This document shows, in pieces, positions 1 through 64,000 of a stretch of DNA of 64,000 bases. The stretch comes from Comamonadaceae bacterium. Lineage in GTDB: Bacteria > Pseudomonadota > Gammaproteobacteria > Burkholderiales > Burkholderiaceae_C. The notes under the pieces are model-generated. The model was not told where the DNA came from. It did not search any database and worked only from the letters and a program-made list of their open reading frames with translations. Position 1 is the stretch's first letter; each line of letters starts with the position of its first letter. A program made the position numbers and the translations under genes. The stretch lies in assembly GCA_947455465.1 (NCBI GenBank), contig CANGNS010000013.1, positions 1 through 64,000 on the forward strand, written 5' to 3'.

Positions 1-1095
1 GCCGGGCGCGGTGGGCGGGATGATGTAGCCGTTTTCCCACTGGATGGGTTTTTTCAGAATCTGGCTGTGAAAACCTTTCCAGTCCAGGATGCTTTCCTGG
101 ATCAGGAAGTTGGGGCTGCACGTGGCCAGTTGGATATTGGCTGCGCCCACCACCGGGCCGCAGTACAGGTGCGGGGCGATTTGCACATGGCAGGCTTCGG
201 CCATGGCAGCGATTTTTTTGCCTTCCAAAATGCCGCCCACGCGGCCCAGGTTCATTTGCAAAATGGCCGCTGCGCCTTCTTCCAGCACGCGCTGAAATTC
301 CCACTTGGTCGCCAGCCGTTCGCCGCAGGCGATGGGGATGGTGGTGCCGCGTGCCACTTTGCCCATCTCGCGCTGGTTGTCTGGCGGGATGGGTTCTTCA
401 AACCACAGCGGGTCGTATTTTTCCAGGCGCCGCGCCAGGCGGATGGCGCCTGCCGCCGTCATTTGACCGTGCGTGCCAAACAGCAAATCAGCCTGGGTGC
501 CCACGGCTTCGCGCAGCATGCGGCAAAAGGTCTCGGAGCGATCTAGCTCGGTCAGCGATAGCTGGCGCCCGTCGTACACGGTGTAAGGGCCCGCCGGGTC
601 AAATTTCAGGGCGGTAAAGCCCATGGCCAGGTATTCGGCGGCGCGCTCGGCGGCCAGCACCGGGTCGGCGTAAACATTGGTTTTGTCGCCTTCTTTGGGG
701 TAGATGTAGGTGTAGCTGCGCAGCTTTTCATGCACCTGGCCGCCCAGCAATTTATAGACCGGCTTGTTCACATCTTTGCCCACAATGTCCCAGCAGGCCA
801 TGTCGATGGCGCTCAGGATCCCCATGGTGCTGATATCGGGTCGGTGGATAAAGCCGCTGCCATACACGCTGCGCCAGATCCGCTCGGTGTCGTAGGGGTC
901 TTTGCCGACCACGCAACGCTCCACCACGTCGCGCACCATGTGTTCCACCACGCTGGGGTGGTAGGGCAGGTTATAGACCTCGCCCAGGCCTTCGATGCCT
1001 TCGTCGGTGATGAGCTTGATGAACACAAAGTAGCGCCCGCCAAAGCCCGGAGGCGGGTTGCCGACCACAAAGGTTTTTACGTCGGTAATTTTCAT
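1..1095 (-). CDS. Enolase-superfamily dehydratase/racemase (mandelate racemase/muconate lactonizing family), 3' end cut by window
   Basis: The 365 codons seen read in one frame from an ATG at 1095 to the window edge, so only the extreme C-terminus is missing. The N-terminal capping domain (about residues 1-120, ending KLLGGQ) and the barrel with LKFDPAGPY (163-171), FEEP (232-235), GER (258-260) and PHLYCGP (308-314) are those of sugar-acid dehydratases such as galactonate dehydratase relatives. The family uses Mg2+ to abstract a proton alpha to a carboxylate. Odd: the position that normally supplies the first metal-ligand Asp (D-x-H) reads G-T-H at 207-209. It is the last visible gene of the GMC/AcuI/HIBADH/ALDH operon, so an acid substrate from that pathway is likely. 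The substrate cannot be read from the sequence. Confidence 0.88.
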   Translation of the reverse strand, partial: MKITDVKTFVVGNPPPGFGGRYFVFIKLITDEGIEGLGEVYNLPYHPSVVEHMVRDVVERCVVGKDPYDTERIWRSVYGSGFIHRPDISTMGILSAIDMACWDIVGKDVNKPVYKLLGGQVHEKLRSYTYIYPKEGDKTNVYADPVLAAERAAEYLAMGFTALKFDPAGPYTVYDGRQLSLTELDRSETFCRMLREAVGTQADLLFGTHGQMTAAGAIRLARRLEKYDPLWFEEPIPPDNQREMGKVARGTTIPIACGERLATKWEFQRVLEEGAAAILQMNLGRVGGILEGKKIAAMAEACHVQIAPHLYCGPVVGAANIQLATCSPNFLIQESILDWKGFHSQILKKPIQWENGYIIPPTAPG

Positions 1096-1143
1096 GGGGT
1101 CTCCGTCAGGGTTTTTATTGGTGTGTGGGGGCGCGTGGGTCGC

Positions 1144-2574
1144 TTAGCTAGCGCAGTTGATGACTTTGTATTCCAGGTAGTCCTGCAAACCAAATCGGCC
1201 CCACTCGCGGCCATTGCCGCTTTGCTTGTAGCCGCCAAAAGGCGAGCAGTAGTCTTGGCCCTGGCCGTTGATAGACACCATGCCGGCGCGCAGACGCCGC
1301 GCCACGCGCTTGGCACGCGGCACATCGCCGCACTGGATGTAGGCCGCCAGGCCATAAGGCGTGTCGTTGGCAATGGCGATGGCTTCAGCTTCGGTGTCAA
1401 ACGGAATGATGACCAGCACCGGCCCGAAGATTTCTTCGCGCGCGATACGCATTTGGTTGTTCACATCGCCAAACACCGTGGGGCGGGCGTAATAGCCTTT
1501 GTCCATGCCCTCGGGCCGACCCAGGCCGCCGCACAAAAGGCGCGCGCCTTCGTCGATGCCAATTTGGATATACCGCTGCACCGTCTCCCACTGGCGCTTG
1601 CTGGCCAGCGGGCCGATGCCCTTGCCTTTGTCTGCGCTGCGAATCACCGGCACTTTGGCACCGGCCTCGGCCGCCACCTGCAGCGCTTGGGCGTACACGC
1701 TGCGCTCGACGAGCAAGCGGGTAGGCGCGTTACAGCTTTGGCCGGTGTTGCTCATACACTTGTTCACGCTAAAGCGCACCGCCTTGTCCACCTGGCTGTC
1801 GGCAAACACGATGTTGGGCGACTTGCCGCCCAGCTCTTGCACCACGCGCTTGACGCTGTCCGCAGCATGCTTGGCCACCGAAATGCCCGCCGCCGTGGAG
1901 CCGGTGAAGGAAATAAAGTCGACTTCTGGGTGGCTGCTCAGCAGGGGGCCGACGTGGGGGCCATCGCCAAACAGCATATTGAATACGCCAGCCGGGTAGC
2001 CGGCCTCGTGCACAAACTCGGCCACCAGCTTGCCCGACAAAGGCGCGTATTCGCTGGGCTTGAGCACCACGGTGCAACCCGTGAGCAAGGCGGGGGCCAG
2101 CTTGGCGACGATTTGGTTGAGCGGCCAGTTCCAGGGCGTGATCAGCACGCACACGCCAATGGCTTCGCAGACCAGGTCGGCGTTGTCGCCGCTGCGTGTT
2201 TCCCAGGGGTAGTCTTTGGCTGCGGCCAGCGTGGCCTTGATGTGGCCGGGGCCGCACTCGGCTTGCAGGTCGTAGGCCCAGTCCCAGGGCGCGCCCATCT
2301 CCAGGCTGATGGCGCGGGCCATTTCTTCGTAGCGGCGCTCAAACACGGCTTGCAGCTTTTGCAACAGTTCCGTGCGGTGGGCCAGGCTGGTTTGGCTAAA
2401 GCTGTCAAAGGCGTGGCGCGCGGCCAGGACGGCGCGGTTCACATCCTCTTCGCCGCCCATCATCACCTCGCCGACCACCGACTCGTCGCCCGGGCTGATG
2501 GCCGTGTGCACCGTGTGGGCGCCCGCGGGTTCAACCCATTGGCCGTTGATGTAAAAGTTGCAATGCGTGCTCAT
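1144..2574 (-). CDS. NAD(P)+-dependent aldehyde dehydrogenase
   Basis: This is a 476-residue classical ALDH that oxidises an aldehyde to the carboxylic acid in the cytosol. Visible motifs are PWNWPL with the oxyanion Asn149, the cofactor loop FTGS (223-226), the general base Glu247 in QELGGKSP, and the nucleophile Cys281 in NTGQSCNAP. The C-terminal PFGGYKQSGNGRE segment is typical. Length matches the family. The gene lies 17 bp after the hydroxyisobutyrate-dehydrogenase-like gene and ahead of the enolase-superfamily gene, so it probably oxidises the aldehyde made by the GMC alcohol dehydrogenase of the same operon. The physiological aldehyde is unknown. Confidence 0.93.
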   Translation of the reverse strand: MSTHCNFYINGQWVEPAGAHTVHTAISPGDESVVGEVMMGGEEDVNRAVLAARHAFDSFSQTSLAHRTELLQKLQAVFERRYEEMARAISLEMGAPWDWAYDLQAECGPGHIKATLAAAKDYPWETRSGDNADLVCEAIGVCVLITPWNWPLNQIVAKLAPALLTGCTVVLKPSEYAPLSGKLVAEFVHEAGYPAGVFNMLFGDGPHVGPLLSSHPEVDFISFTGSTAAGISVAKHAADSVKRVVQELGGKSPNIVFADSQVDKAVRFSVNKCMSNTGQSCNAPTRLLVERSVYAQALQVAAEAGAKVPVIRSADKGKGIGPLASKRQWETVQRYIQIGIDEGARLLCGGLGRPEGMDKGYYARPTVFGDVNNQMRIAREEIFGPVLVIIPFDTEAEAIAIANDTPYGLAAYIQCGDVPRAKRVARRLRAGMVSINGQGQDYCSPFGGYKQSGNGREWGRFGLQDYLEYKVINCAS

Positions 2575-2591
2575 AGACGGTGCCTTGGGTT

Positions 2592-3521
2592 TTATTCAGC
2601 GACCAGTTCGGTCGGGTAGCCCGGGGCGCGCAGCTCCAGACCGCAGGCGGCTTCGATCATGCGCACCACTTCGGGTGACTGCGCTTGGCTGCCGTACAGG
2701 CCGCGTGCGCGCCTAAAAATTTGTTGCGCCATCGAGCCCAGCTCCAAGGGCACGCCGATTTTTTCTGCAATGCCGTTGACCAACCCTAAGTCTTTGCAAG
2801 CCAAGTCCATGGTGAACTTGACGTTGTAGCTGCCCGAGAGCACCAGCTTGGATTCGGTCTCATGCACAAAGCTATTGCCCGAGCTGGCGCGGATAGCGCG
2901 GTAGGTGGCGTCGGGATCGACGCCGTATTTGGCCGGCAGCATCATGGCTTCGCCCGCTGCGATTAAATGGATAAAGGCCAGCATATTGGTCACTACTTTG
3001 ACGACCGAGGCATTGCCCATCTTGCCCATGTAAATAATCTCGCCGCCCATGGTGCCAAGGATGTCTTTCACCCGGTCAAAGGTCGATTGCTCCCCACCGA
3101 CCAGCACGGTGATCTCGCCCGAGTTAGCCAAATGCACACCGCCGGTGACCGGGCATTCCAGCACCGTGATGCCTTTGGACTTGGCCACGTCCGACAAGCG
3201 CAGCAGGTCTTCCATGTCAGTGGTGCTCATCTCGATCCAGGTGCCGCCGGATTTGAGGTTCTCAAACACGCCACCTGCGCCCTCGACCACTTTGCGCGAC
3301 ACGGCGGGTGAGGGCAGCACGGTGATGACCACATCCGCATCGCGGCACGTGCCCGCCACATCGTCCGACCATGTAGCACCACCGGCCAGCAGGCCTTTGG
3401 CCAGGTCTTTGTTCAGGTCGTTCACGACCACCGGGTAGCCTGCTTTGACCAGGTTGTTGCACAGGCCTTCGCCCAAGGAGCCCAAGCCGATAAAGCCGAT
3501 ACGGAGTTTGTTAGCACTCAT
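2592..3521 (-). CDS. NAD-binding 3-hydroxyisobutyrate dehydrogenase family oxidoreductase
   Basis: The 309 residues match the beta-hydroxyacid dehydrogenase family (MmsB, GarR/GlxR, YihU). The Rossmann motif GFIGLGSLGEGL is at the N-terminus (9-20), the substrate motif ECPVTGG at 122-128, the catalytic Lys175 in GNASVVKVVTNM, and the DLACKDL segment in the C-terminal helical domain. These enzymes interconvert 3-hydroxyacids and their semialdehydes. The neighbours (alcohol dehydrogenase, aldehyde dehydrogenase, acid dehydratase) fit a small-molecule catabolic route. The exact hydroxyacid cannot be assigned. Confidence 0.9.
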   Translation of the reverse strand: MSANKLRIGFIGLGSLGEGLCNNLVKAGYPVVVNDLNKDLAKGLLAGGATWSDDVAGTCRDADVVITVLPSPAVSRKVVEGAGGVFENLKSGGTWIEMSTTDMEDLLRLSDVAKSKGITVLECPVTGGVHLANSGEITVLVGGEQSTFDRVKDILGTMGGEIIYMGKMGNASVVKVVTNMLAFIHLIAAGEAMMLPAKYGVDPDATYRAIRASSGNSFVHETESKLVLSGSYNVKFTMDLACKDLGLVNGIAEKIGVPLELGSMAQQIFRRARGLYGSQAQSPEVVRMIEAACGLELRAPGYPTELVAE

Positions 3522-3560
3522 GAAACTGTCCTTCTGTGTGAGAGTGGTTTTAAAGAAGTT

Positions 3561-4550
3561 TTAACGGTTGACGTCGACTACCACGCGTCCGCGCGAGGTG
3601 CCGGCCATAAAGGCTGCGGCCAGCGGCACTACATCGGCTAAGCCAACGACGCGCTCCATCTGTTGCTGCGCCGCGGCGCCGAATTCGGTGGCCAGGCGCT
3701 CCCAGGCGGCATTGCGCCGCGCCAGCGGGCACATGACCGAGTCCACGCCCCACAAGCGCACGCCGCGCAGGATGAAAGGCATGACGGTTGTTTCCAGGCC
3801 AAAGCCACCGGCCAGCCCGCAGGCGGCCACGGCGCCGCCGTAGTCGATTTCACTGAGCATGCGCGCCAGCACTGTGCCGCCGACCACGTCAACCGCACCT
3901 TGCCAGCGCTGGGTGCCCAAGGGCGCTGCTTTTTCTTTCCATTCGGGGCCGCCAATCACCTCGGTGGCGCCCAGGCCGATCAGGTAGTCGCGGTTCTCGT
4001 CAGGGCGCTGCGTCAGCGCCGTGACCTCGTAGCCAAGGCGTGCCAGCAGGCTGATGGCTACGCTGCCCACGCCGCCGTTCGCACCAGAGACCAAAATCTT
4101 GCCACTCTTGACGCCCGCGTCCTCCAGCGCCATCACGCACAGCATGGCGGTCAGGCCGGCGGTGCCTATGGCCATGGCGCTTTGGCTGCTTAGCGAGGCT
4201 GGCAGGTGCACCAGCCAATCGGCTTTGACGCGTGCCATCTGGCTGTAGCCACCCCAGTAGCGCTCGCCCACGCTCCAGCCGGTCAGCACCACATGGTCAC
4301 CGGCGCGGTAGGCCGGGCTGCTCGAGTCCACCACCGTACCGGCAAAGTCAATGCCCGGCACCATCGGAAAGCTGCGGATGATCTTGCCCAGGCCGGACAA
4401 GGCCATGGCATCTTTGTAGTTCATGCTGGAGTAGTCAATAGCCACCAGCACCTCGCCCGCAGGCAAGTCCGAGACATGCAGTTCTTTGACCGCGGGGACG
4501 GATTTGCCCTCGACTTGGTCCACCACCAGCGCTTTGAATGTTGTGTCCAT
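3561..4550 (-). CDS. acuI: AcuI/YhdH-family acrylyl-CoA (enoyl-CoA) reductase-like MDR oxidoreductase
   Basis: This 329-residue zinc-free medium-chain dehydrogenase/reductase resembles E. coli YhdH and AcuI, which reduce acryloyl-CoA to propionyl-CoA with NADPH. Diagnostic features are the N-terminal [13 protein letters not shown] segment, [10 protein letters not shown], the [10 protein letters not shown] loop and the nucleotide site [12 protein letters not shown]. It sits between the GMC dehydrogenase and the hydroxyisobutyrate-dehydrogenase-like gene on the same strand. In this setting it may detoxify acryloyl-CoA or another 2-enoyl-CoA arising in the pathway. That role is inference; the family call is firm. 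Confidence 0.87.
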
Positions 4551-4609
4551 GGTTTTTGCCTCTTTTTATGGGGGTCGGGTGTGTTTGGCAGCGGCCGCAA
4601 GCGGGCTGT

Positions 4610-6235
4610 TCAGCGATTGTCCTGCAAGACCATATCCGCGCCTTTTTCGGCCACCATGATGGTGGGGGCGTTGGTATTGCCCGACGTGACGGCCGGGAAC
4701 ACCGAGGCGTCGATCACCCGCAGGCCGGCAATGCCGTGCACTCGCAATCGCGCATCCACGACGCTGCCCATCGGGTCCGGGCCCATGGCGCAGGTGCACG
4801 AGGCGTGGTAGACCGAGCCGGCGCGTTGGCCAAAGTCGGCAAAGACAGCTTCCTCGCTTTGCACATGGGCGCCGGGCAGGTGCTCGTCGCTGATGATCTC
4901 GGCCAGCGGCGCGGCGGCGGCAAGGCGGCGCAGCATGCGCGAGCCGTCCATGATGTCCTGGCGGTCGTGTTCGGTGGTCAGGAAGTTGGTCTGGATGCGC
5001 GGCTTGGCCAGCGGGTCGGGCGATTGGATCAGCACGCTGCCCCGGCTGGTGGGCCGGCAGGTGTTAAACGAAATGAGGAAGGCCGCAAACGGATCGGGGT
5101 TTTGCAACTGAAAACGCTTGCCGATCGGCGCGCTGCCCGCTGTGTAGCTGATGGGGTTGAAATACAGGTGCAAATTGGGCCGCTCCAGCTCGGGGCGGCT
5201 GCGCACAAAGGCACCGGCCTGGTTCACGCTCATGCCCAGCGGGCCCTTGCGGTTCCAGGCGTAGCGCAGGCCGGCCCACAGCTTGCCGTACCAGGGCCTC
5301 AGCGTGTTGTTGAGCGTGGGCACCGTGGACTTAAAGAAATACGACACCGCCAAATGGTCTTGCAAGCCCTGGCCCACGCGGGGCAGGTGGTGCAGCACCG
5401 GCACGCCGTGCTGGCGCAGATGCGCCGCGTCCCCGATGCCCGAGACCTGCAGCAGCTGCGGTGAATTGACCGCCCCCGCCGAGACGATGACTTCTTTGCC
5501 CGCGCCAAAGCTTTGCAGCACGCCTTCAATCAGGCATTCCACGCCAGTGGTGCGGTGGTTTTCGATAACCACCCGGCGCACCATGGCGTGGGTGATGACG
5601 GTCAGGTTGGGGCGCTTCATGGCGCTGCGCAAAAAGGTTTTGGCGGTCGACTCGCGCCAGCCATTGCGGATGGTCATTTGCCACAGGCCAAAGCCTTCTT
5701 TGCTCGGACCGTTGAAATCGGCGGTGCGATGAAAGCCCAGCGCATCGCCGGCTTTCAAGAAGCGCTCACACAAGGGGTGCACCTGGTCGGCAAAGTCGCT
5801 GACATGCAGTTCGCCACCTGCGCCATGGTGCTCGGACGCGCCCCAGCAATGGTCCTCGGATTTTTTGAAATAGGGCAGCACATCGGCCCAGCCCCAGCCG
5901 GGATTGCCGGCGTCGCGCCAGTCGTCAAAGTCGCCTTCCTGGCCACGCATATAGACCATGGCGTTGAGCGAGCTGCTGCCGCCCAGCACTTTGCCGCGCG
6001 GCCAATACAGGGCGCGGTGGTTCATGGCCGGGTCGGGCTCGGCGGTGTACATCCAGTTGTATTTGGGGTCGGCGTAGGTCAGGCCATAGCCCAGTGGCAC
6101 CTGAATCAGGGGGCTGCGGTCCGAGCCTCCGGCTTCGAGCAGCAATACCCGGTCTTTGCCACTTTCGGTGAGGCGCTTGGCCAGCACACATCCGGCCGAT
6201 CCGGCGCCAATGATGATGTAGTCAAAGCGGTTCAT
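4610..6235 (-). CDS. GMC-family FAD-dependent alcohol/choline dehydrogenase
   Basis: The 541-residue GMC flavoenzyme begins with the FAD-binding [19 protein letters not shown] and a Glu-containing LLLEAGG. The family signature [21 protein letters not shown] follows, then [17 protein letters not shown]. Near the C-terminus are the active-site regions [11 protein letters not shown] and [16 protein letters not shown]. Such enzymes oxidise primary alcohols (choline, alkanols, polyethylene glycol) and pass electrons to a quinone or oxygen. It is first in the minus-strand catabolic operon and has its own predicted promoter with an embedded dyad at 6293-6321, divergent from the MocR gene. Too little is visible to name the alcohol. 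Confidence 0.92.
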
Positions 6236-6292
6236 GGGCGCGCGCGCCGGGGCGTCAAAAGTGGGGGCATAAATCGGTGTCCGGGTACAAAG

Positions 6293-6321
6293 GTCATACT
6301 ATGCAAGAGATTGCATGCCAA
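6293..6321 (-). promoter_or_regulatory. Predicted promoter of the GMC operon with an operator-like inverted repeat in its spacer
   Basis: On the minus strand, -35 TTGGCA (6321-6316) and -10 TATGAC (6298-6293) are separated by exactly 17 bp. The perfect dyad ATGCAA-GAGA-TTGCAT (6301-6316) falls inside this spacer and touches the -35. A repressor bound here would block polymerase. The divergent MocR gene starts 118 bp away and is the obvious candidate regulator. Nothing else is recognised in the remaining intergenic sequence. Confidence 0.6.
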
Positions 6322-6433
6322 CAATGCGGTCAAATAAAGTAATTGAACACAGCATTTCCTGCGCTTGGCGTCCCGGTCGGCCTGCGGCTGCATGGGGTGC
6401 CACTGCGCATTTTTGCTCTCATTTTGATGCCTT

Positions 6434-7828
6434 ATGTCTTTTGAACAACTGATTTCCACCGCCAGCCTGGGCGACGGCAGCAAGCCCAAGTACCAGTCCA
6501 TCGCCGAGGATTTGGCCCAAGCCATCCTCAACGGCCAGGTGCCCATGGGCGAAAAGCTGCCGCCCCAGCGCAATTTGGCCCATCGCCTGGGCGTGACGAC
6601 GGGCACCGTCAGCCGCGCCTACGCAATCTTGGAGCGCCAGGGCCTGGCCACCGCCCGGGTGGGCGACGGCACCTATGTGCGCTCGGCCGAGCATGTCGAC
6701 CCCGACCAGGACGCCCCGGCCGTGGCCGCGCCCATCGACCTGGCGCACAACGTGGCCATGGTGGGCGAGGAGGCCAGCGCCTTGCAGGCCGCTTTTGCCA
6801 CCTTGTCGACCGACCCGGAGATGCTGCGCCAGGTGCTGATGTACCAAAGCGAAACCGGTATGCGCCGCCACCGCGAGGCCGGCGCCCAGTGGCTGCGCCG
6901 CTTTGGCACCAGCGGCCAGTGGAGCCGGGTGATGGTCACCCACGGCGCCCAGCACGGGCTGGCCTGCGTGCTGCGCACCGTGGCCCGGCCAGGCGACGCG
7001 CTGCTGACCGAGTCGCTCAGCTACCCGGGCTTGCAGTCGCTGGCGCGCTCCATGCGCCTGCAGCTTATGGGCGTGGAGACCGACGAGCAAGGCATCACCC
7101 CCCAGGCGCTGGAGCGGGCGGCCAAGACTTTTGATACCAAATTTTTGTACTGCGCACCCAGCTTGCACAACCCCACCGGCGCCACCATGGGCCTGGAGCG
7201 GCGCGAGGCGATTGCCGCCGTAGCGCGCGCCAATGGCCTGTACATCATCGAGGACTGCGTACACGCGGCCATGCAGGCCACGCCGCTGCCCGCGCTCTCT
7301 ACCTGGCTGCCTGAGCATTCGTTTTTGCTCAGCAGTTTTTCTAAAGTGCTTGCGCCCGGGCTGCGCGTGGGCTATGTGGAGGCCGCGCCCCAGTGGCTGA
7401 GCAAGTTTGCCGCCAGCATGCGCGCCGACAGCTGGATGGTGGCCCCGCTCCTTCCCGAGGTGGCCACCCGCTGGCTGGAAAGCGGCGCCATGGAGGCGCT
7501 CATCGGCCAGCAGCGCGCCATGACGGCCGAGCGCCTGGGCCATGCGCTGCGGATTTTGCGGGGCCTGGACTTCCGCACCGACTCCGAATACCCCTTGATT
7601 TGGTTGCCCCTGCCCGAGCCCTGGCGCGCCGGCCAGTTTGCTGCGGTGCTGCGCCAAAGCGGCGTTTTGGTGCGCACGGCAGACCACTTTGCCGTCGGGC
7701 GCTCGCCCGCACCCCACGCCATCCGCATCAGCCTGAACGCGCCCGCTTCGGTGGAGCAGTTGCAAACCGGCCTGCACACGGTGCGCGCCACCATCGACAA
7801 CCCGCCCTCGGCGGCGATGGACCCCTAA
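6434..7828 (+). CDS. MocR-type regulator: GntR winged helix fused to PLP aminotransferase-like domain
   Basis: The 464 residues have two parts. A GntR helix-turn-helix at the N-terminus (about 15-80; KLPPQRNLAHRLGVTTGTVSRAYAILERQG) is followed by a fold-type I aminotransferase domain. The PLP lysine lies in SSFSKVLAPGLRVGYV (about residue 305), preceded by CAPSLHNPTG. MocR proteins sense an amine or PLP adduct and usually control the adjacent divergent operon. Here that is the GMC/AcuI/HIBADH/ALDH/dehydratase operon. The dyad in the divergent promoter supports this. The effector is unknown. Confidence 0.92.
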   Translation: MSFEQLISTASLGDGSKPKYQSIAEDLAQAILNGQVPMGEKLPPQRNLAHRLGVTTGTVSRAYAILERQGLATARVGDGTYVRSAEHVDPDQDAPAVAAPIDLAHNVAMVGEEASALQAAFATLSTDPEMLRQVLMYQSETGMRRHREAGAQWLRRFGTSGQWSRVMVTHGAQHGLACVLRTVARPGDALLTESLSYPGLQSLARSMRLQLMGVETDEQGITPQALERAAKTFDTKFLYCAPSLHNPTGATMGLERREAIAAVARANGLYIIEDCVHAAMQATPLPALSTWLPEHSFLLSSFSKVLAPGLRVGYVEAAPQWLSKFAASMRADSWMVAPLLPEVATRWLESGAMEALIGQQRAMTAERLGHALRILRGLDFRTDSEYPLIWLPLPEPWRAGQFAAVLRQSGVLVRTADHFAVGRSPAPHAIRISLNAPASVEQLQTGLHTVRATIDNPPSAAMDP

Positions 7829-7833
7829 GCGCT

Positions 7834-8292
7834 CTAGGCCCCGACCTCGGCAATCATCTCGATCTCTACGCAGGCGCCCATGGGGATTTGGGCTACGCCA
7901 AAGGCGCTGCGGGCGTGGGCGCCACGCGCGCCAAAGACCTGGCCGATCAGCTCGCTGGCGCCGTTGGTTACCAGATGCTGCTCGGTAAAGCTGCCGGTGG
8001 AGTTGACCAGCGACATCAGTTTGACGATGCGGGTGACGCGGTTGAGATCGCCCACCGCCGCATGCAAAGTGCCCAGCAAATCAATGGCAATAGCGCGGGC
8101 CGCTTGCTGGCCCTCGGGCGTTTGCATGGTGGCGCCAAGTTGGCCGACCCAGGCTGCGCCGTCTTTTTTGGCGATGTGGCCGCTGATAAAGACCAGATTA
8201 CCGGTTTGCACAAAGGGCACGTAGGCCGCTGCGGGCACGGCCACCGGGGGCAGGGTGATGCCCAATTCGCTGAGTTTGTCGTAAATATTCAT
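7834..8292 (-). CDS. RidA/YjgF-family enamine/imine deaminase
   Basis: This 152-residue protein has the YjgF/RidA fold signature: VFISGHIAKKDG, the LHAAVGDLNRVTRIVKLMSLVNS segment, and the C-terminal GARGAHARSAFGVAQIPMGACVEIEMIAEV. The last includes the Arg that binds the carboxylate of the imine substrate. RidA proteins hydrolyse reactive 2-aminoacrylate-type enamines released by PLP enzymes. I place the start at 8292 (MNIYDKL) because GAGG lies 5 bp upstream; the frame stays open 15 codons further without a ribosome site. The stop lies 5 bp from the MocR stop on the other strand. Confidence 0.9.
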   Translation of the reverse strand: MNIYDKLSELGITLPPVAVPAAAYVPFVQTGNLVFISGHIAKKDGAAWVGQLGATMQTPEGQQAARAIAIDLLGTLHAAVGDLNRVTRIVKLMSLVNSTGSFTEQHLVTNGASELIGQVFGARGAHARSAFGVAQIPMGACVEIEMIAEVGA

Positions 8293-8380
8293 GAAAGCCT
8301 CGGATAAAAACGGCCCCCACGGGCCCTTAGCGCGCATTCTCGCCTAGGCAGGGGGGCAGGGCGCCGATAAGATTCTTGGC

Positions 8381-10957
8381 ATGCAAGCACAACACAGTGC
8401 AGATGCGCCCGTCCACCGGGCGCTGGGGGGAGGGATGGTGCTGGCTTTTGTAGCCGGCACGGCGCTGCAATTGCAGCAGGCCCGGCTGTGGCCACTTGCC
8501 GTTTACCTGGCCCTGTGGGCTGCGGGGCTGGCGGTACTCGTGCATTTTCTTTTTTGGCGCCCAGCGCGCTACCGGCTGCGCTCTTACGCAGGCGCGCTGC
8601 AGGCATGGCTTGTTTTTAGCGCCTGTCTGGTGCTCGGTTTTGCTTGGCCCGGCCTGCGCGCCTGTATGTACGACACGCAGCGCCTGGCGCCCGCCTTGGA
8701 AGGGCGTGATGTGCAGGTGCGTGGCTTGGTGCGCGGTTTGCCGCACAGCAACCCGATGGGCGTGCGCTTTGGCCTGGAGGTCGAGGCGGCATTTTTGGAT
8801 GGCGCGCCCGTGGTGCTGCCTGCGCGTATTGATGTGGCCTGGTACCGGGGCTTGGCTCCGCGCAGCAGCCCCACCGAACCCGAGGAATGGGCCTTGCAGC
8901 GCCAACCCCAGGAGCTTCATCCCGGCGAGCGCTGGCAAATGACGCTGCGCCTCAAAGCGCCGCACGGCAGCCTCAATTTCCAGGGCTTTGACTACGAGTT
9001 GTGGATGTGGGAGCAAGGCGTGCAGGCCAGCGCCTATGTGCGTGCTGGTCCGCAAGATGCACCGCCCCAACGCCTGGCCACTACCTGGTGGTACCCGGTA
9101 GACCGATGGCGCCAAAGCCTGCGCAGCCGCATCGAGGCCGCTGCGGGCAGCAGCCCCAGCGTGGGTTTGTTGGTGGCTTTGGTGGTGGGCGAACAATCGG
9201 CTATTTCGAACAGCGATTGGGCGCTGTTTCGGGCCACGGGCGTAGCGCATTTGGTGAGTATTTCGGGCTTGCATATCACTATGTTTGCCTGGGCTGCGCG
9301 CTGGCTGATCGCTTGGCTTTGGCGCCGCTCACCGCGCTGCTGCCTGGCCTATCCGGCGCCCTATGCTGGTTGGGTCGGAGGCGTGCTGGCGGCGGGCGCG
9401 TATGCCGTTTTTTCGGGTGGCGGTGTGCCGGCGCAGCGGACCTGGATCATGCTCGCGGCGGTGGCGGCGCTGCGCTTGTTGGGGCTGCGCTGGCCCTGGC
9501 CGCAGGTATGGCTGCTGGCGCTGGGCTTTGTCCTGCTGTGCGACCCCTGGGCTGTGCTGCAGGCCGGGTTTTGGCTGAGCTTTGTCGCGGTGGGCGTGCT
9601 GCTGGCCTCTGACGGGCGCGCCTCGGAGCTGCACTCCCCAAAGACCGAGGAGGCCCTGGACGCAGCGCGACCCACCTTTGTGCGGTGGACTGCGCAGATC
9701 TGCGCACGTTGGGGCGCGCAAGCCCGCGCGCTCTTGCACGAGCAGATGCGCATCAGCGCAGCGCTGGCGCCCTTGACGGTTTTGCTCTTTGGGCAGTTCT
9801 CGGTGGCCGGCTTGGCGGCCAATCTGGTGGCGGTGCCTTGGGTGACTTTGGTGATTACACCCTTGGCCATGGGCGGTGTGCTGTGTCCGCCCTTGTGGTC
9901 CGCAGCTGCGCTGGCGGGCGAGGCCTGGATGGCTACGCTGCACTGGCTGGCCGCGTGGCCCTGGGCGCTGTGGGCTTTGCCCTCGCCGCCGCTATGGTTA
10001 GGCGCTGCGGCCAGTGGCGCTGGCATTTTGCTGTGCCTGCCTTTGCCCTGGCACGTGCGCCTGCAAGGCGCGCCTTTGCTGCTGGCTTTGTTGCTGTGGC
10101 GCCCGCCTGCACCACCGGTCGGCGAGTTTTCGCTGCTCGCGGCAGACATTGGACAAGGCAATGCGGTGCTGGTGCGCACCGCCCACCATGTGTTGCTGTA
10201 CGACACTGGCCCGCGCTACAGCCTGGAGAGCGATGCGGGCCAGCGCGTGCTGGTGCCCCTGCTTGACGCCCAGCAACTGCGCCTGGACCGCTTGATGCTC
10301 AGCCACCGCGACGCCGACCATGTGGGTGGCGCTGCCGCCGTACGTGCCGCACAGCCGCAGGCCGATGTGCTCAGTTCTTTGGAGGTTGGCCATCCCTTGT
10401 TGGACCAGGCCAGCGCCTTGCCCTGTCACGCCGGCCAAGGCTGGGAGTGGGACGGCGTGCGCTTTGAGGTGCTGCACCCCGCTGCCGAGCTGTACACCCA
10501 GACGCCCCGGCCCAAGCCCAATGCGCTGTCGTGCGTGTTGCGCATCCAAAGCGCCGGTGTGCCGCAGCCGCGCAGCGCGCTTTTGGTGGGCGATTTGGAG
10601 GCGCCGGGCGAGGCCCAGCTGCTTGGCCGGGCTAGCGATGCCGGCCACCGTTTGGCGGCCGACTTTCTGCTCGTGCCGCACCATGGCAGCAAAACCTCCA
10701 GCAGCGCGGCATTTTTGGAGGCGGTACATCCGCGCACGGTGCTGGTGCAGGGCGGCTACCGCAACCGCTATGGCCATCCGGCGCCGCCGGTGGTGCAGCG
10801 CTACCAAGAATTGGCCGCCACCTACCCGCCCCAGGCGCCCATGCAGTGGGTGGATTCGCCCCATTGCGGTGCATTTTTGTGGCAATCTTGGGCGCCAGAC
10901 AGTGGGATTTGCGCAAGAATGGTCCAGCAGCGCTACTGGCACCATGTGGTGCCCTGA
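8381..10957 (+). CDS. comEC: ComEC/Rec2 DNA-uptake channel protein
   Basis: The 858-residue protein has the three ComEC parts. They are an N-terminal membrane-anchored OB-like region, a multi-helix competence domain with the conserved ATGVAHLVSISGLHIT segment, and a C-terminal metallo-beta-lactamase-like domain. That last domain carries LLAADIGQGNAVLVRT, LSHRDADHVGG and VPHHGSKTSSS. ComEC carries single-stranded transforming DNA across the inner membrane, and the beta-lactamase-like part is thought to be the nuclease. Length agrees with proteobacterial ComEC. It is flanked by unrelated genes. Together with the exported ATP-dependent ligase at 60466-61389 it suggests the organism handles extracellular DNA. 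Confidence 0.94.
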   Translation: MQAQHSADAPVHRALGGGMVLAFVAGTALQLQQARLWPLAVYLALWAAGLAVLVHFLFWRPARYRLRSYAGALQAWLVFSACLVLGFAWPGLRACMYDTQRLAPALEGRDVQVRGLVRGLPHSNPMGVRFGLEVEAAFLDGAPVVLPARIDVAWYRGLAPRSSPTEPEEWALQRQPQELHPGERWQMTLRLKAPHGSLNFQGFDYELWMWEQGVQASAYVRAGPQDAPPQRLATTWWYPVDRWRQSLRSRIEAAAGSSPSVGLLVALVVGEQSAISNSDWALFRATGVAHLVSISGLHITMFAWAARWLIAWLWRRSPRCCLAYPAPYAGWVGGVLAAGAYAVFSGGGVPAQRTWIMLAAVAALRLLGLRWPWPQVWLLALGFVLLCDPWAVLQAGFWLSFVAVGVLLASDGRASELHSPKTEEALDAARPTFVRWTAQICARWGAQARALLHEQMRISAALAPLTVLLFGQFSVAGLAANLVAVPWVTLVITPLAMGGVLCPPLWSAAALAGEAWMATLHWLAAWPWALWALPSPPLWLGAAASGAGILLCLPLPWHVRLQGAPLLLALLLWRPPAPPVGEFSLLAADIGQGNAVLVRTAHHVLLYDTGPRYSLESDAGQRVLVPLLDAQQLRLDRLMLSHRDADHVGGAAAVRAAQPQADVLSSLEVGHPLLDQASALPCHAGQGWEWDGVRFEVLHPAAELYTQTPRPKPNALSCVLRIQSAGVPQPRSALLVGDLEAPGEAQLLGRASDAGHRLAADFLLVPHHGSKTSSSAAFLEAVHPRTVLVQGGYRNRYGHPAPPVVQRYQELAATYPPQAPMQWVDSPHCGAFLWQSWAPDSGICARMVQQRYWHHVVP

Positions 10958-11030
10958 AACAGTGCAAGATGCGCAGCGAGCAGGCTTGGCGCATGTTTTG
11001 CTTACGTGACTGCAAACAAATGGGCGATCC

Positions 11031-12485
11031 ATGGACAAACTTGACGAAATGATGAAGGCGCTGCCTTACGGCAGTTTGGATGGCGACCAGGTGCGCGAGC
11101 ACTACCAGACCTACGCGCGCTGGCTCAGCACCCAAAGCGCGCAAAGCATGGCCCAGCGCCGCGAAGAGGCCGAGATGATTTTTCGGCGCGTGGGCATCAC
11201 CTTCGCGGTGTATGGCGAAAAAGACGAAGACGGTGCGGGCACCGAGCGCCTGATTCCGTTTGACATGATTCCGCGCATCATCCCGGCTGGCGAATGGCGC
11301 GCGCTGGAGCGTGGCCTGGTGCAGCGTGTCACGGCGCTCAACCGCTTTATTGCCGATGTGTACGGCGACCAAGAGATCCTGAAAGCGGGCATCGTGCCGC
11401 GCGAACAGGTGGAGCACAACGCACAGTTCCGCCCCGAGATGGTGGGCGTGAAGGTGCCGCACCAGATTTACTCGCATATTTCGGGCATTGACATCGTGCG
11501 CGCGCCGGGCGCCGATGGCCAGCCCGACTACTTTGTGCTGGAAGACAATTTACGCGTGCCCAGCGGCGTGAGCTACATGCTCGAAGACCGCAAGATGATG
11601 ATGCGCCTGTTCCCGGCGCTGTTTAACCAGCACCGCGTGGCGCCGATTGCGCACTACCCCGATCTCTTGCTCGAAACCTTGCGTGCCAGTTGCCCGGCCG
11701 GCACCGCCGAGCCCACGGTGGTAGTGCTCACGCCGGGCATGTACAACAGCGCCTATTTTGAACATGCGTTTTTGGCGCAACAAATGGGCGTAGAACTGGT
11801 CGAGGGCCAGGACTTGTTTGTCAAAGACAAGTTTGTTTACATGCGCACCACACGCGGCCCGCGCCGGGTGGATGTGATTTACCGCCGCGTGGACGACGAC
11901 TTTCTGGACCCGCTGGTGTTCCGCCCCGATTCCACTTTGGGCTGCGCCGGGCTCATCAGCGCCTACCGTGCTGGCAACGTAACCATTTGCAACGCCGTCG
12001 GCACCGGCATTGCCGATGACAAGTCGCTCTATCCTTATGTGCCGCAGATGATTGCGTTTTATCTGGGCGAGAAACCCTTGCTCAGCAACGTGCCGACCTA
12101 TATGTGCCGCAAGCCCGAGGACCTGGCTTACACCCTGGCGCACCTGAGCGAGCTGGTGGTCAAAGAGGTGCACGGCGCGGGCGGCTACGGCATGCTGGTA
12201 GGCCCGGCCGCGTCCGCCGCCGAGCTGGCGCACTTTCGCCAAGCGCTCACCGCCAACCCGGCGGGCTATATCGCCCAGCCTACGCTCAGCCTGTCGAGCT
12301 GCCCGACCTATGTGCAAAGCGGGATCGCGCCGCGCCATGTCGATTTACGTCCCTATGTGCTCAGCGGCAAGACGGTGCAAATGGTGCCCGGCGGCCTGAC
12401 GCGTGTGGCCTTGCAAGAAGGCTCTTTGGTGGTCAATTCATCGCAGGGCGGTGGCACCAAAGACACCTGGATTTTGGAGGACTAG
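11031..12485 (+). CDS. Circularly permuted type 2 ATP-grasp protein (DUF404/DUF407)
   Basis: The 484 residues match the circularly permuted ATP-grasp family. The conserved RIIPAGEWRALERGLVQR region and ALNRFIADVYG come early, followed by ISGIDIVRAPGADGQPDYFVLEDNLRVPSGVSYMLEDR with the acidic metal-binding residues. GNVTICNAVGTGIADDKS and KEVHGAGGYGMLVGP come near the end. The family is predicted to ligate amino acids or peptides using ATP. The product is not known here. It is followed 3 bp later by the alpha-E gene, the family's usual partner. Confidence 0.9.
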   Translation: MDKLDEMMKALPYGSLDGDQVREHYQTYARWLSTQSAQSMAQRREEAEMIFRRVGITFAVYGEKDEDGAGTERLIPFDMIPRIIPAGEWRALERGLVQRVTALNRFIADVYGDQEILKAGIVPREQVEHNAQFRPEMVGVKVPHQIYSHISGIDIVRAPGADGQPDYFVLEDNLRVPSGVSYMLEDRKMMMRLFPALFNQHRVAPIAHYPDLLLETLRASCPAGTAEPTVVVLTPGMYNSAYFEHAFLAQQMGVELVEGQDLFVKDKFVYMRTTRGPRRVDVIYRRVDDDFLDPLVFRPDSTLGCAGLISAYRAGNVTICNAVGTGIADDKSLYPYVPQMIAFYLGEKPLLSNVPTYMCRKPEDLAYTLAHLSELVVKEVHGAGGYGMLVGPAASAAELAHFRQALTANPAGYIAQPTLSLSSCPTYVQSGIAPRHVDLRPYVLSGKTVQMVPGGLTRVALQEGSLVVNSSQGGGTKDTWILED

Positions 12486-12488
12486 GCC

Positions 12489-13445
12489 ATGCTCAGCCGC
12501 ACCGCAGACCATTTGTACTGGATGTCGCGCTACACCGAGCGCGCCGAAAACACCGCGCGCATGCTCGATGTCAACTACCAAACCGGCTTGCTCGGCCAAA
12601 GCGAGGCCGCCGCCGAGCTGGGCTGGCGCGGCCTCTTGAGCATCAGCGAGCTCTTGCACAACTACACCCAAACCCGGGGCGCCGTCAAAGCGCGCGAGGT
12701 GATGGACTTTATGGTCAAGGACGAAAGCAATCCCTCAAGCATTTTGTCCTGCCTGGGCGCGGCGCGCGAGAACGCCCGCGCCGTGCGCGGCACCCTGACC
12801 ACCGAGGTCTGGGAGACGCACAACCAGACTTGGCTGGAGGTCAAGCGCATGATCGCCTCGGGCGCTTTTGAGCGCGACCCGGCGCAGTTTTTTGAGTGGG
12901 TGAAGTTCCGCTCGCACCTTTCGCGTGGCGTCACCGTGGGCACCATGCTGATGGACGAGGCGCTGCACTTTATGCGTCTGGGCACCTTCCTGGAGCGCGC
13001 CGATAACACCGCGCGCTTGGTGGATGTGAAGTTTTACGCCGGCCAGACCGACTTCTTGGACACCGCGCTGGCGCGCGACCAGGAGCGCGACTTCTACCAC
13101 TGGAGCGCCATTTTGCGCAGCGTTTCGGCCTTTGAGGTCTACCGCAAGGTCTACCGCGACGTGATCCGCCCCGAGCGGGTGGCCGAGCTGCTCATCCTTA
13201 AGGCCGACATGCCGCGCTCGCTGCACGCTTCTATGAATGAGGTGCTGGCCAACCTGGAGCGCGTGAGCGAATCGACCGAAAGCGAGACGCTGCGGCGCAC
13301 CGGCAAACTGCTGGCGCAGTTGAAATACGGACGTATCGACGAAATCCTGGACACCGGCCTGCACTCGTTTTTGACGCAATTCTTAGACCGCGTCAACGAC
13401 CTGGGCCTGCACATCAGTCGGGAGTTTTTGGTGCCGGTAAATTAG
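12489..13445 (+). CDS. Alpha-E domain protein (DUF403)
   Basis: The 318-residue, nearly all-helical protein starts MLSRTADHLYWMSRYTERAENTARMLDVNY, the hallmark of the alpha-E family. A second ERADNTARLVDVKFY copy lies near residue 170, and TFLERADN-type motifs recur. The family almost always accompanies the circularly permuted ATP-grasp protein and often a transglutaminase-like protease. The first partner is directly upstream; no transglutaminase is present in this window. Its function is predicted only (peptide or amide metabolism). The last 32 bp overlap the 3' end of the convergent lytic transglycosylase gene. Confidence 0.9.
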   Translation: MLSRTADHLYWMSRYTERAENTARMLDVNYQTGLLGQSEAAAELGWRGLLSISELLHNYTQTRGAVKAREVMDFMVKDESNPSSILSCLGAARENARAVRGTLTTEVWETHNQTWLEVKRMIASGAFERDPAQFFEWVKFRSHLSRGVTVGTMLMDEALHFMRLGTFLERADNTARLVDVKFYAGQTDFLDTALARDQERDFYHWSAILRSVSAFEVYRKVYRDVIRPERVAELLILKADMPRSLHASMNEVLANLERVSESTESETLRRTGKLLAQLKYGRIDEILDTGLHSFLTQFLDRVNDLGLHISREFLVPVN

Positions 13446-14544
13446 CTTGTACGGCTTGGCCCAGCTCGATGACTGACAAGGCATAAAAACTGCTCCAGTT
13501 GTAGCGGGTCACGGTATAGAAGTTGTCGGTGCCCACGACATAGCTGGGGTTGGCGCCCAGGCCTTGGGGAAGTTCCACCAGCGCCAACAGGCCGGGGTGC
13601 GCCAGCGCAGCGGCTGGCAGCAGGGCGCCACGGGCCTGCATTTGCGCTGGCGTCATGCTGGGCACAATATCTTTTTCAAGCAAGGCAGGCAGGTCGGCGC
13701 GGGCGGCGTCCAGTTCGACGGAAAAGTGCGTGGGCATGCCGCTCTTCCAGCCAAAAGCGGCCAGGTAATTGGCAATCGAGCCGATGGCATCTGCGCTGCT
13801 GCCAAACAGGTCGATGCGGCCGTCGCCATCAAAGTCCACCGCATACTTTTGCCAGCTTGAAGGCATGAACTGCGCCATGCCCATGGCGCCGGCGTAGCTG
13901 CCGCGTACGGTCAGGGGGTCACGCCCGGTCTGGTGGCTCCAGAGCAAAAATGCCTCGAGCTCTTGCAAAAAATAGGCGCTGCGCCCGGCTGCTTTGGGGT
14001 GATGGACAGGAAAGTCAAAGGCCAGGGTGGCCAGTGCGTCGAGTACGCGGTATTTGCCCATACGCTGGCCGTACAAAGTCTCTGCACCCAAGATGCCAAC
14101 GATGGTGCCAGCATCGACACCGCTTTGCTGCTGCGCGCGCGCCAGCGTGGCGGCGTTGGCTTGCCAAAAACGCACGCCAGCCTGGATGCGCACCGGGTCG
14201 AGTACGCGGCGCCGGTAGGCGTCCCAGTTGCGTACGCCGGGGTCGGCAACGGGGCTGCCCGCGCGCACCACCTCGGGCAGCTTTTGGGCCTGGGCCAGCG
14301 TGGCGCGCACCCAGGTCGGGCTCAGGCCCTGGCGCTCGGCGATTTGGCGTGCCGCCTCGCGCACCCGCGGGTCCTTGCTGTAGCTCTTGGCGGCTAGGGC
14401 GCTTTGGGTGGCCGGGGTTTTGCTCTTTTTGGGCTTGGCCGCAAATGCGCTGGGGCTGAGCAGGCAGGCCGCCAGCGCCACGCAGGCCCAGGCCCGCAAG
14501 ACAGAGCGGGCACCCAAGACGGGCAGGGTGGGGGCAGAGGGCAT
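13414..14544 (-). CDS. MltB-type lytic murein transglycosylase
   Basis: The 376 residues start with a signal sequence (hydrophobic about 14-35; a LAAC motif near residue 27 could allow lipidation). The SLT/MltB domain follows, with the catalytic Glu155 in GILGAETLYGQRMG, then GSYAGAMGMAQFMPSSW and DFDGDGRIDLFGS. Such enzymes cleave peptidoglycan between MurNAc and GlcNAc, giving 1,6-anhydro ends, in the periplasm. The C-terminus ends soon after the catalytic domain and no separate binding domain is seen. Its 3' end overlaps the alpha-E gene tail to tail. Confidence 0.9.
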   Translation of the reverse strand: MPSAPTLPVLGARSVLRAWACVALAACLLSPSAFAAKPKKSKTPATQSALAAKSYSKDPRVREAARQIAERQGLSPTWVRATLAQAQKLPEVVRAGSPVADPGVRNWDAYRRRVLDPVRIQAGVRFWQANAATLARAQQQSGVDAGTIVGILGAETLYGQRMGKYRVLDALATLAFDFPVHHPKAAGRSAYFLQELEAFLLWSHQTGRDPLTVRGSYAGAMGMAQFMPSSWQKYAVDFDGDGRIDLFGSSADAIGSIANYLAAFGWKSGMPTHFSVELDAARADLPALLEKDIVPSMTPAQMQARGALLPAAALAHPGLLALVELPQGLGANPSYVVGTDNFYTVTRYNWSSFYALSVIELGQAVQANLPAPKTPD

Positions 14545-14645
14545 GGAGGCTGTGCGGATGGGGACGTGTTGGGGTGCATTGTGGCGCAGGGGCCGTGCTG
14601 TGGGGCGGCACTAGAATGAATTGGCCAACAAAGGATTCCTGCCTC

Positions 14646-15602
14646 ATGTCCAAAACCGGCTATTTCACCCACCCCAGCGGCAACCGCCACGAGATGGGCC
14701 CGGGCCATCCCGAGTGTCCCCAGCGCCTGGACGCCATCAACGACCGCTTGCTGGCCACCGGTTTGCTGGATGTTTTGCATGGCTATGAAGCACCGGCCGC
14801 CAGCCTCACTGTTGTGGAAAAGGCGCACAGCCTCGATTTGGTGGAAAAGCTGCAAGCCCTGGACGCGGGGTTGCAGGTCTCGCTGGTGCAGGGTGCGCGT
14901 CCCGGCTATGCCGCCCTCGACCCCGATACCACCATGAACCCGTGGACTTGGCAGGCGGCTTTGCATGCCGCCGGCGCTGCCGTAGCGGCCACCGACGCGG
15001 TGCTGCGCGGCGAACTGGAAAACGCTTTTTGCGCCGTGCGCCCACCCGGCCACCATGCCTGCCACGACAAGGCGATGGGGTTTTGCTTTATCAATAATGT
15101 GGCCGTTGCCGCGCGCCACGCCCTGGAGCAGCACGGCTTGCAGCGCGTAGCGATCGTGGATTTTGATGTGCACCACGGCAACGGCACCGAGGACATCGTC
15201 AGCGGCGACGAACGCATCCTGATGGTGAGCTTTTTTCAGCACCCGTTTTATCCCTACAGCGGCGCCGAGGGCTCGGCGGACAATATTTTGAATGTGCCGG
15301 TACCGGCCTATACCAAGGGCGAGGCGGTGCGCGCGCTGGTCAGCCAGCATTGGCTGCCGCGTCTGACGGCTTTTGCCCCGGAAATGATTTTTATCAGCGC
15401 CGGCTTTGACGCCCACCGCGAGGACGATCTGGGCCAGATGGGCCTGGTCGAGTCCGATTACGCCTGGATCACCCAGCAAATCAAGGCGGTGGCAGCCACC
15501 TCGGCCAAGGGCCGCATCGTCTCTAGCCTGGAGGGCGGCTACAACCTGGGCGCGCTGGGGCGCAGTGTGGAAGCCCATATCCGGGTGCTGGCCGATGTCT
15601 AG
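14646..15602 (+). CDS. Histone-deacetylase-superfamily (AcuC/HDAC-like) amidohydrolase
   Basis: The 318-residue class II HDAC-like protein carries the zinc site. RPPGHHACHDKAMGFCFINN contains the catalytic His pair, FDVHHGNGTED contains the Asp/His ligands, and SAGFDAHREDDLGQ contains the other Asp. Bacterial members deacetylate polyamines, acetyl-lysine proteins or related amides. The start at 14646 (MSKTGYF) is favoured by AAGGA 10 bp upstream and by the family N-terminus HPSGNRHEMGPGHPECPQRL; the frame is open a further 24 codons upstream. Its last bases overlap the start of the MscS gene (ATGTCTAG), so the two are probably translated together. Confidence 0.92.
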   Translation: MSKTGYFTHPSGNRHEMGPGHPECPQRLDAINDRLLATGLLDVLHGYEAPAASLTVVEKAHSLDLVEKLQALDAGLQVSLVQGARPGYAALDPDTTMNPWTWQAALHAAGAAVAATDAVLRGELENAFCAVRPPGHHACHDKAMGFCFINNVAVAARHALEQHGLQRVAIVDFDVHHGNGTEDIVSGDERILMVSFFQHPFYPYSGAEGSADNILNVPVPAYTKGEAVRALVSQHWLPRLTAFAPEMIFISAGFDAHREDDLGQMGLVESDYAWITQQIKAVAATSAKGRIVSSLEGGYNLGALGRSVEAHIRVLADV

Positions 15603-16878
15603 CCCCGCACCCATCGAGGACTTTCAGGGCTGGCTGGCGGCGTTTTTTCAGCCCTCGGTCGGGTTCGAGCTGGCGGCGCTGGCGCTGTGTGGCGCGCTGG
15701 CCTGGGTGCTGGTGCGCGGCTTGGCGGCCGCTTTGGGCGGCGACCGGCGCTCGGTCTGGTTTGGGAACCGCAATATCGATGGCGTGTTGTACCCGGCGCT
15801 GCTCTTGGTGCTGGCTTTTGCGGCGCGTGCCGTTTTGGCACGCCATCTCGATACCGTGGTGCTGCGCGTGGCCATTCCCGTGCTTTTGGCGCTGGTAGTG
15901 ATTCGCACCGGCGTCAAGGTCTTGCAACTGGCTTTTTCCGAGGCGCGCTGGGTGCGCGCCCTGGAGCAAACCATTTCCTGGCTGGTGTGGCTGGCGTTGG
16001 TGCTGTGGGTCAGCGGGCTGCTGCCGGCCGTGCTCAATGAAATGGACCAAATTGGCTGGAAAGTAGGCGCCGCCCGACTGACGGTGCGCAATTTGCTCGA
16101 GGGCTTGCTGACGGCCGGCGCGGTGCTGATTGTGATGCTGTGGATTTCGGCGGCTATCGAGTCGCGCTTGCTGCGCTCGGCCACCAACGGTGGCGAGCTG
16201 TCGGTGCGCAAAGCCATCAGCAATGCCACCCGGGTGGTGCTGCTGTTTTTGGGCTTGATCATGGCTTTTTCAGCCGTGGGCATTGATTTGACGGCCTTGT
16301 CCGTGGTGGGCGGGGCGCTGGGCGTGGGCATCGGCTTTGGCCTTCAAAAACTGGCGGCCAATTACATCAGTGGCTTTTTGATTCTGGCCGAGCGCAGCCT
16401 GCGTATCGGCGACAACGTGCGCGTCGAGGACTTCGAAGGCACCATCACCCAAATCAATGCGCGCTACACCGTGGTGCGGGCCATTACCGGGCGCGAGGCC
16501 ATCGTCCCCAACGAAATGCTGCTCACCAGCCGGGTGGAAAACCTCTCGCTGGCCGACCCCAAGGTGGTGCAAACCACGCGGGTTTTGGTCGCCTTCGATG
16601 CCGATGTGCCGCGTGCCATGGCGCTGATGGAAGCGGCCGCCCGCGCCCAAGCGCGGGTGCTGGCCACCCCAGCGCCCAGCGTGCAGCTGTCGCAGTTCGT
16701 GCCCGAGGGGATTGAGCTCACGGTGGTGTACTGGATTGCCGACCTCGAAAACGGGCAGGGCAATTTGCGCTCTGACCTCAATTTGGCGCTGTGGCACGTC
16801 TTTGCTGAGCAGGGAATCGCCCTGGCCGGGCCGACGCGCGCCACCGCTGCGCCAGCTTCCTTTCCCTTGCCCCTATAA
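15595..16878 (+). CDS. MscS-family mechanosensitive ion channel
   Basis: The 427-residue membrane protein has about five or six predicted N-terminal helices. The MscS pore helix follows (ALGVGIGFGLQKLAANYISGFLILAERSLRIGDNV), then the beta domain with VRAITGREAIVPNEMLLTSRVENL and a C-terminal vestibule domain. It releases solutes on hypo-osmotic shock through the inner membrane. The start ATG at 15595 overlaps the stop of the HDAC-like gene by 8 bp. This coupling is an odd pairing with no obvious functional link. Confidence 0.92.
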   Translation: MSSPAPIEDFQGWLAAFFQPSVGFELAALALCGALAWVLVRGLAAALGGDRRSVWFGNRNIDGVLYPALLLVLAFAARAVLARHLDTVVLRVAIPVLLALVVIRTGVKVLQLAFSEARWVRALEQTISWLVWLALVLWVSGLLPAVLNEMDQIGWKVGAARLTVRNLLEGLLTAGAVLIVMLWISAAIESRLLRSATNGGELSVRKAISNATRVVLLFLGLIMAFSAVGIDLTALSVVGGALGVGIGFGLQKLAANYISGFLILAERSLRIGDNVRVEDFEGTITQINARYTVVRAITGREAIVPNEMLLTSRVENLSLADPKVVQTTRVLVAFDADVPRAMALMEAAARAQARVLATPAPSVQLSQFVPEGIELTVVYWIADLENGQGNLRSDLNLALWHVFAEQGIALAGPTRATAAPASFPLPL

Positions 16879-16917
16879 GTGCAAAGCCTTCGCTGGTGCA
16901 AAGCGCTGGTTTAACAG

Positions 16918-16929
16918 TACACTTGTGTA
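16918..16929. promoter_or_regulatory. Operator-like dyad upstream of the acyl-CoA ligase gene
   Basis: TACAC-TT-GTGTA is a perfect five-base inverted repeat, 18 bp before the chosen ATG of the FadD-like gene. Position and size would suit a regulator of fatty-acid use. No regulator can be named, and a 10-bp dyad can occur by chance. Confidence 0.3.
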
Positions 16930-16947
16930 TTGAAAGCCCGACCTGCG

Positions 16948-18660
16948 ATGTCCGCCTACGCCTCTTTTCCCTGGATTGCCAATTACCCGCCCGGCGTACC
17001 GGCCGGTATAGACACCCACGCCTTGGGCACTTTGGCTGATTTTTTGGACGATGCGGTGCATTTATATGCCGACCGTGACGCTTTTATCAGCGGCTCCACC
17101 GGCGCCAAGCTGAGCTACACCGAGCTGGACGATTACGCCGGACGCGTGGCCAGCTATTTCCAAAACGTTTTGCACTTGCCCCAGGGCAGCCGGGTGGCGT
17201 TGATGATGCCCAATGTGCTGCAGTACCCGGTGTGCATGTTTGGGCTGCTGCGGGCCGGCTATGTGGTGGTCAATGTGAACCCGATGTACACGCCCCGCGA
17301 ACTCGAGCACCAACTGCGCGATGCCGGCGTGCAGGCCATGGTGGTGGTCGATTTGTTCGCCCACACGCTGGCCCAGGTCATTGGCAACACACCGGTGCGC
17401 CATGTTGTGGTCAGCGGGCTGGCGGACATGATGCCGTTTTTTAAACGCAATTTGGCCAATTTTGTGATGCACCAGGTCAAAGCCATGGTGCCGCCTTATG
17501 CCCTGCCCGGTGCGGTGGCCTTTCGCGACATGCTGGCGCGCGGCAAGCAGTCGCCCTGGCGCAAGGTCGATCTGCAACCGGACGACCTGGCTTTCTTGCA
17601 GTACACCGGCGGTACCACCGGCGTGTCCAAAGGCGCCATGCTCAGCCACCGCAACGTTCTGGCCAATGTGCAGCAGGTCAAACTTTGGTGTGCGCCTTTT
17701 GTCGATGCCGATCAGCCGTTGCTTAGCATCACGGCGATCCCGCTCTACCATATCTTTGCGCTGGGAAGCTCCTTGACCTTCACGGCCATGGGGGGCACCA
17801 ACGTGCTGGTGTCCGACCCGCGCGATACCGGCGCATTGGTGAAAGTGCTGCGGCGCTACCCTGCGGTGTCATTGCCGGGCGTGAATACTTTGTTTAACCA
17901 TTTGCTGGACCATCCCGATATTGACAAGGTGGACTTTGGCACGCTGCGTTTGGCTGTCGGTGGTGGCGCTGCGGTACAGCAAGCAGTGGCCGAGCGCTGG
18001 CAGGCGCTGACCGGCGCTCCCTTGGTAGAAGGTTATGGCCTGACCGAATGCGCCCCGACGGTGGCCATCAACCCCTTTGACACGCAGCCCCAGGGCGGCA
18101 GTATTGGCTTGCCGCTGCCTTCTACCGAGGTGGTGATCCGCAACCCGCAAGGCCAGGATGTGCCCATTGGCGAGCGCGGCGAGTTGTGCGTGCGCGGCCC
18201 GCAGGTGATGCAAGGTTATTGGCAGCGGCCCGCAGAGACGCGTGCGGTCATGACCGAGGACGGCTTTTTGCGCACCGGCGATGTGGCCGTCATGGACGCG
18301 CAAGGCTTTTTGCGTATCGTGGACCGGCTTAAAGACATGGTGCTGGTCTCTGGTTTTAACGTCTATCCCAATGAAGTGGAGGATGTTGTCATGCAGCACC
18401 CCGGCGTGCGCGAGGTGGCGGCGGTGGGCCGCCCCAGCGAGACCACGGGTGAGGAGTTGCACATCCATGTGGTGAAAAAATCTCCGGCCCTGACCGAGGC
18501 CATGCTGCTTGACCATTGCCGACAGCACCTGAGCGCTTATAAAGTGCCGCGTCGCGTGGTGTTTGAGGCCGATTTGCCCAAAAGCGCCATCGGCAAGGTG
18601 CTGCGCCGCGCCTTGCGGGTTCCCGAAGAATTTGTTGAATTTGATGAATCTGTTGTTTAA
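16948..18660 (+). CDS. fadD: Long-chain fatty-acid--CoA ligase (FadD-like)
   Basis: The 570-residue adenylate-forming enzyme activates fatty acids to acyl-CoA through an acyl-AMP intermediate. It shows the P-loop YTGGTTGVSKGAMLSHRN, the core VEGYGLTECAPTVAINPF, the hinge LRTGDVAVMDAQGFLRIVDRLKDM, the FACS-type VLVSGFNVYPNEVEDVV, and the catalytic C-terminal Lys in LPKSAIGKVLRRALR. I chose ATG 16948 (MSAYASFPW); a TTG 18 bp earlier is possible. The PF10118-type gene follows 11 bp after its stop. Confidence 0.92.
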   Translation: MSAYASFPWIANYPPGVPAGIDTHALGTLADFLDDAVHLYADRDAFISGSTGAKLSYTELDDYAGRVASYFQNVLHLPQGSRVALMMPNVLQYPVCMFGLLRAGYVVVNVNPMYTPRELEHQLRDAGVQAMVVVDLFAHTLAQVIGNTPVRHVVVSGLADMMPFFKRNLANFVMHQVKAMVPPYALPGAVAFRDMLARGKQSPWRKVDLQPDDLAFLQYTGGTTGVSKGAMLSHRNVLANVQQVKLWCAPFVDADQPLLSITAIPLYHIFALGSSLTFTAMGGTNVLVSDPRDTGALVKVLRRYPAVSLPGVNTLFNHLLDHPDIDKVDFGTLRLAVGGGAAVQQAVAERWQALTGAPLVEGYGLTECAPTVAINPFDTQPQGGSIGLPLPSTEVVIRNPQGQDVPIGERGELCVRGPQVMQGYWQRPAETRAVMTEDGFLRTGDVAVMDAQGFLRIVDRLKDMVLVSGFNVYPNEVEDVVMQHPGVREVAAVGRPSETTGEELHIHVVKKSPALTEAMLLDHCRQHLSAYKVPRRVVFEADLPKSAIGKVLRRALRVPEEFVEFDESVV

Positions 18661-18671
18661 GGACTTTTGCC

Positions 18672-19502
18672 ATGACTGATTTGGTAGTGCGACGTTTGCT
18701 GGTGGACCTGACCACGCCTTTTGAGGCGCGCTGGAACGGAGGCGACGCTTTTCGCTCGGCATTTTTTAGCGCCCTCTCGATGAGCTTTCCGCTCGGTGAG
18801 CAGTATTTCATCGACTCGGTGCGCACCTGCTTTAAGGCTTTGCCCGAAGACCAGCGCCAGCAGTTCGCCGCCGAAGTGCAGGGTTTTGTCGGACAAGAGG
18901 CCACGCACCGCCGCATTCACCAGTTGTTTAACGGCCATTTGGAGCGCATGGGCTTTGTCAACAAAATTGAAGTGATAGGCGCCAAGCGCATCCAGAAGGC
19001 CGCGCACCTTGACCCGCGCATGCACTTGGCCGCGACCGCCGCCATTGAGCATTTCACCGCCTTGTTTGCCGACTGGATGCTGCGCCACCCCGAAGCCCTG
19101 GAGGGCGCCGAGGAGCGCCTGCAAACCCTGTGGCTGTGGCACAGCGCCGAAGAGTCCGAACACCGCAGCACGGCCTTCAATATTTACCAGGCCAGTGGCG
19201 GCAGCCACACCTGGCGGGTGCGGGTGTTCCGGGTGATTTCCTTTGTGTTTATCGCCGACGTGCTGCGCCAAACCGTGCGCAACCTGTGGCACGACGGCAG
19301 CCTGTTCCAGTGGAGTACCTGGCGCAGCGCCGGGCGTCTGCTGTTCGCACGCGACGGCATGTTTCGGGGCAATGTGGCCGCCTGGCGCGATTACCTGCGC
19401 AAAGACTTCCATCCCGAGCAGCACGATGCCAGCCGGGGCCAGCTGTGGTTGGCGCAAAACACCCAGCATTTCACGGCCGTCGGCACTCCGGCGGCAGCCT
19501 AG
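18672..19502 (+). CDS. PF10118-type putative metal-dependent hydrolase
   Basis: The 276 residues resemble the family annotated as predicted metal-dependent hydrolases (PF10118). Helical segments carry repeated His/Glu motifs suggesting a di-metal site: QEATHRRIHQLFNGHLE, AIEHFTALFADWM and WHSAEESEHRSTAFNIY. No enzyme activity is established for the family that I know of. The gene lies 11 bp after the acyl-CoA ligase gene, so it is probably co-transcribed and may act on a lipid. Confidence 0.78.
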   Translation: MTDLVVRRLLVDLTTPFEARWNGGDAFRSAFFSALSMSFPLGEQYFIDSVRTCFKALPEDQRQQFAAEVQGFVGQEATHRRIHQLFNGHLERMGFVNKIEVIGAKRIQKAAHLDPRMHLAATAAIEHFTALFADWMLRHPEALEGAEERLQTLWLWHSAEESEHRSTAFNIYQASGGSHTWRVRVFRVISFVFIADVLRQTVRNLWHDGSLFQWSTWRSAGRLLFARDGMFRGNVAAWRDYLRKDFHPEQHDASRGQLWLAQNTQHFTAVGTPAAA

Positions 19503-19600
19503 GCGCAGCCAAACCCCAACACCGGTTGCCCGCTGGCACGCTGTCCCTGCGTGCCACGGTATATGCCAAAGAAATGCCGGTACGCAAAGTGCCGATGCGT

Positions 19601-20233
19601 TTAGCGCACCTGCTGCTGCACCAGGTACTTGGCGATGATGTCCAAAAAATAGCGCTTGGTGCTGCTGGCCGTTTGCGGCCGGATCAAGGCATGGTAGCTG
19701 CCCACTACCGACAAATAAAACAGCGTGGCCAGATCGGCAGCGGTTTTTTCCTCGCCCACCAGGCGCGTGAATTTGCGGGTAAACAGCGCAATGCGCATGT
19801 CATCGGTTTTGCGCAGCATGGTGGCCACCACCGCGTCGCGGCGGCCCAGGCCACGCAAGGCCAGCTCAAAGCGGATGTTGTTCAGGTCATCGCCACCAAA
19901 GGCCAGCACGGTATCGAGCATGGCTTCAATGTCCTTGACGGGGTCGGGATGGGCGTCGCTTTGCAGGCCAGGGTAGAGCGCGATTTCGCGCGCGCGCCAG
20001 CGCTCTATCAGGGCGGCGATCAGGTCGGCATGGTCTTTGAAATGCCAGTAAAAACTGCCCCGCGTCACCTTCAGGTCCTCGGCCAGCGACAGCACCCGTA
20101 TGGCGTCAAAGCCATGGTCTACCGCGGCGCGAAAGGCCGCGTCCAGCCAATCGTCGCGCCCCAGGCGCGAGGCCAGCGTGCGGTCGGTGCCGCTTTGGAC
20201 AGAGGTTTTGCGCGCCGAAGTCGGGTTCGCCAT
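19601..20233 (-). CDS. TetR/AcrR-family transcriptional regulator
   Basis: The 210-residue protein has an N-terminal TetR helix-turn-helix (about 25-70; IRVLSLAEDLKVTRGSFYWHFKDHADLIAALIERW) and a variable helical ligand domain. It is divergent from the sulfatase/propeller/monooxygenase operon and is its likely regulator; an 18-bp dyad lies between them. A TATAAA -10-like box (20245-20240) ends 7 bp before the ATG and no Shine-Dalgarno is visible, so the mRNA may be leaderless. The ligand is unknown. Confidence 0.92.
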   Translation of the reverse strand: MANPTSARKTSVQSGTDRTLASRLGRDDWLDAAFRAAVDHGFDAIRVLSLAEDLKVTRGSFYWHFKDHADLIAALIERWRAREIALYPGLQSDAHPDPVKDIEAMLDTVLAFGGDDLNNIRFELALRGLGRRDAVVATMLRKTDDMRIALFTRKFTRLVGEEKTAADLATLFYLSVVGSYHALIRPQTASSTKRYFLDIIAKYLVQQQVR

Positions 20234-20330
20234 AGGGAATTTATAGTCAAGTTGGAGCCGGTATTGTGACCCAAGCAGCGTCGCCCAGGTGCCTGCGGGC
20301 GCGCCGAGGGCGTGCTACATTGCCAGCAAA

Positions 20331-20348
20331 GTACATATCTGTATGGAC
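20331..20348. promoter_or_regulatory. Candidate TetR operator in the sulfatase divergent intergenic region
   Basis: GTACATATCTGTATGGAC is an imperfect dyad with 12 of 18 positions symmetric (GT-x-CATA-N4-TATG-x-AC). Its size and position are typical for a TetR dimer, 43 bp ahead of the sulfatase start. The regulator gene is on the other side of the same 158-bp gap. I see no convincing -35/-10 pair for the sulfatase direction. Confidence 0.4.
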
Positions 20349-20391
20349 GTCCGCTTGCGCAAGGCCGGCATCCCCTTTGGAGACATCGCTC

Positions 20392-22227
20392 ATGAATATT
20401 GGCGCAAAGGCCATGGCCCGTACGCTGCTGGCAGCAAGTTTGGCCGCTGGATGCAGCGCGGGCGTGCTGTACGCATCAAGCCCTGCGGCCGCAAACGCAC
20501 CGGCCACCGGCGCCATCGTGGCCGCCAAGTCGGGCAAGCGACCCAATATCGTCGTGCTGGTCGCCGACGACTGGGGCTTTACCGACCTGGGTGCTTTTGG
20601 CGGCGAGATGGCCACGCCGCACCTGGACGCCCTGGCCCACGCGGGCGTGCGCTTTTCGAACTTCCATGTGGCGGCCTCCTGCTCGCCCACGCGCTCGATG
20701 CTGCTGACCGGCGTGGACAACCACCGCAATGGCGTGGGCAATTTGCGTGAAGCCATGCCCACCGAGCACCTGGGCAAACCGGGCTACCAGGGCTCGCTCA
20801 CGCCCCAGGTGGTTACGGTGGCGTCGCTCTTGCAAGACAGCGGCTACCGCACCTATGTTGCTGGCAAGTGGAATGTGGGCTCAGAACCCCACAACCTGCC
20901 CAACCGGCGCGGCTTTGATAAGTCGATCGTGCAGGGCGATACCGGCTCGGACAACTGGGAGCCGGCCAAGCAGTACCTGCCGCACTTGCCGCAGGTGTAT
21001 TGGTTTGAGGACGGGCAAACCGCCAAGATGCCTGCCGAGTTTTATTCCTCGCAGTATTTTGTGGACCGCACCATCGGCTACATTGAGGCGGATAGCCGCA
21101 AAGACCAGCCCTTTTTTGCCTACGTGGGTTTTCAGGCCAACCATGTGCCGGTGCAGGCGCCGGCCGAGTTCATTGCCAAGTACAAAGGCCGTTACCACGC
21201 GGGTTGGACTGCTTTGCGCGCGCAGCGGCTGGCCAAAGCCATAGAGCTGGGCATCGTGCCGCCGGGCACGCAATTACGCACCATGTCCACCACCGGCGAC
21301 TGGGACGCTTTGCCCGCCAAGGAGCGCTTGCACATGGAGCGCCAGATGGAGGTCTACGCCGCCATGGCCGAGGCCATGGACTTTCATGTCGGGCGCTTGG
21401 TCGATTACCTGAAAAAGTCCGGCCAATACGACAACACCCATTTTGTGTTTTTGTCGGACAACGGCGCCGAGGGCTCGGACTACCACGAAGCGCAGCCATG
21501 GCTGGTGTTCAACTACAAGCAAGACACCGAGACCTTGGGCGCCAAGGGCACTTACGGGATCCCCGGCCCGGGCTGGGCCAGCGCCTCGGCCTCGCCTTTG
21601 TACACCTATAAATTTTGGTCGGGCGAGGGCGGTATCCGTACCCCGATGCTGATGGCTGGGCCCGGCGTGCGTCAGGCAAACCGCGTGGAGGGCGCGCTCA
21701 CCCACGTGACCGATATCACCCCCACCTTGCTAGATTTGGCCCAGGTGGCGCCGCATCGGGGCAGCTACCGCGGCGCGCCCGTGGAGCCCATCGTCGGGCG
21801 CAGTTTGCTGCCGCTGTTGCAGGGCGGCACCACCGCCGTGCGCGGGCCCGGACAGGTGCTGGGTTATGAGTTGTCGGGCAACGCCGCTTTGTTCAAAGAC
21901 CACCTCAAGTTGGTGCGCAATATTGCGCCGCTGGGCGATGGCCAATGGCATCTGTACGACTTGCGCAGCGACCCGGGCGAAACCCAGGACCTGCGCGATG
22001 CCTTGCCCCAAGAGTTTGCCACCATGCAAACCGACTTTGCTGCTTGGTCGCAGGCCAACCAGGTGCTGGACATTCCGGCCGGCTACAGCCCACAAAAACA
22101 GGTCATGATCAATGGCTTTTGGCGCTACTGGCTGCCCGTCTGGGGCAAGGAAATGGGCGCGGTGTTGGTGGGCTTGGTGCTATTGACGCTCTGGTGGAGC
22201 GTGCGCCGGCGTCGGCGCCGCGCATGA
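20392..22227 (+). CDS. Arylsulfatase-family (type I) sulfatase with C-terminal membrane anchor
   Basis: The 611-residue sulfatase has an N-terminal signal-like segment and the alkaline-phosphatase-like fold. Metal-ligand Asps are in VLVADDWGF (59-60), the formylglycine-forming Cys97 in CSPTR (97-101), Lys159 in AGKWNVG, and the second metal motif in LSDNGAEGSDYHE. The usual GKWHLG reads GKWNVG, so the catalytic-site His is Asn161. The C-terminus has one hydrophobic helix (GAVLVGLVLLTLWW) and a run of Arg, suggesting anchoring in the inner membrane with the enzyme outside. Start 20392 (MNIGAKAM) is preceded by TTTGGAGA. The stop overlaps the next gene (ATGA). Confidence 0.9.
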   Translation: MNIGAKAMARTLLAASLAAGCSAGVLYASSPAAANAPATGAIVAAKSGKRPNIVVLVADDWGFTDLGAFGGEMATPHLDALAHAGVRFSNFHVAASCSPTRSMLLTGVDNHRNGVGNLREAMPTEHLGKPGYQGSLTPQVVTVASLLQDSGYRTYVAGKWNVGSEPHNLPNRRGFDKSIVQGDTGSDNWEPAKQYLPHLPQVYWFEDGQTAKMPAEFYSSQYFVDRTIGYIEADSRKDQPFFAYVGFQANHVPVQAPAEFIAKYKGRYHAGWTALRAQRLAKAIELGIVPPGTQLRTMSTTGDWDALPAKERLHMERQMEVYAAMAEAMDFHVGRLVDYLKKSGQYDNTHFVFLSDNGAEGSDYHEAQPWLVFNYKQDTETLGAKGTYGIPGPGWASASASPLYTYKFWSGEGGIRTPMLMAGPGVRQANRVEGALTHVTDITPTLLDLAQVAPHRGSYRGAPVEPIVGRSLLPLLQGGTTAVRGPGQVLGYELSGNAALFKDHLKLVRNIAPLGDGQWHLYDLRSDPGETQDLRDALPQEFATMQTDFAAWSQANQVLDIPAGYSPQKQVMINGFWRYWLPVWGKEMGAVLVGLVLLTLWWSVRRRRRRA

Positions 22228-23474
22228 GCGCAGGCTACTACGGCAGCCCCTGGCCGGCCGAAGACGGCGGGCCGGCGCGCCTGCAAACGGCCGCACCGGG
22301 CTGGGACTGGAAACTGCAGCCCCACGAGCGCCTGCAATGCCGCACCCGCAACACCACGCTGTCGACCATGACGGTGCTGGGCGATCCGGGTCAGCTGTAT
22401 CTTCTAACCCACTCGGCGCTGCGCGCCCATATCGGACTGGCCACGACGGCCTGCGTGGAGCGCATCGACCCGCACAGCCTGCGCACCCTGGAGCGCTCGC
22501 CGCGTTTGCCCGGCGGCCCGATGTGGCCGGGCGGCATGGCGATCCACCGCAACGGCGATATCTACGTGGTCTACGGCCGCTATGCACATCGCCTGGACCG
22601 GCATTGCCAGCCCAAGCAGTCCCTGCAACTGCCTATCGATCAGCCCTACAACTCCTTTGTGGTGCTGGACAACGGGCTGATCGTTACCAAAAACCTGTCG
22701 GACACCGTGGCCGCGCAGCTGGTGGTGCTAGACCCGGAGCGCTTGCAAACCGTGAGCGCACCGCTGAACTGCCCCGAGCCATCGATTGCGCGCCTCAGTG
22801 CGGTGGGCAATACCGTCTATGTGGTCGGCGTGCGCTCGATATTTCGCTACCACTGGGACGAAGCGGCGCAAGCCCTGCGCATGGATCGCGATTGGCGCTG
22901 GGACTACGTTGGCGCCACCAGCCAAAGCTACGGCTGGGACGTGGTGATCGACGGCCACAACGCCTGGTTTATGGACAACGGACGCCATCGCTACCGCATC
23001 AATATGCATGGCGCTGGGGTGTCCCCAACACCCAACCGCTTGCTACGCGTCTCGCTGCACGACAGCCAAGACCATAGCGCCGTGGCGATCAGCGGCCAGG
23101 CCGGCGGCAGTATCACCAATCCGCCGCTGGTTGATGTGCAGCGCCAGATCGTGCTGGGCTATGACGCGGCCAACCGCTTTTTACGCGCCTGGCGCATTGG
23201 TTCTGCCGGGCAAGGGCTCGCGCCCTTGTGGGAAAAGCCCCATTTCGGCGTGGCCAGCCATATGGTGCTCCTGCCCACCAGCGGCCAGGTGGTGCTCAAT
23301 GATTACCGCCGCTGGGGCGAAGAGGTGGTGGTGCTCGACATTGCCAGCGGCGCCGAGTGCGCCCGCGTGCGCGTGGGGGGCATCACCCAGGGTGTAGTCT
23401 TCCCCAGCGTGGGTTGGGAGCGGGATATGTATTGGTGCTCTATGGGGCGACTTTCGCGGGTGTTTGTGGCATGA
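22224..23474 (+). CDS. Unrecognised protein, probable beta-propeller, in sulfatase operon
   Basis: I do not recognise this 416-residue protein. It has no obvious signal peptide or membrane helix. It contains repeated short beta-strand-like blocks ending in tyrosine, tryptophan or aspartate, such as GGMAIHRNGDIYVVYGRY, NSFVVLDNGLIVTKNL, SAVGNTVYVVGVRSIFRY and HMVLLPTSGQVVLNDY. These look like propeller blades of the SMP-30/NHL/PQQ type. Start and stop overlap both neighbours by ATGA, so it is translated in step with the sulfatase and the monooxygenase. A lactonase, hydrolase or binding role is possible but unproven. Confidence 0.7.
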   Translation: MSAGYYGSPWPAEDGGPARLQTAAPGWDWKLQPHERLQCRTRNTTLSTMTVLGDPGQLYLLTHSALRAHIGLATTACVERIDPHSLRTLERSPRLPGGPMWPGGMAIHRNGDIYVVYGRYAHRLDRHCQPKQSLQLPIDQPYNSFVVLDNGLIVTKNLSDTVAAQLVVLDPERLQTVSAPLNCPEPSIARLSAVGNTVYVVGVRSIFRYHWDEAAQALRMDRDWRWDYVGATSQSYGWDVVIDGHNAWFMDNGRHRYRINMHGAGVSPTPNRLLRVSLHDSQDHSAVAISGQAGGSITNPPLVDVQRQIVLGYDAANRFLRAWRIGSAGQGLAPLWEKPHFGVASHMVLLPTSGQVVLNDYRRWGEEVVVLDIASGAECARVRVGGITQGVVFPSVGWERDMYWCSMGRLSRVFVA

Positions 23475-24943
23475 GCGAGACGCTGCAGGGAACCGTCGTC
23501 GACACCCTGATCGTGGGGGCCGGGCTGTCAGGCATCGGCAGTGCGGTGCATTTGCGCCAAGGCCTGCCCGATGCGTCGGTGCTGATTTTGGAGGCGCGCG
23601 AACGCATTGGCGGCACCTGGGATTTGTTTCGCTACCCCGGTGTGCGCTCCGACTCCGATATGCATACGCTGGGCTATGCCTTCAAGCCCTGGACCGGCGC
23701 CAAGGCGATTGCCGATGGCCCGTCCATCCTGCGCTATATCGAGGAGACGGCGCAGGAGCAGGGCGTTTTGCCGCTGATCCGCTTTGGCCATCGGGTGCTG
23801 CAAGCCGACTGGGACAGCGCCAGTGCCCGCTGGACGCTGCAGGTCCTGCGTGTGGCCGACGGGCAAACGCTGCGCCTGCAATGCCGCTTTTTGCTCCTGT
23901 GCAGTGGCTACTACAACTACCAGCACGGCCACGCACCGCACTTTGACGGGCAGGAAAATTTTGCCGGGCGCATCGTGCATCCACAGCACTGGCCCCAGGA
24001 CCTGGATTACCGGGGCCGCCAGGTGGTGGTGATCGGCAGCGGCGCCACCGCCATGACGCTGGTGCCCGAGATGGCCAAACTGGCCGCCCGCGTAACGCTG
24101 TTGCAGCGTTCGCCCACTTTTGTGGTGGACCGGCCCAGCACCGACGCACTGGGCGATGGCTTGCGCCGCCTACTGCCGGCCGCCGCCGCCTACGCGCTCA
24201 CACGCTGGAAAAACGTGCTGACCGGCATGTTTTACTATGCCTTGGCCAGACGCAAACCCGAATTGGCCACGCGCAGGCTCTTGCAAGGCGTGGCCCAGGC
24301 GCTGCCCGCGGGCTATCCGGTGGCCCAGCATTTCACCCCCCGCTACAAGCCCTGGGACCAGCGCATCTGCCTGGTGCCCGATGGCGATTTGTTCGCCGCT
24401 TTGCGTGCGGGCACGGCGCAGATGGTGACCGATACGATTGACCGCTTCGAGGCCGGCGGCATACGCCTGCACAGCGGCGCCTTGTTGCCCGCCGATGTGG
24501 TTGTCAGCGCCACCGGGCTCGATTTGCTGGGATTTGGCGGCATGCAGATTGCCGTCGATGGGCAGGCGCTGGAGGTCAGCCAAGCCTTGTCCTACAAAGG
24601 CATGATGCTGCAAGGCGTGCCCAACTTGGCTTACGTGTTTGGCTACACCAATGCGTCCTGGACCCTCAAGAGTGACTTAACCGGCCAGTACGTGGCCCGT
24701 CTGCTGCGCCACATGCGCCGCCAAGGTCTGGCCACCGTGGTGCCGGTTTTGCAGGACCCGAGCGTGCAGCCCGAGCCCTGGGTGGATTTCAGCTCGGGCT
24801 ATTTCCAGCGTGCCATGGACCGCTTCCCCAAGCAGGGCAGCAAGCGGCCCTGGCGGCTCTACCAGAACTACCTGCGCGACCTGCTGGCGCTGCGCTGGAG
24901 CCCGCTGGCCGACGGCGTACTGCAGTTTCGCAAGCGCGTATAA
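23471..24943 (+). CDS. FAD-dependent Baeyer-Villiger-type monooxygenase
   Basis: The 490-residue flavoprotein has two Rossmann motifs ([13 protein letters not shown] at 16-28 and [11 protein letters not shown] at 185-195) and the GTWD FAD motif. The type I Baeyer-Villiger fingerprint [12 protein letters not shown] is at 164-175 (FxGxxxHxxxW). Such enzymes use NADPH and O2 to turn ketones into esters or lactones. The C-terminal [11 protein letters not shown] is also family-typical. The start at 23471 overlaps the previous stop (ATGA). Third gene of the TetR-controlled operon; the stop codon overlaps a TATAAT box serving the next transcription unit. Confidence 0.9.
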
Positions 24944-24969
24944 TTAAAAAAGCACGATCGTTCTTTTTT
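24939..24969 (+). promoter_or_regulatory. EtfB promoter -10 with adjacent 24-bp palindrome (TetR-type operator candidate)
   Basis: A perfect TATAAT (24939-24944) overlaps the stop of the monooxygenase gene. It is followed at once by a near-perfect 24-bp palindrome (24946-24969): six A, GC, the core ACGATCGT, TC, six T, with only one mismatched pair. No good -35 is visible. Symmetry around ACGATCGT is the kind of site bound by TetR-family repressors of fatty-acid or branched-chain metabolism in beta-proteobacteria. The site would cover the start of transcription. Confidence 0.55.
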
Positions 24970-25095
24970 GGATTGGGGCGCTGTGAATGTGCTTGTAAGC
25001 CCTGCGTACGAGCGCGCCGCATAGAATCTCGGATTGGCCCGCAGCGGGGCGATCTCTGGCCCGTTTTCCTGTTATTTACCTCTGGAGTGGTGTTT

Positions 25096-25845
25096 ATGAA
25101 AGTGATGGTTCCGGTTAAGCGCGTGGTCGACTACAACGTCAAAGTCCGCGTCAAATCCGATGGCAGCGGCGTCGATATCGCCAACGTCAAAATGAGCATG
25201 AACCCCTTTGACGAAATCGCCATTGAAGAGGCGGTGCGTTTGAAGGAAAAAGGTGTAGTCACCGAAGTGATCGCCGTCTCCTGTGGCGTGAGCCAGTGCA
25301 CCGAGACTTTGCGTACCGCCATGGCCATCGGCGCCGACCGCGCCATCCTGGTGGAAACCGCCGAAGAGTTGCAACCTCTGGCCGTGGCCAAAATCCTCAA
25401 AGCCCTGATGGACAAAGAGCAACCCGGACTGGTGATTTTGGGCAAACAAGCGATCGACGACGATTGCAACCAAACCGGCCAAATGCTCGCCGCCCTGTGC
25501 GACCGCCCGCAAGCCACCTTCGCCAGCAAGGTGGAAGTGGCCGATGGCAAAGCCACCGTCACCCGCGAAGTAGACGGCGGCTCCGAGACGCTGAGCCTGG
25601 CCCTGCCGGCCATCATCACCACCGACTTGCGCCTGAACGAGCCGCGCTATGTCACGCTGCCCAACATCATGAAGGCCAAGAAAAAGCAGCTCGACACCGT
25701 GAGCCCGGCCGATCTGGGGGTGGACGTGAGCCCGCGCATCAAAACCCTCAAAGTGGTCGAGCCCGCTGCCCGCAGCGCCGGTATCAAAGTGGCTGATGTG
25801 GCCACGCTGGTGGACAAGTTGCGCAACGATGCCAAGGTCATCTAA
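25096..25845 (+). CDS. etfB: Electron transfer flavoprotein beta subunit
   Basis: The 249-residue EtfB starts [20 protein letters not shown] and has the family motif [19 protein letters not shown] and the AMP-binding region [19 protein letters not shown]. With EtfA it forms the FAD/AMP heterodimer that accepts electrons from acyl-CoA dehydrogenases and passes them to ETF-ubiquinone oxidoreductase. The start is fixed by CTGGAGTGG about 8 bp upstream. It is followed by etfA after 54 bp and lies downstream of a strong operator-like palindrome. Confidence 0.97.
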
Positions 25846-25899
25846 GACCGGCTGACGCACTGCCCATTCGATTCAACCCCTTCGTCTACAGGACTCTTT

Positions 25900-26832
25900 A
25901 TGACCTCTCTCGTCGTTGCCGAACACGATAACGCTGGCATCAAGCCTTCCACGCTCAACACCATCACCGCTGCGGCCCAGTGTGGCGGCGACGTGCATGT
26001 GCTGGTCGCCGGACACAACGCAGGCGCCGCCGCCGCCGCTGCTGCCGCCATTGGCGGCGTGGCCAAGGTAATCCATGCCGACAGCCCCGCTTTTGCCAAC
26101 GGCCTGGCCGAAAACGTGACCGCGCAAGTGGTCTCCATGGCCGGCAAGTACAGTCACATTCTTTTCCCGGCTACGGCTGTGGGCAAGAACATCGCCCCGC
26201 GCGTGGCCGCCAAGCTGGACGTGGCGCAGATTTCCGATATCACCAAGGTGGACAGCCCCGACACGTTTGAGCGCCCGATTTACGCGGGCAACGCCATCGC
26301 TACGGTGCAAAGCGGTGATGCCATCAAGGTCATTACCGTGCGTACTACCGGTTTTGACGCCGCGCCTGCTGCTGGCGGCAGCGCTGCCGTCGATGTGCAA
26401 GCGGCCCAGGCTGCCAGTGCTGACGTGAGCTTCCTCGGCTCGGAAATCGCTAAGAACGACCGCCCCGAGCTGACCGCCGCCAAGATCATTGTCTCGGGTG
26501 GCCGCGCTTTGGGCTCCAACGAAAAGTTCATGGAAGTCATGACGCCTCTGGCCGACAAGCTGGGCGCTGCTATGGGCGCCAGCCGCGCTGCTGTCGATGC
26601 GGGCTATGCCCCCAATGACTGGCAAGTGGGCCAAACCGGCAAAATCGTGGCGCCCCAGCTGTATGTGGCCTGCGGCATCAGCGGCGCCATCCAGCATTTG
26701 GCCGGCATGAAAGACAGCAAGGTGATTGTGGCGATCAACAAAGACGCCGAAGCACCAATTTTTAGCGTCGCCGATTACGGATTGGAGGCAGACCTGTTTG
26801 TCGCCGTCCCGGACTTGGTCGCAGCGCTCTGA
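25900..26832 (+). CDS. etfA: Electron transfer flavoprotein alpha subunit
   Basis: The 310-residue EtfA has the C-terminal FAD-binding domain. Visible motifs are [57 protein letters not shown], and the terminal [12 protein letters not shown]. It partners EtfB of the same operon. A rho-independent terminator follows 15 bp after the stop, so the operon probably ends here. The acyl-CoA dehydrogenase downstream, a natural electron donor, would then need read-through or its own promoter. Confidence 0.97.
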
Positions 26833-26847
26833 CCGAGCGCTTCCCGA

Positions 26848-26872
26848 GGCACCCGCGCGGTGCCTTTTTTTT
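26848..26872 (+). terminator. Rho-independent terminator after etfA
   Basis: The stem GGCACC/GGTGCC encloses a five-base CGCGC loop and is followed directly by eight T. This is the clearest intrinsic terminator in the window. It lies between etfA and the acyl-CoA dehydrogenase gene, whose ATG is 29 bp further on. Confidence 0.9.
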
Positions 26873-26901
26873 GCCCTTGCGCGTTTCACCTGAGTTTTGC
26901 C

Positions 26902-28722
26902 ATGACCTACCTCGCCCCTGTTAAAGACATGTTGTTCAACATCGAGCATCTGGCGCGCATCGACCAGATCGCCCAGCTGCCCGGTTTTGAAGACGCGGGG
27001 CTGGACACGGCGCAAGCGGTGCTCGAAGAGGCGGCCAAGTTCAACGAGCAGGTGCTCTCTCCGCTCAATTGGGAAGGCGACAAAAACCCCAGTTCCTGGA
27101 ACAACGGCGTGGTGACCGCGACGCCCGGCTTCAAAGAGGCCTACCGCCAATTCGCCGAAGGCGGTTGGCAAGGCTTGCAGCACCCGGTGGACTTTGGCGG
27201 CCAAGGCCTGCCCAAGACGATTGGCGCGGTCTGCGGCGAAATGCAGAACTCGGCCAATATGAGTTTTGCCTTGTGCCCGCTGCTGAGCGACGGCGCCATC
27301 GAGGCCTTGCTGACCGCAGGCTCGGACGAGCTCAAAGCGATTTACCTGGAAAAAATTGTCAGCGGTCAATGGACGGGCACCATGAACCTGACCGAGCCGC
27401 AGGCGGGCAGCGACCTGGCGCTGGTACGCACCCGCGCTGAGCCGCAGGTCGATGGTACTTTCCGCGTCTTTGGCACCAAGATTTACATCACCTGGGGTGA
27501 GCACGATATGGCCGAGAACATCGTCCATTTGGTGCTGGCCCGGGTGCAGGGCGCGCCCGAGGGCGTCAAGGGCATCAGCTTGTTTGTGGTCCCCAAGTTT
27601 TTGGTCGATGCGCGAGGCAACCCTGGCGCGCGCAACGATGTGCAATGCGTCAGCATCGAACACAAAATGGGCATCAAAGCGAGCCCGACGGCGGTGCTGC
27701 AATTTGGCGATGGTTTGGCCGGATCGGTAGCCGATGCCGGTGGCGCGGGCGCCGTGGGCTACCTGGTCGGCCAGGAAAACCGGGGCCTGGAGTACATGTT
27801 CATCATGATGAACGCTGCGCGCTATGGCGTGGGTGTGCAGGGCATTGCGATTGCCGAGCGGGCCTACCAAAAGGCAGCCCAGTTTGCGCGCGATCGGGTG
27901 CAAAGCCGCCCGGTGGACGGCTCCATGAACACCAGCGCGCCCATCATCCACCACCCAGATGTGCGCCGCATGCTCATGACCATGCGCGCGTATGTGCAAG
28001 GATGTCGTGCGCTGGCCTCGGTGGCGGCAGCGGCCTTTGACGTGGCCCACCACCACCCGGATGCACAAGCGCGCAAAGAGCACCAGACGTTCTATGAATT
28101 CATGGTGCCGCTGGTTAAGGGCTTTAGCACCGAGATGAGCCTGGAGGTCACTTCCATGGCGGTGCAAGTCCATGGCGGCATGGGTTTTATCGAAGAAACT
28201 GGCGTGGCTCAGTACTACCGCGATGCCAAGATCTTGACGATTTACGAAGGTACCACCGCCATCCAGGCCAATGACCTGGTAGGGCGCAAAACGGCGCGTG
28301 ACGGTGGCCAGACCGCCAAGGCGATTGCCGCGCAGGTGGCAGGCACCGTGGCCGAGCTCCAGGCCAACGGCAGCGCCGACGCGCTGGCCATGGCCAAGCG
28401 CCTGGACGCCGCTCGGGCCGCCTTCGTCGATGTGGTGGACTTTGTGGCCGGCCACTCCAAGGCCAGCCCCAATGCGGTCTACGCGGGCAGCGTGCCCTAC
28501 CTAATGCTGGCTGGCAATCTCATGGCCGGCTGGCAAATGGGCCGCTCGCTGCTGGTGGCGCAAGCGCAGTTAGCAGCCGGTGTGGACAAAGAATTCATGC
28601 AGGCCAAGATCGGTACCGCCCGCTTTTATGCGGACCACATCCTGACCAAGGCGCCGGGCTTGCGCGACAGCATTGTTGAAGGCGCCGATGCTGTCACGGC
28701 GCTGGCCTTAGACGCGTTTTAA
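26902..28722 (+). CDS. Acyl-CoA dehydrogenase, 600-residue class (DmdC/FadE-like)
   Basis: The 606-residue protein has the long ACAD layout. The N-terminal helix is MTYLAPVKDMLFNIEHLARI. The flavin domain has MNLTEPQAGSDLA and FGTKIYITWGEHD, and the catalytic Glu region TIYEGTTAIQANDLVGRK follows. The C-terminal helical extension is typical of this subclass. Proteins of this class include methylmercaptopropionyl-CoA and long-chain acyl-CoA dehydrogenases. It oxidises an acyl-CoA to the 2-enoyl-CoA and donates electrons to ETF, encoded just upstream. The stop codon overlaps that of the convergent GST gene. Confidence 0.92.
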   Translation: MTYLAPVKDMLFNIEHLARIDQIAQLPGFEDAGLDTAQAVLEEAAKFNEQVLSPLNWEGDKNPSSWNNGVVTATPGFKEAYRQFAEGGWQGLQHPVDFGGQGLPKTIGAVCGEMQNSANMSFALCPLLSDGAIEALLTAGSDELKAIYLEKIVSGQWTGTMNLTEPQAGSDLALVRTRAEPQVDGTFRVFGTKIYITWGEHDMAENIVHLVLARVQGAPEGVKGISLFVVPKFLVDARGNPGARNDVQCVSIEHKMGIKASPTAVLQFGDGLAGSVADAGGAGAVGYLVGQENRGLEYMFIMMNAARYGVGVQGIAIAERAYQKAAQFARDRVQSRPVDGSMNTSAPIIHHPDVRRMLMTMRAYVQGCRALASVAAAAFDVAHHHPDAQARKEHQTFYEFMVPLVKGFSTEMSLEVTSMAVQVHGGMGFIEETGVAQYYRDAKILTIYEGTTAIQANDLVGRKTARDGGQTAKAIAAQVAGTVAELQANGSADALAMAKRLDAARAAFVDVVDFVAGHSKASPNAVYAGSVPYLMLAGNLMAGWQMGRSLLVAQAQLAAGVDKEFMQAKIGTARFYADHILTKAPGLRDSIVEGADAVTALALDAF

Positions 28723-29390
28723 GCCTCTGGGGCGCAAGGGCTGGCGCTGTTGGCCGGTGCCGCCAGGCCCGCCACCCACACCGGGTGCTTGTGCATGATG
28801 GCGGCGAACAGGTCCGAGGCTTCAAAATCGGCCAGCCACTGCGCCAGGCGCGGCCAGGGTTGTTGCGCAAACCAAGTCGCGTCGGTATGCGCAAACTGCC
28901 GTACAAAGGGCGCCAGCGCGGCGTCGACCAAGCCCCAACTTGCGCCGCCCAAAAAGGCCTGGTCTTGCAAATAGCTCTCTAACGAACGCAAAAAACCTGC
29001 GCCCGCATCGCGCGCCGCCGTGCCTTTGCGCAAACCGAAGCGATGGGGGTATTTGTAGCGGTCCAAGGCCTGCTTGAAAGGGCCGTCGTTCTGCGCAATC
29101 GAGGCCAAGGCCGCTGGTTCGCGGTCCGCGGTGGGCCACCAATGCATCGGGTCCTGCTCGGCCAAGGCCCAGTGCATGATGTCCAGACTTTCGTCGATCA
29201 CGCGTCCGTCGGGCAGCACCAGCACGGGCACCGTGCCCTTGGGCGAGGCGGCCAGCATCGCAGCGGGCTTGTTTTTGAGTTCGATTTCGCGGTGTTCCAG
29301 AACGGTGGCACTGGTGTGCAAAGCCATGCGCGCCCGCATGGCGTAGGGGCAGCGGCGAAAAGAGTACAGAACCGGCAAGTTTTCAGGCAT
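28719..29390 (-). CDS. Glutathione S-transferase family protein
   Basis: The 223-residue protein has an N-terminal thioredoxin-like domain with LYSFRRCPYAMRARMAL (glutathione-site Cys), KGTVPVLVLPDGRVIDESLDIM (cis-Pro and Glu-Ser) and a helical C-terminal domain ending around LADFEASDLFAAIM. It is probably cytosolic and of unknown substrate. ATG 29390 is chosen because it matches the fold start and overlaps the trhO stop by 8 bp. The frame is open 36 codons further upstream but that part is basic and unrelated. The stop shares bases with the acyl-CoA dehydrogenase stop. Confidence 0.88.
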   Translation of the reverse strand: MPENLPVLYSFRRCPYAMRARMALHTSATVLEHREIELKNKPAAMLAASPKGTVPVLVLPDGRVIDESLDIMHWALAEQDPMHWWPTADREPAALASIAQNDGPFKQALDRYKYPHRFGLRKGTAARDAGAGFLRSLESYLQDQAFLGGASWGLVDAALAPFVRQFAHTDATWFAQQPWPRLAQWLADFEASDLFAAIMHKHPVWVAGLAAPANSASPCAPEA

Positions 29391-30330
29391 GGTCCGCCTG
29401 GCCCGACGCCTGCGCGCTGGCCGCTTTGGCTTTGGCACGTTCCCACTGTCTTTGCCGCTCGCGCGCACTGCTTTTTTGCGCCTCGCTGGTATGGGCAAAA
29501 CAGCGTGGGCAACTCACCCCGGCCTCGTATTGGGCTGAGGCCAGGGCCCCTTCGGGCAGGGGCTGGCGGCAGCAGCGGCACAGTTGGTGGTCGCCCATCG
29601 CTACGCCGTGCCCCACGGAGACGCGTTCGTCAAACACAAAACACTGGCCTTGCCAGAGGCTCTGGGCAGGCGGCACCGTCTCCAGGTATTTCAAGATGCC
29701 GCCTTCGAGGTGGTAGACCGTCTCCAGGCCCTGCGATCGCAGCAGCGCTGTTGATTTTTCGCAGCGGATGCCGCCGGTGCAAAACATGGCCACCTTGCGC
29801 GGTTTGCTGGTGTCCAGCAGGCCCTGGGCCTCTAGCCAGGCTGGCAGTTCGGCAAAGCTTTGGATGTGCGGGTTGATCGCCCCAGCGAAGCTGCCTATTT
29901 CCACCTCGTAGTCGTTGCGCGTATCGATCACCACCACGTCAGGGTCTTGGATCAGCGCGTTCCAGTCCTGGGGCTTTACGTAGGTGCCGGCCTGGCTGGC
30001 CGGGCGCAAAGCCGGCACGCCCATGGTGACGATTTCTTTCTTGATACGCACCCGCATACGCCGAAATGGCGCTTTGGCCGACCAGGATTCTTTGTGCTCC
30101 AGCGGCGCGAAAGGCGCCTGGGCGCGCAGCCAGTCCAGCACCGCGCGCACGCCCTCGGGCGGGCCGGCAATGGTGCTGTTAATGCCTTCGGGCGCGAGCA
30201 GAATCAGCCCCCGAACCTGCTGCGCTTCGCAGAGCGACTGCAGCGGGTCTTTGTACTGGCTGCAGTCGGGCAGGTCCACAAAGCGGTAAAAAGCCGCCGT
30301 GAGGTAGGGCAGGGGCGCGCTGGTGTCCAT
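29383..30330 (-). CDS. trhO: TrhO (YceA/UPF0176) tRNA uridine(34) hydroxylase, rhodanese fold
   Basis: The 315 residues have the UPF0176 layout. An N-terminal ferredoxin-like domain (AAFYRFVDL, LLAPEGINSTIAG) is followed by a rhodanese domain with VVVIDTRNDYEVEIGSFAGA and the active loop FCTGGIRCEKS (Cys184, Cys190). A Cys-rich tail follows (CRCCRQPL, CPRCFAH). TrhO makes 5-hydroxyuridine at the tRNA wobble position using oxygen. The gene follows dnaJ by 30 bp and overlaps the GST start. The C-terminal 40 residues are charged and alanine-rich, probably disordered. Confidence 0.92.
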   Translation of the reverse strand: MDTSAPLPYLTAAFYRFVDLPDCSQYKDPLQSLCEAQQVRGLILLAPEGINSTIAGPPEGVRAVLDWLRAQAPFAPLEHKESWSAKAPFRRMRVRIKKEIVTMGVPALRPASQAGTYVKPQDWNALIQDPDVVVIDTRNDYEVEIGSFAGAINPHIQSFAELPAWLEAQGLLDTSKPRKVAMFCTGGIRCEKSTALLRSQGLETVYHLEGGILKYLETVPPAQSLWQGQCFVFDERVSVGHGVAMGDHQLCRCCRQPLPEGALASAQYEAGVSCPRCFAHTSEAQKSSARERQRQWERAKAKAASAQASGQADHA

Positions 30331-30360
30331 GGCTGCAGTGCCTGCCGCGTGCCGGCCCGC

Positions 30361-31488
30361 TTAGCTAAAAAAGCTTTTCAGTCGATCGGTCCAGCTATCG
30401 CCCGAAGGTGAATGCTTGCTACCGCCTTTGCGGAAGGACTCATCAAGCTCGCGCAGCAATTTGCGCTGATGCTCGCTGAGTTTGACCGGCGTCTCCACCG
30501 TGATGTGGCAGTACAAATCGCCCGGGTAGCTCGAGCGCACGCCTTTGATGCCCTTGCCGCGCAAGCGAAACTGCTTGCCTGTTTGCGTGCCCTCGGGCAG
30601 ATCGATAGCCGCCTTACCTTGCAGCGTGGGCACATCAATCTCGCCGCCCAAGGCCGCAGTGACGATGCCGATGGGCACGGTGCAATGCAAATCGTCGCCA
30701 TCTCGCTCAAAGATATCGTGTTTCTTGAGCCGGATTTCGATGTACAAATCGCCCGGCGGTCCGCCGTTGGTGCCAGCCTCGCCATTGCCCGCGCTGCGTA
30801 TGCGCATGCCTGCGTCGATGCCGGCAGGGATTTTGACTTCCAGGGTTTTTTGTTTCTTGACCTTGCCCTGGCCCGCACAGGCGATGCAGGGCTCGGCAAT
30901 GATTTTTCCGGCGCCCCGGCACGTCGGGCAGGTTTGCTGCACGCTGAAAAAGCCCTGGCGCATCTGCACCACACCCGCGCCGCCACAGGTGCCGCAGTTT
31001 TTGATCTGGGTGCCCGGCTTGGCGCCGGCGCCGGCGCATACCTCGCAGTTTTCATGGGTGGGAATGCGAATTTGCGCATCCTTGCCCGCCGCGGCCTCTT
31101 CCAGCGTCAGGTCCATGGCGTAGCTCAGGTCGCCACCCCGAAAGACCTGGCGCCCGCCGCGTCCGCCGCGCTGCTGGCCAAACATCTCGCCAAAAATGTC
31201 GCCAAAGGCCTCGGCAAATCCGCCAAAGCCTTCGCCGCCCGGGCCGCGCATATTGGGGTCCACGCCAGCGTGGCCATGCTGGTCGTAGGCGGCGCGCTTT
31301 TGCGGATCGGACAGCATCTCGTAGGCCTCTTTGGCCTCTTTGAACTTGACTTCCGCCTCTTTGGCCGCTTCCCCCTGGTTGCGGTCCGGGTGGTACTTCA
31401 TTGCCAGCTTGCGGTAGGACTTTTTAATTTCCTCGTCCGAAGCGGTCTTGGGCACCCCCAGAATCTCGTAAAAATCTCTTTTGGCCAT
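30361..31488 (-). CDS. dnaJ: Chaperone DnaJ (Hsp40)
   Basis: The 375-residue type I DnaJ has a J domain with KYHPDRN and a Gly/Phe-rich linker ([26 protein letters not shown]). Four zinc CxxCxGxG repeats follow ([32 protein letters not shown]), then two substrate-binding domains. It delivers clients to DnaK and stimulates its ATPase. It is last of grpE-dnaK-dnaJ, separated from dnaK by 95 bp that contain a hairpin able to lower its expression. Confidence 0.97.
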
Positions 31489-31506
31489 GAATATTGCGGG
31501 CTCCGT

Positions 31507-31552
31507 AACAACAGAAAAGCCGCGTTGAACTCCAAGACGGGTTCAGCGCGGC
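31507..31552 (-). terminator. Hairpin with T-rich tail between dnaK and dnaJ (attenuating terminator)
   Basis: Read on the minus strand, a 12-bp stem with one mismatch (31552-31541 with 31530-31519, arms CCGCGCTGAAC and GTTCAACGCGG) and a 10-base loop is followed by TTTTCTGTTGTT. It lies after the dnaK stop and before dnaJ. A partial terminator or RNA-stability element is likely. Confidence 0.6.
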
Positions 31553-31583
31553 GGGTTTTCAAGCAGCGCAGGCTGCAGCGGGT

Positions 31584-33518
31584 TTATCCCTTTTTCACTT
31601 CTTTGACTTCAGCGTCGACCACATTGTCGTCCGCTGGTTTGGCCGCTTGCTCGGCGCCACCAGTGGCGCCTGCGCCCTCGGCTGCTTGCTTGGCTTGCAT
31701 GTCGGCATAGACTTTTTCGCCCAGCTTCTGGCTCGCCGCCATCAGGTCGGCGCTCTTGGAGCTGATGCTTTCCTTGTCGTCGCTCTTGATCACGGCTTCC
31801 AGCTCTTTGATCGCGGCTTCGATTTTTTCTTTCTCACCGGCTTCCAGCTTGTCGCCATGCTCGGTCAGGCTTTTCTTGACGCTGTGCATATTGGCTTCGG
31901 CCTCATTGCGCGCCTGGATGACTTCGAGCTTTTTCTTGTCATCGGCGGCGTTGAGCTCGGCGTCCTTGACCATCTGCTGGATTTCCGCCTCGGTCAGTCC
32001 CGAGTTGGCCTTGATGGTGATCTTGTTTTCCTTGCCCGTGCCTTTGTCTTTGGCGCCCACGTGCAAGATGCCGTTGGCGTCGATGTCAAAAGACACCTCG
32101 ATTTGCGGCGTTCCGCGTGGCGATGGGGGGATGCCTTCCAGGTTGAACTCGCCCAGCGACTTGTTGGCCGAGGCCATTTCGCGCTCGCCTTGGTAGACCT
32201 TGATCGTCACGGCCGGCTGGTTGTCATCGGCGGTCGAGAAAGTTTGGGCAAACTTGGTCGGGATGGTGGTGTTCTTGGTGATCATCTTGGTCATCACGCC
32301 GCCCAGGGTTTCGATACCCAGGGACAAAGGCGTCACGTCCAAAAGCAGCACGTCTTTGCGGTCGCCCGAAAGCACCTGGCCCTGGATGGCAGCGCCCACG
32401 GCTACGGCCTCGTCCGGGTTCACGTCTTTGCGCGGCTCTTTGCCAAACAGCTCTTTGACCTTGTCCTGCACCTTGGGCATGCGGGTCATGCCGCCGACCA
32501 AGATCACGTCATGGATGTCCGATACGCTCACGCCGGCATCCTTGATGGCCATGCGGCAAGGCGCAATCGTGCGCTCGATCAGCTCTTCCACCAAAGACTC
32601 CAGCTTGGCGCGGGTCAGTTTGATGTTCAGATGCTTCGGTCCGGTGGCATCGGCCGTCACATAAGGCAGATTGATGTCGGTTTGCGAGCTGCTGGAGAGC
32701 TCGATTTTGGCTTTTTCGGCCGCTTCTTTGAGGCGCTGCAAGGCCAGCACATCTTTGGACAAATCCACGCCTTGCTCTTTCTTGAACTCGGCAATGATGA
32801 AATCGATGACGCGCTGGTCAAAATCTTCGCCACCCAGGAAGGTGTCGCCGTTGGTGGACAGCACTTCAAACTGCTTCTCGCCATCGACGTCGGCAATTTC
32901 AATGATGGAGACGTCAAAGGTGCCGCCGCCCAGGTCATAAACCGCAATTTTGCGGTCGCCTTTTTCGTTCTTGTCCATGCCAAAGGCCAAAGCCGCAGCG
33001 GTCGGCTCGTTGATGATGCGCTTGACGTCCAGACCGGCAATGCGTCCGGCGTCTTTGGTGGCCTGGCGCTGTGCGTCATTGAAGTAGGCCGGCACGGTAA
33101 TGACCGCTTCGGTCACTTCTTCGCCCAGGTAGTCCTCGGCGGTTTTCTTCATTTTGCGCAAAATGTCGGCGCTGACCTGTTGCGGCGCCATGCGGTTGCC
33201 ACGCACTTCTACCCAGGCGTCGCCGTTGTCGGCTGCAGCGATTTTGTAGGGCATCAGGTCGATGTCTTTTTGCACTTCCTTCTCGGAAAACTTGCGACCG
33301 ATCAGGCGTTTGACCGCATACAAGGTGTTCTTCGGGTTGGTGACCGACTGGCGCTTGGCCGACGCGCCGACCAGGACTTCGCCATCCTCTTGGTAGGCGA
33401 TGATGGAAGGCGTGGTGCGCGCGCCTTCAGCGTTTTCGATGACCTTGGGCGTGTTGCCCTCCATGATGGCAACGCAGCTGTTGGTCGTGCCCAGGTCAAT
33501 ACCGATGATTCTTCCCAT
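31584..33518 (-). CDS. dnaK: Chaperone DnaK (Hsp70)
   Basis: The 644-residue Hsp70 begins [16 protein letters not shown]. It has the phosphate loops [17 protein letters not shown] and [14 protein letters not shown], the linker region [18 protein letters not shown], the peptide-binding domain and a helical lid. The C-terminus ends in acidic/lysine [11 protein letters not shown]. It is an ATP-driven folding chaperone in the cytosol. Its own sigma-32-type promoter (33560-33586) lies between grpE and dnaK and AGGAG precedes the ATG, so it can be induced independently of grpE. Confidence 0.98.
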
Positions 33519-33559
33519 GATGAAACTCCTGCTAATGCAATAAAACGAGATAGGTGGCA

Positions 33560-33586
33560 GTTCGGGGCGTTTGCCGGCTTTTCAAG
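33560..33586 (-). promoter_or_regulatory. Sigma-32 (heat-shock) promoter of dnaK
   Basis: On the minus strand, CTTGAAA (33586-33580), a 12-bp spacer, then CCCCGAAC (33567-33560) fits the RpoH consensus CTTGAAA/CCCCATNT. It is 41 bp from the dnaK ATG. Confidence 0.75.
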
Positions 33587-33640
33587 GGCCCGGCGCGCAA
33601 TTTGCTAGCGCCAGCGGCTCCGCCCGCTCAAAAATGCGGC

Positions 33641-34198
33641 TTATTTAGGGGCTGCCACGGTGACCAGGGCCGGGCGAAGCACCCGATCGGCGATCAAATA
33701 GCCTTTTTGCAGCACGGCAACCACCGTATTGGCCTCTTGCTCCGCTGGCACCACGCTGATGGCCTGGTGGTGGTGTGGGTCAAATTTGGCGCCCGCCTCC
33801 GGGTTGATCGCAATGACTTTGTTGCGCTCCAGCGCAGCGAGCAGCTGGCGCAGCGTGGCCTGCGCGCCCTCGTGGATCTGGGCCACCGTGGCGTCCTGGA
33901 TAGCCAGACCGGCCTCTAGGCTGTCGGCGACCGGCAACAGACTTTCGGCGAAATTTTCCACCGCGAACTTGCGTGCTTTGGAGATTTCGTCCTCGGCGCG
34001 GCGCCGTGCATTCTCGGCGTCGGCCTTGGCGCGCAGGAACTGGTCGGCCAGTTCGGCGCTTTTGGCCTGCAAAACCGCCAATTCCGCCTGCGCGATGGTT
34101 AGCGCGTCGGCCTGCTCGGGCAGTTGCGCGCCGTCAGCGGCCGCGTGGGGGTCAGATTGGGCGGGGGCGCCAGAGGGGGAGGGAGTGTTGTCGGACAT
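33641..34198 (-). CDS. grpE: Nucleotide exchange factor GrpE
   Basis: The 185-residue GrpE has an acidic, proline-rich leader, a long coiled coil (about 45-100; [33 protein letters not shown]) and the C-terminal beta wing [41 protein letters not shown]. It releases ADP from DnaK and acts as a thermosensor. The frame is open to an earlier ATG at 34243, but that codon lies inside the -10 of the heat-shock promoter. I therefore choose 34198 ([10 protein letters not shown]). Confidence 0.95.
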
Positions 34199-34239
34199 GC
34201 GGTTACCAAAAATACGGTGGAAAAAACGGTGTTCCCAGG

Positions 34240-34267
34240 ACATGGGGCGGCCGGCGGCTTTTTCAAG
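34240..34267 (-). promoter_or_regulatory. Sigma-32 (heat-shock) promoter of grpE
   Basis: On the minus strand, CTTGAAA (34267-34261), a 13-bp spacer and CCCCATGT (34247-34240) are a perfect match to the RpoH consensus. The expected start of transcription, near 34233, leaves about 35 nt of leader before the chosen grpE ATG. The box overlaps the region just upstream of the FKBP stop. Confidence 0.85.
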
Positions 34268-34273
34268 TGGGCT

Positions 34274-34621
34274 TTAGACGGCCAGCAGCTCAACCTCGAA
34301 TTTCAGCGTGGCATTGGGCGGAATGACGCCGCCGGCGCCGCGCTTGCCGTAGCCCAGCTCGGGCGGAATGATCAGGGTGCGGTGGCCGCCAACCTGCATG
34401 CCGGCCACGCCTTCGTCCCAGCCTTGGATGACCATGCCGGCGCCCAGGCGAAAGCCAAACGAGTCGTTGCGGTCTTTGCTGGAGTCGAATTTTTCACCCA
34501 GTTCGCCGTCTTCCCAGAGCCAGCCGGTGTAGTGGACGGTGACGTGTTTGCCGGCCACGGCGGTGTCGCCGTCACCCAGAACGGTGTCTTCGTATTGCAA
34601 TCCGGAAGGGCTGGTGTGCAT
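34274..34621 (-). CDS. FKBP-type peptidyl-prolyl cis-trans isomerase
   Basis: The 115-residue single-domain FKBP shows VTVHYTGWL, the FDSSKDRNDSFGFRLGAGMVIQGWDEGVAGM core and LIIPPELGYGKRGAGGVIPPNATLKFEVELL. Aromatic and Asp pocket residues are conserved. It catalyses proline isomerisation. No signal peptide is seen, so it is cytosolic. It stands between aroE and grpE on the same strand. Confidence 0.95.
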   Translation of the reverse strand: MHTSPSGLQYEDTVLGDGDTAVAGKHVTVHYTGWLWEDGELGEKFDSSKDRNDSFGFRLGAGMVIQGWDEGVAGMQVGGHRTLIIPPELGYGKRGAGGVIPPNATLKFEVELLAV

Positions 34622-34683
34622 AAAAGTCTTTCAGTTGGTAAAGAAGGAGTGCGCTGCGCAGGGCAGCGCGGGGGAGGAGAAAT

Positions 34684-35529
34684 TTAAAAAGTGGCTTCTA
34701 CCGCTTGGCGAAGACCTGCCGACATCTCGGGCATGCGGCCAAACCAGGCCGCAAAACCAGCCCGCGCCTGGTGCAAAAGCATGCCCAGGCCTTCGGCGCA
34801 AGGGTTGCCGCGCGCCGCCGCTGCCGCCACAAGCGGCGTAATGCGCGGCACGTAGACGATGTCCGACACCAAAGCCTGCACCGGCAGCGCCTCCAGGCTG
34901 ATGTCCAGCGCCTCTTGCCCGTGCATGCCTAAATTAGTGGTGTTGACCAGCAGGTTGGCGTCGGCCAGAACGGCGCTGCGCGTTGCCCACTCGCAGGCTT
35001 GGACTTGCGGGCCAAACTCTTGGGCCAGCCCCTGGGCATGGGCCAAGCTGCGGTTGCACAGACGCACCAAGGGGCTGCCCGCGTCTAGCAAGGCACAGAC
35101 CACCGCGCGCGCCGCGCCGCCCGCACCCAGCACCACGGCCGGCCCGGCGCTGGCCTGCCAGGCGGGCTGGGCTTCGCGCAGGCTTTCGATGTAGCCAAAG
35201 GCGTCGGTATTGGTGCCGCGCAAACGGCCATCGGGCAAGACCACCACGGTATTGACCGCGCCGATGCGCTGGGCCAGCGCGTCGACCTCGTCGAGCACCG
35301 ACAGGGCCGCCACTTTGTGCGGAATCGTCAGGTTGCAACCGGCAAAACCCAGCACTGGCAGGGCACGCAAAGCCTGTTCGAGCTGCGCGGGCTGCACCGG
35401 CAACTGCACATAGGCGCCGTTCAGGCCGTACTGGGCGATCCAATGGCCATGGATGGCCGGCGAGCGCGAATGCGCTACCGGCCAGCCCATGATGCCAGCC
35501 AGCACAAAAGGCTGGGCGTGCGCGCTCAC
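34684..35529 (-). CDS. aroE: Shikimate dehydrogenase (GTG start)
   Basis: The 281-residue AroE reduces 3-dehydroshikimate to shikimate with NADPH in aromatic amino acid synthesis. Motifs are GWPVAHSRSPAIHG (substrate Ser pair), NLTIPHKVAA with the catalytic Lys, GAVNTVV, NTDAFGYI, VVLGAGGAARAVVCAL and LCNRS. I start at GTG 35529 (VSAHAQPFVLAG), 4 bp after the rpoD stop. The frame extends 27 codons upstream inside rpoD, but the resulting N-terminus is not family-like and the length of 281 fits AroE. It is probably co-transcribed with rpoD. Confidence 0.92.
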   Translation of the reverse strand: MSAHAQPFVLAGIMGWPVAHSRSPAIHGHWIAQYGLNGAYVQLPVQPAQLEQALRALPVLGFAGCNLTIPHKVAALSVLDEVDALAQRIGAVNTVVVLPDGRLRGTNTDAFGYIESLREAQPAWQASAGPAVVLGAGGAARAVVCALLDAGSPLVRLCNRSLAHAQGLAQEFGPQVQACEWATRSAVLADANLLVNTTNLGMHGQEALDISLEALPVQALVSDIVYVPRITPLVAAAAARGNPCAEGLGMLLHQARAGFAAWFGRMPEMSAGLRQAVEATF

Positions 35530-35533
35530 CGGC

Positions 35534-38359
<2,826 letters not shown>

Positions 38360-38584
38360 GGGTCAACCTTCGGGCAAAGAACGGATCGCAATGGCAAATC
38401 ACCGCCGCAAAGCCGCACAAAAACAGGCCTGCAGGATGGACTACGGGGATAACAGACGGGGTCGGCAAGATGGGTGGGCGAACATTTGGTTTGCAGCCCT
38501 TGCGGGAGGAGCGGCCGGGGTGATCGGTGTCACTGCGTGGCCAAATCCGGAGGTACTGCTGTCGCTCTTGCCAGGAAAAAACGG

Positions 38585-38593
38585 ATTATACCA
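38585..38593 (-). promoter_or_regulatory. Extended -10 promoter for rpoD at the dnaG stop
   Basis: On the minus strand TGGTATAAT (38593-38585) is a TGn extended -10 with a perfect TATAAT, five bases after the dnaG TGA. No good -35 is seen. Transcription would start near 38578, giving an rpoD leader of about 220 nt. No other feature is recognised in that 238-bp gap. Confidence 0.65.
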
Positions 38594-38597
38594 TTTT

Positions 38598-40475
38598 TCA
38601 CATTTTTAGTGCAGCGATTTGGGCTTGGAGCAGTTTGCGGTGCGCATCCAGAGTGCGGTAGCGCTGGCCCATGGCGGCTTCGCCGACCAATGGGGCGATG
38701 TCTTTCATTTCGGCGTCAATACGGTCGACCGAGAGGCGCAGCAGCACATTGTTGAGCTCCTGGGCCGCTTCTTCACTGTGCTCGCTGGGCGCGGTGGGGC
38801 CAGACATGAGGTGCAGGGCCAGGGTTTCGAAGGCTTGGCCGGCCAATTCGGCGCGCAAGGCCGTCCAGTTGACCGGGCCGTGTTCGTGCAGCTGGGCCTC
38901 CAGCCATACAAACAAGCCGCCATGGGGCATGGGCAGCTCGCACAGCATGGCGTGGTTCCCATCGGTCAGCGACTCCCACAAATGGCTTTGGCCCAGTAGC
39001 AGGCGCGCGGCGTGGTCGGCGCGGCTGGTCGGCTGGGCCCGCAGGCCGGGGCGGGTCGGCGGCCAGGGGCTGCGACTGCTGGTTTTTGCCCACGTTGGCG
39101 CGGTGCCGCTGGCGCTGGCACCCGCGTTGACGCCTCGTTTGCGTGGCGCGCCGCCCTGCGCGGGCCCGGCCCCGGGCATCCACAGGCTGGACAGTTCGCG
39201 CGTGGTCAGCTGTACCAGCTCGGCCAATTCGGCCAGTAATTGCAGTTTGAGCGCGCCTTCGGGCAGCAGCGACCACAGTGGCTTTGCATTGCTAGACAGA
39301 TGTGCCCGGCCTTCGGCGCTGTGCAAATCGCAACCCTCGCTGGCCGCTTCCACCAAAAACCGCGACAGCGGCGTGGCCTGGGCCACGGCCTGGGCGAAGG
39401 CCTCGCTGCCATGGGCGCGGATAAAACTGTCCGGGTCATGCTCTTCGGGCAAAAACAAAAATTTGATGCTGCGCACATCGGTGGCATAGGGCAGCGCACC
39501 GTCGAGGGCTTTGCGCGCGGCCCGGCGCCCGGCGCTGTCGCCATCAAAACTGAAAACCACCGCGTCGGTAAAGCGAAACAGCTTTTGCACATGGTCGGGC
39601 GTGCAGGCGGTACCCAGCGTGGCGACGGCGTTGGGAAAACCGAGCTGGGCCAGCGCCACCACGTCCATATACCCCTCGGTGACCAGCGCATAGCCCTTGT
39701 CGCGCAAATGCGCGCGGGCTTCAAACAATCCGTACAGTTCGCGGCCCTTGCTAAAGACAGGGGTTTCGGGAGAGTTGAGGTATTTGGGCTTCTCATCGCC
39801 CAGCACGCGGCCGCCAAAGCCGATGCACTCGCCCTTGATATTGCGGATCGGGAACATCACCCGGTCGCGAAAGCGGTCGTAGCGTTTTTCTTCGGCGCCT
39901 TCTTCGGTGTTGCTGATCACCAGACCGCTTTCAACCAGCAGCGGGTCGTCGTAGCTGGGGAAAACACTGGCCAGGCTGCGCCAACCCTCGGGCGCGTAGC
40001 CCAGGCCAAAGCGCTTGGCCACCTCGCCCGAGAGGCCGCGCCCTTTGAGATAGGCCACGGCGCGCGGCGCGTCTTTGAGCTGGCGCCGGTAGGCCTCGCC
40101 GGCTTTTTCGAGCACGCTGGTGAGCGTGTTTTGCTTCTCGCGCTGTTCCTGAGCGCGTGCGCGGTCTTGGGGCGAGGCCTCGTCCTGGGGCACTTGCATG
40201 CCAAATTGCTGGGCCAGGTCATTGACCGCTTCGACAAAGCTCATGCCGGCATGGTCCATCAAAAACCCAATCGCATTGCCGTTTTTGCCGCAGCCAAAGC
40301 AGTGGTAGAACTGCTTGGTCGGGCTGACCGAAAACGAGGGCGATTTTTCGCCATGAAACGGGCACAGGCCCATGTAATTGGCGCCGCCTTTTTTCAGCTG
40401 CACATAGCGCCCGACGATGTCCACGACATCGGCGCGCGCGAGCAACTCCTGAATAAAGGTTTGGGGGATGGCCAT
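38598..40475 (-). CDS. dnaG: DNA primase DnaG
   Basis: The 625-residue primase has an N-terminal CHC2 zinc ribbon (CPFHGEKSPSFSVSPTKQFYHCFGCGKNGNAIGF), the RNA-polymerase domain with FGGRVLGDEKPKYLNSPETPVF and the TOPRIM EGYMDVVALAQLG/SFDGDSAGRRAA acidic motifs. A helicase-binding C-terminal domain follows an alanine-rich linker. It makes RNA primers for Okazaki fragments. It follows the AhpD-like gene by 13 bp and precedes rpoD, as in the classic macromolecular-synthesis operon; rpsU is not in the window. Confidence 0.97.
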   Translation of the reverse strand: MAIPQTFIQELLARADVVDIVGRYVQLKKGGANYMGLCPFHGEKSPSFSVSPTKQFYHCFGCGKNGNAIGFLMDHAGMSFVEAVNDLAQQFGMQVPQDEASPQDRARAQEQREKQNTLTSVLEKAGEAYRRQLKDAPRAVAYLKGRGLSGEVAKRFGLGYAPEGWRSLASVFPSYDDPLLVESGLVISNTEEGAEEKRYDRFRDRVMFPIRNIKGECIGFGGRVLGDEKPKYLNSPETPVFSKGRELYGLFEARAHLRDKGYALVTEGYMDVVALAQLGFPNAVATLGTACTPDHVQKLFRFTDAVVFSFDGDSAGRRAARKALDGALPYATDVRSIKFLFLPEEHDPDSFIRAHGSEAFAQAVAQATPLSRFLVEAASEGCDLHSAEGRAHLSSNAKPLWSLLPEGALKLQLLAELAELVQLTTRELSSLWMPGAGPAQGGAPRKRGVNAGASASGTAPTWAKTSSRSPWPPTRPGLRAQPTSRADHAARLLLGQSHLWESLTDGNHAMLCELPMPHGGLFVWLEAQLHEHGPVNWTALRAELAGQAFETLALHLMSGPTAPSEHSEEAAQELNNVLLRLSVDRIDAEMKDIAPLVGEAAMGQRYRTLDAHRKLLQAQIAALKM

Positions 40476-40488
40476 GGCGCTGGAGGCT

Positions 40489-41061
40489 TTACTTTTGTCG
40501 GGGCTGGCGTCCGAGCAGGTAAAACTCGGCGTTGGGCATCATGCCGCTGACGTTGGCCATGCGGTTGGACAGGCCGAAAAACGCGGTGATGGCGGCAATG
40601 TCCCAAATGTCCTCGTCGTCAAAACCGTGCGCATGCAGGGCGGCAAAGTCGGCATCCTCCACGCGGTGGCTGCTGTGGCAGACCTGCAGGGCGAAGTCCA
40701 GCATGGCGCGCTGACGGGGCGTGATGTCGGCCTTGCGGTAATTGGTCGCCACCTGGTCGGCCACCAGCGGTTTTTTCTCGTAAATGCGCAAGAGCGCGCC
40801 ATGCGCCACCACGCAATAGAGGCACTGGTTGGCCGCGCTGGTGGCGGTGATGATCATTTCCCGATCGCCCTTGGTGAGGCTGGAGGACTCGCGCAGCATG
40901 ATGGCGTCGTGGTAGGCGAAAAACGCCCGCCACTCGGCCGGTCGCCGTGCCAGCGACAAAAACACATTCGGGATAAATCCTGATTTTTCCTGCACCTCCA
41001 GAATTTTTTCCTGGATGTCAGCGGGCAAGGTGTTCAGATCGGGCAGGGGGTAGCGGGTCAT
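40489..41061 (-). CDS. AhpD-like peroxidase-related protein (carboxymuconolactone decarboxylase family)
   Basis: The 190-residue helical protein has the AhpD/CMD core ANQCLYCVVAHGALLRIYEKKP, with the redox CxxC and following His, and the family C-terminus FGLSNRMANVSGMMPNAEFYLLGR. Members reduce peroxides or act as disulfide reductases. The gene is 13 bp ahead of dnaG and probably in the same operon. The reductant partner is unknown. Confidence 0.88.
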   Translation of the reverse strand: MTRYPLPDLNTLPADIQEKILEVQEKSGFIPNVFLSLARRPAEWRAFFAYHDAIMLRESSSLTKGDREMIITATSAANQCLYCVVAHGALLRIYEKKPLVADQVATNYRKADITPRQRAMLDFALQVCHSSHRVEDADFAALHAHGFDDEDIWDIAAITAFFGLSNRMANVSGMMPNAEFYLLGRQPRQK

Positions 41062-41123
41062 GGCGGGCTTCCTGAAAGGGCGTTTGGCGGCAGATTATGC
41101 GGCGCCTCTGGGCGGGCACCGGC

Positions 41124-41366
41124 TCAGTAGTGGGGCGGAAGCTCGTCGCGCGGGTTGCGTCCGGACTCGGGCGCGGCGCTGGCCCATTGGGTGCGCAACT
41201 GCAGCACCTCGCGCAGCAAAGCATCGATTTGTTGCTGCTGGCGTGCCAGGGCGCTGTCCAGCTGGTCCACAGTGTCTTCCAGAAAGCTGGCTTTGATTTC
41301 CAGCGCCGTCAGTCTGGACTCTGATGCAAGCTTGTCGGCGGGCGCCTGGGGCGGGTTGTCGGTCAT
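41124..41366 (-). CDS. slyX: SlyX family protein
   Basis: The 80-residue protein is mostly coiled coil (ESRLTALEIKASFLEDTVDQLDSALARQQQQIDALLREVLQL) and ends in the SlyX signature ELPPHY. Its function is unknown despite wide conservation; it is usually cytosolic. It is 62 bp upstream of the AhpD-like gene and divergent from scoA. The 171-bp divergent gap holds small GC hairpins but no promoter I would defend. Confidence 0.9.
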   Translation of the reverse strand: MTDNPPQAPADKLASESRLTALEIKASFLEDTVDQLDSALARQQQQIDALLREVLQLRTQWASAAPESGRNPRDELPPHY

Positions 41367-41537
41367 GCGCCCATTGTGCCTGCCTGAGGGCGCTGCACCC
41401 CACCGGAGCGGTCAGCCAGCGCAAAGGTCTTTGGGTGAAAATGGGGCCTATCGTCGTCAATCGGGGCCCTTTTAGGCCCTGCGCGGCCCTGGCGACAGCG
41501 GTTGGGTACTTTGTATTGCTTTGGTGGAGAACTTATT

Positions 41538-42245
41538 TTGAACAAAATTTATCCCAGCGCCGCTGCGGCGCTTGAAGGCATCGTCCAGGACGGGCAGCTT
41601 ATTGCAGTGGGCGGCTTTGGGCTATGCGGCATTCCCGAGGCGCTGATTGATGCCTTGCGCGACAGCGGCAAGCAAAACCTGACCGCTATTTCCAATAACG
41701 CCGGTGTCGACGGCTTTGGCTTGGGCAAGCTGCTCGAGACCCGCCAGATCAAGAAAATGATCTCCAGCTATGTGGGGGAGAACAAAGAATTTGAGCGCCA
41801 GTACCTGGCCGGCGAACTGGCTCTGGAGTTCACGCCCCAGGGCACTTTGGCCGAAAAACTGCGCGCCGGTGGCGCGGGCATTCCGGCGTTTTTCACCAAA
41901 ACGGGTGTGGGCACTATGGTGGCTGAGGGCAAGGAGTTGCGCGAGTTCGATGGCGAGACCTATGTCATGGAGCGCGCCTTGGTGCCCGATGTGGCCTTGG
42001 TCAAGGCCTATCGCGCCGACAAATCGGGCAATTTGCAGTTCCGCCTGACGGCGCGCAACTTCAACCCGGCCGTCGCCATGGCCGGAAAAATCACGGTGGT
42101 CGAGGTCGAGGAAATCGTCGAAACCGGCGCCATCGCCCCCGATGATGTGCACCTGGCCGGCATTTATGTGCACCGCCTCGTGCTCAACGCCACACCGGAA
42201 AAACGCATCGAAAAACGCACGATTTCTGAGAAAGAAGGAGCCTGA
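41538..42245 (+). CDS. scoA: 3-oxoacid CoA-transferase subunit A (TTG start)
   Basis: The 235-residue alpha subunit shows [58 protein letters not shown] and the [14 protein letters not shown] region of succinyl-CoA:3-ketoacid CoA-transferases. With ScoB it moves CoA from succinyl-CoA to acetoacetate. I choose TTG 41538 because GGTGGAGA sits 7 bp upstream and the sequence then starts LNKIYPS as in the family. The upstream ATG at 41502 has no ribosome site. Confidence 0.93.
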
Positions 42246-42247
42246 CC

Positions 42248-42886
42248 ATGAGCTGGACCCAAGACCAAATGGCCGCACGTGCGGCGCAAGAGCTGGAAGA
42301 CGGTTTTTATGTGAACCTGGGCATCGGCATCCCCACGCTGGTGGCCAATTTTGTGCCCAGCGACAAAGAAGTCTGGCTGCAAAGTGAAAACGGCATGCTG
42401 GGCATCGGCCCGTTCCCGACCGAGGACGCGGTGGATGCCGACCTTATCAATGCCGGCAAGCAAACCGTGACCACCATCAAAGGCTCCAGCATTTTTGGCA
42501 GCCACGAGAGTTTTGCCATGATTCGCGGCGGCAAGATCAACCTGAGCATCTTGGGCGCCATGCAAGTGAGCGAACACGGTGACTTGGCCAACTGGATGAT
42601 TCCGGGCAAGATGGTCAAAGGCATGGGCGGCGCCATGGATTTGGTCGCCGGCGTCAAGCGCGTGATTGTCCTCATGGAGCATGTCGCCAAGAAAAAAGAC
42701 GGCACCGAAGATCTGAAAATCTTGCCTAACTGCACCTTGCCGCTGACGGGTGTGGGCGTGGTGGACCGCATCATTACCGACCTGGCGGTGATGGACGTGA
42801 CGCCCCAAGGCCTTAAGGTTGTGGAAATGGCACCCGGCGTGACGCGGGAATTTTTGCAGTCGAAAACAGGCGTGGCCCTGCTTTAA
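42248..42886 (+). CDS. scoB: 3-oxoacid CoA-transferase subunit B
   Basis: The 212-residue beta subunit carries the catalytic Glu in [14 protein letters not shown], as well as [17 protein letters not shown] and the [30 protein letters not shown] segment. It follows scoA by 2 bp. The pair lets the cell use acetoacetate or polyhydroxybutyrate-derived ketoacids. An 11-bp hairpin with an FNR-like core begins 44 bp after the stop. Confidence 0.95.
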
Positions 42887-42930
42887 AGCCCCTAAAAGCC
42901 CTTGGCGCTGGTGAACCCGGCTTAACTGCG

Positions 42931-42978
42931 CAGGACTTGACGCCGGTCAAGTCCTGGGGCTGCGGCGCGTTTTACAGT
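42931..42978 (+). promoter_or_regulatory. FNR/FixK-type site and -10 of the SHP cytochrome operon
   Basis: TTGAC-GCCG-GTCAA (42937-42950) matches the FNR/FixK core TTGA-N6-TCAA and is the centre of a perfect 11-bp inverted repeat (42931-42956). A -10-like TACAGT lies at 42973-42978. The predicted start near 42985 would place the site centre at about -41.5, the class II activator position. This suggests activation under low oxygen. Confidence 0.65.
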
Positions 42979-43014
42979 GCAGCCGTTACTTCTTTCTTTT
43001 CATGGGTGGTTGCT

Positions 43015-43422
43015 ATGAGCGTGTTGCGATGGACGGCCCGCGCCTGCGTGCTGGGGTACTTGGCTTGGGGCATGGGCTTTGCCCTGGCCGATACCCCCGC
43101 AGATTTGCTGGCCCATTACAAGGCCGAGGCCCAGGGCCAGCCGGCCGGCGACGCGGGACGCGGGCAGGTATTTTTCAATAAGACCCATGGCAATGAGTGG
43201 AAATGCGCTTCTTGCCACGGCGCCGTGCCCACTGGCAAGGGCGAACACGCCATGACCCACAAAGTGATCGAGCCGATGGCGCCGGCCTTCAACGCGCAGC
43301 GCTTTACCGACCTGGCCAAGTCCGAAAAATGGTTCCGTCGTAATTGCAAAGACGTGCTGGCCCGCGAATGCACTGCCGCCGAAAAGGCCGATGTGCTGGC
43401 CTGGCTGCTCAGCCTGAAATAA
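43015..43422 (+). CDS. shp: SHP-type (DUF1924) oxygen-binding monoheme cytochrome c
   Basis: This 135-residue precursor has a signal peptide ending ALA at 25. The heme motif CASCH has Cys64, Cys67 and His68 (mature His43, as in Rhodobacter sphaeroides heme protein). RRNCKDVLARECT near the C-terminus has Asn110 followed by Cys111 and later Cys119, the axial Asn and disulfide region of SHP. SHP is a periplasmic high-spin cytochrome c that binds O2 and other small ligands; its role in respiration or detoxification is unsettled. GGTGG lies 5 bp before ATG 43015. Next genes: diheme cytochrome and cytochrome b, the known SHP partners. Confidence 0.88.
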   Translation: MSVLRWTARACVLGYLAWGMGFALADTPADLLAHYKAEAQGQPAGDAGRGQVFFNKTHGNEWKCASCHGAVPTGKGEHAMTHKVIEPMAPAFNAQRFTDLAKSEKWFRRNCKDVLARECTAAEKADVLAWLLSLK

Positions 43423-43437
43423 TTTGGAAGGAATCCG

Positions 43438-43911
43438 ATGAAAACTGCTTACTTACCTTGGCGCAGCGCAGGCGCTGCTTTGGCGCTGGCGCTGTGCGCG
43501 AGCGCCACGTGGGCGCAAGCGGGAGGGCTCAAAGGCGCACCGGCCGCATTCACTGCGGAATGCACCAGCTGCCATATCGGCTATGCGCCAGCTTTGGCGG
43601 GCGAGGCCAGTTGGCGCGGCATCATGGCCGGACTGGACAAGCATTTCGGCGTGGACGCCTCCATGGACGAGAAGGCGCACCAAACCATTACGGCCTGGCT
43701 GGTAGCGCATGCCGCCAAGGGCAGCCGTTATGCCAAGCCCAGCGCTGACTTTCGCATCAGCACCAGTGCCTGGTTTGTGCGCCAGCATGACGAGGTGGGC
43801 AGCAAAGTTTGGAAGCGCGCCAGCATCAAAAGCGCAGCCAATTGCGGCGCGTGCCACAGCGGCGCGGCGCGCGGCGACTTTGACGAAGACCGCGTCAAGA
43901 TTCCCCAATGA
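43438..43911 (+). CDS. Diheme cytochrome c (DHC), electron donor of SHP
   Basis: The 157-residue precursor has a signal peptide (cut after TWAQA or nearby) and two CxxCH motifs: CTSCH (42-46) and CGACH (136-140). Size and heme spacing fit the DHC family that pairs with SHP. It carries electrons in the periplasm between the membrane cytochrome b and SHP. GGAAGGA precedes the ATG. Its stop overlaps the cytochrome b start (ATGA), so they are coupled. Confidence 0.88.
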   Translation: MKTAYLPWRSAGAALALALCASATWAQAGGLKGAPAAFTAECTSCHIGYAPALAGEASWRGIMAGLDKHFGVDASMDEKAHQTITAWLVAHAAKGSRYAKPSADFRISTSAWFVRQHDEVGSKVWKRASIKSAANCGACHSGAARGDFDEDRVKIPQ

Positions 43912-44585
43912 TCCCGCCCGATAAAGAGACCGATACCAGCCCACCCAGCGCCCAGCTGGTTTGGGATGTGCCGACGCGCGTATTCCATTGGTTGCTGGTG
44001 CTGTGCGTGGCCGGCGCCTGGGCGAGCGCCGAGAGCGAGCGCACCAAGCTGATCCATCTGAGCTTTGGTTATTGCGCCGGCGCCTTGGTGCTGTGGCGTC
44101 TGCTGTGGGGTGTTGTCGGCAGTCGCTACGCGCGCTTTACCGATTTCGTGAAAAGCCCGGCAGCGGCTTGGGCCTACTTGCGTGGGTATATGCCCTGGGC
44201 TGCGGGCGCGCAGCCTGCCTCTTTTGTCGGGCACAACCCAGCGGGCGGCTGGGCGGTGCTTGGCTTGCTGGCGCTGCTGGCCGGCGCTGTGGCCAGCGGT
44301 TGGTGGGCAGAACAGCCTGACGCGCTAGAGATCGCAGGCGAAGTGCATGAGGCCTTGGTCAATGGTCTTTTCTTGCTGGTAGGCGTGCATGTGCTGGCCG
44401 TTGTAGCGACGGGTCTGATCCATGGCGAAAGCCTGGTGCGCGCGATGCTTACCGGCCGCAAGCAAGCCCGCCCCAGGCAGGCGATCGGTTCAGCCCATCG
44501 CCTGCTGGGCGCTCTTTTGGCCTTGGCAATGCTTGCCTTGTGGCTGGCGATTTATACCGGCCAGTTTCCCGCGCTGACCGCCTGA
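43908..44585 (+). CDS. Cytochrome b561-type membrane protein of the SHP locus
   Basis: The 225-residue protein has four or five hydrophobic helices and paired His in membrane segments (RVFHWLLVLCVAG, LIHLSFGYCAG, ALVNGLFLLVGVHVLAVVATGLIHGE), typical of di-heme b-type cytochromes. It probably oxidises quinol and passes electrons to the diheme cytochrome, ending the operon SHP-DHC-cytb. The start overlaps the upstream stop. A 41-bp gap separates it from the convergent MFS gene; a weak hairpin there lacks a T tract. Confidence 0.87.
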   Translation: MIPPDKETDTSPPSAQLVWDVPTRVFHWLLVLCVAGAWASAESERTKLIHLSFGYCAGALVLWRLLWGVVGSRYARFTDFVKSPAAAWAYLRGYMPWAAGAQPASFVGHNPAGGWAVLGLLALLAGAVASGWWAEQPDALEIAGEVHEALVNGLFLLVGVHVLAVVATGLIHGESLVRAMLTGRKQARPRQAIGSAHRLLGALLALAMLALWLAIYTGQFPALTA

Positions 44586-44626
44586 AGCCCGCCTGTGGGG
44601 CGGCAGGCCCGCAGGGCCTCTTGGCG

Positions 44627-46210
44627 CTAATGGGCGCCCGCTGCGTCCGCTGGTGGCGCCGCCGGGCCGCTGTAGGGCGGCGCCTTGAGCGGTTTGCTGA
44701 GCCAAATAATCGGGATCAGCAACAAGAAGATCAGCGCCGAGCCCAAAAATATGTCATTGGCTGCCAGGGTAAAGGCCTGCTGGTCGATCAGCCGGTTGAT
44801 GCTGGCCAGTCCTTGGGTTGGGCTCATGCCCATGCCCGCAAAGCCGCTGATCGCGGCCGTGGCGGCTGGGTTGTTCAGGTTGACCATCTCGGCCAATTGG
44901 GCATGGTGCATGGCTGCGCGGTCCTGCCACAGCGTGATGGTGATGGACGTGCCAAACGAGCCTCCCAAAATCCGCATAAACGTTGATAAACCGGAGGCCG
45001 AGGGCAAACTGGCTGGCGCGATGCCGCTGAGCGTTAGCGTGGACAGCGGAATAAAGAAGAAAGCCACTGCGATGCCTTGCACAATCGTCGGTAGCATGAT
45101 GGTGGCAAAGTCCGCCTGGGTGTTGAAGTGCGAGCGCATCCACAGCACCAGCGAGAACATCACAAAGGAGAAGGTCGCCAGCGAGCGCGGATCAAACTTC
45201 TGGATGTTTTTGCCCACTACCGGCGACAAGAGCATGGCGAAAATGCCCACAGGTGCCAGCATCATGCCCGCATCGGTCGAGGTGTAGCCCATGAACTGCT
45301 GCAGCCACAATGGAAACAGCACCAGGTTACCGATGAACAGGCTGTAGGCCACCGCCAGGCAGATTGCGGCCCAGCGGAAATTGCGCAACTTGAGCAGGCG
45401 CAGCTCCACCACGGGGTGTTTGTCGGTCAGCTCCCAGGCTACGAAAAACAGCCCCGCAATGCCCGCGACCGCCGCCAAAGTAATGATTTCTGCCGAATGG
45501 AACCAGTCCACTTCTTTGCCCCGGTCCAGCATGATTTGCAAAGCGCCAACCGCAAGCACCAAAAGCGTCAGGCCCACGGTGTCGATAGGTAGTTTTTGCC
45601 GGGGTGACTCGCGCTTTTTAAAAATCGTCCAGGTAATAAAGGCTGCGCCAATACCAACGGGCACGTTGATATAAAAAATCCAGCCCCAGTGGGCGTTGTC
45701 GGTAATCCACCCGCCCAAAAGTGGCCCCAGCACGGGAGCCACCAGCGTGGTCATGGCCCACATAGCCATGGCCATCCCGGCCATCGCGGGCGGGTAGCTT
45801 GAGAGCAGCAGGGTTTGGGCTAGCGGCATCATCGGGCCGGCCACAAAGCCCTGGAAGGCGCGCATGGCAATCAGGGTCGGCATATTGGGCGCCAAGCCGC
45901 ACAGCCAGGAGGCCAGCACAAACAGCAGCACGCTCAGCGTGAACAGGCGCACCTGCCCAAAGCGCTGCGACAGCCAACCCGTTAGCGGCACGGCAATCGC
46001 GTTGGCCACGCCAAAGCTGGTGACCACCCAGGCGCCCTGGTTGGGGCTGACGCCCAGGTCGCCGGCAATCGCGGGCAGCGACACGTTGGCGATGGACGAA
46101 TCCAAGACGTTCATAAAGGTCGCCGTCGAGAGCGCGACCGTGCCCCAAAAGCGGGCTGCGCCTTGCAGTGGCGGGTGGCTAAAGCCAGTGCCTGGGCCGG
46201 GAGTTGCCAT
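44627..46210 (-). CDS. emrB: DHA2-family MFS multidrug exporter (EmrB-like)
   Basis: The 527-residue membrane protein has 14 predicted helices and the DHA2 motifs: LDSSIANVSLPAIAGDLGVSPNQGAWVVTSF, the GWLSQRFGQVRLF loop and PVLGPLLGGWITDNAHWGWIFYINVPVG. It uses proton motive force to export drugs, here together with the HlyD-type adaptor encoded 7 bp upstream and the OMF. Substrates cannot be predicted. It is last of the marR-omf-emrA-emrB operon. Confidence 0.93.
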   Translation of the reverse strand: MATPGPGTGFSHPPLQGAARFWGTVALSTATFMNVLDSSIANVSLPAIAGDLGVSPNQGAWVVTSFGVANAIAVPLTGWLSQRFGQVRLFTLSVLLFVLASWLCGLAPNMPTLIAMRAFQGFVAGPMMPLAQTLLLSSYPPAMAGMAMAMWAMTTLVAPVLGPLLGGWITDNAHWGWIFYINVPVGIGAAFITWTIFKKRESPRQKLPIDTVGLTLLVLAVGALQIMLDRGKEVDWFHSAEIITLAAVAGIAGLFFVAWELTDKHPVVELRLLKLRNFRWAAICLAVAYSLFIGNLVLFPLWLQQFMGYTSTDAGMMLAPVGIFAMLLSPVVGKNIQKFDPRSLATFSFVMFSLVLWMRSHFNTQADFATIMLPTIVQGIAVAFFFIPLSTLTLSGIAPASLPSASGLSTFMRILGGSFGTSITITLWQDRAAMHHAQLAEMVNLNNPAATAAISGFAGMGMSPTQGLASINRLIDQQAFTLAANDIFLGSALIFLLLIPIIWLSKPLKAPPYSGPAAPPADAAGAH

Positions 46211-46217
46211 GGCGCGC

Positions 46218-47462
46218 TTAAGAATGTTTGCCGTCGGCGGCGGCTTTGGGCGCAGGGCTGCCCATATTGGCGCCGATCACGCGCTGAATCTCTGCCGTGG
46301 CCTGGCCGTCGAGCAATTCATACACATCGGTTTGTACCGCCGAGGCCGCTTGCGCAGCGTCGGCCAGGGCTTTGCCGTCTTGCGCCGTCACGTCCACCGT
46401 CGCTTCCATCGACAAACCGACGCGCAAGGGGTGGGCGCTCACTTGCGCCGGGTCCAGAGCGATGCGCACCGGCACGCGCTGCACCACTTTGATCCAGTTG
46501 CCGGTGGCGTTTTGGGCCGGCAAGAGCGAAAACGCCGCGCCTGTGCCCGCGCCCAAACCGACCACGGTGCCTTTGTAATCCACCTTCTTGCCGTAGACAT
46601 CGGCCGTAAGCGTTACCGGTTGACCTATGCGGATATTGCGCAGCTGGGCTTCTTTGAAATTGGCGTCCACCCACAGGGCGTTGAGTGCTACCACCGACAT
46701 CAGCGGGCTCCCTGCGGCCACGCGCTGGCCCAGTTGCACCGAGCGTTTGGCCACATAGCCGTCGACCGGGGCGGGCAGGGTGGCACGGTGCAGCGCCAAA
46801 TAGGCCTCGCGCACTTTGGCCGCAGCCGCCTGCACGCTGGGGTGCGAGGGCACTTGCGTGTTGTCTGTCATGGTTTGGGCGCTTTGCAGCTGCTCGCGTG
46901 CCGCCAGCACGCTGGCCTTGGCCGTGCCCAACGCGCTTTGCGCCTGGCGCAGCTGCGATTGCAGATGCGCTATTTCCTCGGCCGAGACCGCGCCCACGCC
47001 GCTAATGGATTGGCGGCGCGCCAGATCGTCGCTCAGGCGGCTAATGTCGTTTTGCGCGCGCACCACATCGCCTTCGCGCACGGCTATTTGTGCTTCCAGG
47101 GTGCTGTTGCTGGCGTAGAGCATGCGCACCTGGCGCACGGCCTGGGCCAGGTTGGCCTCGGCCAGGGACAGGGCCATTTTGGCGTCGGCCGCATCCAGGC
47201 GCACCAGGGGCTGGCCGGCTTTCACAAAATCGGTGTCATCGGCCAGGATGGCGGTCACGGTGCCGCCAATTTGAGGCGTAATTTGCACCACATTGCCCTG
47301 CACATAGGCGTTGTCGGTGGATTCTTGGTGGCGGCTGCTGAACCATTCATAGCCGCCATAGCCCAGGGCGAGGGCCACAGCCAGGCCGGCCAGGGTCAGG
47401 GCTTTTTGCCGGGCGCCGCCCGGCGCGGTTGCGGGAGTGGGGGAAGTTGGAGAAGTGCTCAT
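46218..47462 (-). CDS. emrA: HlyD-family membrane-fusion protein (EmrA-like)
   Basis: The 414-residue adaptor has one N-terminal membrane helix (ALTLAGLAVALALGYGG), a lipoyl half-motif (TDNAYVQGNVVQITPQIGGTVTAI), an alpha-hairpin coiled coil and the second half-motif (LPAPVDGYVAKRSVQLGQRVAAGSPLM). It bridges the MFS pump and the outer-membrane channel in the periplasm. A Thr/Pro-rich N-terminus precedes the helix. It lies between the OMF and the MFS genes. Confidence 0.93.
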   Translation of the reverse strand: MSTSPTSPTPATAPGGARQKALTLAGLAVALALGYGGYEWFSSRHQESTDNAYVQGNVVQITPQIGGTVTAILADDTDFVKAGQPLVRLDAADAKMALSLAEANLAQAVRQVRMLYASNSTLEAQIAVREGDVVRAQNDISRLSDDLARRQSISGVGAVSAEEIAHLQSQLRQAQSALGTAKASVLAAREQLQSAQTMTDNTQVPSHPSVQAAAAKVREAYLALHRATLPAPVDGYVAKRSVQLGQRVAAGSPLMSVVALNALWVDANFKEAQLRNIRIGQPVTLTADVYGKKVDYKGTVVGLGAGTGAAFSLLPAQNATGNWIKVVQRVPVRIALDPAQVSAHPLRVGLSMEATVDVTAQDGKALADAAQAASAVQTDVYELLDGQATAEIQRVIGANMGSPAPKAAADGKHS

Positions 47463-47483
47463 GGGAAATGCTTTTGAAAAAAA

Positions 47484-48935
47484 TCAGGGGGTGGCCTGGG
47501 CCACGGCGGTTGCTGCGCTGTAGCCGCCACCCAAAGCGCGCAGCAACTGGGCGTGGGCGTCCAGGGCGCGGGCTTGCAAATCAATGGTCTGGCGTTGGTG
47601 CACCACCAGGGCGTTTTGCGCTTGGATCACGGCACTTTGGGGCAGTAGTCCGGCTTTGTGCCGTTGCTGGGCAATGTGCAGCAGGCTTTGGGCATTGGCC
47701 TGGGCCGCTTGCTGTTCGCGCTCTTGCTGGGCAATAGAGCGCAGGCTGATGAGCTGCTCGTTGACCTCGCGCACCGCTTCAAACACCAAGGCGTTGTAGG
47801 CGGCGATGGCACCATCGACCTCGGCTGCTTTGCCGCGCAGTTGGGCGCGCAGACGGCCGCTGTCAAACACCGGCAAACGCAGCGCCGGCCCGGCGCCCCA
47901 TTGCTCGCTGCCACCGCGGGTGAGGTTGTTCCAGCCCACGCTGTTCAGGCCCACAAAGCCACCAATGCTGATATTGGGATAAAACTGCGCCTTGGCCTGG
48001 GCCATGTCGGAGGTGGCCGCCTCCACGCGCCAGCGCGCCGCAACGATGTCCGGGCGTCGGCCCAACAAGTCCAGCGGCACACCGTCTTGCACGGGGGCCT
48101 TGGGTGCCGCTGGCAGATGCGCCTCGTGCTGCACCAGCGCCGACGGGGCCACCGCGCACAGCGCCGCCAGGCTGTTGCGGCTCAGGGCGATTTGTTCTTG
48201 CAAGGCCTCGATTTGTTGGCGAATTTCGGCCAGGGTGATCGGACCCGACAGAAACTCCTGCTGGCTGTCCAGCCCTGCATCGCGACGGGCTCGGCCGATG
48301 GCATTGGCCTGTTCGCGTTGGGCTAAATAGGTTTGCTGCACAGCCTTTTGCGCTTGCAGGCGCAGCAGCGCAAAGTAAGTGCGCGTTACCTGCGTGGACA
48401 GAAGCAGGCGCGCTTGTTGCAACTCGGCGATGGCGGCCTGGTTTTGCCCGATCGCCGCGTCCAGCGCAGCGCGGTTTTTGCCAAAAAAGTCCCACTCATA
48501 GCCGACGTTGATTTGCAGATTGGCCGTCTCATACACGCCGCCGGCCAGGGGTGGCGGGTACATGCCTTGGCTGCTAAAGCGCTGGCGGCTCAGGTCGGCT
48601 GCTGCGTTCGATTGCACCCCGTCGGCCGCGCCGACCACCTCGGTGAGTGCTTGGGCGCGTGCCACCCGTGCAGCGGCCGTCTGCAGGCTAGGGTTGCCTT
48701 GCAGGGCCTGCGTGACCAAGGCGTCCAGAGCGCTGTCGCCAAAGCTGCGCCACCATTGGCTGTCAAAGTCGCTGGCGCTTGGCGCCAGGGGCGCGGGCGC
48801 TTGTAAACCTAGCGTGGCCGGCGCCAACGTGCTGCCCTGGGGCGCAATGCCCGAGAAGTCGGCACAGGCGCCAAGCGCCAAGGTAGCAGCCAGCGTCAGC
48901 GCCGCCGTGGGCAGGCGCCGGGGGCTAGGCCGCAT
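47484..48935 (-). CDS. Efflux outer-membrane lipoprotein (OMF/NodT-type TolC homologue)
   Basis: The 483-residue precursor has a lipoprotein signal ending LALGAC, then the OMF repeats (WWRSFGDSALDALVTQALQGNPSLQTAAARVARAQA, LSRQRFSS, YEWDFFGKNRAALDAA, VEAATSDMAQAKAQFYPNIS, RLPVFDSGRLRAQL). It forms the outer-membrane tunnel of the EmrAB pump. Start 48935 (MRPSPRR) gives the best signal peptide and overlaps the marR stop by 11 bp. An ATG at 48971 is an alternative. Confidence 0.92.
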   Translation of the reverse strand: MRPSPRRLPTAALTLAATLALGACADFSGIAPQGSTLAPATLGLQAPAPLAPSASDFDSQWWRSFGDSALDALVTQALQGNPSLQTAAARVARAQALTEVVGAADGVQSNAAADLSRQRFSSQGMYPPPLAGGVYETANLQINVGYEWDFFGKNRAALDAAIGQNQAAIAELQQARLLLSTQVTRTYFALLRLQAQKAVQQTYLAQREQANAIGRARRDAGLDSQQEFLSGPITLAEIRQQIEALQEQIALSRNSLAALCAVAPSALVQHEAHLPAAPKAPVQDGVPLDLLGRRPDIVAARWRVEAATSDMAQAKAQFYPNISIGGFVGLNSVGWNNLTRGGSEQWGAGPALRLPVFDSGRLRAQLRGKAAEVDGAIAAYNALVFEAVREVNEQLISLRSIAQQEREQQAAQANAQSLLHIAQQRHKAGLLPQSAVIQAQNALVVHQRQTIDLQARALDAHAQLLRALGGGYSAATAVAQATP

Positions 48936-49512
48936 CGCTAAATCCGGGGGAGGTAATCGGTGTGGGTTCATAAGTGGGCTCGTTGGGGCCGCTGGCGCCA
49001 TGCAGCGCAGCGGCGTTGGACAACATTTTTTGCAGCAGGGTTTTCAGCGTTTCAAATTCGGTGGCGGTGAGGCCTTGCAGGTGCGCATTGAGCACGCTGC
49101 TGAGCACACCGGGCAGGGTTTGGGCGGCACGCTGGCCGCTTTCGGTCAGGCGGATGTCGATGACGCGCCGGTCACTGGCCGAACGGCTGCGCTGGCACAG
49201 GCCTTTGGCTTCCAGGCGGTCGAGCATGCGCGTCATGGCGCCGGCGTCAAGCTGGCAGTGACGTGCTAGCTCGGCGGCCGTCGAGGCGGTGCCCGAGGAC
49301 AGCTTGAGCAGCGGCAGCCATTGCGCGTTGGTCAACGCCGAACCGGCCAATTCGGTCTCCACCGATTGGGCCAGGCTGACCAAAATGCGGCGCATCAGGT
49401 AGCCAATGCTGTCTTCGGGCAGGTAGGTTTCGGCGCTGTAAAACGCGGGTGCGCTCGGGCAAGCGCTTGCAGGCGAAGGGGTTGTTTCAGCGGTGGTATT
49501 CGGGTTTACCAT
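48925..49512 (-). CDS. MarR-family transcriptional regulator of the efflux operon
   Basis: The 195-residue protein has the MarR winged helix (TNAQWLPLLKLSSGTASTAAELARHCQLDAGAMTRMLDRLEAKGLCQRSRSASDRRVIDIRLTESG split over helices and wing). It is first of the marR-omf-emrA-emrB operon and the OMF start overlaps its stop. A MarR-type operator (49529-49540) lies just upstream. Predicted -10 TACAAT (49524-49519) would start transcription at the ATG 49512, and there is no Shine-Dalgarno, so the message may be leaderless. It probably represses the pump until a phenolic ligand binds. Confidence 0.92.
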   Translation of the reverse strand: MVNPNTTAETTPSPASACPSAPAFYSAETYLPEDSIGYLMRRILVSLAQSVETELAGSALTNAQWLPLLKLSSGTASTAAELARHCQLDAGAMTRMLDRLEAKGLCQRSRSASDRRVIDIRLTESGQRAAQTLPGVLSSVLNAHLQGLTATEFETLKTLLQKMLSNAAALHGASGPNEPTYEPTPITSPGFSDAA

Positions 49513-49518
49513 GAGATC

Positions 49519-49540
49519 ATTGTAATGCTTGCATAGGCAA
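49519..49540 (-). promoter_or_regulatory. MarR operator and -10 of the efflux operon
   Basis: TTGCATAGGCAA (49529-49540) has a perfect TTGC-N4-GCAA dyad, nearly the E. coli MarR site core TTGCCTGGGCAA. On the minus strand it occupies the region between -35 and -10 for marR; the -10-like TACAAT is at 49524-49519. This supports autoregulated repression of the operon. Confidence 0.68.
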
Positions 49541-49642
49541 TGATTGGCGTGGCATGGAAAAATCAATCGGTGTCGCGTACGCGCGCCGAGCGCGCAGGCG
49601 GGTGACAATGGCACTTCTTTTTTGCGTTTTGGTGAATCTTTT

Positions 49643-50638
49643 TTGGCCACTTTGACACCCCCTGAGGCGCCCGGCGCGCCGCCCCATGGTCAGCGCCTGG
49701 CCAGCGGCCTGGCCATTGCGGTGCTGGGCGCGGTGGCCTTTAGTGGCAAGGCCATCATTGTCAAACTCGCGTACCGCCATGGCGTGGACGCCATCACCTT
49801 GCTAATGCTGCGCATGCTGTTGGCGCTGCCTTTTTTCATGTTGATGGTTTGGTGGACGGGCCGCTCGCGCGGCGTCATCAAGCCGCTGCCTTTGACGCAG
49901 GCCGACGTCCTGGGCGTGCTGTGGCTGGGCTTTTGCGGTTACTACCTGGCGAGTTTTTTGGATTTCGCGGGGCTGGCCTATATCAGCGCGTCGTTTGAGC
50001 GACTGATTTTGTACCTCAACCCCACCATCGTCGTGATTTTGGGCGCCGTCCTGTACCGCCGCCCTATCCGGCGGGCGCAGTGGCTGGGGCTGGCGATCAG
50101 TTATGTGGGCGTGGTGCTGGTGTTTGGCCACGAGGTGCATCTGTCGGGCGAGGGCGTCTGGCTGGGCTCGGCTTTGGTATTTGGCAGTGCGGTCAGCTAC
50201 GCGCTCTATCTGTCTTACAGTGGCGAGATGGTGCGCCGCTTGGGCGCATTGCGCTTGGTGGGCTGGGCCAGTTGTGTGGCCTGTGTGCTGTGCATAGGGC
50301 AGTTTGTGCTTATGCGGCCCCTGGAAAGCTTGCAGACCCTGGCGCCGCAGGTATGGTGGCTTTCGGTGCTCAATGCCACGGCTTGCACGGTCATCCCCGT
50401 CGTGCTGGTGATGTTGGCCATCGAGCGCCTGGGCTCGGGTCTGGCCTCGCAGGTGGGCATGGTCGGGCCGATGTCGACTTTGCTGATGTCGGCGTGGGTG
50501 CTCGGTGAGCCGCTGACTTACTGGGTGCTGGGTGGCACGGTGTTGGTGTTATCAGGGGTTTTTGTGTGCAGCCGCAGTCCGGCTGCAGAACCGCAATTTT
50601 CACAAGAGGTAGACGATGGACTTGCAAATCAAAGGTAA
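49643..50638 (+). CDS. EamA/DMT-family transporter (probable TTG start)
   Basis: The 331-residue membrane protein has ten predicted helices in two EamA halves (AVAFSGKAIIVKLAYRHGVDAITLLMLRMLLALPFF; LAISYVGVVLVFGHE; VGMVGPMSTLLMSAWVLGEPLTYWVLGG). It probably exports a small metabolite. TTG 49643 is chosen since GGTGA is 7 bp upstream. The frame is open to ATG 49544, but that N-terminus is not hydrophobic and would overlap the marR control region. The SDR gene starts inside its last 23 bp. Confidence 0.85.
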   Translation: MATLTPPEAPGAPPHGQRLASGLAIAVLGAVAFSGKAIIVKLAYRHGVDAITLLMLRMLLALPFFMLMVWWTGRSRGVIKPLPLTQADVLGVLWLGFCGYYLASFLDFAGLAYISASFERLILYLNPTIVVILGAVLYRRPIRRAQWLGLAISYVGVVLVFGHEVHLSGEGVWLGSALVFGSAVSYALYLSYSGEMVRRLGALRLVGWASCVACVLCIGQFVLMRPLESLQTLAPQVWWLSVLNATACTVIPVVLVMLAIERLGSGLASQVGMVGPMSTLLMSAWVLGEPLTYWVLGGTVLVLSGVFVCSRSPAAEPQFSQEVDDGLANQR

Positions 50639-51398
50639 ATGGGCCCTGGTCTGCGGCGCAAGCCGGGGGCTGGGTTTGGGTTGCGCCGAGGCGCTGGTGC
50701 GCGAGGGCGTCCATGTGCTGATCGTTGCCCGACGCGAGGCCGTGCTGGCCGAGGCGGCGCAGGCGCTGCGGGCGCTGGGAGGTGCCCAAGTGCTTGCCTG
50801 CGCGGCCGATATCACCACCGAGGCCGGGCGCGCGCAGGTATTTGCGCTGCGCAAAGACTTTGATATCGTGGTCACCAACGCCGGCGGGCCGCCGGCCGGT
50901 AACTTTCGCGATTGGGGCCGCGAGGACTGGATCCGCGCGGTCGAGGCCAATATGCTCACGCCCATCGAGTTGATCAAGGCGACGGTGGACGGCATGGCGG
51001 CGCGCGGCTTTGGGCGCATCATCAACATCACTTCGGGCGCGGTGAAGTCGCCCATTGAGGCGCTGGGCTTGTCCAACGGCGCGCGCAGCGGGCTGACCGG
51101 CTTTGTCGCCGGCCTGGCGCGCTCGGGCATTGCGGCCCAGGGCGTCACGGTCAACAACCTGCTGCCCGGTGCTTTTGACACCGACCGGCTGCAAAGCCTG
51201 TTTGCCACCACGGCCGGCAAAACCAGCCAGACGGTGGATGCGGTGGCGGCGCAAAGGCGCAAGTCGATTCCGGCGCAGCGCTTTGGCCAGCCGCAGGAGT
51301 TTGGTGCAGCTTGCGCGTTTTTATGCAGCCCTTTGGCGGGCTACATCACCGGCCAAAACATCTTGGTCGATGGCGGCGCCTTCGGCGGTACTTTTTAA
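50616..51398 (+). CDS. SDR-family protein lacking the canonical Tyr-x3-Lys
   Basis: The 260-residue Rossmann protein has the NAD(P) motif GASRGLGLG (14-22), NAGGPP and the ITSGAVKSP segment with Ser140. At the expected active-site YxxxK the sequence is SNGAR (Ser153, Arg157), so both catalytic residues are replaced. It belongs to the SDR group annotated as 3-oxoacyl-ACP reductase-like, and the substitutions suggest altered chemistry or a binding role. AAGAGGT precedes the ATG. It overlaps the EamA gene upstream and touches the convergent EamA gene at its stop. Confidence 0.85.
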   Translation: MDLQIKGKWALVCGASRGLGLGCAEALVREGVHVLIVARREAVLAEAAQALRALGGAQVLACAADITTEAGRAQVFALRKDFDIVVTNAGGPPAGNFRDWGREDWIRAVEANMLTPIELIKATVDGMAARGFGRIINITSGAVKSPIEALGLSNGARSGLTGFVAGLARSGIAAQGVTVNNLLPGAFDTDRLQSLFATTAGKTSQTVDAVAAQRRKSIPAQRFGQPQEFGAACAFLCSPLAGYITGQNILVDGGAFGGTF

Positions 51399-52321
51399 GG
51401 TTTGGCTGCGCTGGGGCGCTGCGAAGACAAAACAATGCCCGAGACGATCAGCACAAAGGCCAGCGCGTGAAATAGCTCGGGCGTTTCGCCCAGAAAAATC
51501 GTTGACAGCAGCGCCGCAAACAGGGGCGTCAGGTTCATGAAAAAGCCCGCCACCGTGGGCCCCACCAGCGCCACGCCGGCACCCCAAGCGCGGTAAGCCA
51601 GCAGCGCCGGCCCTAGGACGATAAATGCCAGGGCCGCCGCCAGCGGCCAGCCCAGTACCAGACGCGGCGCAGCCAGGCCCCATTCCAGCGATGCGCAGGT
51701 CAGCGCGCCAAGCAGGCCAAACGCGACCTGGGCCAGTAAAAACGCCGCCCAATCGCTGCGCAGCGAAGCCGACTCGGGCGTCGGGTGGGCCAGCATCCAA
51801 CTGTAGTAAGCCCAACCGAAGGACGCGAGCAGCATGTACATATCGCCCGCCACCCATTGCACACCGACCAATAAATCCCACTGGCCACGGCAGAGCACCA
51901 GCACCACGCCGCCGATGGACAGCGCTGCGCCCAGTATTTGCCGCAGGCTGATGGCGGTGCCGAAAAACAGGCGGCCTATGAGCAGCATCCACACGGGTGT
52001 GCTGGCGCCCACCAGGGTGACATTCATGGCGGTGGAGCTGGTCAGCGCCAGGTACTGCAGCGCGTTGTAGCTGGCGATGCTGAGCGTGCCCAGCAGCAAA
52101 AATCGGCGCCACTGCGCCCACAAGGGGCTGCCCCGGCGCAAGACCCAGGACGCCAGAGGCAAAAGCAGGCAAAAGGCCAGCACCCAGCGCAGCAAATTGA
52201 GCGTCATGGGCGAAACCAGGCCCCCAATCATGCGGCCGACCACTGCATTGCCCGACCACAGCAGGGGCGCCAGCGTTAGCAAAAGGACGGAGCGCAGCGA
52301 AAGCGTGGGGGGCAGGGCCAT
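51395..52321 (-). CDS. EamA/DMT-family transporter
   Basis: The 308-residue protein has ten hydrophobic helices in two EamA repeats (LLWSGNAVVGRMIGGLVSPMTLNLLRWVLAF; LSIGGVVLVLCRG; LVGPTVAGFFMNLTPLFAALLSTIFLGETPELFHALAFVLIVSGIVLS). It is likely a metabolite exporter of the RhaT/RarD superfamily, substrate unknown. ATG 52321 (MALPPTLSL) is chosen; the frame reaches a TTG 16 codons earlier. Its stop overlaps the SDR stop region tail to tail. Confidence 0.9.
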   Translation of the reverse strand: MALPPTLSLRSVLLLTLAPLLWSGNAVVGRMIGGLVSPMTLNLLRWVLAFCLLLPLASWVLRRGSPLWAQWRRFLLLGTLSIASYNALQYLALTSSTAMNVTLVGASTPVWMLLIGRLFFGTAISLRQILGAALSIGGVVLVLCRGQWDLLVGVQWVAGDMYMLLASFGWAYYSWMLAHPTPESASLRSDWAAFLLAQVAFGLLGALTCASLEWGLAAPRLVLGWPLAAALAFIVLGPALLAYRAWGAGVALVGPTVAGFFMNLTPLFAALLSTIFLGETPELFHALAFVLIVSGIVLSSQRPSAAKP

Positions 52322-52450
52322 GGCCGCACTGTAACTTTGAAGCGCCTGCCCGGCAGGCGGCGGTGGCAAAGTCCCCTGGCCGGCGGCCGACTGCGTGCTG
52401 GGCCGATAATCAGCCGGTTTTAATTCAATCCACCCGTTCGGAGCCTGTTT

Positions 52451-53446
52451 ATGTCCTCACCTCTGTCCCGTTCTATCCAAATCGACCAGCATGGTGGCCC
52501 TGAGGTCATGCGCTTGGTGCATATCGCCGTGGGCGAACCCGGCCCGGGCGAAGTGCGCATCGCGCACCGCGCGGTTGGCCTGAATTACATCGACGTGTAC
52601 CAGCGCAGCGGCCTGTACCCCATGAATTTGCCCGTCCAACTGGGCATGGAAGCCTCGGGCGTGATTGAAGCGGTGGGCGAGGGCGTCACCCACTTGAAGG
52701 TGGGCGACCGCGCCGCCTACGCCAGCCAGCCTCCCGGCGCCTACTGCGAGCGCCGCGTGTTGCCCGCCAAGTGTGTGTGCAAACTGCCTGACGCCATCAG
52801 CTTTGAGACGGGCGCTGCCATGATGCTCAAGGGCCTCACGGTGCAGTATTTGCTCAAGCGCACCTTGCCCCAGGGCGGCTTGCAAGCTGGCGACCATGTG
52901 CTCTTTCATGCCGCCGCTGGTGGCGTGGGCCTGATCGCTTGCCAATGGGCGCGCGAGATGGGCTTGCAGCTGATTGGCACGGCCGGCTCGGACGAAAAAT
53001 GCGCACTGGCCAAGGCCAACGGCGCGGCGCACGTTATCAACTACGCCAAGGAAGACTTTCTGGCGCGGGTGAAGGACATAACCGGCGGCAAGGGTGTCAA
53101 AGTGGTCTATGACTCGGTGGGTAAAGATACCTGGGACAAGTCCCTGGACTGCCTCTCGCCCTTTGGCCTGATGGCCAGCTTTGGCAACGCCTCGGGCGCG
53201 GTAGCGCCTTTTGCGCCGGCCATGCTCGGTGGTAAGGGCTCGATTTATGTGACCCGCCAAACCCTGTTTAGCCATATTTCCAGCCGTGAAAGCACCCAGG
53301 CCATGGCCGACGACTTGTTCGGCGTGGTGGGCAGCGGCAAAGTGCACATCGAGATCGGCCAGCGCTACGCCCTGGAAGATGTGCAGCAGGCACACCGCGA
53401 CCTGGAAGCGCGCAAGACCACAGGCTGCACCATCCTGACTCTGTGA
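52451..53446 (+). CDS. NADPH:quinone oxidoreductase (QorA-like MDR)
   Basis: This 331-residue zinc-free MDR protein has GLNYIDVYQRSGLYP, LPVQLGMEASGVIEAVGEGV, DRAAYASQPPGAYCERR and the cofactor site VLFHAAAGGVGLIACQWA. These place it with E. coli QorA, which reduces quinones by one electron using NADPH. It is cytosolic and monocistronic apart from the overlapping glycosyltransferase gene, whose GTG start overlaps its stop. Confidence 0.93.
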   Translation: MSSPLSRSIQIDQHGGPEVMRLVHIAVGEPGPGEVRIAHRAVGLNYIDVYQRSGLYPMNLPVQLGMEASGVIEAVGEGVTHLKVGDRAAYASQPPGAYCERRVLPAKCVCKLPDAISFETGAAMMLKGLTVQYLLKRTLPQGGLQAGDHVLFHAAAGGVGLIACQWAREMGLQLIGTAGSDEKCALAKANGAAHVINYAKEDFLARVKDITGGKGVKVVYDSVGKDTWDKSLDCLSPFGLMASFGNASGAVAPFAPAMLGGKGSIYVTRQTLFSHISSRESTQAMADDLFGVVGSGKVHIEIGQRYALEDVQQAHRDLEARKTTGCTILTL

Positions 53447-55146
53447 GTCCGGGTCTGGGCATGCAGGGCGGCGCAGCTGATGCGCTGGCGCGCACACTGC
53501 GCTGGGCCATAGTCCTGACCTTGCTGGTCAATGCGCTGGTGATGCTCACCCCCCTTATCAACGAGGGGGACTCGGTGCTCTACGCGGCGCTAGCGCAGCA
53601 CATGGTGCAAACCGGCGACTATTGGTCGCTGGTGCTCGACGGCAAAGACTGGCTGGACAAACCGCATTTTCCGTTTTGGCTGGGCGCGCTGTCCTTTAAG
53701 CTCTTGGGCATCAGCCCGCTGACCTACGCGCTGCCGGGCTATGTTTTTCATGTGCTGGGGGCCTATTACACCTACCGCATTGCGCGCTTATTCTATGGAC
53801 GGGGTACCGCACTGCTGGCGCTGTTGGTGTTTGTGTCGACCTACCATGTCATGTACAGCACCACGGCGCTCAAAGCCGAGGCTTTTCTGACCGGTAGCAT
53901 CACCGGGGCCTGTTACTACTGGCTGCGCTGGGACAGGGAGCACACATGGCGCCACCTTTTGCTGGGCGCCGCCCTGAGCGCCATGGCGGTGATGACCAAG
54001 GGCATCTTCACCCTGATCACCATCAGCAGCGGCTTGGTGTGCTTGTGGGCGTACCAGGGGCGATTGGGCCAGCTGCTGCGCCTGCGCTGGCTGGCTGCGC
54101 TGGGGCTGACACTCTTGTTTTTGGTCCCAGAAATTTACGCTTTGTACTGGCAGTTTGACAGCCACCCGGAGAAAGTGGTGTTCGGGCAGACAGGGGTTTC
54201 GGGCATCCGTTTTTTCTTGTGGGACAGTCAGTTTGGTCGCTTTTTTAATTCCGGGCCTATACGCAACGTCGAGGGCAATCCTTGGTATTTTGTGCACGTG
54301 TTTTTGTGGGCGTTTTTGCCCTGGGTGGCTGCGTTTGGCATGGCCCTGGTGCAAGGATTGCGCGGTTTTGGGCAGCGCGGCGCGCCGGACCGCGAAGCTT
54401 TTGTTTATTTGTGCGCCAGCTTTTTCGTGACCTTTGCGCTTTTCAGCGCCACTGCGTTTCAACTCGATTACTACACCGTCATCGTCTATCCGTTTGCTGC
54501 GATCGTGTGCGCGGATTTTTTGCATGCGCGTTTGCAGGCAGGTGTTAGCAAGCGCTTGCTAGCCGCCCAATGGCTCATGACGCTGGTCACATTTGGCCTG
54601 GCCTGGGCGATTGACCTGCAAGTGGGCAATACCTGGCTCACCACGTTTTTGGGTTTGGCCAGCCTTGCTTGGTTAGCCTACGGCTTGGCCATGCTTAAAT
54701 CGGGGCCGACCATGGCGCTGCTGGTGCACCCGGTGCTGGCGGTGAACCTGCTGTACCTGGCGCTGGAGGGGATGACGCTGATCGCCCACACCGGCCACGC
54801 TCTGTCGTACCGCGTGCTACCGGCCCTGGCCCGTGAGCCGCAGATGCCGGTGCTGGTTTACGACTTGGACCCAACCGTCGCCTGGGATATTGGCCTGGCA
54901 CGCCAGAGTGCGCCTAGCCAGTCGGTACGTACTTTGCAGGAGTTGCCCGCCGCTGGCCGAAGCTATTTTTTGCTGGCCCGCACCGACGCGCTCCCGAGTT
55001 TGGCGCCTCACATCGGCCAGGCCACACCGGTCTTGCAAGGCCAGTGGGTGGATCACAAAACGGGAACCTTGCCGCGCCAAATCCGGCTGGCTGCGGGCAA
55101 AGAAGCGGGCGAGGACTACACCCTGCTGCGCGTGCAAGTGCCGTAG
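53443..55146 (+). CDS. ArnT/PMT-like membrane glycosyltransferase (GT39-type), GTG start
   Basis: The 567-residue membrane protein has about 11-12 helices. The first loop carries INEGDSVLYAALAQHMVQTGDYW, with acidic residues positioned like those of polyprenyl-phosphate-using GT-C enzymes (ArnT, PMT), and DGKDWLDKPHFPFWLGALSF matches the KPP/W-like family region. It probably moves a sugar from a lipid carrier to an envelope target. GTG 53443 overlaps the qor stop; ATG 53461 is an alternative start. Confidence 0.83.
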   Translation: MSPGLGMQGGAADALARTLRWAIVLTLLVNALVMLTPLINEGDSVLYAALAQHMVQTGDYWSLVLDGKDWLDKPHFPFWLGALSFKLLGISPLTYALPGYVFHVLGAYYTYRIARLFYGRGTALLALLVFVSTYHVMYSTTALKAEAFLTGSITGACYYWLRWDREHTWRHLLLGAALSAMAVMTKGIFTLITISSGLVCLWAYQGRLGQLLRLRWLAALGLTLLFLVPEIYALYWQFDSHPEKVVFGQTGVSGIRFFLWDSQFGRFFNSGPIRNVEGNPWYFVHVFLWAFLPWVAAFGMALVQGLRGFGQRGAPDREAFVYLCASFFVTFALFSATAFQLDYYTVIVYPFAAIVCADFLHARLQAGVSKRLLAAQWLMTLVTFGLAWAIDLQVGNTWLTTFLGLASLAWLAYGLAMLKSGPTMALLVHPVLAVNLLYLALEGMTLIAHTGHALSYRVLPALAREPQMPVLVYDLDPTVAWDIGLARQSAPSQSVRTLQELPAAGRSYFLLARTDALPSLAPHIGQATPVLQGQWVDHKTGTLPRQIRLAAGKEAGEDYTLLRVQVP

Positions 55147-55163
55147 CACTGCCAAGCCAGCGA

Positions 55164-55658
55164 TTAGCGCGCGCGCCGCACCCGCAGCAGCTCGTCCAAA
55201 ATCATGCAGATGGCGCCCAGGGTGATGGCGCTGTCGGCCAGGTTAAACGCCGGGAAATGCAGTCCTGCGGCATGGAAGTCCAAAAAGTCCACCACATAGC
55301 CATAGGCCATGCGGTCAATGACATTGCCCAAGGCGCCGCCCAGCACGCAGCTGATGGCAAAGCAAAACAAGGTTTGCCCGGCGTGCTGTCGCAGCAGCCA
55401 AACGATAAAGCCCGCCGCGCCCAAGCCCAGTGCCGTAAAAAACCAGCGCTGCCAGCCCGAGGCGTCCGCCAAAAAAGAAAACGCGGCGCCGCTGTTGTGT
55501 GCGCGCACCAAGTTAAAAAAACTGGTGACCGGCTCGCTGGCACCTAGCTGCATGCTGCCGATGATGAGCAGCTTGCTGAACTGGTCAGCCAGGATGATGA
55601 TCAGCGCAATTGCCAGCCAGTGCAGCATGCGCATGCCGCCACTGCCCCCGCGTGCCAT
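55164..55658 (-). CDS. lspA: Lipoprotein signal peptidase II
   Basis: The 164-residue aspartic protease has four helices with the catalytic pair in [24 protein letters not shown] and [12 protein letters not shown]. Also seen are [11 protein letters not shown] and [13 protein letters not shown]. It cuts prolipoprotein signal peptides after lipidation in the inner membrane. Its ATG shares one base with the ileS TGA (TGATG), so the two are translationally coupled. The longer upstream open frame is ileS sequence. Confidence 0.95.
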
Positions 55659-58579
55659 CAGGCGACCTGCCGGGACTCGCCCGCGCCGAACAAGTTGCTC
55701 ACGCAGCGTCCGCACACGGTGGGGTGTGCCGGGTCGCTGCCCACACCCAGGCCGGGCTCTTCGACATAGTGCCAGCAGCGCTCGCACTTGGCCGCTGCGG
55801 CGGCGCGGGTGCTGACCGCCAGCTGCGCGGCCTCCTGCAAGCCCACGGTGGACGTGATGAGCACATATTTCAGGTCGGCGCCCAGGCTGCGCAGCAGCGC
55901 CAGGTCAGCCGCCGGTGCGCTGATTTGCACGGCCGCCTGCAAGGAAGCGCCCACTTGGCCAGCGGCGCGCAGCACTTCGATGTCTTTGTTCACCGCCTCG
56001 CGGATCTCCCGCACCCGCGCCCACTTGGTGTTGAGCGCCTCATCGGGCTGGGCCAGCGCAGCGTACTGCGCCAAAAAGATGGAGTCGTGCAGGGGCTGGG
56101 CAATTTTTCCTTGTGCCACCAGCGTAGCCCAGGCCTCTTCGGCGGTAAAGCTCAAGAAGGGCGCCATCCAGCGCAGCATGGCCTGGGTGATCTGCCACAG
56201 CGCGGTTTGCGCGCTGCGCCGCGCGTGCGAGTTGGCCGCAGTCGTGTAGAGCCGGTCTTTGAGAATATCCAGGTAAAACGCGCCTAAGTCTTCCGAGCAG
56301 TACACCTGCAGTTTGCTCACCACGGGGTGGAACTCGTAGCGACCAAAGTGCCCGCCTTCAAATACTTTGCGCTCTGCATTCCAGTTGCCCACGATATCGG
56401 CTTGCAGCTGCGCGGCGCGGCTCAGGGCATAGCGGTCCACTTCGAGCATGTCGGCGCTGGCGACGCTGTCTTTGGCCGGGTCAAAGTCGCTGACATTGGC
56501 GAGCAAAAACTTCAGGGTATTGCGCACCCGGCGGTAGGTGTCGACCACGCGGGCCAGAATTTTGTCGTCGATGTTCAGGTCGCCCGAATAGTCCGTCGAA
56601 GCCACCCACAAGCGGATGATCTCCGCGCCCATTTTTTGCGTGACTTCCTGCGGCGCCACCGTGTTGCCCAGGCTCTTGCTCATTTTGCGGCCTTGGCCGT
56701 CGGTGGCAAAGCCGTGCGTCAGCAGGCCCCGGTAGGGCGCGCGGTCGTAGAGCGCGCAGCCCAGCAGAAGCGAGCTGTGGAACCAGCCGCGGTGCTGGTC
56801 GTGGCCTTCCAGGTACAGATCGGCCTCAGGGCCGTGGTCGTGAAAAGGCGCGCGGTCGTAAGCGTCTTTGTGGCTGCCGCGCAGCACATGCTCGAACGTG
56901 GAGCCCGAGTCGAACCAGACTTCCAAAATATCGGTGCTCTTGGTGTACTGGTCCGGCTGATCGCCCGGCTGGTTCAGGATGTCTTGCACGCTGGCGCGGC
57001 TCCAAGCCTCGATGCCGCCATGCTCCACCATGTCGGCGGCAGTATCCAAAATGGCCATGGTGCGCGGGTGCAGCTCGCCACTGTCTTTGTGCAAGAAGAA
57101 GGGCACCGGCACGCCCCAGCTGCGCTGGCGCGAAATGCACCAGTCCGGCCGGTTGGCAATCATGTCGCGCAAACGGGTTTTGCCGTTCTCGGGATAAAAC
57201 TCGGTTTGCTCAATCGCATCGAGCGCCAACTGACGCAGCGTTTTGGGTGCTTTGTCTTTGGTGAAGACGCCCACGCCTTCGTCCATGCGCACAAACCACT
57301 GGGCGGCGGCGCGGTAAATGACCGGTGTTTTATGCCGCCAGCAATGCGGGTAGCTGTGCGTGATGGGCGTGGTGGCCATCAGGCGACCGGCATTTTTCAA
57401 GGCTTCGAGTATCTCTGGCACCGCTTTCCAGATGTGCTGACCGCCAAAGAGCGGGAAGTCAGCGGCGTAGGCGCCGTTGCCTTGCACGGGGTTCAGTATG
57501 TCGTTGTAAGACATGCCATGCGCCACGCAGGAGTTGAAGTCCTCCACCCCGTAGGCGGGTGAGGAATGCACGATGCCGGTGCCATCTTCTGCACCCACAT
57601 ATTCCGCAACTAATACTTTAGCTGTTCGGGCATAGCCTGAATCAACGTGCGCTAGTGGATGATGAAATTGAAGCGTCGCTAGAGCCAAGCCCTTTTTCAC
57701 CGCAATCACTCGGCCCTGTATGCCGTAGCGCTCCAAACATTTGTCGACCAATGCTTCAGCTAACAGCAATAAGCCTTTAGATGTATCGACTAAGGCGTAG
57801 TCCATTTCGGGATTTACGTTCAGCGCCTGGTTGGCCGGAATCGTCCACGCCGTGGTGGTCCAGATCACCGCAAATGCGTCTTTCTCCAGTGCGGGCAAGC
57901 CAAACGCGGTGGCCAGCTTGGCCGGCTCGGCGCACAAAAAGGCAACATCCAAGGTATCGCTTTTCTTGTCCGCATACTCAATCTCAAATTCGGCCAGCGA
58001 GGAGCCGCAGTCAAAACACCAGTACACCGGCTTTAAGCCCCGGTAGACAAAGCCGCGTTCGATCACGCGCTTGAAGGCGCGGATTTCGCCCGCCTCGTTG
58101 GCCGGGTCCATGGTGCGGTAGGGGCGCTCCCAGTCGCCTAGCACGCCCAGGCGTTTGAAGTCTTCGCGCTGTTGGTCGATTTGCTCGGTGGCGAAGGCGC
58201 GGCTTTTGGCCTGCATGTCGTCACGGCTGAGTTTGCGTCCGTGCAGTTTTTCGATGGCGTTTTCGATGGGCAGGCCGTGGCAGTCCCAGCCGGGGATGTA
58301 TTGGGCATCAAAGCCGGCCAATTGGCGGCTTTTAACAATCATGTCTTTGAGGACTTTGTTGAGCGCATGGCCGATGTGCAGCTTGCCGTTGGCATAGGGC
58401 GGACCGTCGTGCAGCACAAACAGCGGTGCGCCTTGGCGCGCGACGCGCAGGCGTTTGTACAGGCCTTGGTCGGTCCAGGCCTGGGCCCAGGCCGGCTCGC
58501 GCTTGGGCAAATCGCCGCGCATGGGGAAGGGCGTGTCGGGCAGGTTCAGGGTGCTGCGGTAGTCAACGGATTCGGTCAT
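55658..58579 (-). CDS. ileS: Isoleucyl-tRNA synthetase
   Basis: The 973-residue class I synthetase charges tRNA-Ile. HIGH is in [21 protein letters not shown] and KMSKS in [12 protein letters not shown]. An editing CP1 domain is inserted and the C-terminus has a zinc knuckle ([10 protein letters not shown]...CGRCVSNL). It is somewhat longer than E. coli IleRS (938). It stands between ribF and lspA as in many proteobacteria. A 180-bp stretch (57601-57780) within the editing-domain region has 87 G/C of 180, against 39/60 and 37/60 in nearby lines, hinting at a recombination patch. Confidence 0.97.
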
Positions 58580-58680
58580 ACAAGTCTCGGGTCGGGGCCG
58601 CTAGGGGCCAATTGGGGGGCAGGCGCATCAACAGCGCCGAAAGGCAAGGGGCGCGGGGCAAGGTGCGCCAGCGTGCCCCG

Positions 58681-59655
58681 TCAAATTCGGGCGGCCAGCC
58701 AGGCCCGGGCTTCGTCGCAGTCGGCTTGTATGCCCTCGCGCAGGGCGTCCAGGCCGTCGTATTTGCGCTCGTCGTGTAGTTTGTGCAGCAGTTCCACGCC
58801 GATGATTTTACCGTAGCCCCCTTCCTCGCCCAGGCTGGCGGGCCAGTCCAGGCAATGGGTTTCCAGCAGCACGCGCCCGCCGTTGACGTCGTTGGCATCC
58901 AGTGAGGGACGCACCCCCAGGTTGGCCACGCCGGCCACCGGTTCGGGCGCCAGACCGTGGACCAGCACCACAAAAATGCCACTGGCCGCAGGGTGCCAGT
59001 GCGGAAAGCGCAGGTTCAGGGTCCGAAAGCCCAGGCTGCGGCCTAGCTTACGCCCGTGCACCGTGTGGCCCGAGATCCGGTAGGGGCGGCCCAAGAGCCG
59101 CGCCGCCTGCGCCATATCACCGGCCGCCAGCGCGCCGCGCACCGCCGAGCTGGACACGCGCAGGCCGTGCACTTCGTAGCTGTTCATGCGGGCCACGTCA
59201 AAACCATGCTGCTCGCCGGCGGCGTCCAGCATGGCGTAGTCGCCGGCGCGCTGGGCGCCAAAGCGAAAGTCGTCGCCCACCAGCACATAGCGCGCCCCCA
59301 GACCGCCGACCAGCACCTGGGAGATGAAATCTTGCGGGCTTTGGCTGGCCAGGGCGGCGTTAAAGGGCAGGACCACGGTTTGGTCCACGCCGCATTGGGC
59401 CAGTTCCTGCAATTTGTCACGCAAAGTACCCACGCGCTTGGGCGCGAGGTCGGGGCGTTGGTGCTGCAGTGCAAAAAAATCACGCGGGTGGGGCTCGAAG
59501 GTCATCACGCAGCTGGGCACGCCGCGCTGCTGCGCCTCGCTGCGCAAAAGAGCGAGCATGGCCTGGTGGCCGCGGTGCACGCCGTCAAAGTTGCCGATGG
59601 TCAGGGCGCAGGCGCTTGCCAGTCCTGGGTGTTGGTAGCCGCGAAATAACTGCAT
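58681..59655 (-). CDS. ribF: Bifunctional riboflavin kinase/FAD synthetase
   Basis: The 324-residue RibF has the nucleotidyltransferase domain (LTIGNFDGVHRGHQAML, MTFEPHPRDFF, VGDDFRFGAQRAGDYAML) and the riboflavin kinase domain (PYRISGHTVHGRKLGRSLGFRTLNLRFP, GVANLGVRPSL). It makes FMN and FAD, which the many flavoenzymes of this window need. The start at 59655 (MQLFRGYQH) fits the family; 26 upstream codons are open but not conserved-looking. It is first of ribF-ileS-lspA. The 154-bp divergent gap contains an AT island with TATATT (59711-59716). Confidence 0.95.
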   Translation of the reverse strand: MQLFRGYQHPGLASACALTIGNFDGVHRGHQAMLALLRSEAQQRGVPSCVMTFEPHPRDFFALQHQRPDLAPKRVGTLRDKLQELAQCGVDQTVVLPFNAALASQSPQDFISQVLVGGLGARYVLVGDDFRFGAQRAGDYAMLDAAGEQHGFDVARMNSYEVHGLRVSSSAVRGALAAGDMAQAARLLGRPYRISGHTVHGRKLGRSLGFRTLNLRFPHWHPAASGIFVVLVHGLAPEPVAGVANLGVRPSLDANDVNGGRVLLETHCLDWPASLGEEGGYGKIIGVELLHKLHDERKYDGLDALREGIQADCDEARAWLAARI

Positions 59656-59809
59656 GAAAAGCGATCTGTTGGGGGTGGCGGCCCGGGGGCGCAGTGTCAC
59701 CGAATGAGGGTATATTGTGACGCAGCCCCCCACAGTGGCCTGCCCCGCGCAGGCTGGGCGGGTGTGTTCCGTGGTTTTGCCGGTGTCTTTTTGGATCGGG
59801 AGGAGTTGC

Positions 59810-60367
59810 GTGAAAGTACTGAAGTTGTCAGCCCAAGGACTGCCGCAGTCCTGGATTTCGCTGGAGCAGGCGGTGGTGCACTACGCCGCCGGCGAGGTGC
59901 GCTGGGAGTCTGGCGGCGAGGTGGCGGTGTTTCGCGGCGGGCACAACGCGGTGACGGGGCTGCAGTCGGTTATTCGCGTCAACAGCATCATCGGCACCCG
60001 GGGCGTGCCCAAAATCAACCCTTTTCATTTGCGCCCGGGCCTGACCAACAGCAAGCTATTTATCCGCGACCGCAATGTCTGCGCCTACTGCGGCGGGCGC
60101 TTTCATGAGACCGACCTGACCCGCGAGCACATCATCCCTTTTGCTCAGCAGGGCGTGGACCACTGGATGAATGTGGTCACCGCCTGCCGCCCCTGCAACC
60201 ACCGCAAAAGCCACCGCACCCCCGAGCAAGCCAACATGCCTTTGCTCTACGCCCCCTACGTGCCCAGCCTGTGGGAAGACTTTATTTTGCGCAACCGGCG
60301 CATCCTGGCCGACCAGATGGAGTTCTTGATGTCCCACGTGCCGCGTTCCTCGCGCCTGCTGGTGTAG
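59810..60367 (+). CDS. HNH endonuclease family protein (GTG start)
   Basis: The 185-residue protein has a central HNH domain: CAYCGGRFHETDLTREHIIPFAQQGVDHWMNVVTACRPCNHRKSHRTPEQA in pieces, with two CxxC zinc pairs and the His-Asn-His metal site. GTG 59810 is fixed by GGAGG with a 6-bp spacer; no in-frame ATG in a sensible place exists. Such small HNH proteins are common and mostly uncharacterised; no restriction methylase is adjacent. It is divergent from ribF and followed after 98 bp by the exported DNA ligase. Confidence 0.9.
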   Translation: MKVLKLSAQGLPQSWISLEQAVVHYAAGEVRWESGGEVAVFRGGHNAVTGLQSVIRVNSIIGTRGVPKINPFHLRPGLTNSKLFIRDRNVCAYCGGRFHETDLTREHIIPFAQQGVDHWMNVVTACRPCNHRKSHRTPEQANMPLLYAPYVPSLWEDFILRNRRILADQMEFLMSHVPRSSRLLV

Positions 60368-60465
60368 TTTTTTAGGGCCTAAGTGTCTTGCAGCGCTTGG
60401 CAGCGCGCGCTCTATTGCGTATCGTTAGCCTTAGAGCCCGAAAAAGGGCGTGCCAGGGAGGGCGT

Positions 60466-61389
60466 ATGCGCAAAATCAATCAACTCATGGGGCCGAGCGG
60501 GCCGGGCTTTTCGCGCCGGCGTGCGCTGGTGTCGGCGCTGTATGGGCTAGCGGGGCTGGCGCCTGCGCTGCTGCGTGCGGGCCAAGGCGATGCCGTCCAG
60601 GGCCCTGTCAATAAAGGCGCAGCTTTGGCCGAGTTGGCCACCCCCTGGGTAAGCCAATGGGACCCGACGCCTTTCGCGCTGTCCGAAAAGTTGGACGGCG
60701 TGCGCGCGATTTGGGACGGCCAGACTCTGCGCTACCGCAGCGGCCGTGTCATCGCGGCGCCGCCGTGGTTTACGGCGGTGCTGCCCGCGCACCGGCTGGA
60801 CGGGGAGCTGTGGCTGGGGCGGGGCAGTTTTGACCGGCTTTCGGCGACGGTGCGAGCCCAGCCGCCCACCGACGAGGCCTGGCGCGCGGTGCGCTACATG
60901 GTGTTTGACGCGCCCGACCCGGCACTGGCCTTTCGCCAGCGCTACGAAAAATTGCAGGCGCTGGTCATCCAAACCCAGGCCCAATGGCTTGTTGCGGTGC
61001 AGCAATGGGATGTGTCTGGCGCCGCCGACCTGCAGGCCCGCTACCAGCGCTGGATGGCCGAGGGCGCCGAAGGAGTGGTGCTGCACCGCTGGGATGCGCC
61101 GTGGCAGCCGGGGCGCAGCGATGCTGTGCGTAAGCTCAAGCCTATTGAAGACGAAGAGGCGCGCCTGGTCGGCTATGTCCCCGGCAAAGGCAAGTACGAA
61201 GGACAAACCGGCGCGCTGCTTCTGGAGCTGCCCGATGGCCGCCGCTTCGCGCTGGGCACAGGCTTGCGCGATGTGGAACGCGCCAACCCACCGGCCCTGG
61301 GAAGCCAAATTTCCTACACCTGCCGGGGGCGCACGCCCCAGGGTTTACCCCGATTCGCCAGCTTTTTGCGGGTGAGAGCGGCGGAGTAA
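60466..61389 (+). CDS. ligE: Exported ATP-dependent DNA ligase (Lig E type)
   Basis: The 307-residue protein has an N-terminal twin-arginine-like signal (SRRRALVSALYGLAGLAPALL, from about residue 16), so the enzyme is probably periplasmic. The minimal ligase core follows: motif I EKLDG with the adenylated Lys75, motif III-like YMVFDAP, motif IV EGVVLHR and motif V VRKLKP, then an OB domain. No extra DNA-binding or zinc domains are present, as in Lig E of competent Gram-negatives. GGGAGGG lies a few bases before ATG 60466. It suits repair or joining of incoming or extracellular DNA; comEC is in the same window. Confidence 0.86.
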   Translation: MRKINQLMGPSGPGFSRRRALVSALYGLAGLAPALLRAGQGDAVQGPVNKGAALAELATPWVSQWDPTPFALSEKLDGVRAIWDGQTLRYRSGRVIAAPPWFTAVLPAHRLDGELWLGRGSFDRLSATVRAQPPTDEAWRAVRYMVFDAPDPALAFRQRYEKLQALVIQTQAQWLVAVQQWDVSGAADLQARYQRWMAEGAEGVVLHRWDAPWQPGRSDAVRKLKPIEDEEARLVGYVPGKGKYEGQTGALLLELPDGRRFALGTGLRDVERANPPALGSQISYTCRGRTPQGLPRFASFLRVRAAE

Positions 61390-61541
61390 ACCAGCTTTGC
61401 CGCACCGCGCGGCATCCATAAGCTGTATCTATTGACCTTGTGGTGACGCTTGCGCTCGCCCGCGCATGGGCGCGCCTGTTTTGTTAATGCGGCCTCGGTG
61501 CGCCTGCGAGGCAACTATTGAATGTTGTAAAAATGGCACTT

Positions 61542-61592
61542 TTAACAAATAAAAGTGTCGAATTTGTTAAATACGCAAAAACAAAGTAAAGT
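61542..61592 (+). promoter_or_regulatory. Promoter of the TonB-dependent receptor with a 9-bp inverted repeat
   Basis: The perfect inverted repeat TTAACAAAT-N11-ATTTGTTAA (61542-61570) overlaps a predicted -35 TTGTTA (61564-61569). Spacing to the -10-like TAAAGT (61587-61592) is 17 bp. A second possible stem, CACTTTT/AAAAGTG (61537-61543 with 61551-61557), overlaps the first arm. The rest of the 257-bp gap (61390-61646) holds another TTTGTTAA (61480-61487) and nothing else I recognise. Confidence 0.5.
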
Positions 61593-61646
61593 AATTGGTC
61601 AGAGTCCACGGGCTCGAATTTCCTATTGGCCAATGAAGGATTACCC

Positions 61647-64000
61647 ATGAAAGATGTGTTTTTGTTGTCGCGGATTAGCCGCAAGACCCTGGTTGCGCAG
61701 GCAATCACCGCTTCGCTTTCCCTTGGAATGCTGGCACCCGTGTACGCGCAATCCAATGCCACAGGTATTTTGTTTGGCAAGGTGGATGCCGGTGCGACTT
61801 TGGTGGTGACGAACTTGGATTCGGGCGCCAGCCGCAGCATTACGGTTGATGCGTCGGGTCACTACAGCTTGTCCTCCTTGACCACTGGCAACTACAAAGT
61901 CGAAGCCCTCAAGGGCGGCAAATCTTTGGGTACGCGTGTTGTTGAGGTTCGCTTGAATCAGGGTGTCGAGGCTTCTATCGCCTCTACGGATCTGGGTACC
62001 GTTCAGGTGGTCGGATCGGCCGATTTCAAGCGTGGTATTGATACCTCGGCATCGGGCACCACAACAACTTTCACAGCAAGCGAACTGGCAAAACTGCCGG
62101 TCGGCACCAGCGTTGCTTCGGTGATCCAGTTGGCCCCGGATACAACCAAAGGCGATCGCCGCTACGGCGGTGCTTCAGCGCCTTCGTTCGGAGGCGCTGG
62201 TGCGTCCGAGAATGCCTATTACCTCAACGGCATGCCCATCACCAATGTGTATGTGCAAGTTGGCTTCCCCCAGATCCCATCCAACGCGATGGCGCAAGCC
62301 CAGGTCATGACTGGCGGCTATGGTGCGGAGTTCGGACGTTCCACTGGTGGCGTGGTGAATTTGGTTACCAAACGCGGTACCAATGATTACGTCTTCGGCG
62401 TGGGTGCCACGACTTCACCAGCTGCTTGGCGTGCCACCCAAGCTAACACCTACTACCCAATGACGGGTGACCCGAAGAACGCGGCAACCGATGGACTTTT
62501 GTACTTGTACAACAATGCCAACCAGGTGAGCGGCGACTCCCAAAGTTTTTACTTTGGCGGCCCCTTGTTGCAAGACAAGCTTTTCGCATTTTTGGCATAT
62601 GAAGGTGTTAACAGCAATTCCTCTGTGATCCGTCGTACGCGCGTTGACTCTGCCGCGAAAACTTCCGGTTGGCAGGACATCACAACGAGCGATCCGCGCT
62701 ATTTGCTGAAATTGGACTGGAATATCACGGATAGCCACTCTTTGGAGTACACAAAGTTCTTGTCGGAAGTTACCCGTACCTACAAATACTCTGGTTTTGA
62801 CTATTCCACGTTTACACGCAACAACGTGGTGGTCGGTGGTACGACCGACGTCAACTGGGATAGCCCCGCGAGCTCTTTGGCGCCTTACAGCCCCCAAGGT
62901 GCGGAGATCGACATTCTTAAGTACAAAGGCTACTTAACAGACACGCTGACGCTTCAATTATTGGCTGGCAAGATGGTTACCAATATGAAGCAAACGCCGG
63001 TTGGATACAACCCGTCGTTTTCCCAAATTTCCTCGGCACCCGCCAATGAGTACCCTGGCCTGGGACCTTACCCCCATCCGCAGTCGATCAGTGGTTCGAT
63101 CTTGGTGCCCAATGCACAGGATAAAAACACCCACATGCGCGCGGACTTGGAATGGGCGTTCAATGCCCAGCACACCGTTCGTGTGGGAATGGACAAAAAC
63201 GATATCTCTTCGCTCAACGGAACCGCCTATGCAGGTGGAACGCAATATATCTACGGATATACCGCGACGCCCGGAACGATCATCAACAAGTACAACACCA
63301 AGACACTCAGCTCGATCACGGGTAATCCGCTGGCAGCTGCCGGTTACTACGTCAGCACGGCTTATGTGTCCAATGGCTCTGCACCTTCGACCATTCAAAA
63401 TGCGCAGTACATTGAAGACCGCTGGGCCGTCACCGACCGCCTGCAGTTGATCCTCGGTTTGCGTAATGAAGGATTTGACAACCGCAATGGCGATGGCCAA
63501 ACCTTCTTGTCGCTGCCGAACCAAGTTGCACCCCGCGTGGGCGTGGCCTGGGACGTCGACGGTGACTCCAACTTCCGCGTGTTCGGTTCGGGTGGTCGCT
63601 ACCACTTGCCGATTCCGACCAACGTGGCGATTCGCCAACTCGGCTCCTCGACCTATGTTCAGCAGTACTTTGCTTACACCGGTGTGGGTGCCGATGGACG
63701 TCCCACAGGCGTAACGCCTTTGAGCACACTGTATTCGTCTAACAACGAATATGGCCAGGCTAAAGACTTCCACGATTACATCAATTTGGATCTGAAAACC
63801 AATTCTCAGGATGAGTTTGCACTCGGATTTGAGAAGGCGATCAACAAAGAACTCAATGTTGGTGCGCGTGTTACCTATCGTTACATGAACTCGACGATTG
63901 ACGATTTGTGCGACAACGTGGGCCTGGTCAACTATGCAATTCGCAATAAGTTGCCCACTGCCAATGCCGAGAACGATGCGAACTGCCGCCTGTTCAACCC
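61647..64000 (+). CDS. TonB-dependent receptor with N-terminal regulatory-like domain, 3' end beyond window
   Basis: The first 784 codons are seen. A signal peptide ends at about residue 34 (LAPVYAQS). A carboxypeptidase-regulatory-like beta domain follows (SASGHYSLSSLTTGNYKVEAL-type region), then a TonB-box-like LGTVQVVG, the plug (LAKLPVGTSVASVIQLAP, MTGGYGAEFGRSTGGVVNLVTKRGT) and aromatic-rich barrel strands. This is the Oar/carbohydrate-uptake type of receptor, moving a large ligand across the outer membrane with TonB energy. GAAGGA is 6 bp before the ATG. Base use is more AT-rich than its neighbours in places, e.g. 24 G/C of 60 at 62701-62760. Ligand unknown. Confidence 0.92.
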   Translation, partial: MKDVFLLSRISRKTLVAQAITASLSLGMLAPVYAQSNATGILFGKVDAGATLVVTNLDSGASRSITVDASGHYSLSSLTTGNYKVEALKGGKSLGTRVVEVRLNQGVEASIASTDLGTVQVVGSADFKRGIDTSASGTTTTFTASELAKLPVGTSVASVIQLAPDTTKGDRRYGGASAPSFGGAGASENAYYLNGMPITNVYVQVGFPQIPSNAMAQAQVMTGGYGAEFGRSTGGVVNLVTKRGTNDYVFGVGATTSPAAWRATQANTYYPMTGDPKNAATDGLLYLYNNANQVSGDSQSFYFGGPLLQDKLFAFLAYEGVNSNSSVIRRTRVDSAAKTSGWQDITTSDPRYLLKLDWNITDSHSLEYTKFLSEVTRTYKYSGFDYSTFTRNNVVVGGTTDVNWDSPASSLAPYSPQGAEIDILKYKGYLTDTLTLQLLAGKMVTNMKQTPVGYNPSFSQISSAPANEYPGLGPYPHPQSISGSILVPNAQDKNTHMRADLEWAFNAQHTVRVGMDKNDISSLNGTAYAGGTQYIYGYTATPGTIINKYNTKTLSSITGNPLAAAGYYVSTAYVSNGSAPSTIQNAQYIEDRWAVTDRLQLILGLRNEGFDNRNGDGQTFLSLPNQVAPRVGVAWDVDGDSNFRVFGSGGRYHLPIPTNVAIRQLGSSTYVQQYFAYTGVGADGRPTGVTPLSTLYSSNNEYGQAKDFHDYINLDLKTNSQDEFALGFEKAINKELNVGARVTYRYMNSTIDDLCDNVGLVNYAIRNKLPTANAENDANCRLFN

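What the first reader, a model, noticed from the sequence alone, without database searches (positions are those of the whole stretch)
20233..24943. TetR-controlled operon joining a sulfatase, an unrecognised propeller-like protein and a Baeyer-Villiger monooxygenase
Three genes are locked together by ATGA overlaps and are divergent from a TetR gene with a dyad between them. A membrane-anchored sulfatase, an intact type I BVMO motif ([12 protein letters not shown]) and a 416-residue protein I cannot place suggest one pathway. A sulfate ester may be removed outside the membrane, the freed alcohol or ketone taken in, and a ketone converted to an ester or lactone. The middle protein might open that product. 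I know of no described system with this exact set.
Basis: partly seen in the sequence, partly recalled or inferred. Interest (0 to 1): 0.72.

Follow-up and report, generated by a model that had tools for sequence, protein, structure and literature searches.

The report
Sulfatase operon with an unknown propeller
A bacterium related to Rhodoferax carries a repressor-linked operon that pairs a sulfate-removing enzyme with an unclassified propeller-shaped protein, and some relatives, this one included, add a ketone-oxidising enzyme; it looks like part of a pathway for using a sulfated compound that is not yet known.

Summary
A TetR gene is divergent from three genes chained by two ATGA overlaps: a formylglycine-type sulfatase with a C-terminal membrane tail (SULF), a 416-aa protein (MID) and a type I Baeyer-Villiger monooxygenase (BVMO). 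MID matches no Pfam, NCBIfam or PDB sequence and folds confidently (pLDDT 85, pTM 0.87) as an eight-bladed propeller.

In 81 loci, SULF lies directly upstream of MID in 76 of 78 not cut there; BVMO directly follows MID in 27 of 78. The conserved unit is SULF-MID; BVMO is an addition seen in two MID clades. That disfavours MID opening the BVMO product. Elsewhere the pair sits among further sulfatases, formylglycine makers, dehydrogenases, GST-like and haloalkane-dehalogenase-like proteins. Each also occurs without the other: MID without SULF in three loci, SULF without MID in three genomes.

Most likely it is an inducible module for using a lipophilic sulfate ester: desulfation outside the membrane, MID acting on a small molecule inside. 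Substrate, export and MID activity are inferred. MID is lineage-restricted: 18 of 36 same-genus genomes, 10 of 398 of the family, none elsewhere in two samples. New variant of a known kind; moderate interest.

The parts
19601..20233 (-). TetR-family repressor gene, divergent from the operon
   Evidence: PF00440 TetR_N 37.8 bits over residues 30-75
20331..20344 (.). Imperfect dyad GTACATATCTGTAT in the 158-bp TetR-SULF spacer, candidate operator
   Evidence: Sequence; TGTATGG at this place in 9 of 16 aligned spacers and a perfect ATACACTAGTGTAT in L051; not listed as an inverted repeat by the repeat finder
20392..22227 (+). SULF: formylglycine (S1) sulfatase with a C-terminal membrane tail; export is inferred
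   Evidence: PF00884 210.8 bits; best PDB match 1hdh P. aeruginosa AtsA 424 bits; start by codon-usage caller
20680..20694 (+). CSPTR motif: the cysteine that would become formylglycine
   Evidence: Sequence, aligned to the AtsA catalytic motif
20872..20874 (+). Asparagine codon (GKWN) where AtsA has His115, the proposed base for sulfate release
   Evidence: Alignment; role of His115 in PMC5066984; N in 59 and H in 15 of 74 readable family members
22156..22203 (+). C-terminal hydrophobic segment of SULF followed by arginines
   Evidence: Sequence; 64 of 78 family members have such a segment in the last 60 residues by Kyte-Doolittle
22224..23474 (+). MID: 416-aa eight-bladed beta-propeller of an unclassified family, no signal peptide seen by eye
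   Evidence: No family match; AlphaFold2 pLDDT 85.3, pTM 0.87; fold matches
23471..24943 (+). BVMO: type I Baeyer-Villiger monooxygenase, 490 aa
   Evidence: PF00743 47.5 bits; nearest PDB chains are cyclohexanone, phenylacetone and steroid monooxygenases; both fingerprints present
23960..23995 (+). BVMO fingerprint [12 protein letters not shown]
   Evidence: Sequence, pattern test

Best explanation
This is an inducible module for using a lipophilic sulfate ester. Inferred order of events: (1) TetR represses the operon by binding the dyad and lets go when a substrate-derived compound binds it. (2) SULF, exported and held to the inner membrane by its C-terminal tail, is matured to formylglycine by the PF03781 protein encoded elsewhere in the genome and removes sulfate from a hydrophobic sulfated alcohol in the periplasm. 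(3) The freed alcohol enters the cell and is oxidised to a ketone by a dehydrogenase. (4) In this lineage BVMO converts the ketone to an ester, feeding fatty-acid activation and beta-oxidation. (5) MID, a cytoplasmic eight-bladed propeller with strongly conserved residues around its centre, binds or converts a small molecule made from the sulfated substrate, at a step that does not need BVMO. Shown here: gene order, sulfatase and BVMO motifs, MID's predicted fold, its conservation pattern, and its tie to the sulfatase. Not shown: any substrate, any activity, export, or repression.
For: SULF directly upstream of MID in 76 of 78 loci not cut upstream, 52 of 76 with the 4-nt overlap. Sulfatase-related clusters around the pair, families tested on one representative each: FGE-type (PF03781) in 23 and anaerobic sulfatase maturase in 6 of 81 loci, a second S1 sulfatase in 33, and an MBL protein in 39 whose best PDB match is an arylsulfatase, 8gyg. 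The window's own genome encodes one PF03781 protein, set among sulfatase genes, and eight sulfatases, SULF included. Lipid and redox clusters nearby: SDRs (25 and 11 of 81), FadD (12), DsbA-like (42), GST-like (26), haloalkane-dehalogenase-like (30); FadJ, thiolase and fatty acid hydroxylase in only 3, 4 and 3. MID loops called as one face have mean entropy 0.68 against 1.26 for the other, 0 of 10000 shuffles as extreme. BVMO next to MID lies in two separate MID clades, and 10 of 10 BVMO relatives at 67% identity or more, the window's own included, lie next to MID.
Against: SULF occurs without MID in G009, G015 and G023 at 62-69% identity; in G009 much of the island order is kept while MID, TetR, the porin-like and a small gene were not called. 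MID occurs without SULF in the stretches L036, L114 and L117. The contrast between MID faces is driven by the outer CD loops (entropy 1.62): the inner AB loops of the other face (0.76) are as conserved as the BC loops (0.79), so the pattern may be centre against rim rather than one face. Only 33 of 78 SULF relatives pass my N-terminal hydrophobicity cut-off (starts are unsure), so export is not shown. The window lacks a dehydrogenase in the operon. SULF has Asn where AtsA has the His115 base. The 81 loci are mostly related Burkholderiales, picked by MID motifs (80 of 125 found were kept). MID faces were assigned by hand without coordinates. The consensus promoter scan found none.
Confidence: 0.47

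Rival explanations
1. MID is not an enzyme but a scaffold or partner of the sulfatase, in the way BamB serves the BAM complex: it holds SULF or its precursor at the inner membrane before or during export.
For: BamB, YxaL and Rv3035 are among the closest folds. Exact 4-nt overlap with SULF in 52 of 76 pairs. The N-terminal stretch around SPWPAEDGGP is conserved but has low pLDDT, as a docking peptide might. The conservation contrast between faces is not clean.
Against: MID has no signal peptide by eye while SULF looks exported. MID is kept without SULF in the stretches L036, L114 and L117. Many invariant polar residues lie near the centre of the propeller, as in ligand-binding propellers.
Confidence: 0.22
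2. The operon is for sulfur scavenging or detoxification, not for carbon: the sulfatase frees sulfate, and MID and BVMO deal with an unwanted released alcohol or ketone.
For: AtsA of P. [quoted passage not shown] The window operon has no dehydrogenase, transporter or porin.
Against: A divergent TetR, and islands in relatives with redox genes, some beta-oxidation genes and porins, look catabolic rather than sulfur-starvation controlled.
Confidence: 0.25
3. BVMO is functionally unrelated and was placed behind SULF-MID by chance in one ancestor.
For: BVMO directly follows MID in 27 of 78 loci only, and starred branches do not force more than one origin.
Against: The label needs two changes on the MID tree, the overlap is exactly 4 nt in 22 of 27, and a third locus, L116, holds a 60% identical BVMO near the pair.
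Confidence: 0.2
4. SULF is a weakened or altered sulfatase, for example a sulfate carrier or transferase, because the His115 base of AtsA is Asn.
For: GKWN in the window and in 59 of 74 readable family members; His115 is named as the base of the release step (PMC5066984).
Against: The published update of this signature allows N at this place, 13 of the 15 His members also lie next to MID, and the other AtsA site residues that I compared (Asp13, Asp14, Arg55, Lys113, His211, Asp317, Asn318, Lys375) are kept.
Confidence: 0.1

Closest known systems
Pseudomonas aeruginosa arylsulfatase AtsA (1hdh, SulfAtlas S1_4)
   Same: Best PDB match of SULF, 424 bits over the catalytic part; maturation motif, calcium ligands, Lys113, His211 and Lys375 kept
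   Different: SULF has an N-terminal export-like stretch, a C-terminal membrane tail, and Asn for His115; that AtsA lacks a signal and a MID-like neighbour is recalled
Type I Baeyer-Villiger monooxygenases (cyclohexanone, phenylacetone, steroid monooxygenases; EthA/MymA likeness is recalled)
   Same: Both fingerprints and the N-terminal nucleotide-binding part; EthA is also paired with a repressor, EthR (listing and abstract starts; the divergent order is recalled)
   Different: PDB matches end at about residue 240; the operon partners here are a sulfatase and MID
SLF module of Psychrobacter plasmid pP62BP1 (PMC10779009, abstract, outline and passages seen)
   Same: Repressor plus operon that starts from a sulfate ester and is predicted to end in acyl-CoA; induced by an intermediate, lauryl aldehyde
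   Different: AraC/XylS-type regulator, an alkyl sulfatase, alcohol and aldehyde oxidoreductases and a CoA synthetase; no propeller and no monooxygenase named
Eight-bladed propellers BamB, YxaL, Rv3035, tetrathionate hydrolase
   Different: 10-16% identity in the listed rows; exported proteins by recall, while MID shows no signal peptide and no sequence match to them

Membership tests
Formylglycine (S1) sulfatases | Sulfatase domain PF00884 | tested here: met
   210.8 bits against a cut-off of 25
Formylglycine (S1) sulfatases | C/S-x-P-x-R maturation motif | tested here: met
   CSPTR in the window; C[SA]P[TS]R found in 70 of 78 family members, 8 not read by the pattern
Formylglycine (S1) sulfatases | Active-site base His115 (AtsA numbering) | tested here: not met
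   Asn in the window; H is 81% conserved and N is allowed in the published pattern (PMC5066984), so it is not a strict family marker; this lowers the activity claim
Formylglycine (S1) sulfatases | A maturase in the genome | tested here: met
   One PF03781 match, 229 bits, at C22 of the window's genome, among sulfatase genes
Formylglycine (S1) sulfatases | Hydrolysis of sulfate esters | not testable with these tools
   Needs an assay
Type I Baeyer-Villiger monooxygenases | Fingerprint FxGxxxHxxxW[PD] | tested here: met
   [12 protein letters not shown] in the window; 25 of 28 cluster members match, L084, L087 and L091 do not
Type I Baeyer-Villiger monooxygenases | Fingerprint [AG]GxWxxxx[FY]P[GM]xxxD (recalled) | tested here: met
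   [15 protein letters not shown] in the window; 28 of 28
Type I Baeyer-Villiger monooxygenases | Ketone to ester activity | not testable with these tools
   Needs an assay
SMP-30/gluconolactonase lactonases (considered for MID) | SGL sequence profile PF08450 | tested here: not met
   No match for the window protein at E 1; 1 of 50 homologues at E 0.03
SMP-30/gluconolactonase lactonases (considered for MID) | Six-bladed propeller with metal site | tested here: inconclusive
   The model's strands group into eight blades (grouped by hand); the metal site was not tested
BamB / PQQ-like eight-bladed propellers (considered for MID) | Eight-bladed propeller fold | tested here: met
BamB / PQQ-like eight-bladed propellers (considered for MID) | PQQ_2 sequence profile PF13360 | tested here: not met
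   1 of 50 homologues at E 0.018, window none
BamB / PQQ-like eight-bladed propellers (considered for MID) | Signal peptide or lipobox | tested here: inconclusive
   By eye the N-terminus MSAGYYGSPWPAEDGGP has no hydrophobic stretch; no signal predictor was on hand

The most novel reading that the evidence does not exclude
SULF-MID is the entry module of a freshwater pathway for halogenated sulfolipids such as the chlorosulfolipids of chrysophyte algae. Several sulfatase types remove the sulfates, haloalkane-dehalogenase-like and GST-like proteins remove halogen, BVMO cleaves mid-chain ketones, and MID is a new eight-bladed propeller enzyme acting on the desulfated chain. The link to chlorosulfolipids rests on recall of that chemistry, not on any call.
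Probability: 0.06. Interest if true: 0.82.

Novelty: new variant of a known kind. Interest (0 to 1): 0.42.

Why it matters
MID is a conserved protein family with a confident fold and a near-constant genomic partner, yet no name in Pfam, NCBIfam or, by sequence, the PDB. Its tie to a sulfatase gives a concrete way to find its function. The islands suggest that bacteria related to Rhodoferax, Polaromonas and Roseateles use sulfated organic compounds that are not yet identified; that many are from lakes is inferred from sample names such as Baikal-deep and PowLak16. If MID is an enzyme, it would be a new activity on the eight-bladed propeller.

Tried and rejected
MID as a BVMO-product lactonase: disfavoured, because 51 of 78 loci have no BVMO directly behind MID and 8 of the 9 other same-genus MID genomes without the adjacent BVMO have no BVMO match at E 1e-100. 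MID as a member of a named propeller family by sequence: no support. No arylsulfotransferase or lactonase appears among the 50 listed rows; this excludes nothing. SULF-MID fusion: long open frames of 821-1110 aa reported for three loci were read and are shadow frames ahead of MID, not the sulfatase frame. Steroid pathway: no HsaD match over the cut-off in the genome, best 188.5 of 400 bits; one family only, so weak. The haloalkane-dehalogenase link is weak for the window itself: its genome has two matches over the cut-off, but their neighbourhoods hold only distant matches to other neighbour clusters. Plasmid search for MID: no match. Literature: sulfatase with Baeyer-Villiger monooxygenase, operon and TetR gave 2 papers; chlorosulfolipid with degradation and bacteria 2; three of sulfatase, haloalkane dehalogenase, gene cluster, Comamonadaceae 7, of which I opened PMC10779009; GKWN with sulfatase 0. 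Of the listings I opened only PMC5066984 (listed). No listed title describes this gene set; most subscription papers are not held. One search was a mistaken alignment with a one-base reference and was not used. My first gene caller placed long false antisense genes and was replaced by a codon-usage caller; all neighbour counts rest on that caller and on clusters at 35% identity or more. On rechecking, the face contrast of MID proved to rest mostly on the CD loops; I lowered the main confidence from 0.50 to 0.47 and raised the scaffold rival from 0.20 to 0.22 for that.
Full report
What is there. Four genes form a divergent unit: TetR at 19601-20233 (-), then SULF 20392-22227, MID 22224-23474 and BVMO 23471-24943 on the + strand. 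SULF-MID and MID-BVMO overlap by ATGA. The etfBA genes and an acyl-CoA dehydrogenase follow after 143 bp.

The sulfatase. SULF matches PF00884 with 210.8 bits. Its best solved relative is P. aeruginosa AtsA, 1hdh, with 424 bits. In that alignment Asp13, Asp14, Arg55, Lys113, His211, Asp317, Asn318 and Lys375 are kept, the cysteine of CSPTR faces a letter A in the chain (probably the modified residue), and His115 is Asn. PMC5066984 (start of abstract, passages, and sections 7 and 8 seen) names His115 as the base for sulfate release, gives H as 81% conserved at that place in an alignment of 4058 sequences, and includes N in the updated pattern. Among 78 members of the SULF cluster, 74 have a readable GKWx: N in 59, H in 15; 13 of the 15 lie next to MID. 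A hydrophobic stretch in the last 60 residues is found in 64 of 78; an N-terminal one passes my cut-off in only 33 of 78, with unsure starts. So the membrane tail is well supported and export is inferred. The window's genome has one PF03781 protein and eight sulfatases, SULF included.

Distribution. MID was found in 18 of 36 other same-genus genomes and 0 of 24 others of the order in that call, and in 10 of 398 other family genomes, two of them (G143, G320) only by short or low-scoring pieces. No other genome matched in samples of 398 from the order and 397 from the phylum, which overlap. A scan of genome contigs gave 125 relatives, of which the tool kept the best 80. Most are metagenome-assembled genomes labelled Rhodoferax, Comamonas, Comamonadaceae or beta proteobacterium; named isolates include Roseateles toxinivorans DSM 16998, Pseudomonas sp. 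N040 and Sphingomonas sp. AR_OL41.

Neighbourhood. I examined those 80 loci plus the window, 81 in all. SULF is directly upstream of MID on the same strand in 76; 3 are cut by a contig end; 2 lack it (L114, L117), their genomes not having been searched for SULF elsewhere. The overlap is exactly 4 nt in 52 of 76. Directly downstream, of 78 not cut there, lie BVMO in 27, an SDR in 19, an MBL protein in 18 (5 of them on the other strand) and others in 14. In the 18 same-genus contigs, SULF adjoins MID in 16; one is a fragment (L037) and in one (L036) MID stands beside unrelated genes, in a genome without a close SULF match. The converse also holds: G009, G015 and G023 have a SULF relative but no MID. 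In G009 the order seen in L067, L075 and L080 is largely kept, but MID, TetR, a porin-like gene and a small gene were not called; whether MID was lost or never gained is not shown. Four more distant SULF paralogues that I read, at 50-55% identity and one of them in the window's genome, have no MID. So the tie is strong but not obligate.

What the islands hold. By cluster, loci out of 81, families tested on one representative each: second S1 sulfatase 33, FGE-type 23, anaerobic sulfatase maturase 6, MBL protein 39, haloalkane-dehalogenase-like 30, GST-like 26, DsbA-like 42, SDRs 25 and 11, MetA-like porin 18, PF10118 23, FadD 12, thiolase 4, FadJ 3, fatty acid hydroxylase 3. The MBL representative matches the arylsulfatase 8gyg (88.9 bits) better than ribonuclease Z (60.7 bits), so it may be a zinc arylsulfatase of the kind that PMC5066984 sets beside ribonuclease Z. 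The haloalkane-dehalogenase-like representative scores 442.5 bits against a cut-off of 265 for NF002043, and all 31 members have a DWG motif. These clusters are rarer in BVMO-bearing loci: haloalkane-dehalogenase-like 4, DsbA-like 3 and MBL 4 of 28. The window has a trimmed version.

BVMO. Both fingerprints are present. All 10 relatives at 67% identity or more in 61 genomes, the window's own included, lie next to MID. On the MID tree of 81 rows, BVMO next to MID needs 2 changes (shuffled mean 20.7), and well-supported branches force only 1. L116 carries a BVMO 60% identical to the window's further away in the same locus.

Regulation. The TetR-SULF spacer is 158 bp. Its dyad is imperfect in the window but sits where relatives have a better one; the TGTATGG half-site is in 9 of 16 aligned spacers. 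Of the 7 without it, L039, L041, L043, L044, L045 and L047 group closest to the window by MID, so conservation is patchy. The consensus promoter scan found none.

Conclusion. The operon is real as a gene chain. The conserved unit is a sulfatase with a membrane tail, overlapping a new propeller family, with BVMO added in some lineages. I think it serves use of a lipophilic sulfate ester (confidence 0.47) and that MID most likely binds or converts a small molecule inside the cell. No substrate or activity is shown. PMC10779009, of which I saw the abstract, outline and passages, describes the nearest tested operon in concept that I found, with different parts.

Noticed in passing
24946-24969: Palindromic AAAAAAGCACGATCGTTCTTTTTT between BVMO and etfB; the core ACG[ACT]TCGT is found upstream of etfB in 11 of 22 loci. 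Probably an operator of etfBA, which would make etfBA a separate unit.
   Followed up: partly
L105:2410-3486 and the same cluster in 38 other loci: Metallo-beta-lactamase-fold protein near SULF-MID, its representative closest in the PDB to an arylsulfatase: S1 and possibly S4-like sulfatases side by side.
   Followed up: partly
second sulfatase cluster, 33 loci: 16 of 33 members read C-T-V-S-R where CxPxR is expected, an odd formylglycine motif; 9 read CxPSR and the rest were not read by my patterns.
   Followed up: no
L139 and L140 (G000:C22): The window's genome has a second island with five sulfatases, a PF03781 protein and a large receptor-like gene; one sulfatase there is 55% identical to SULF but has no MID.
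   Followed up: partly
30 of 81 loci: Haloalkane-dehalogenase-like cluster (NF002043 over cut-off for the representative) inside sulfatase islands.
   Followed up: partly
L036:8568-9830: MID beside unrelated genes, in a genome without a close SULF match: it may have a use of its own.
   Followed up: partly
L161:6240-9175: In G009 SULF is followed directly by the MBL gene, in an island order otherwise much like that of MID-bearing relatives; a useful natural comparison for what MID does.
   Followed up: no
MID residues 4-21 (22233-22286): Conserved SPWPxEDGGPxRLQ stretch in a region of low pLDDT.
   Followed up: no
G008:C390:4104-5903: The SULF relative beside MID in G008 is reported with one TGA inside; left as it is.
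   Followed up: no
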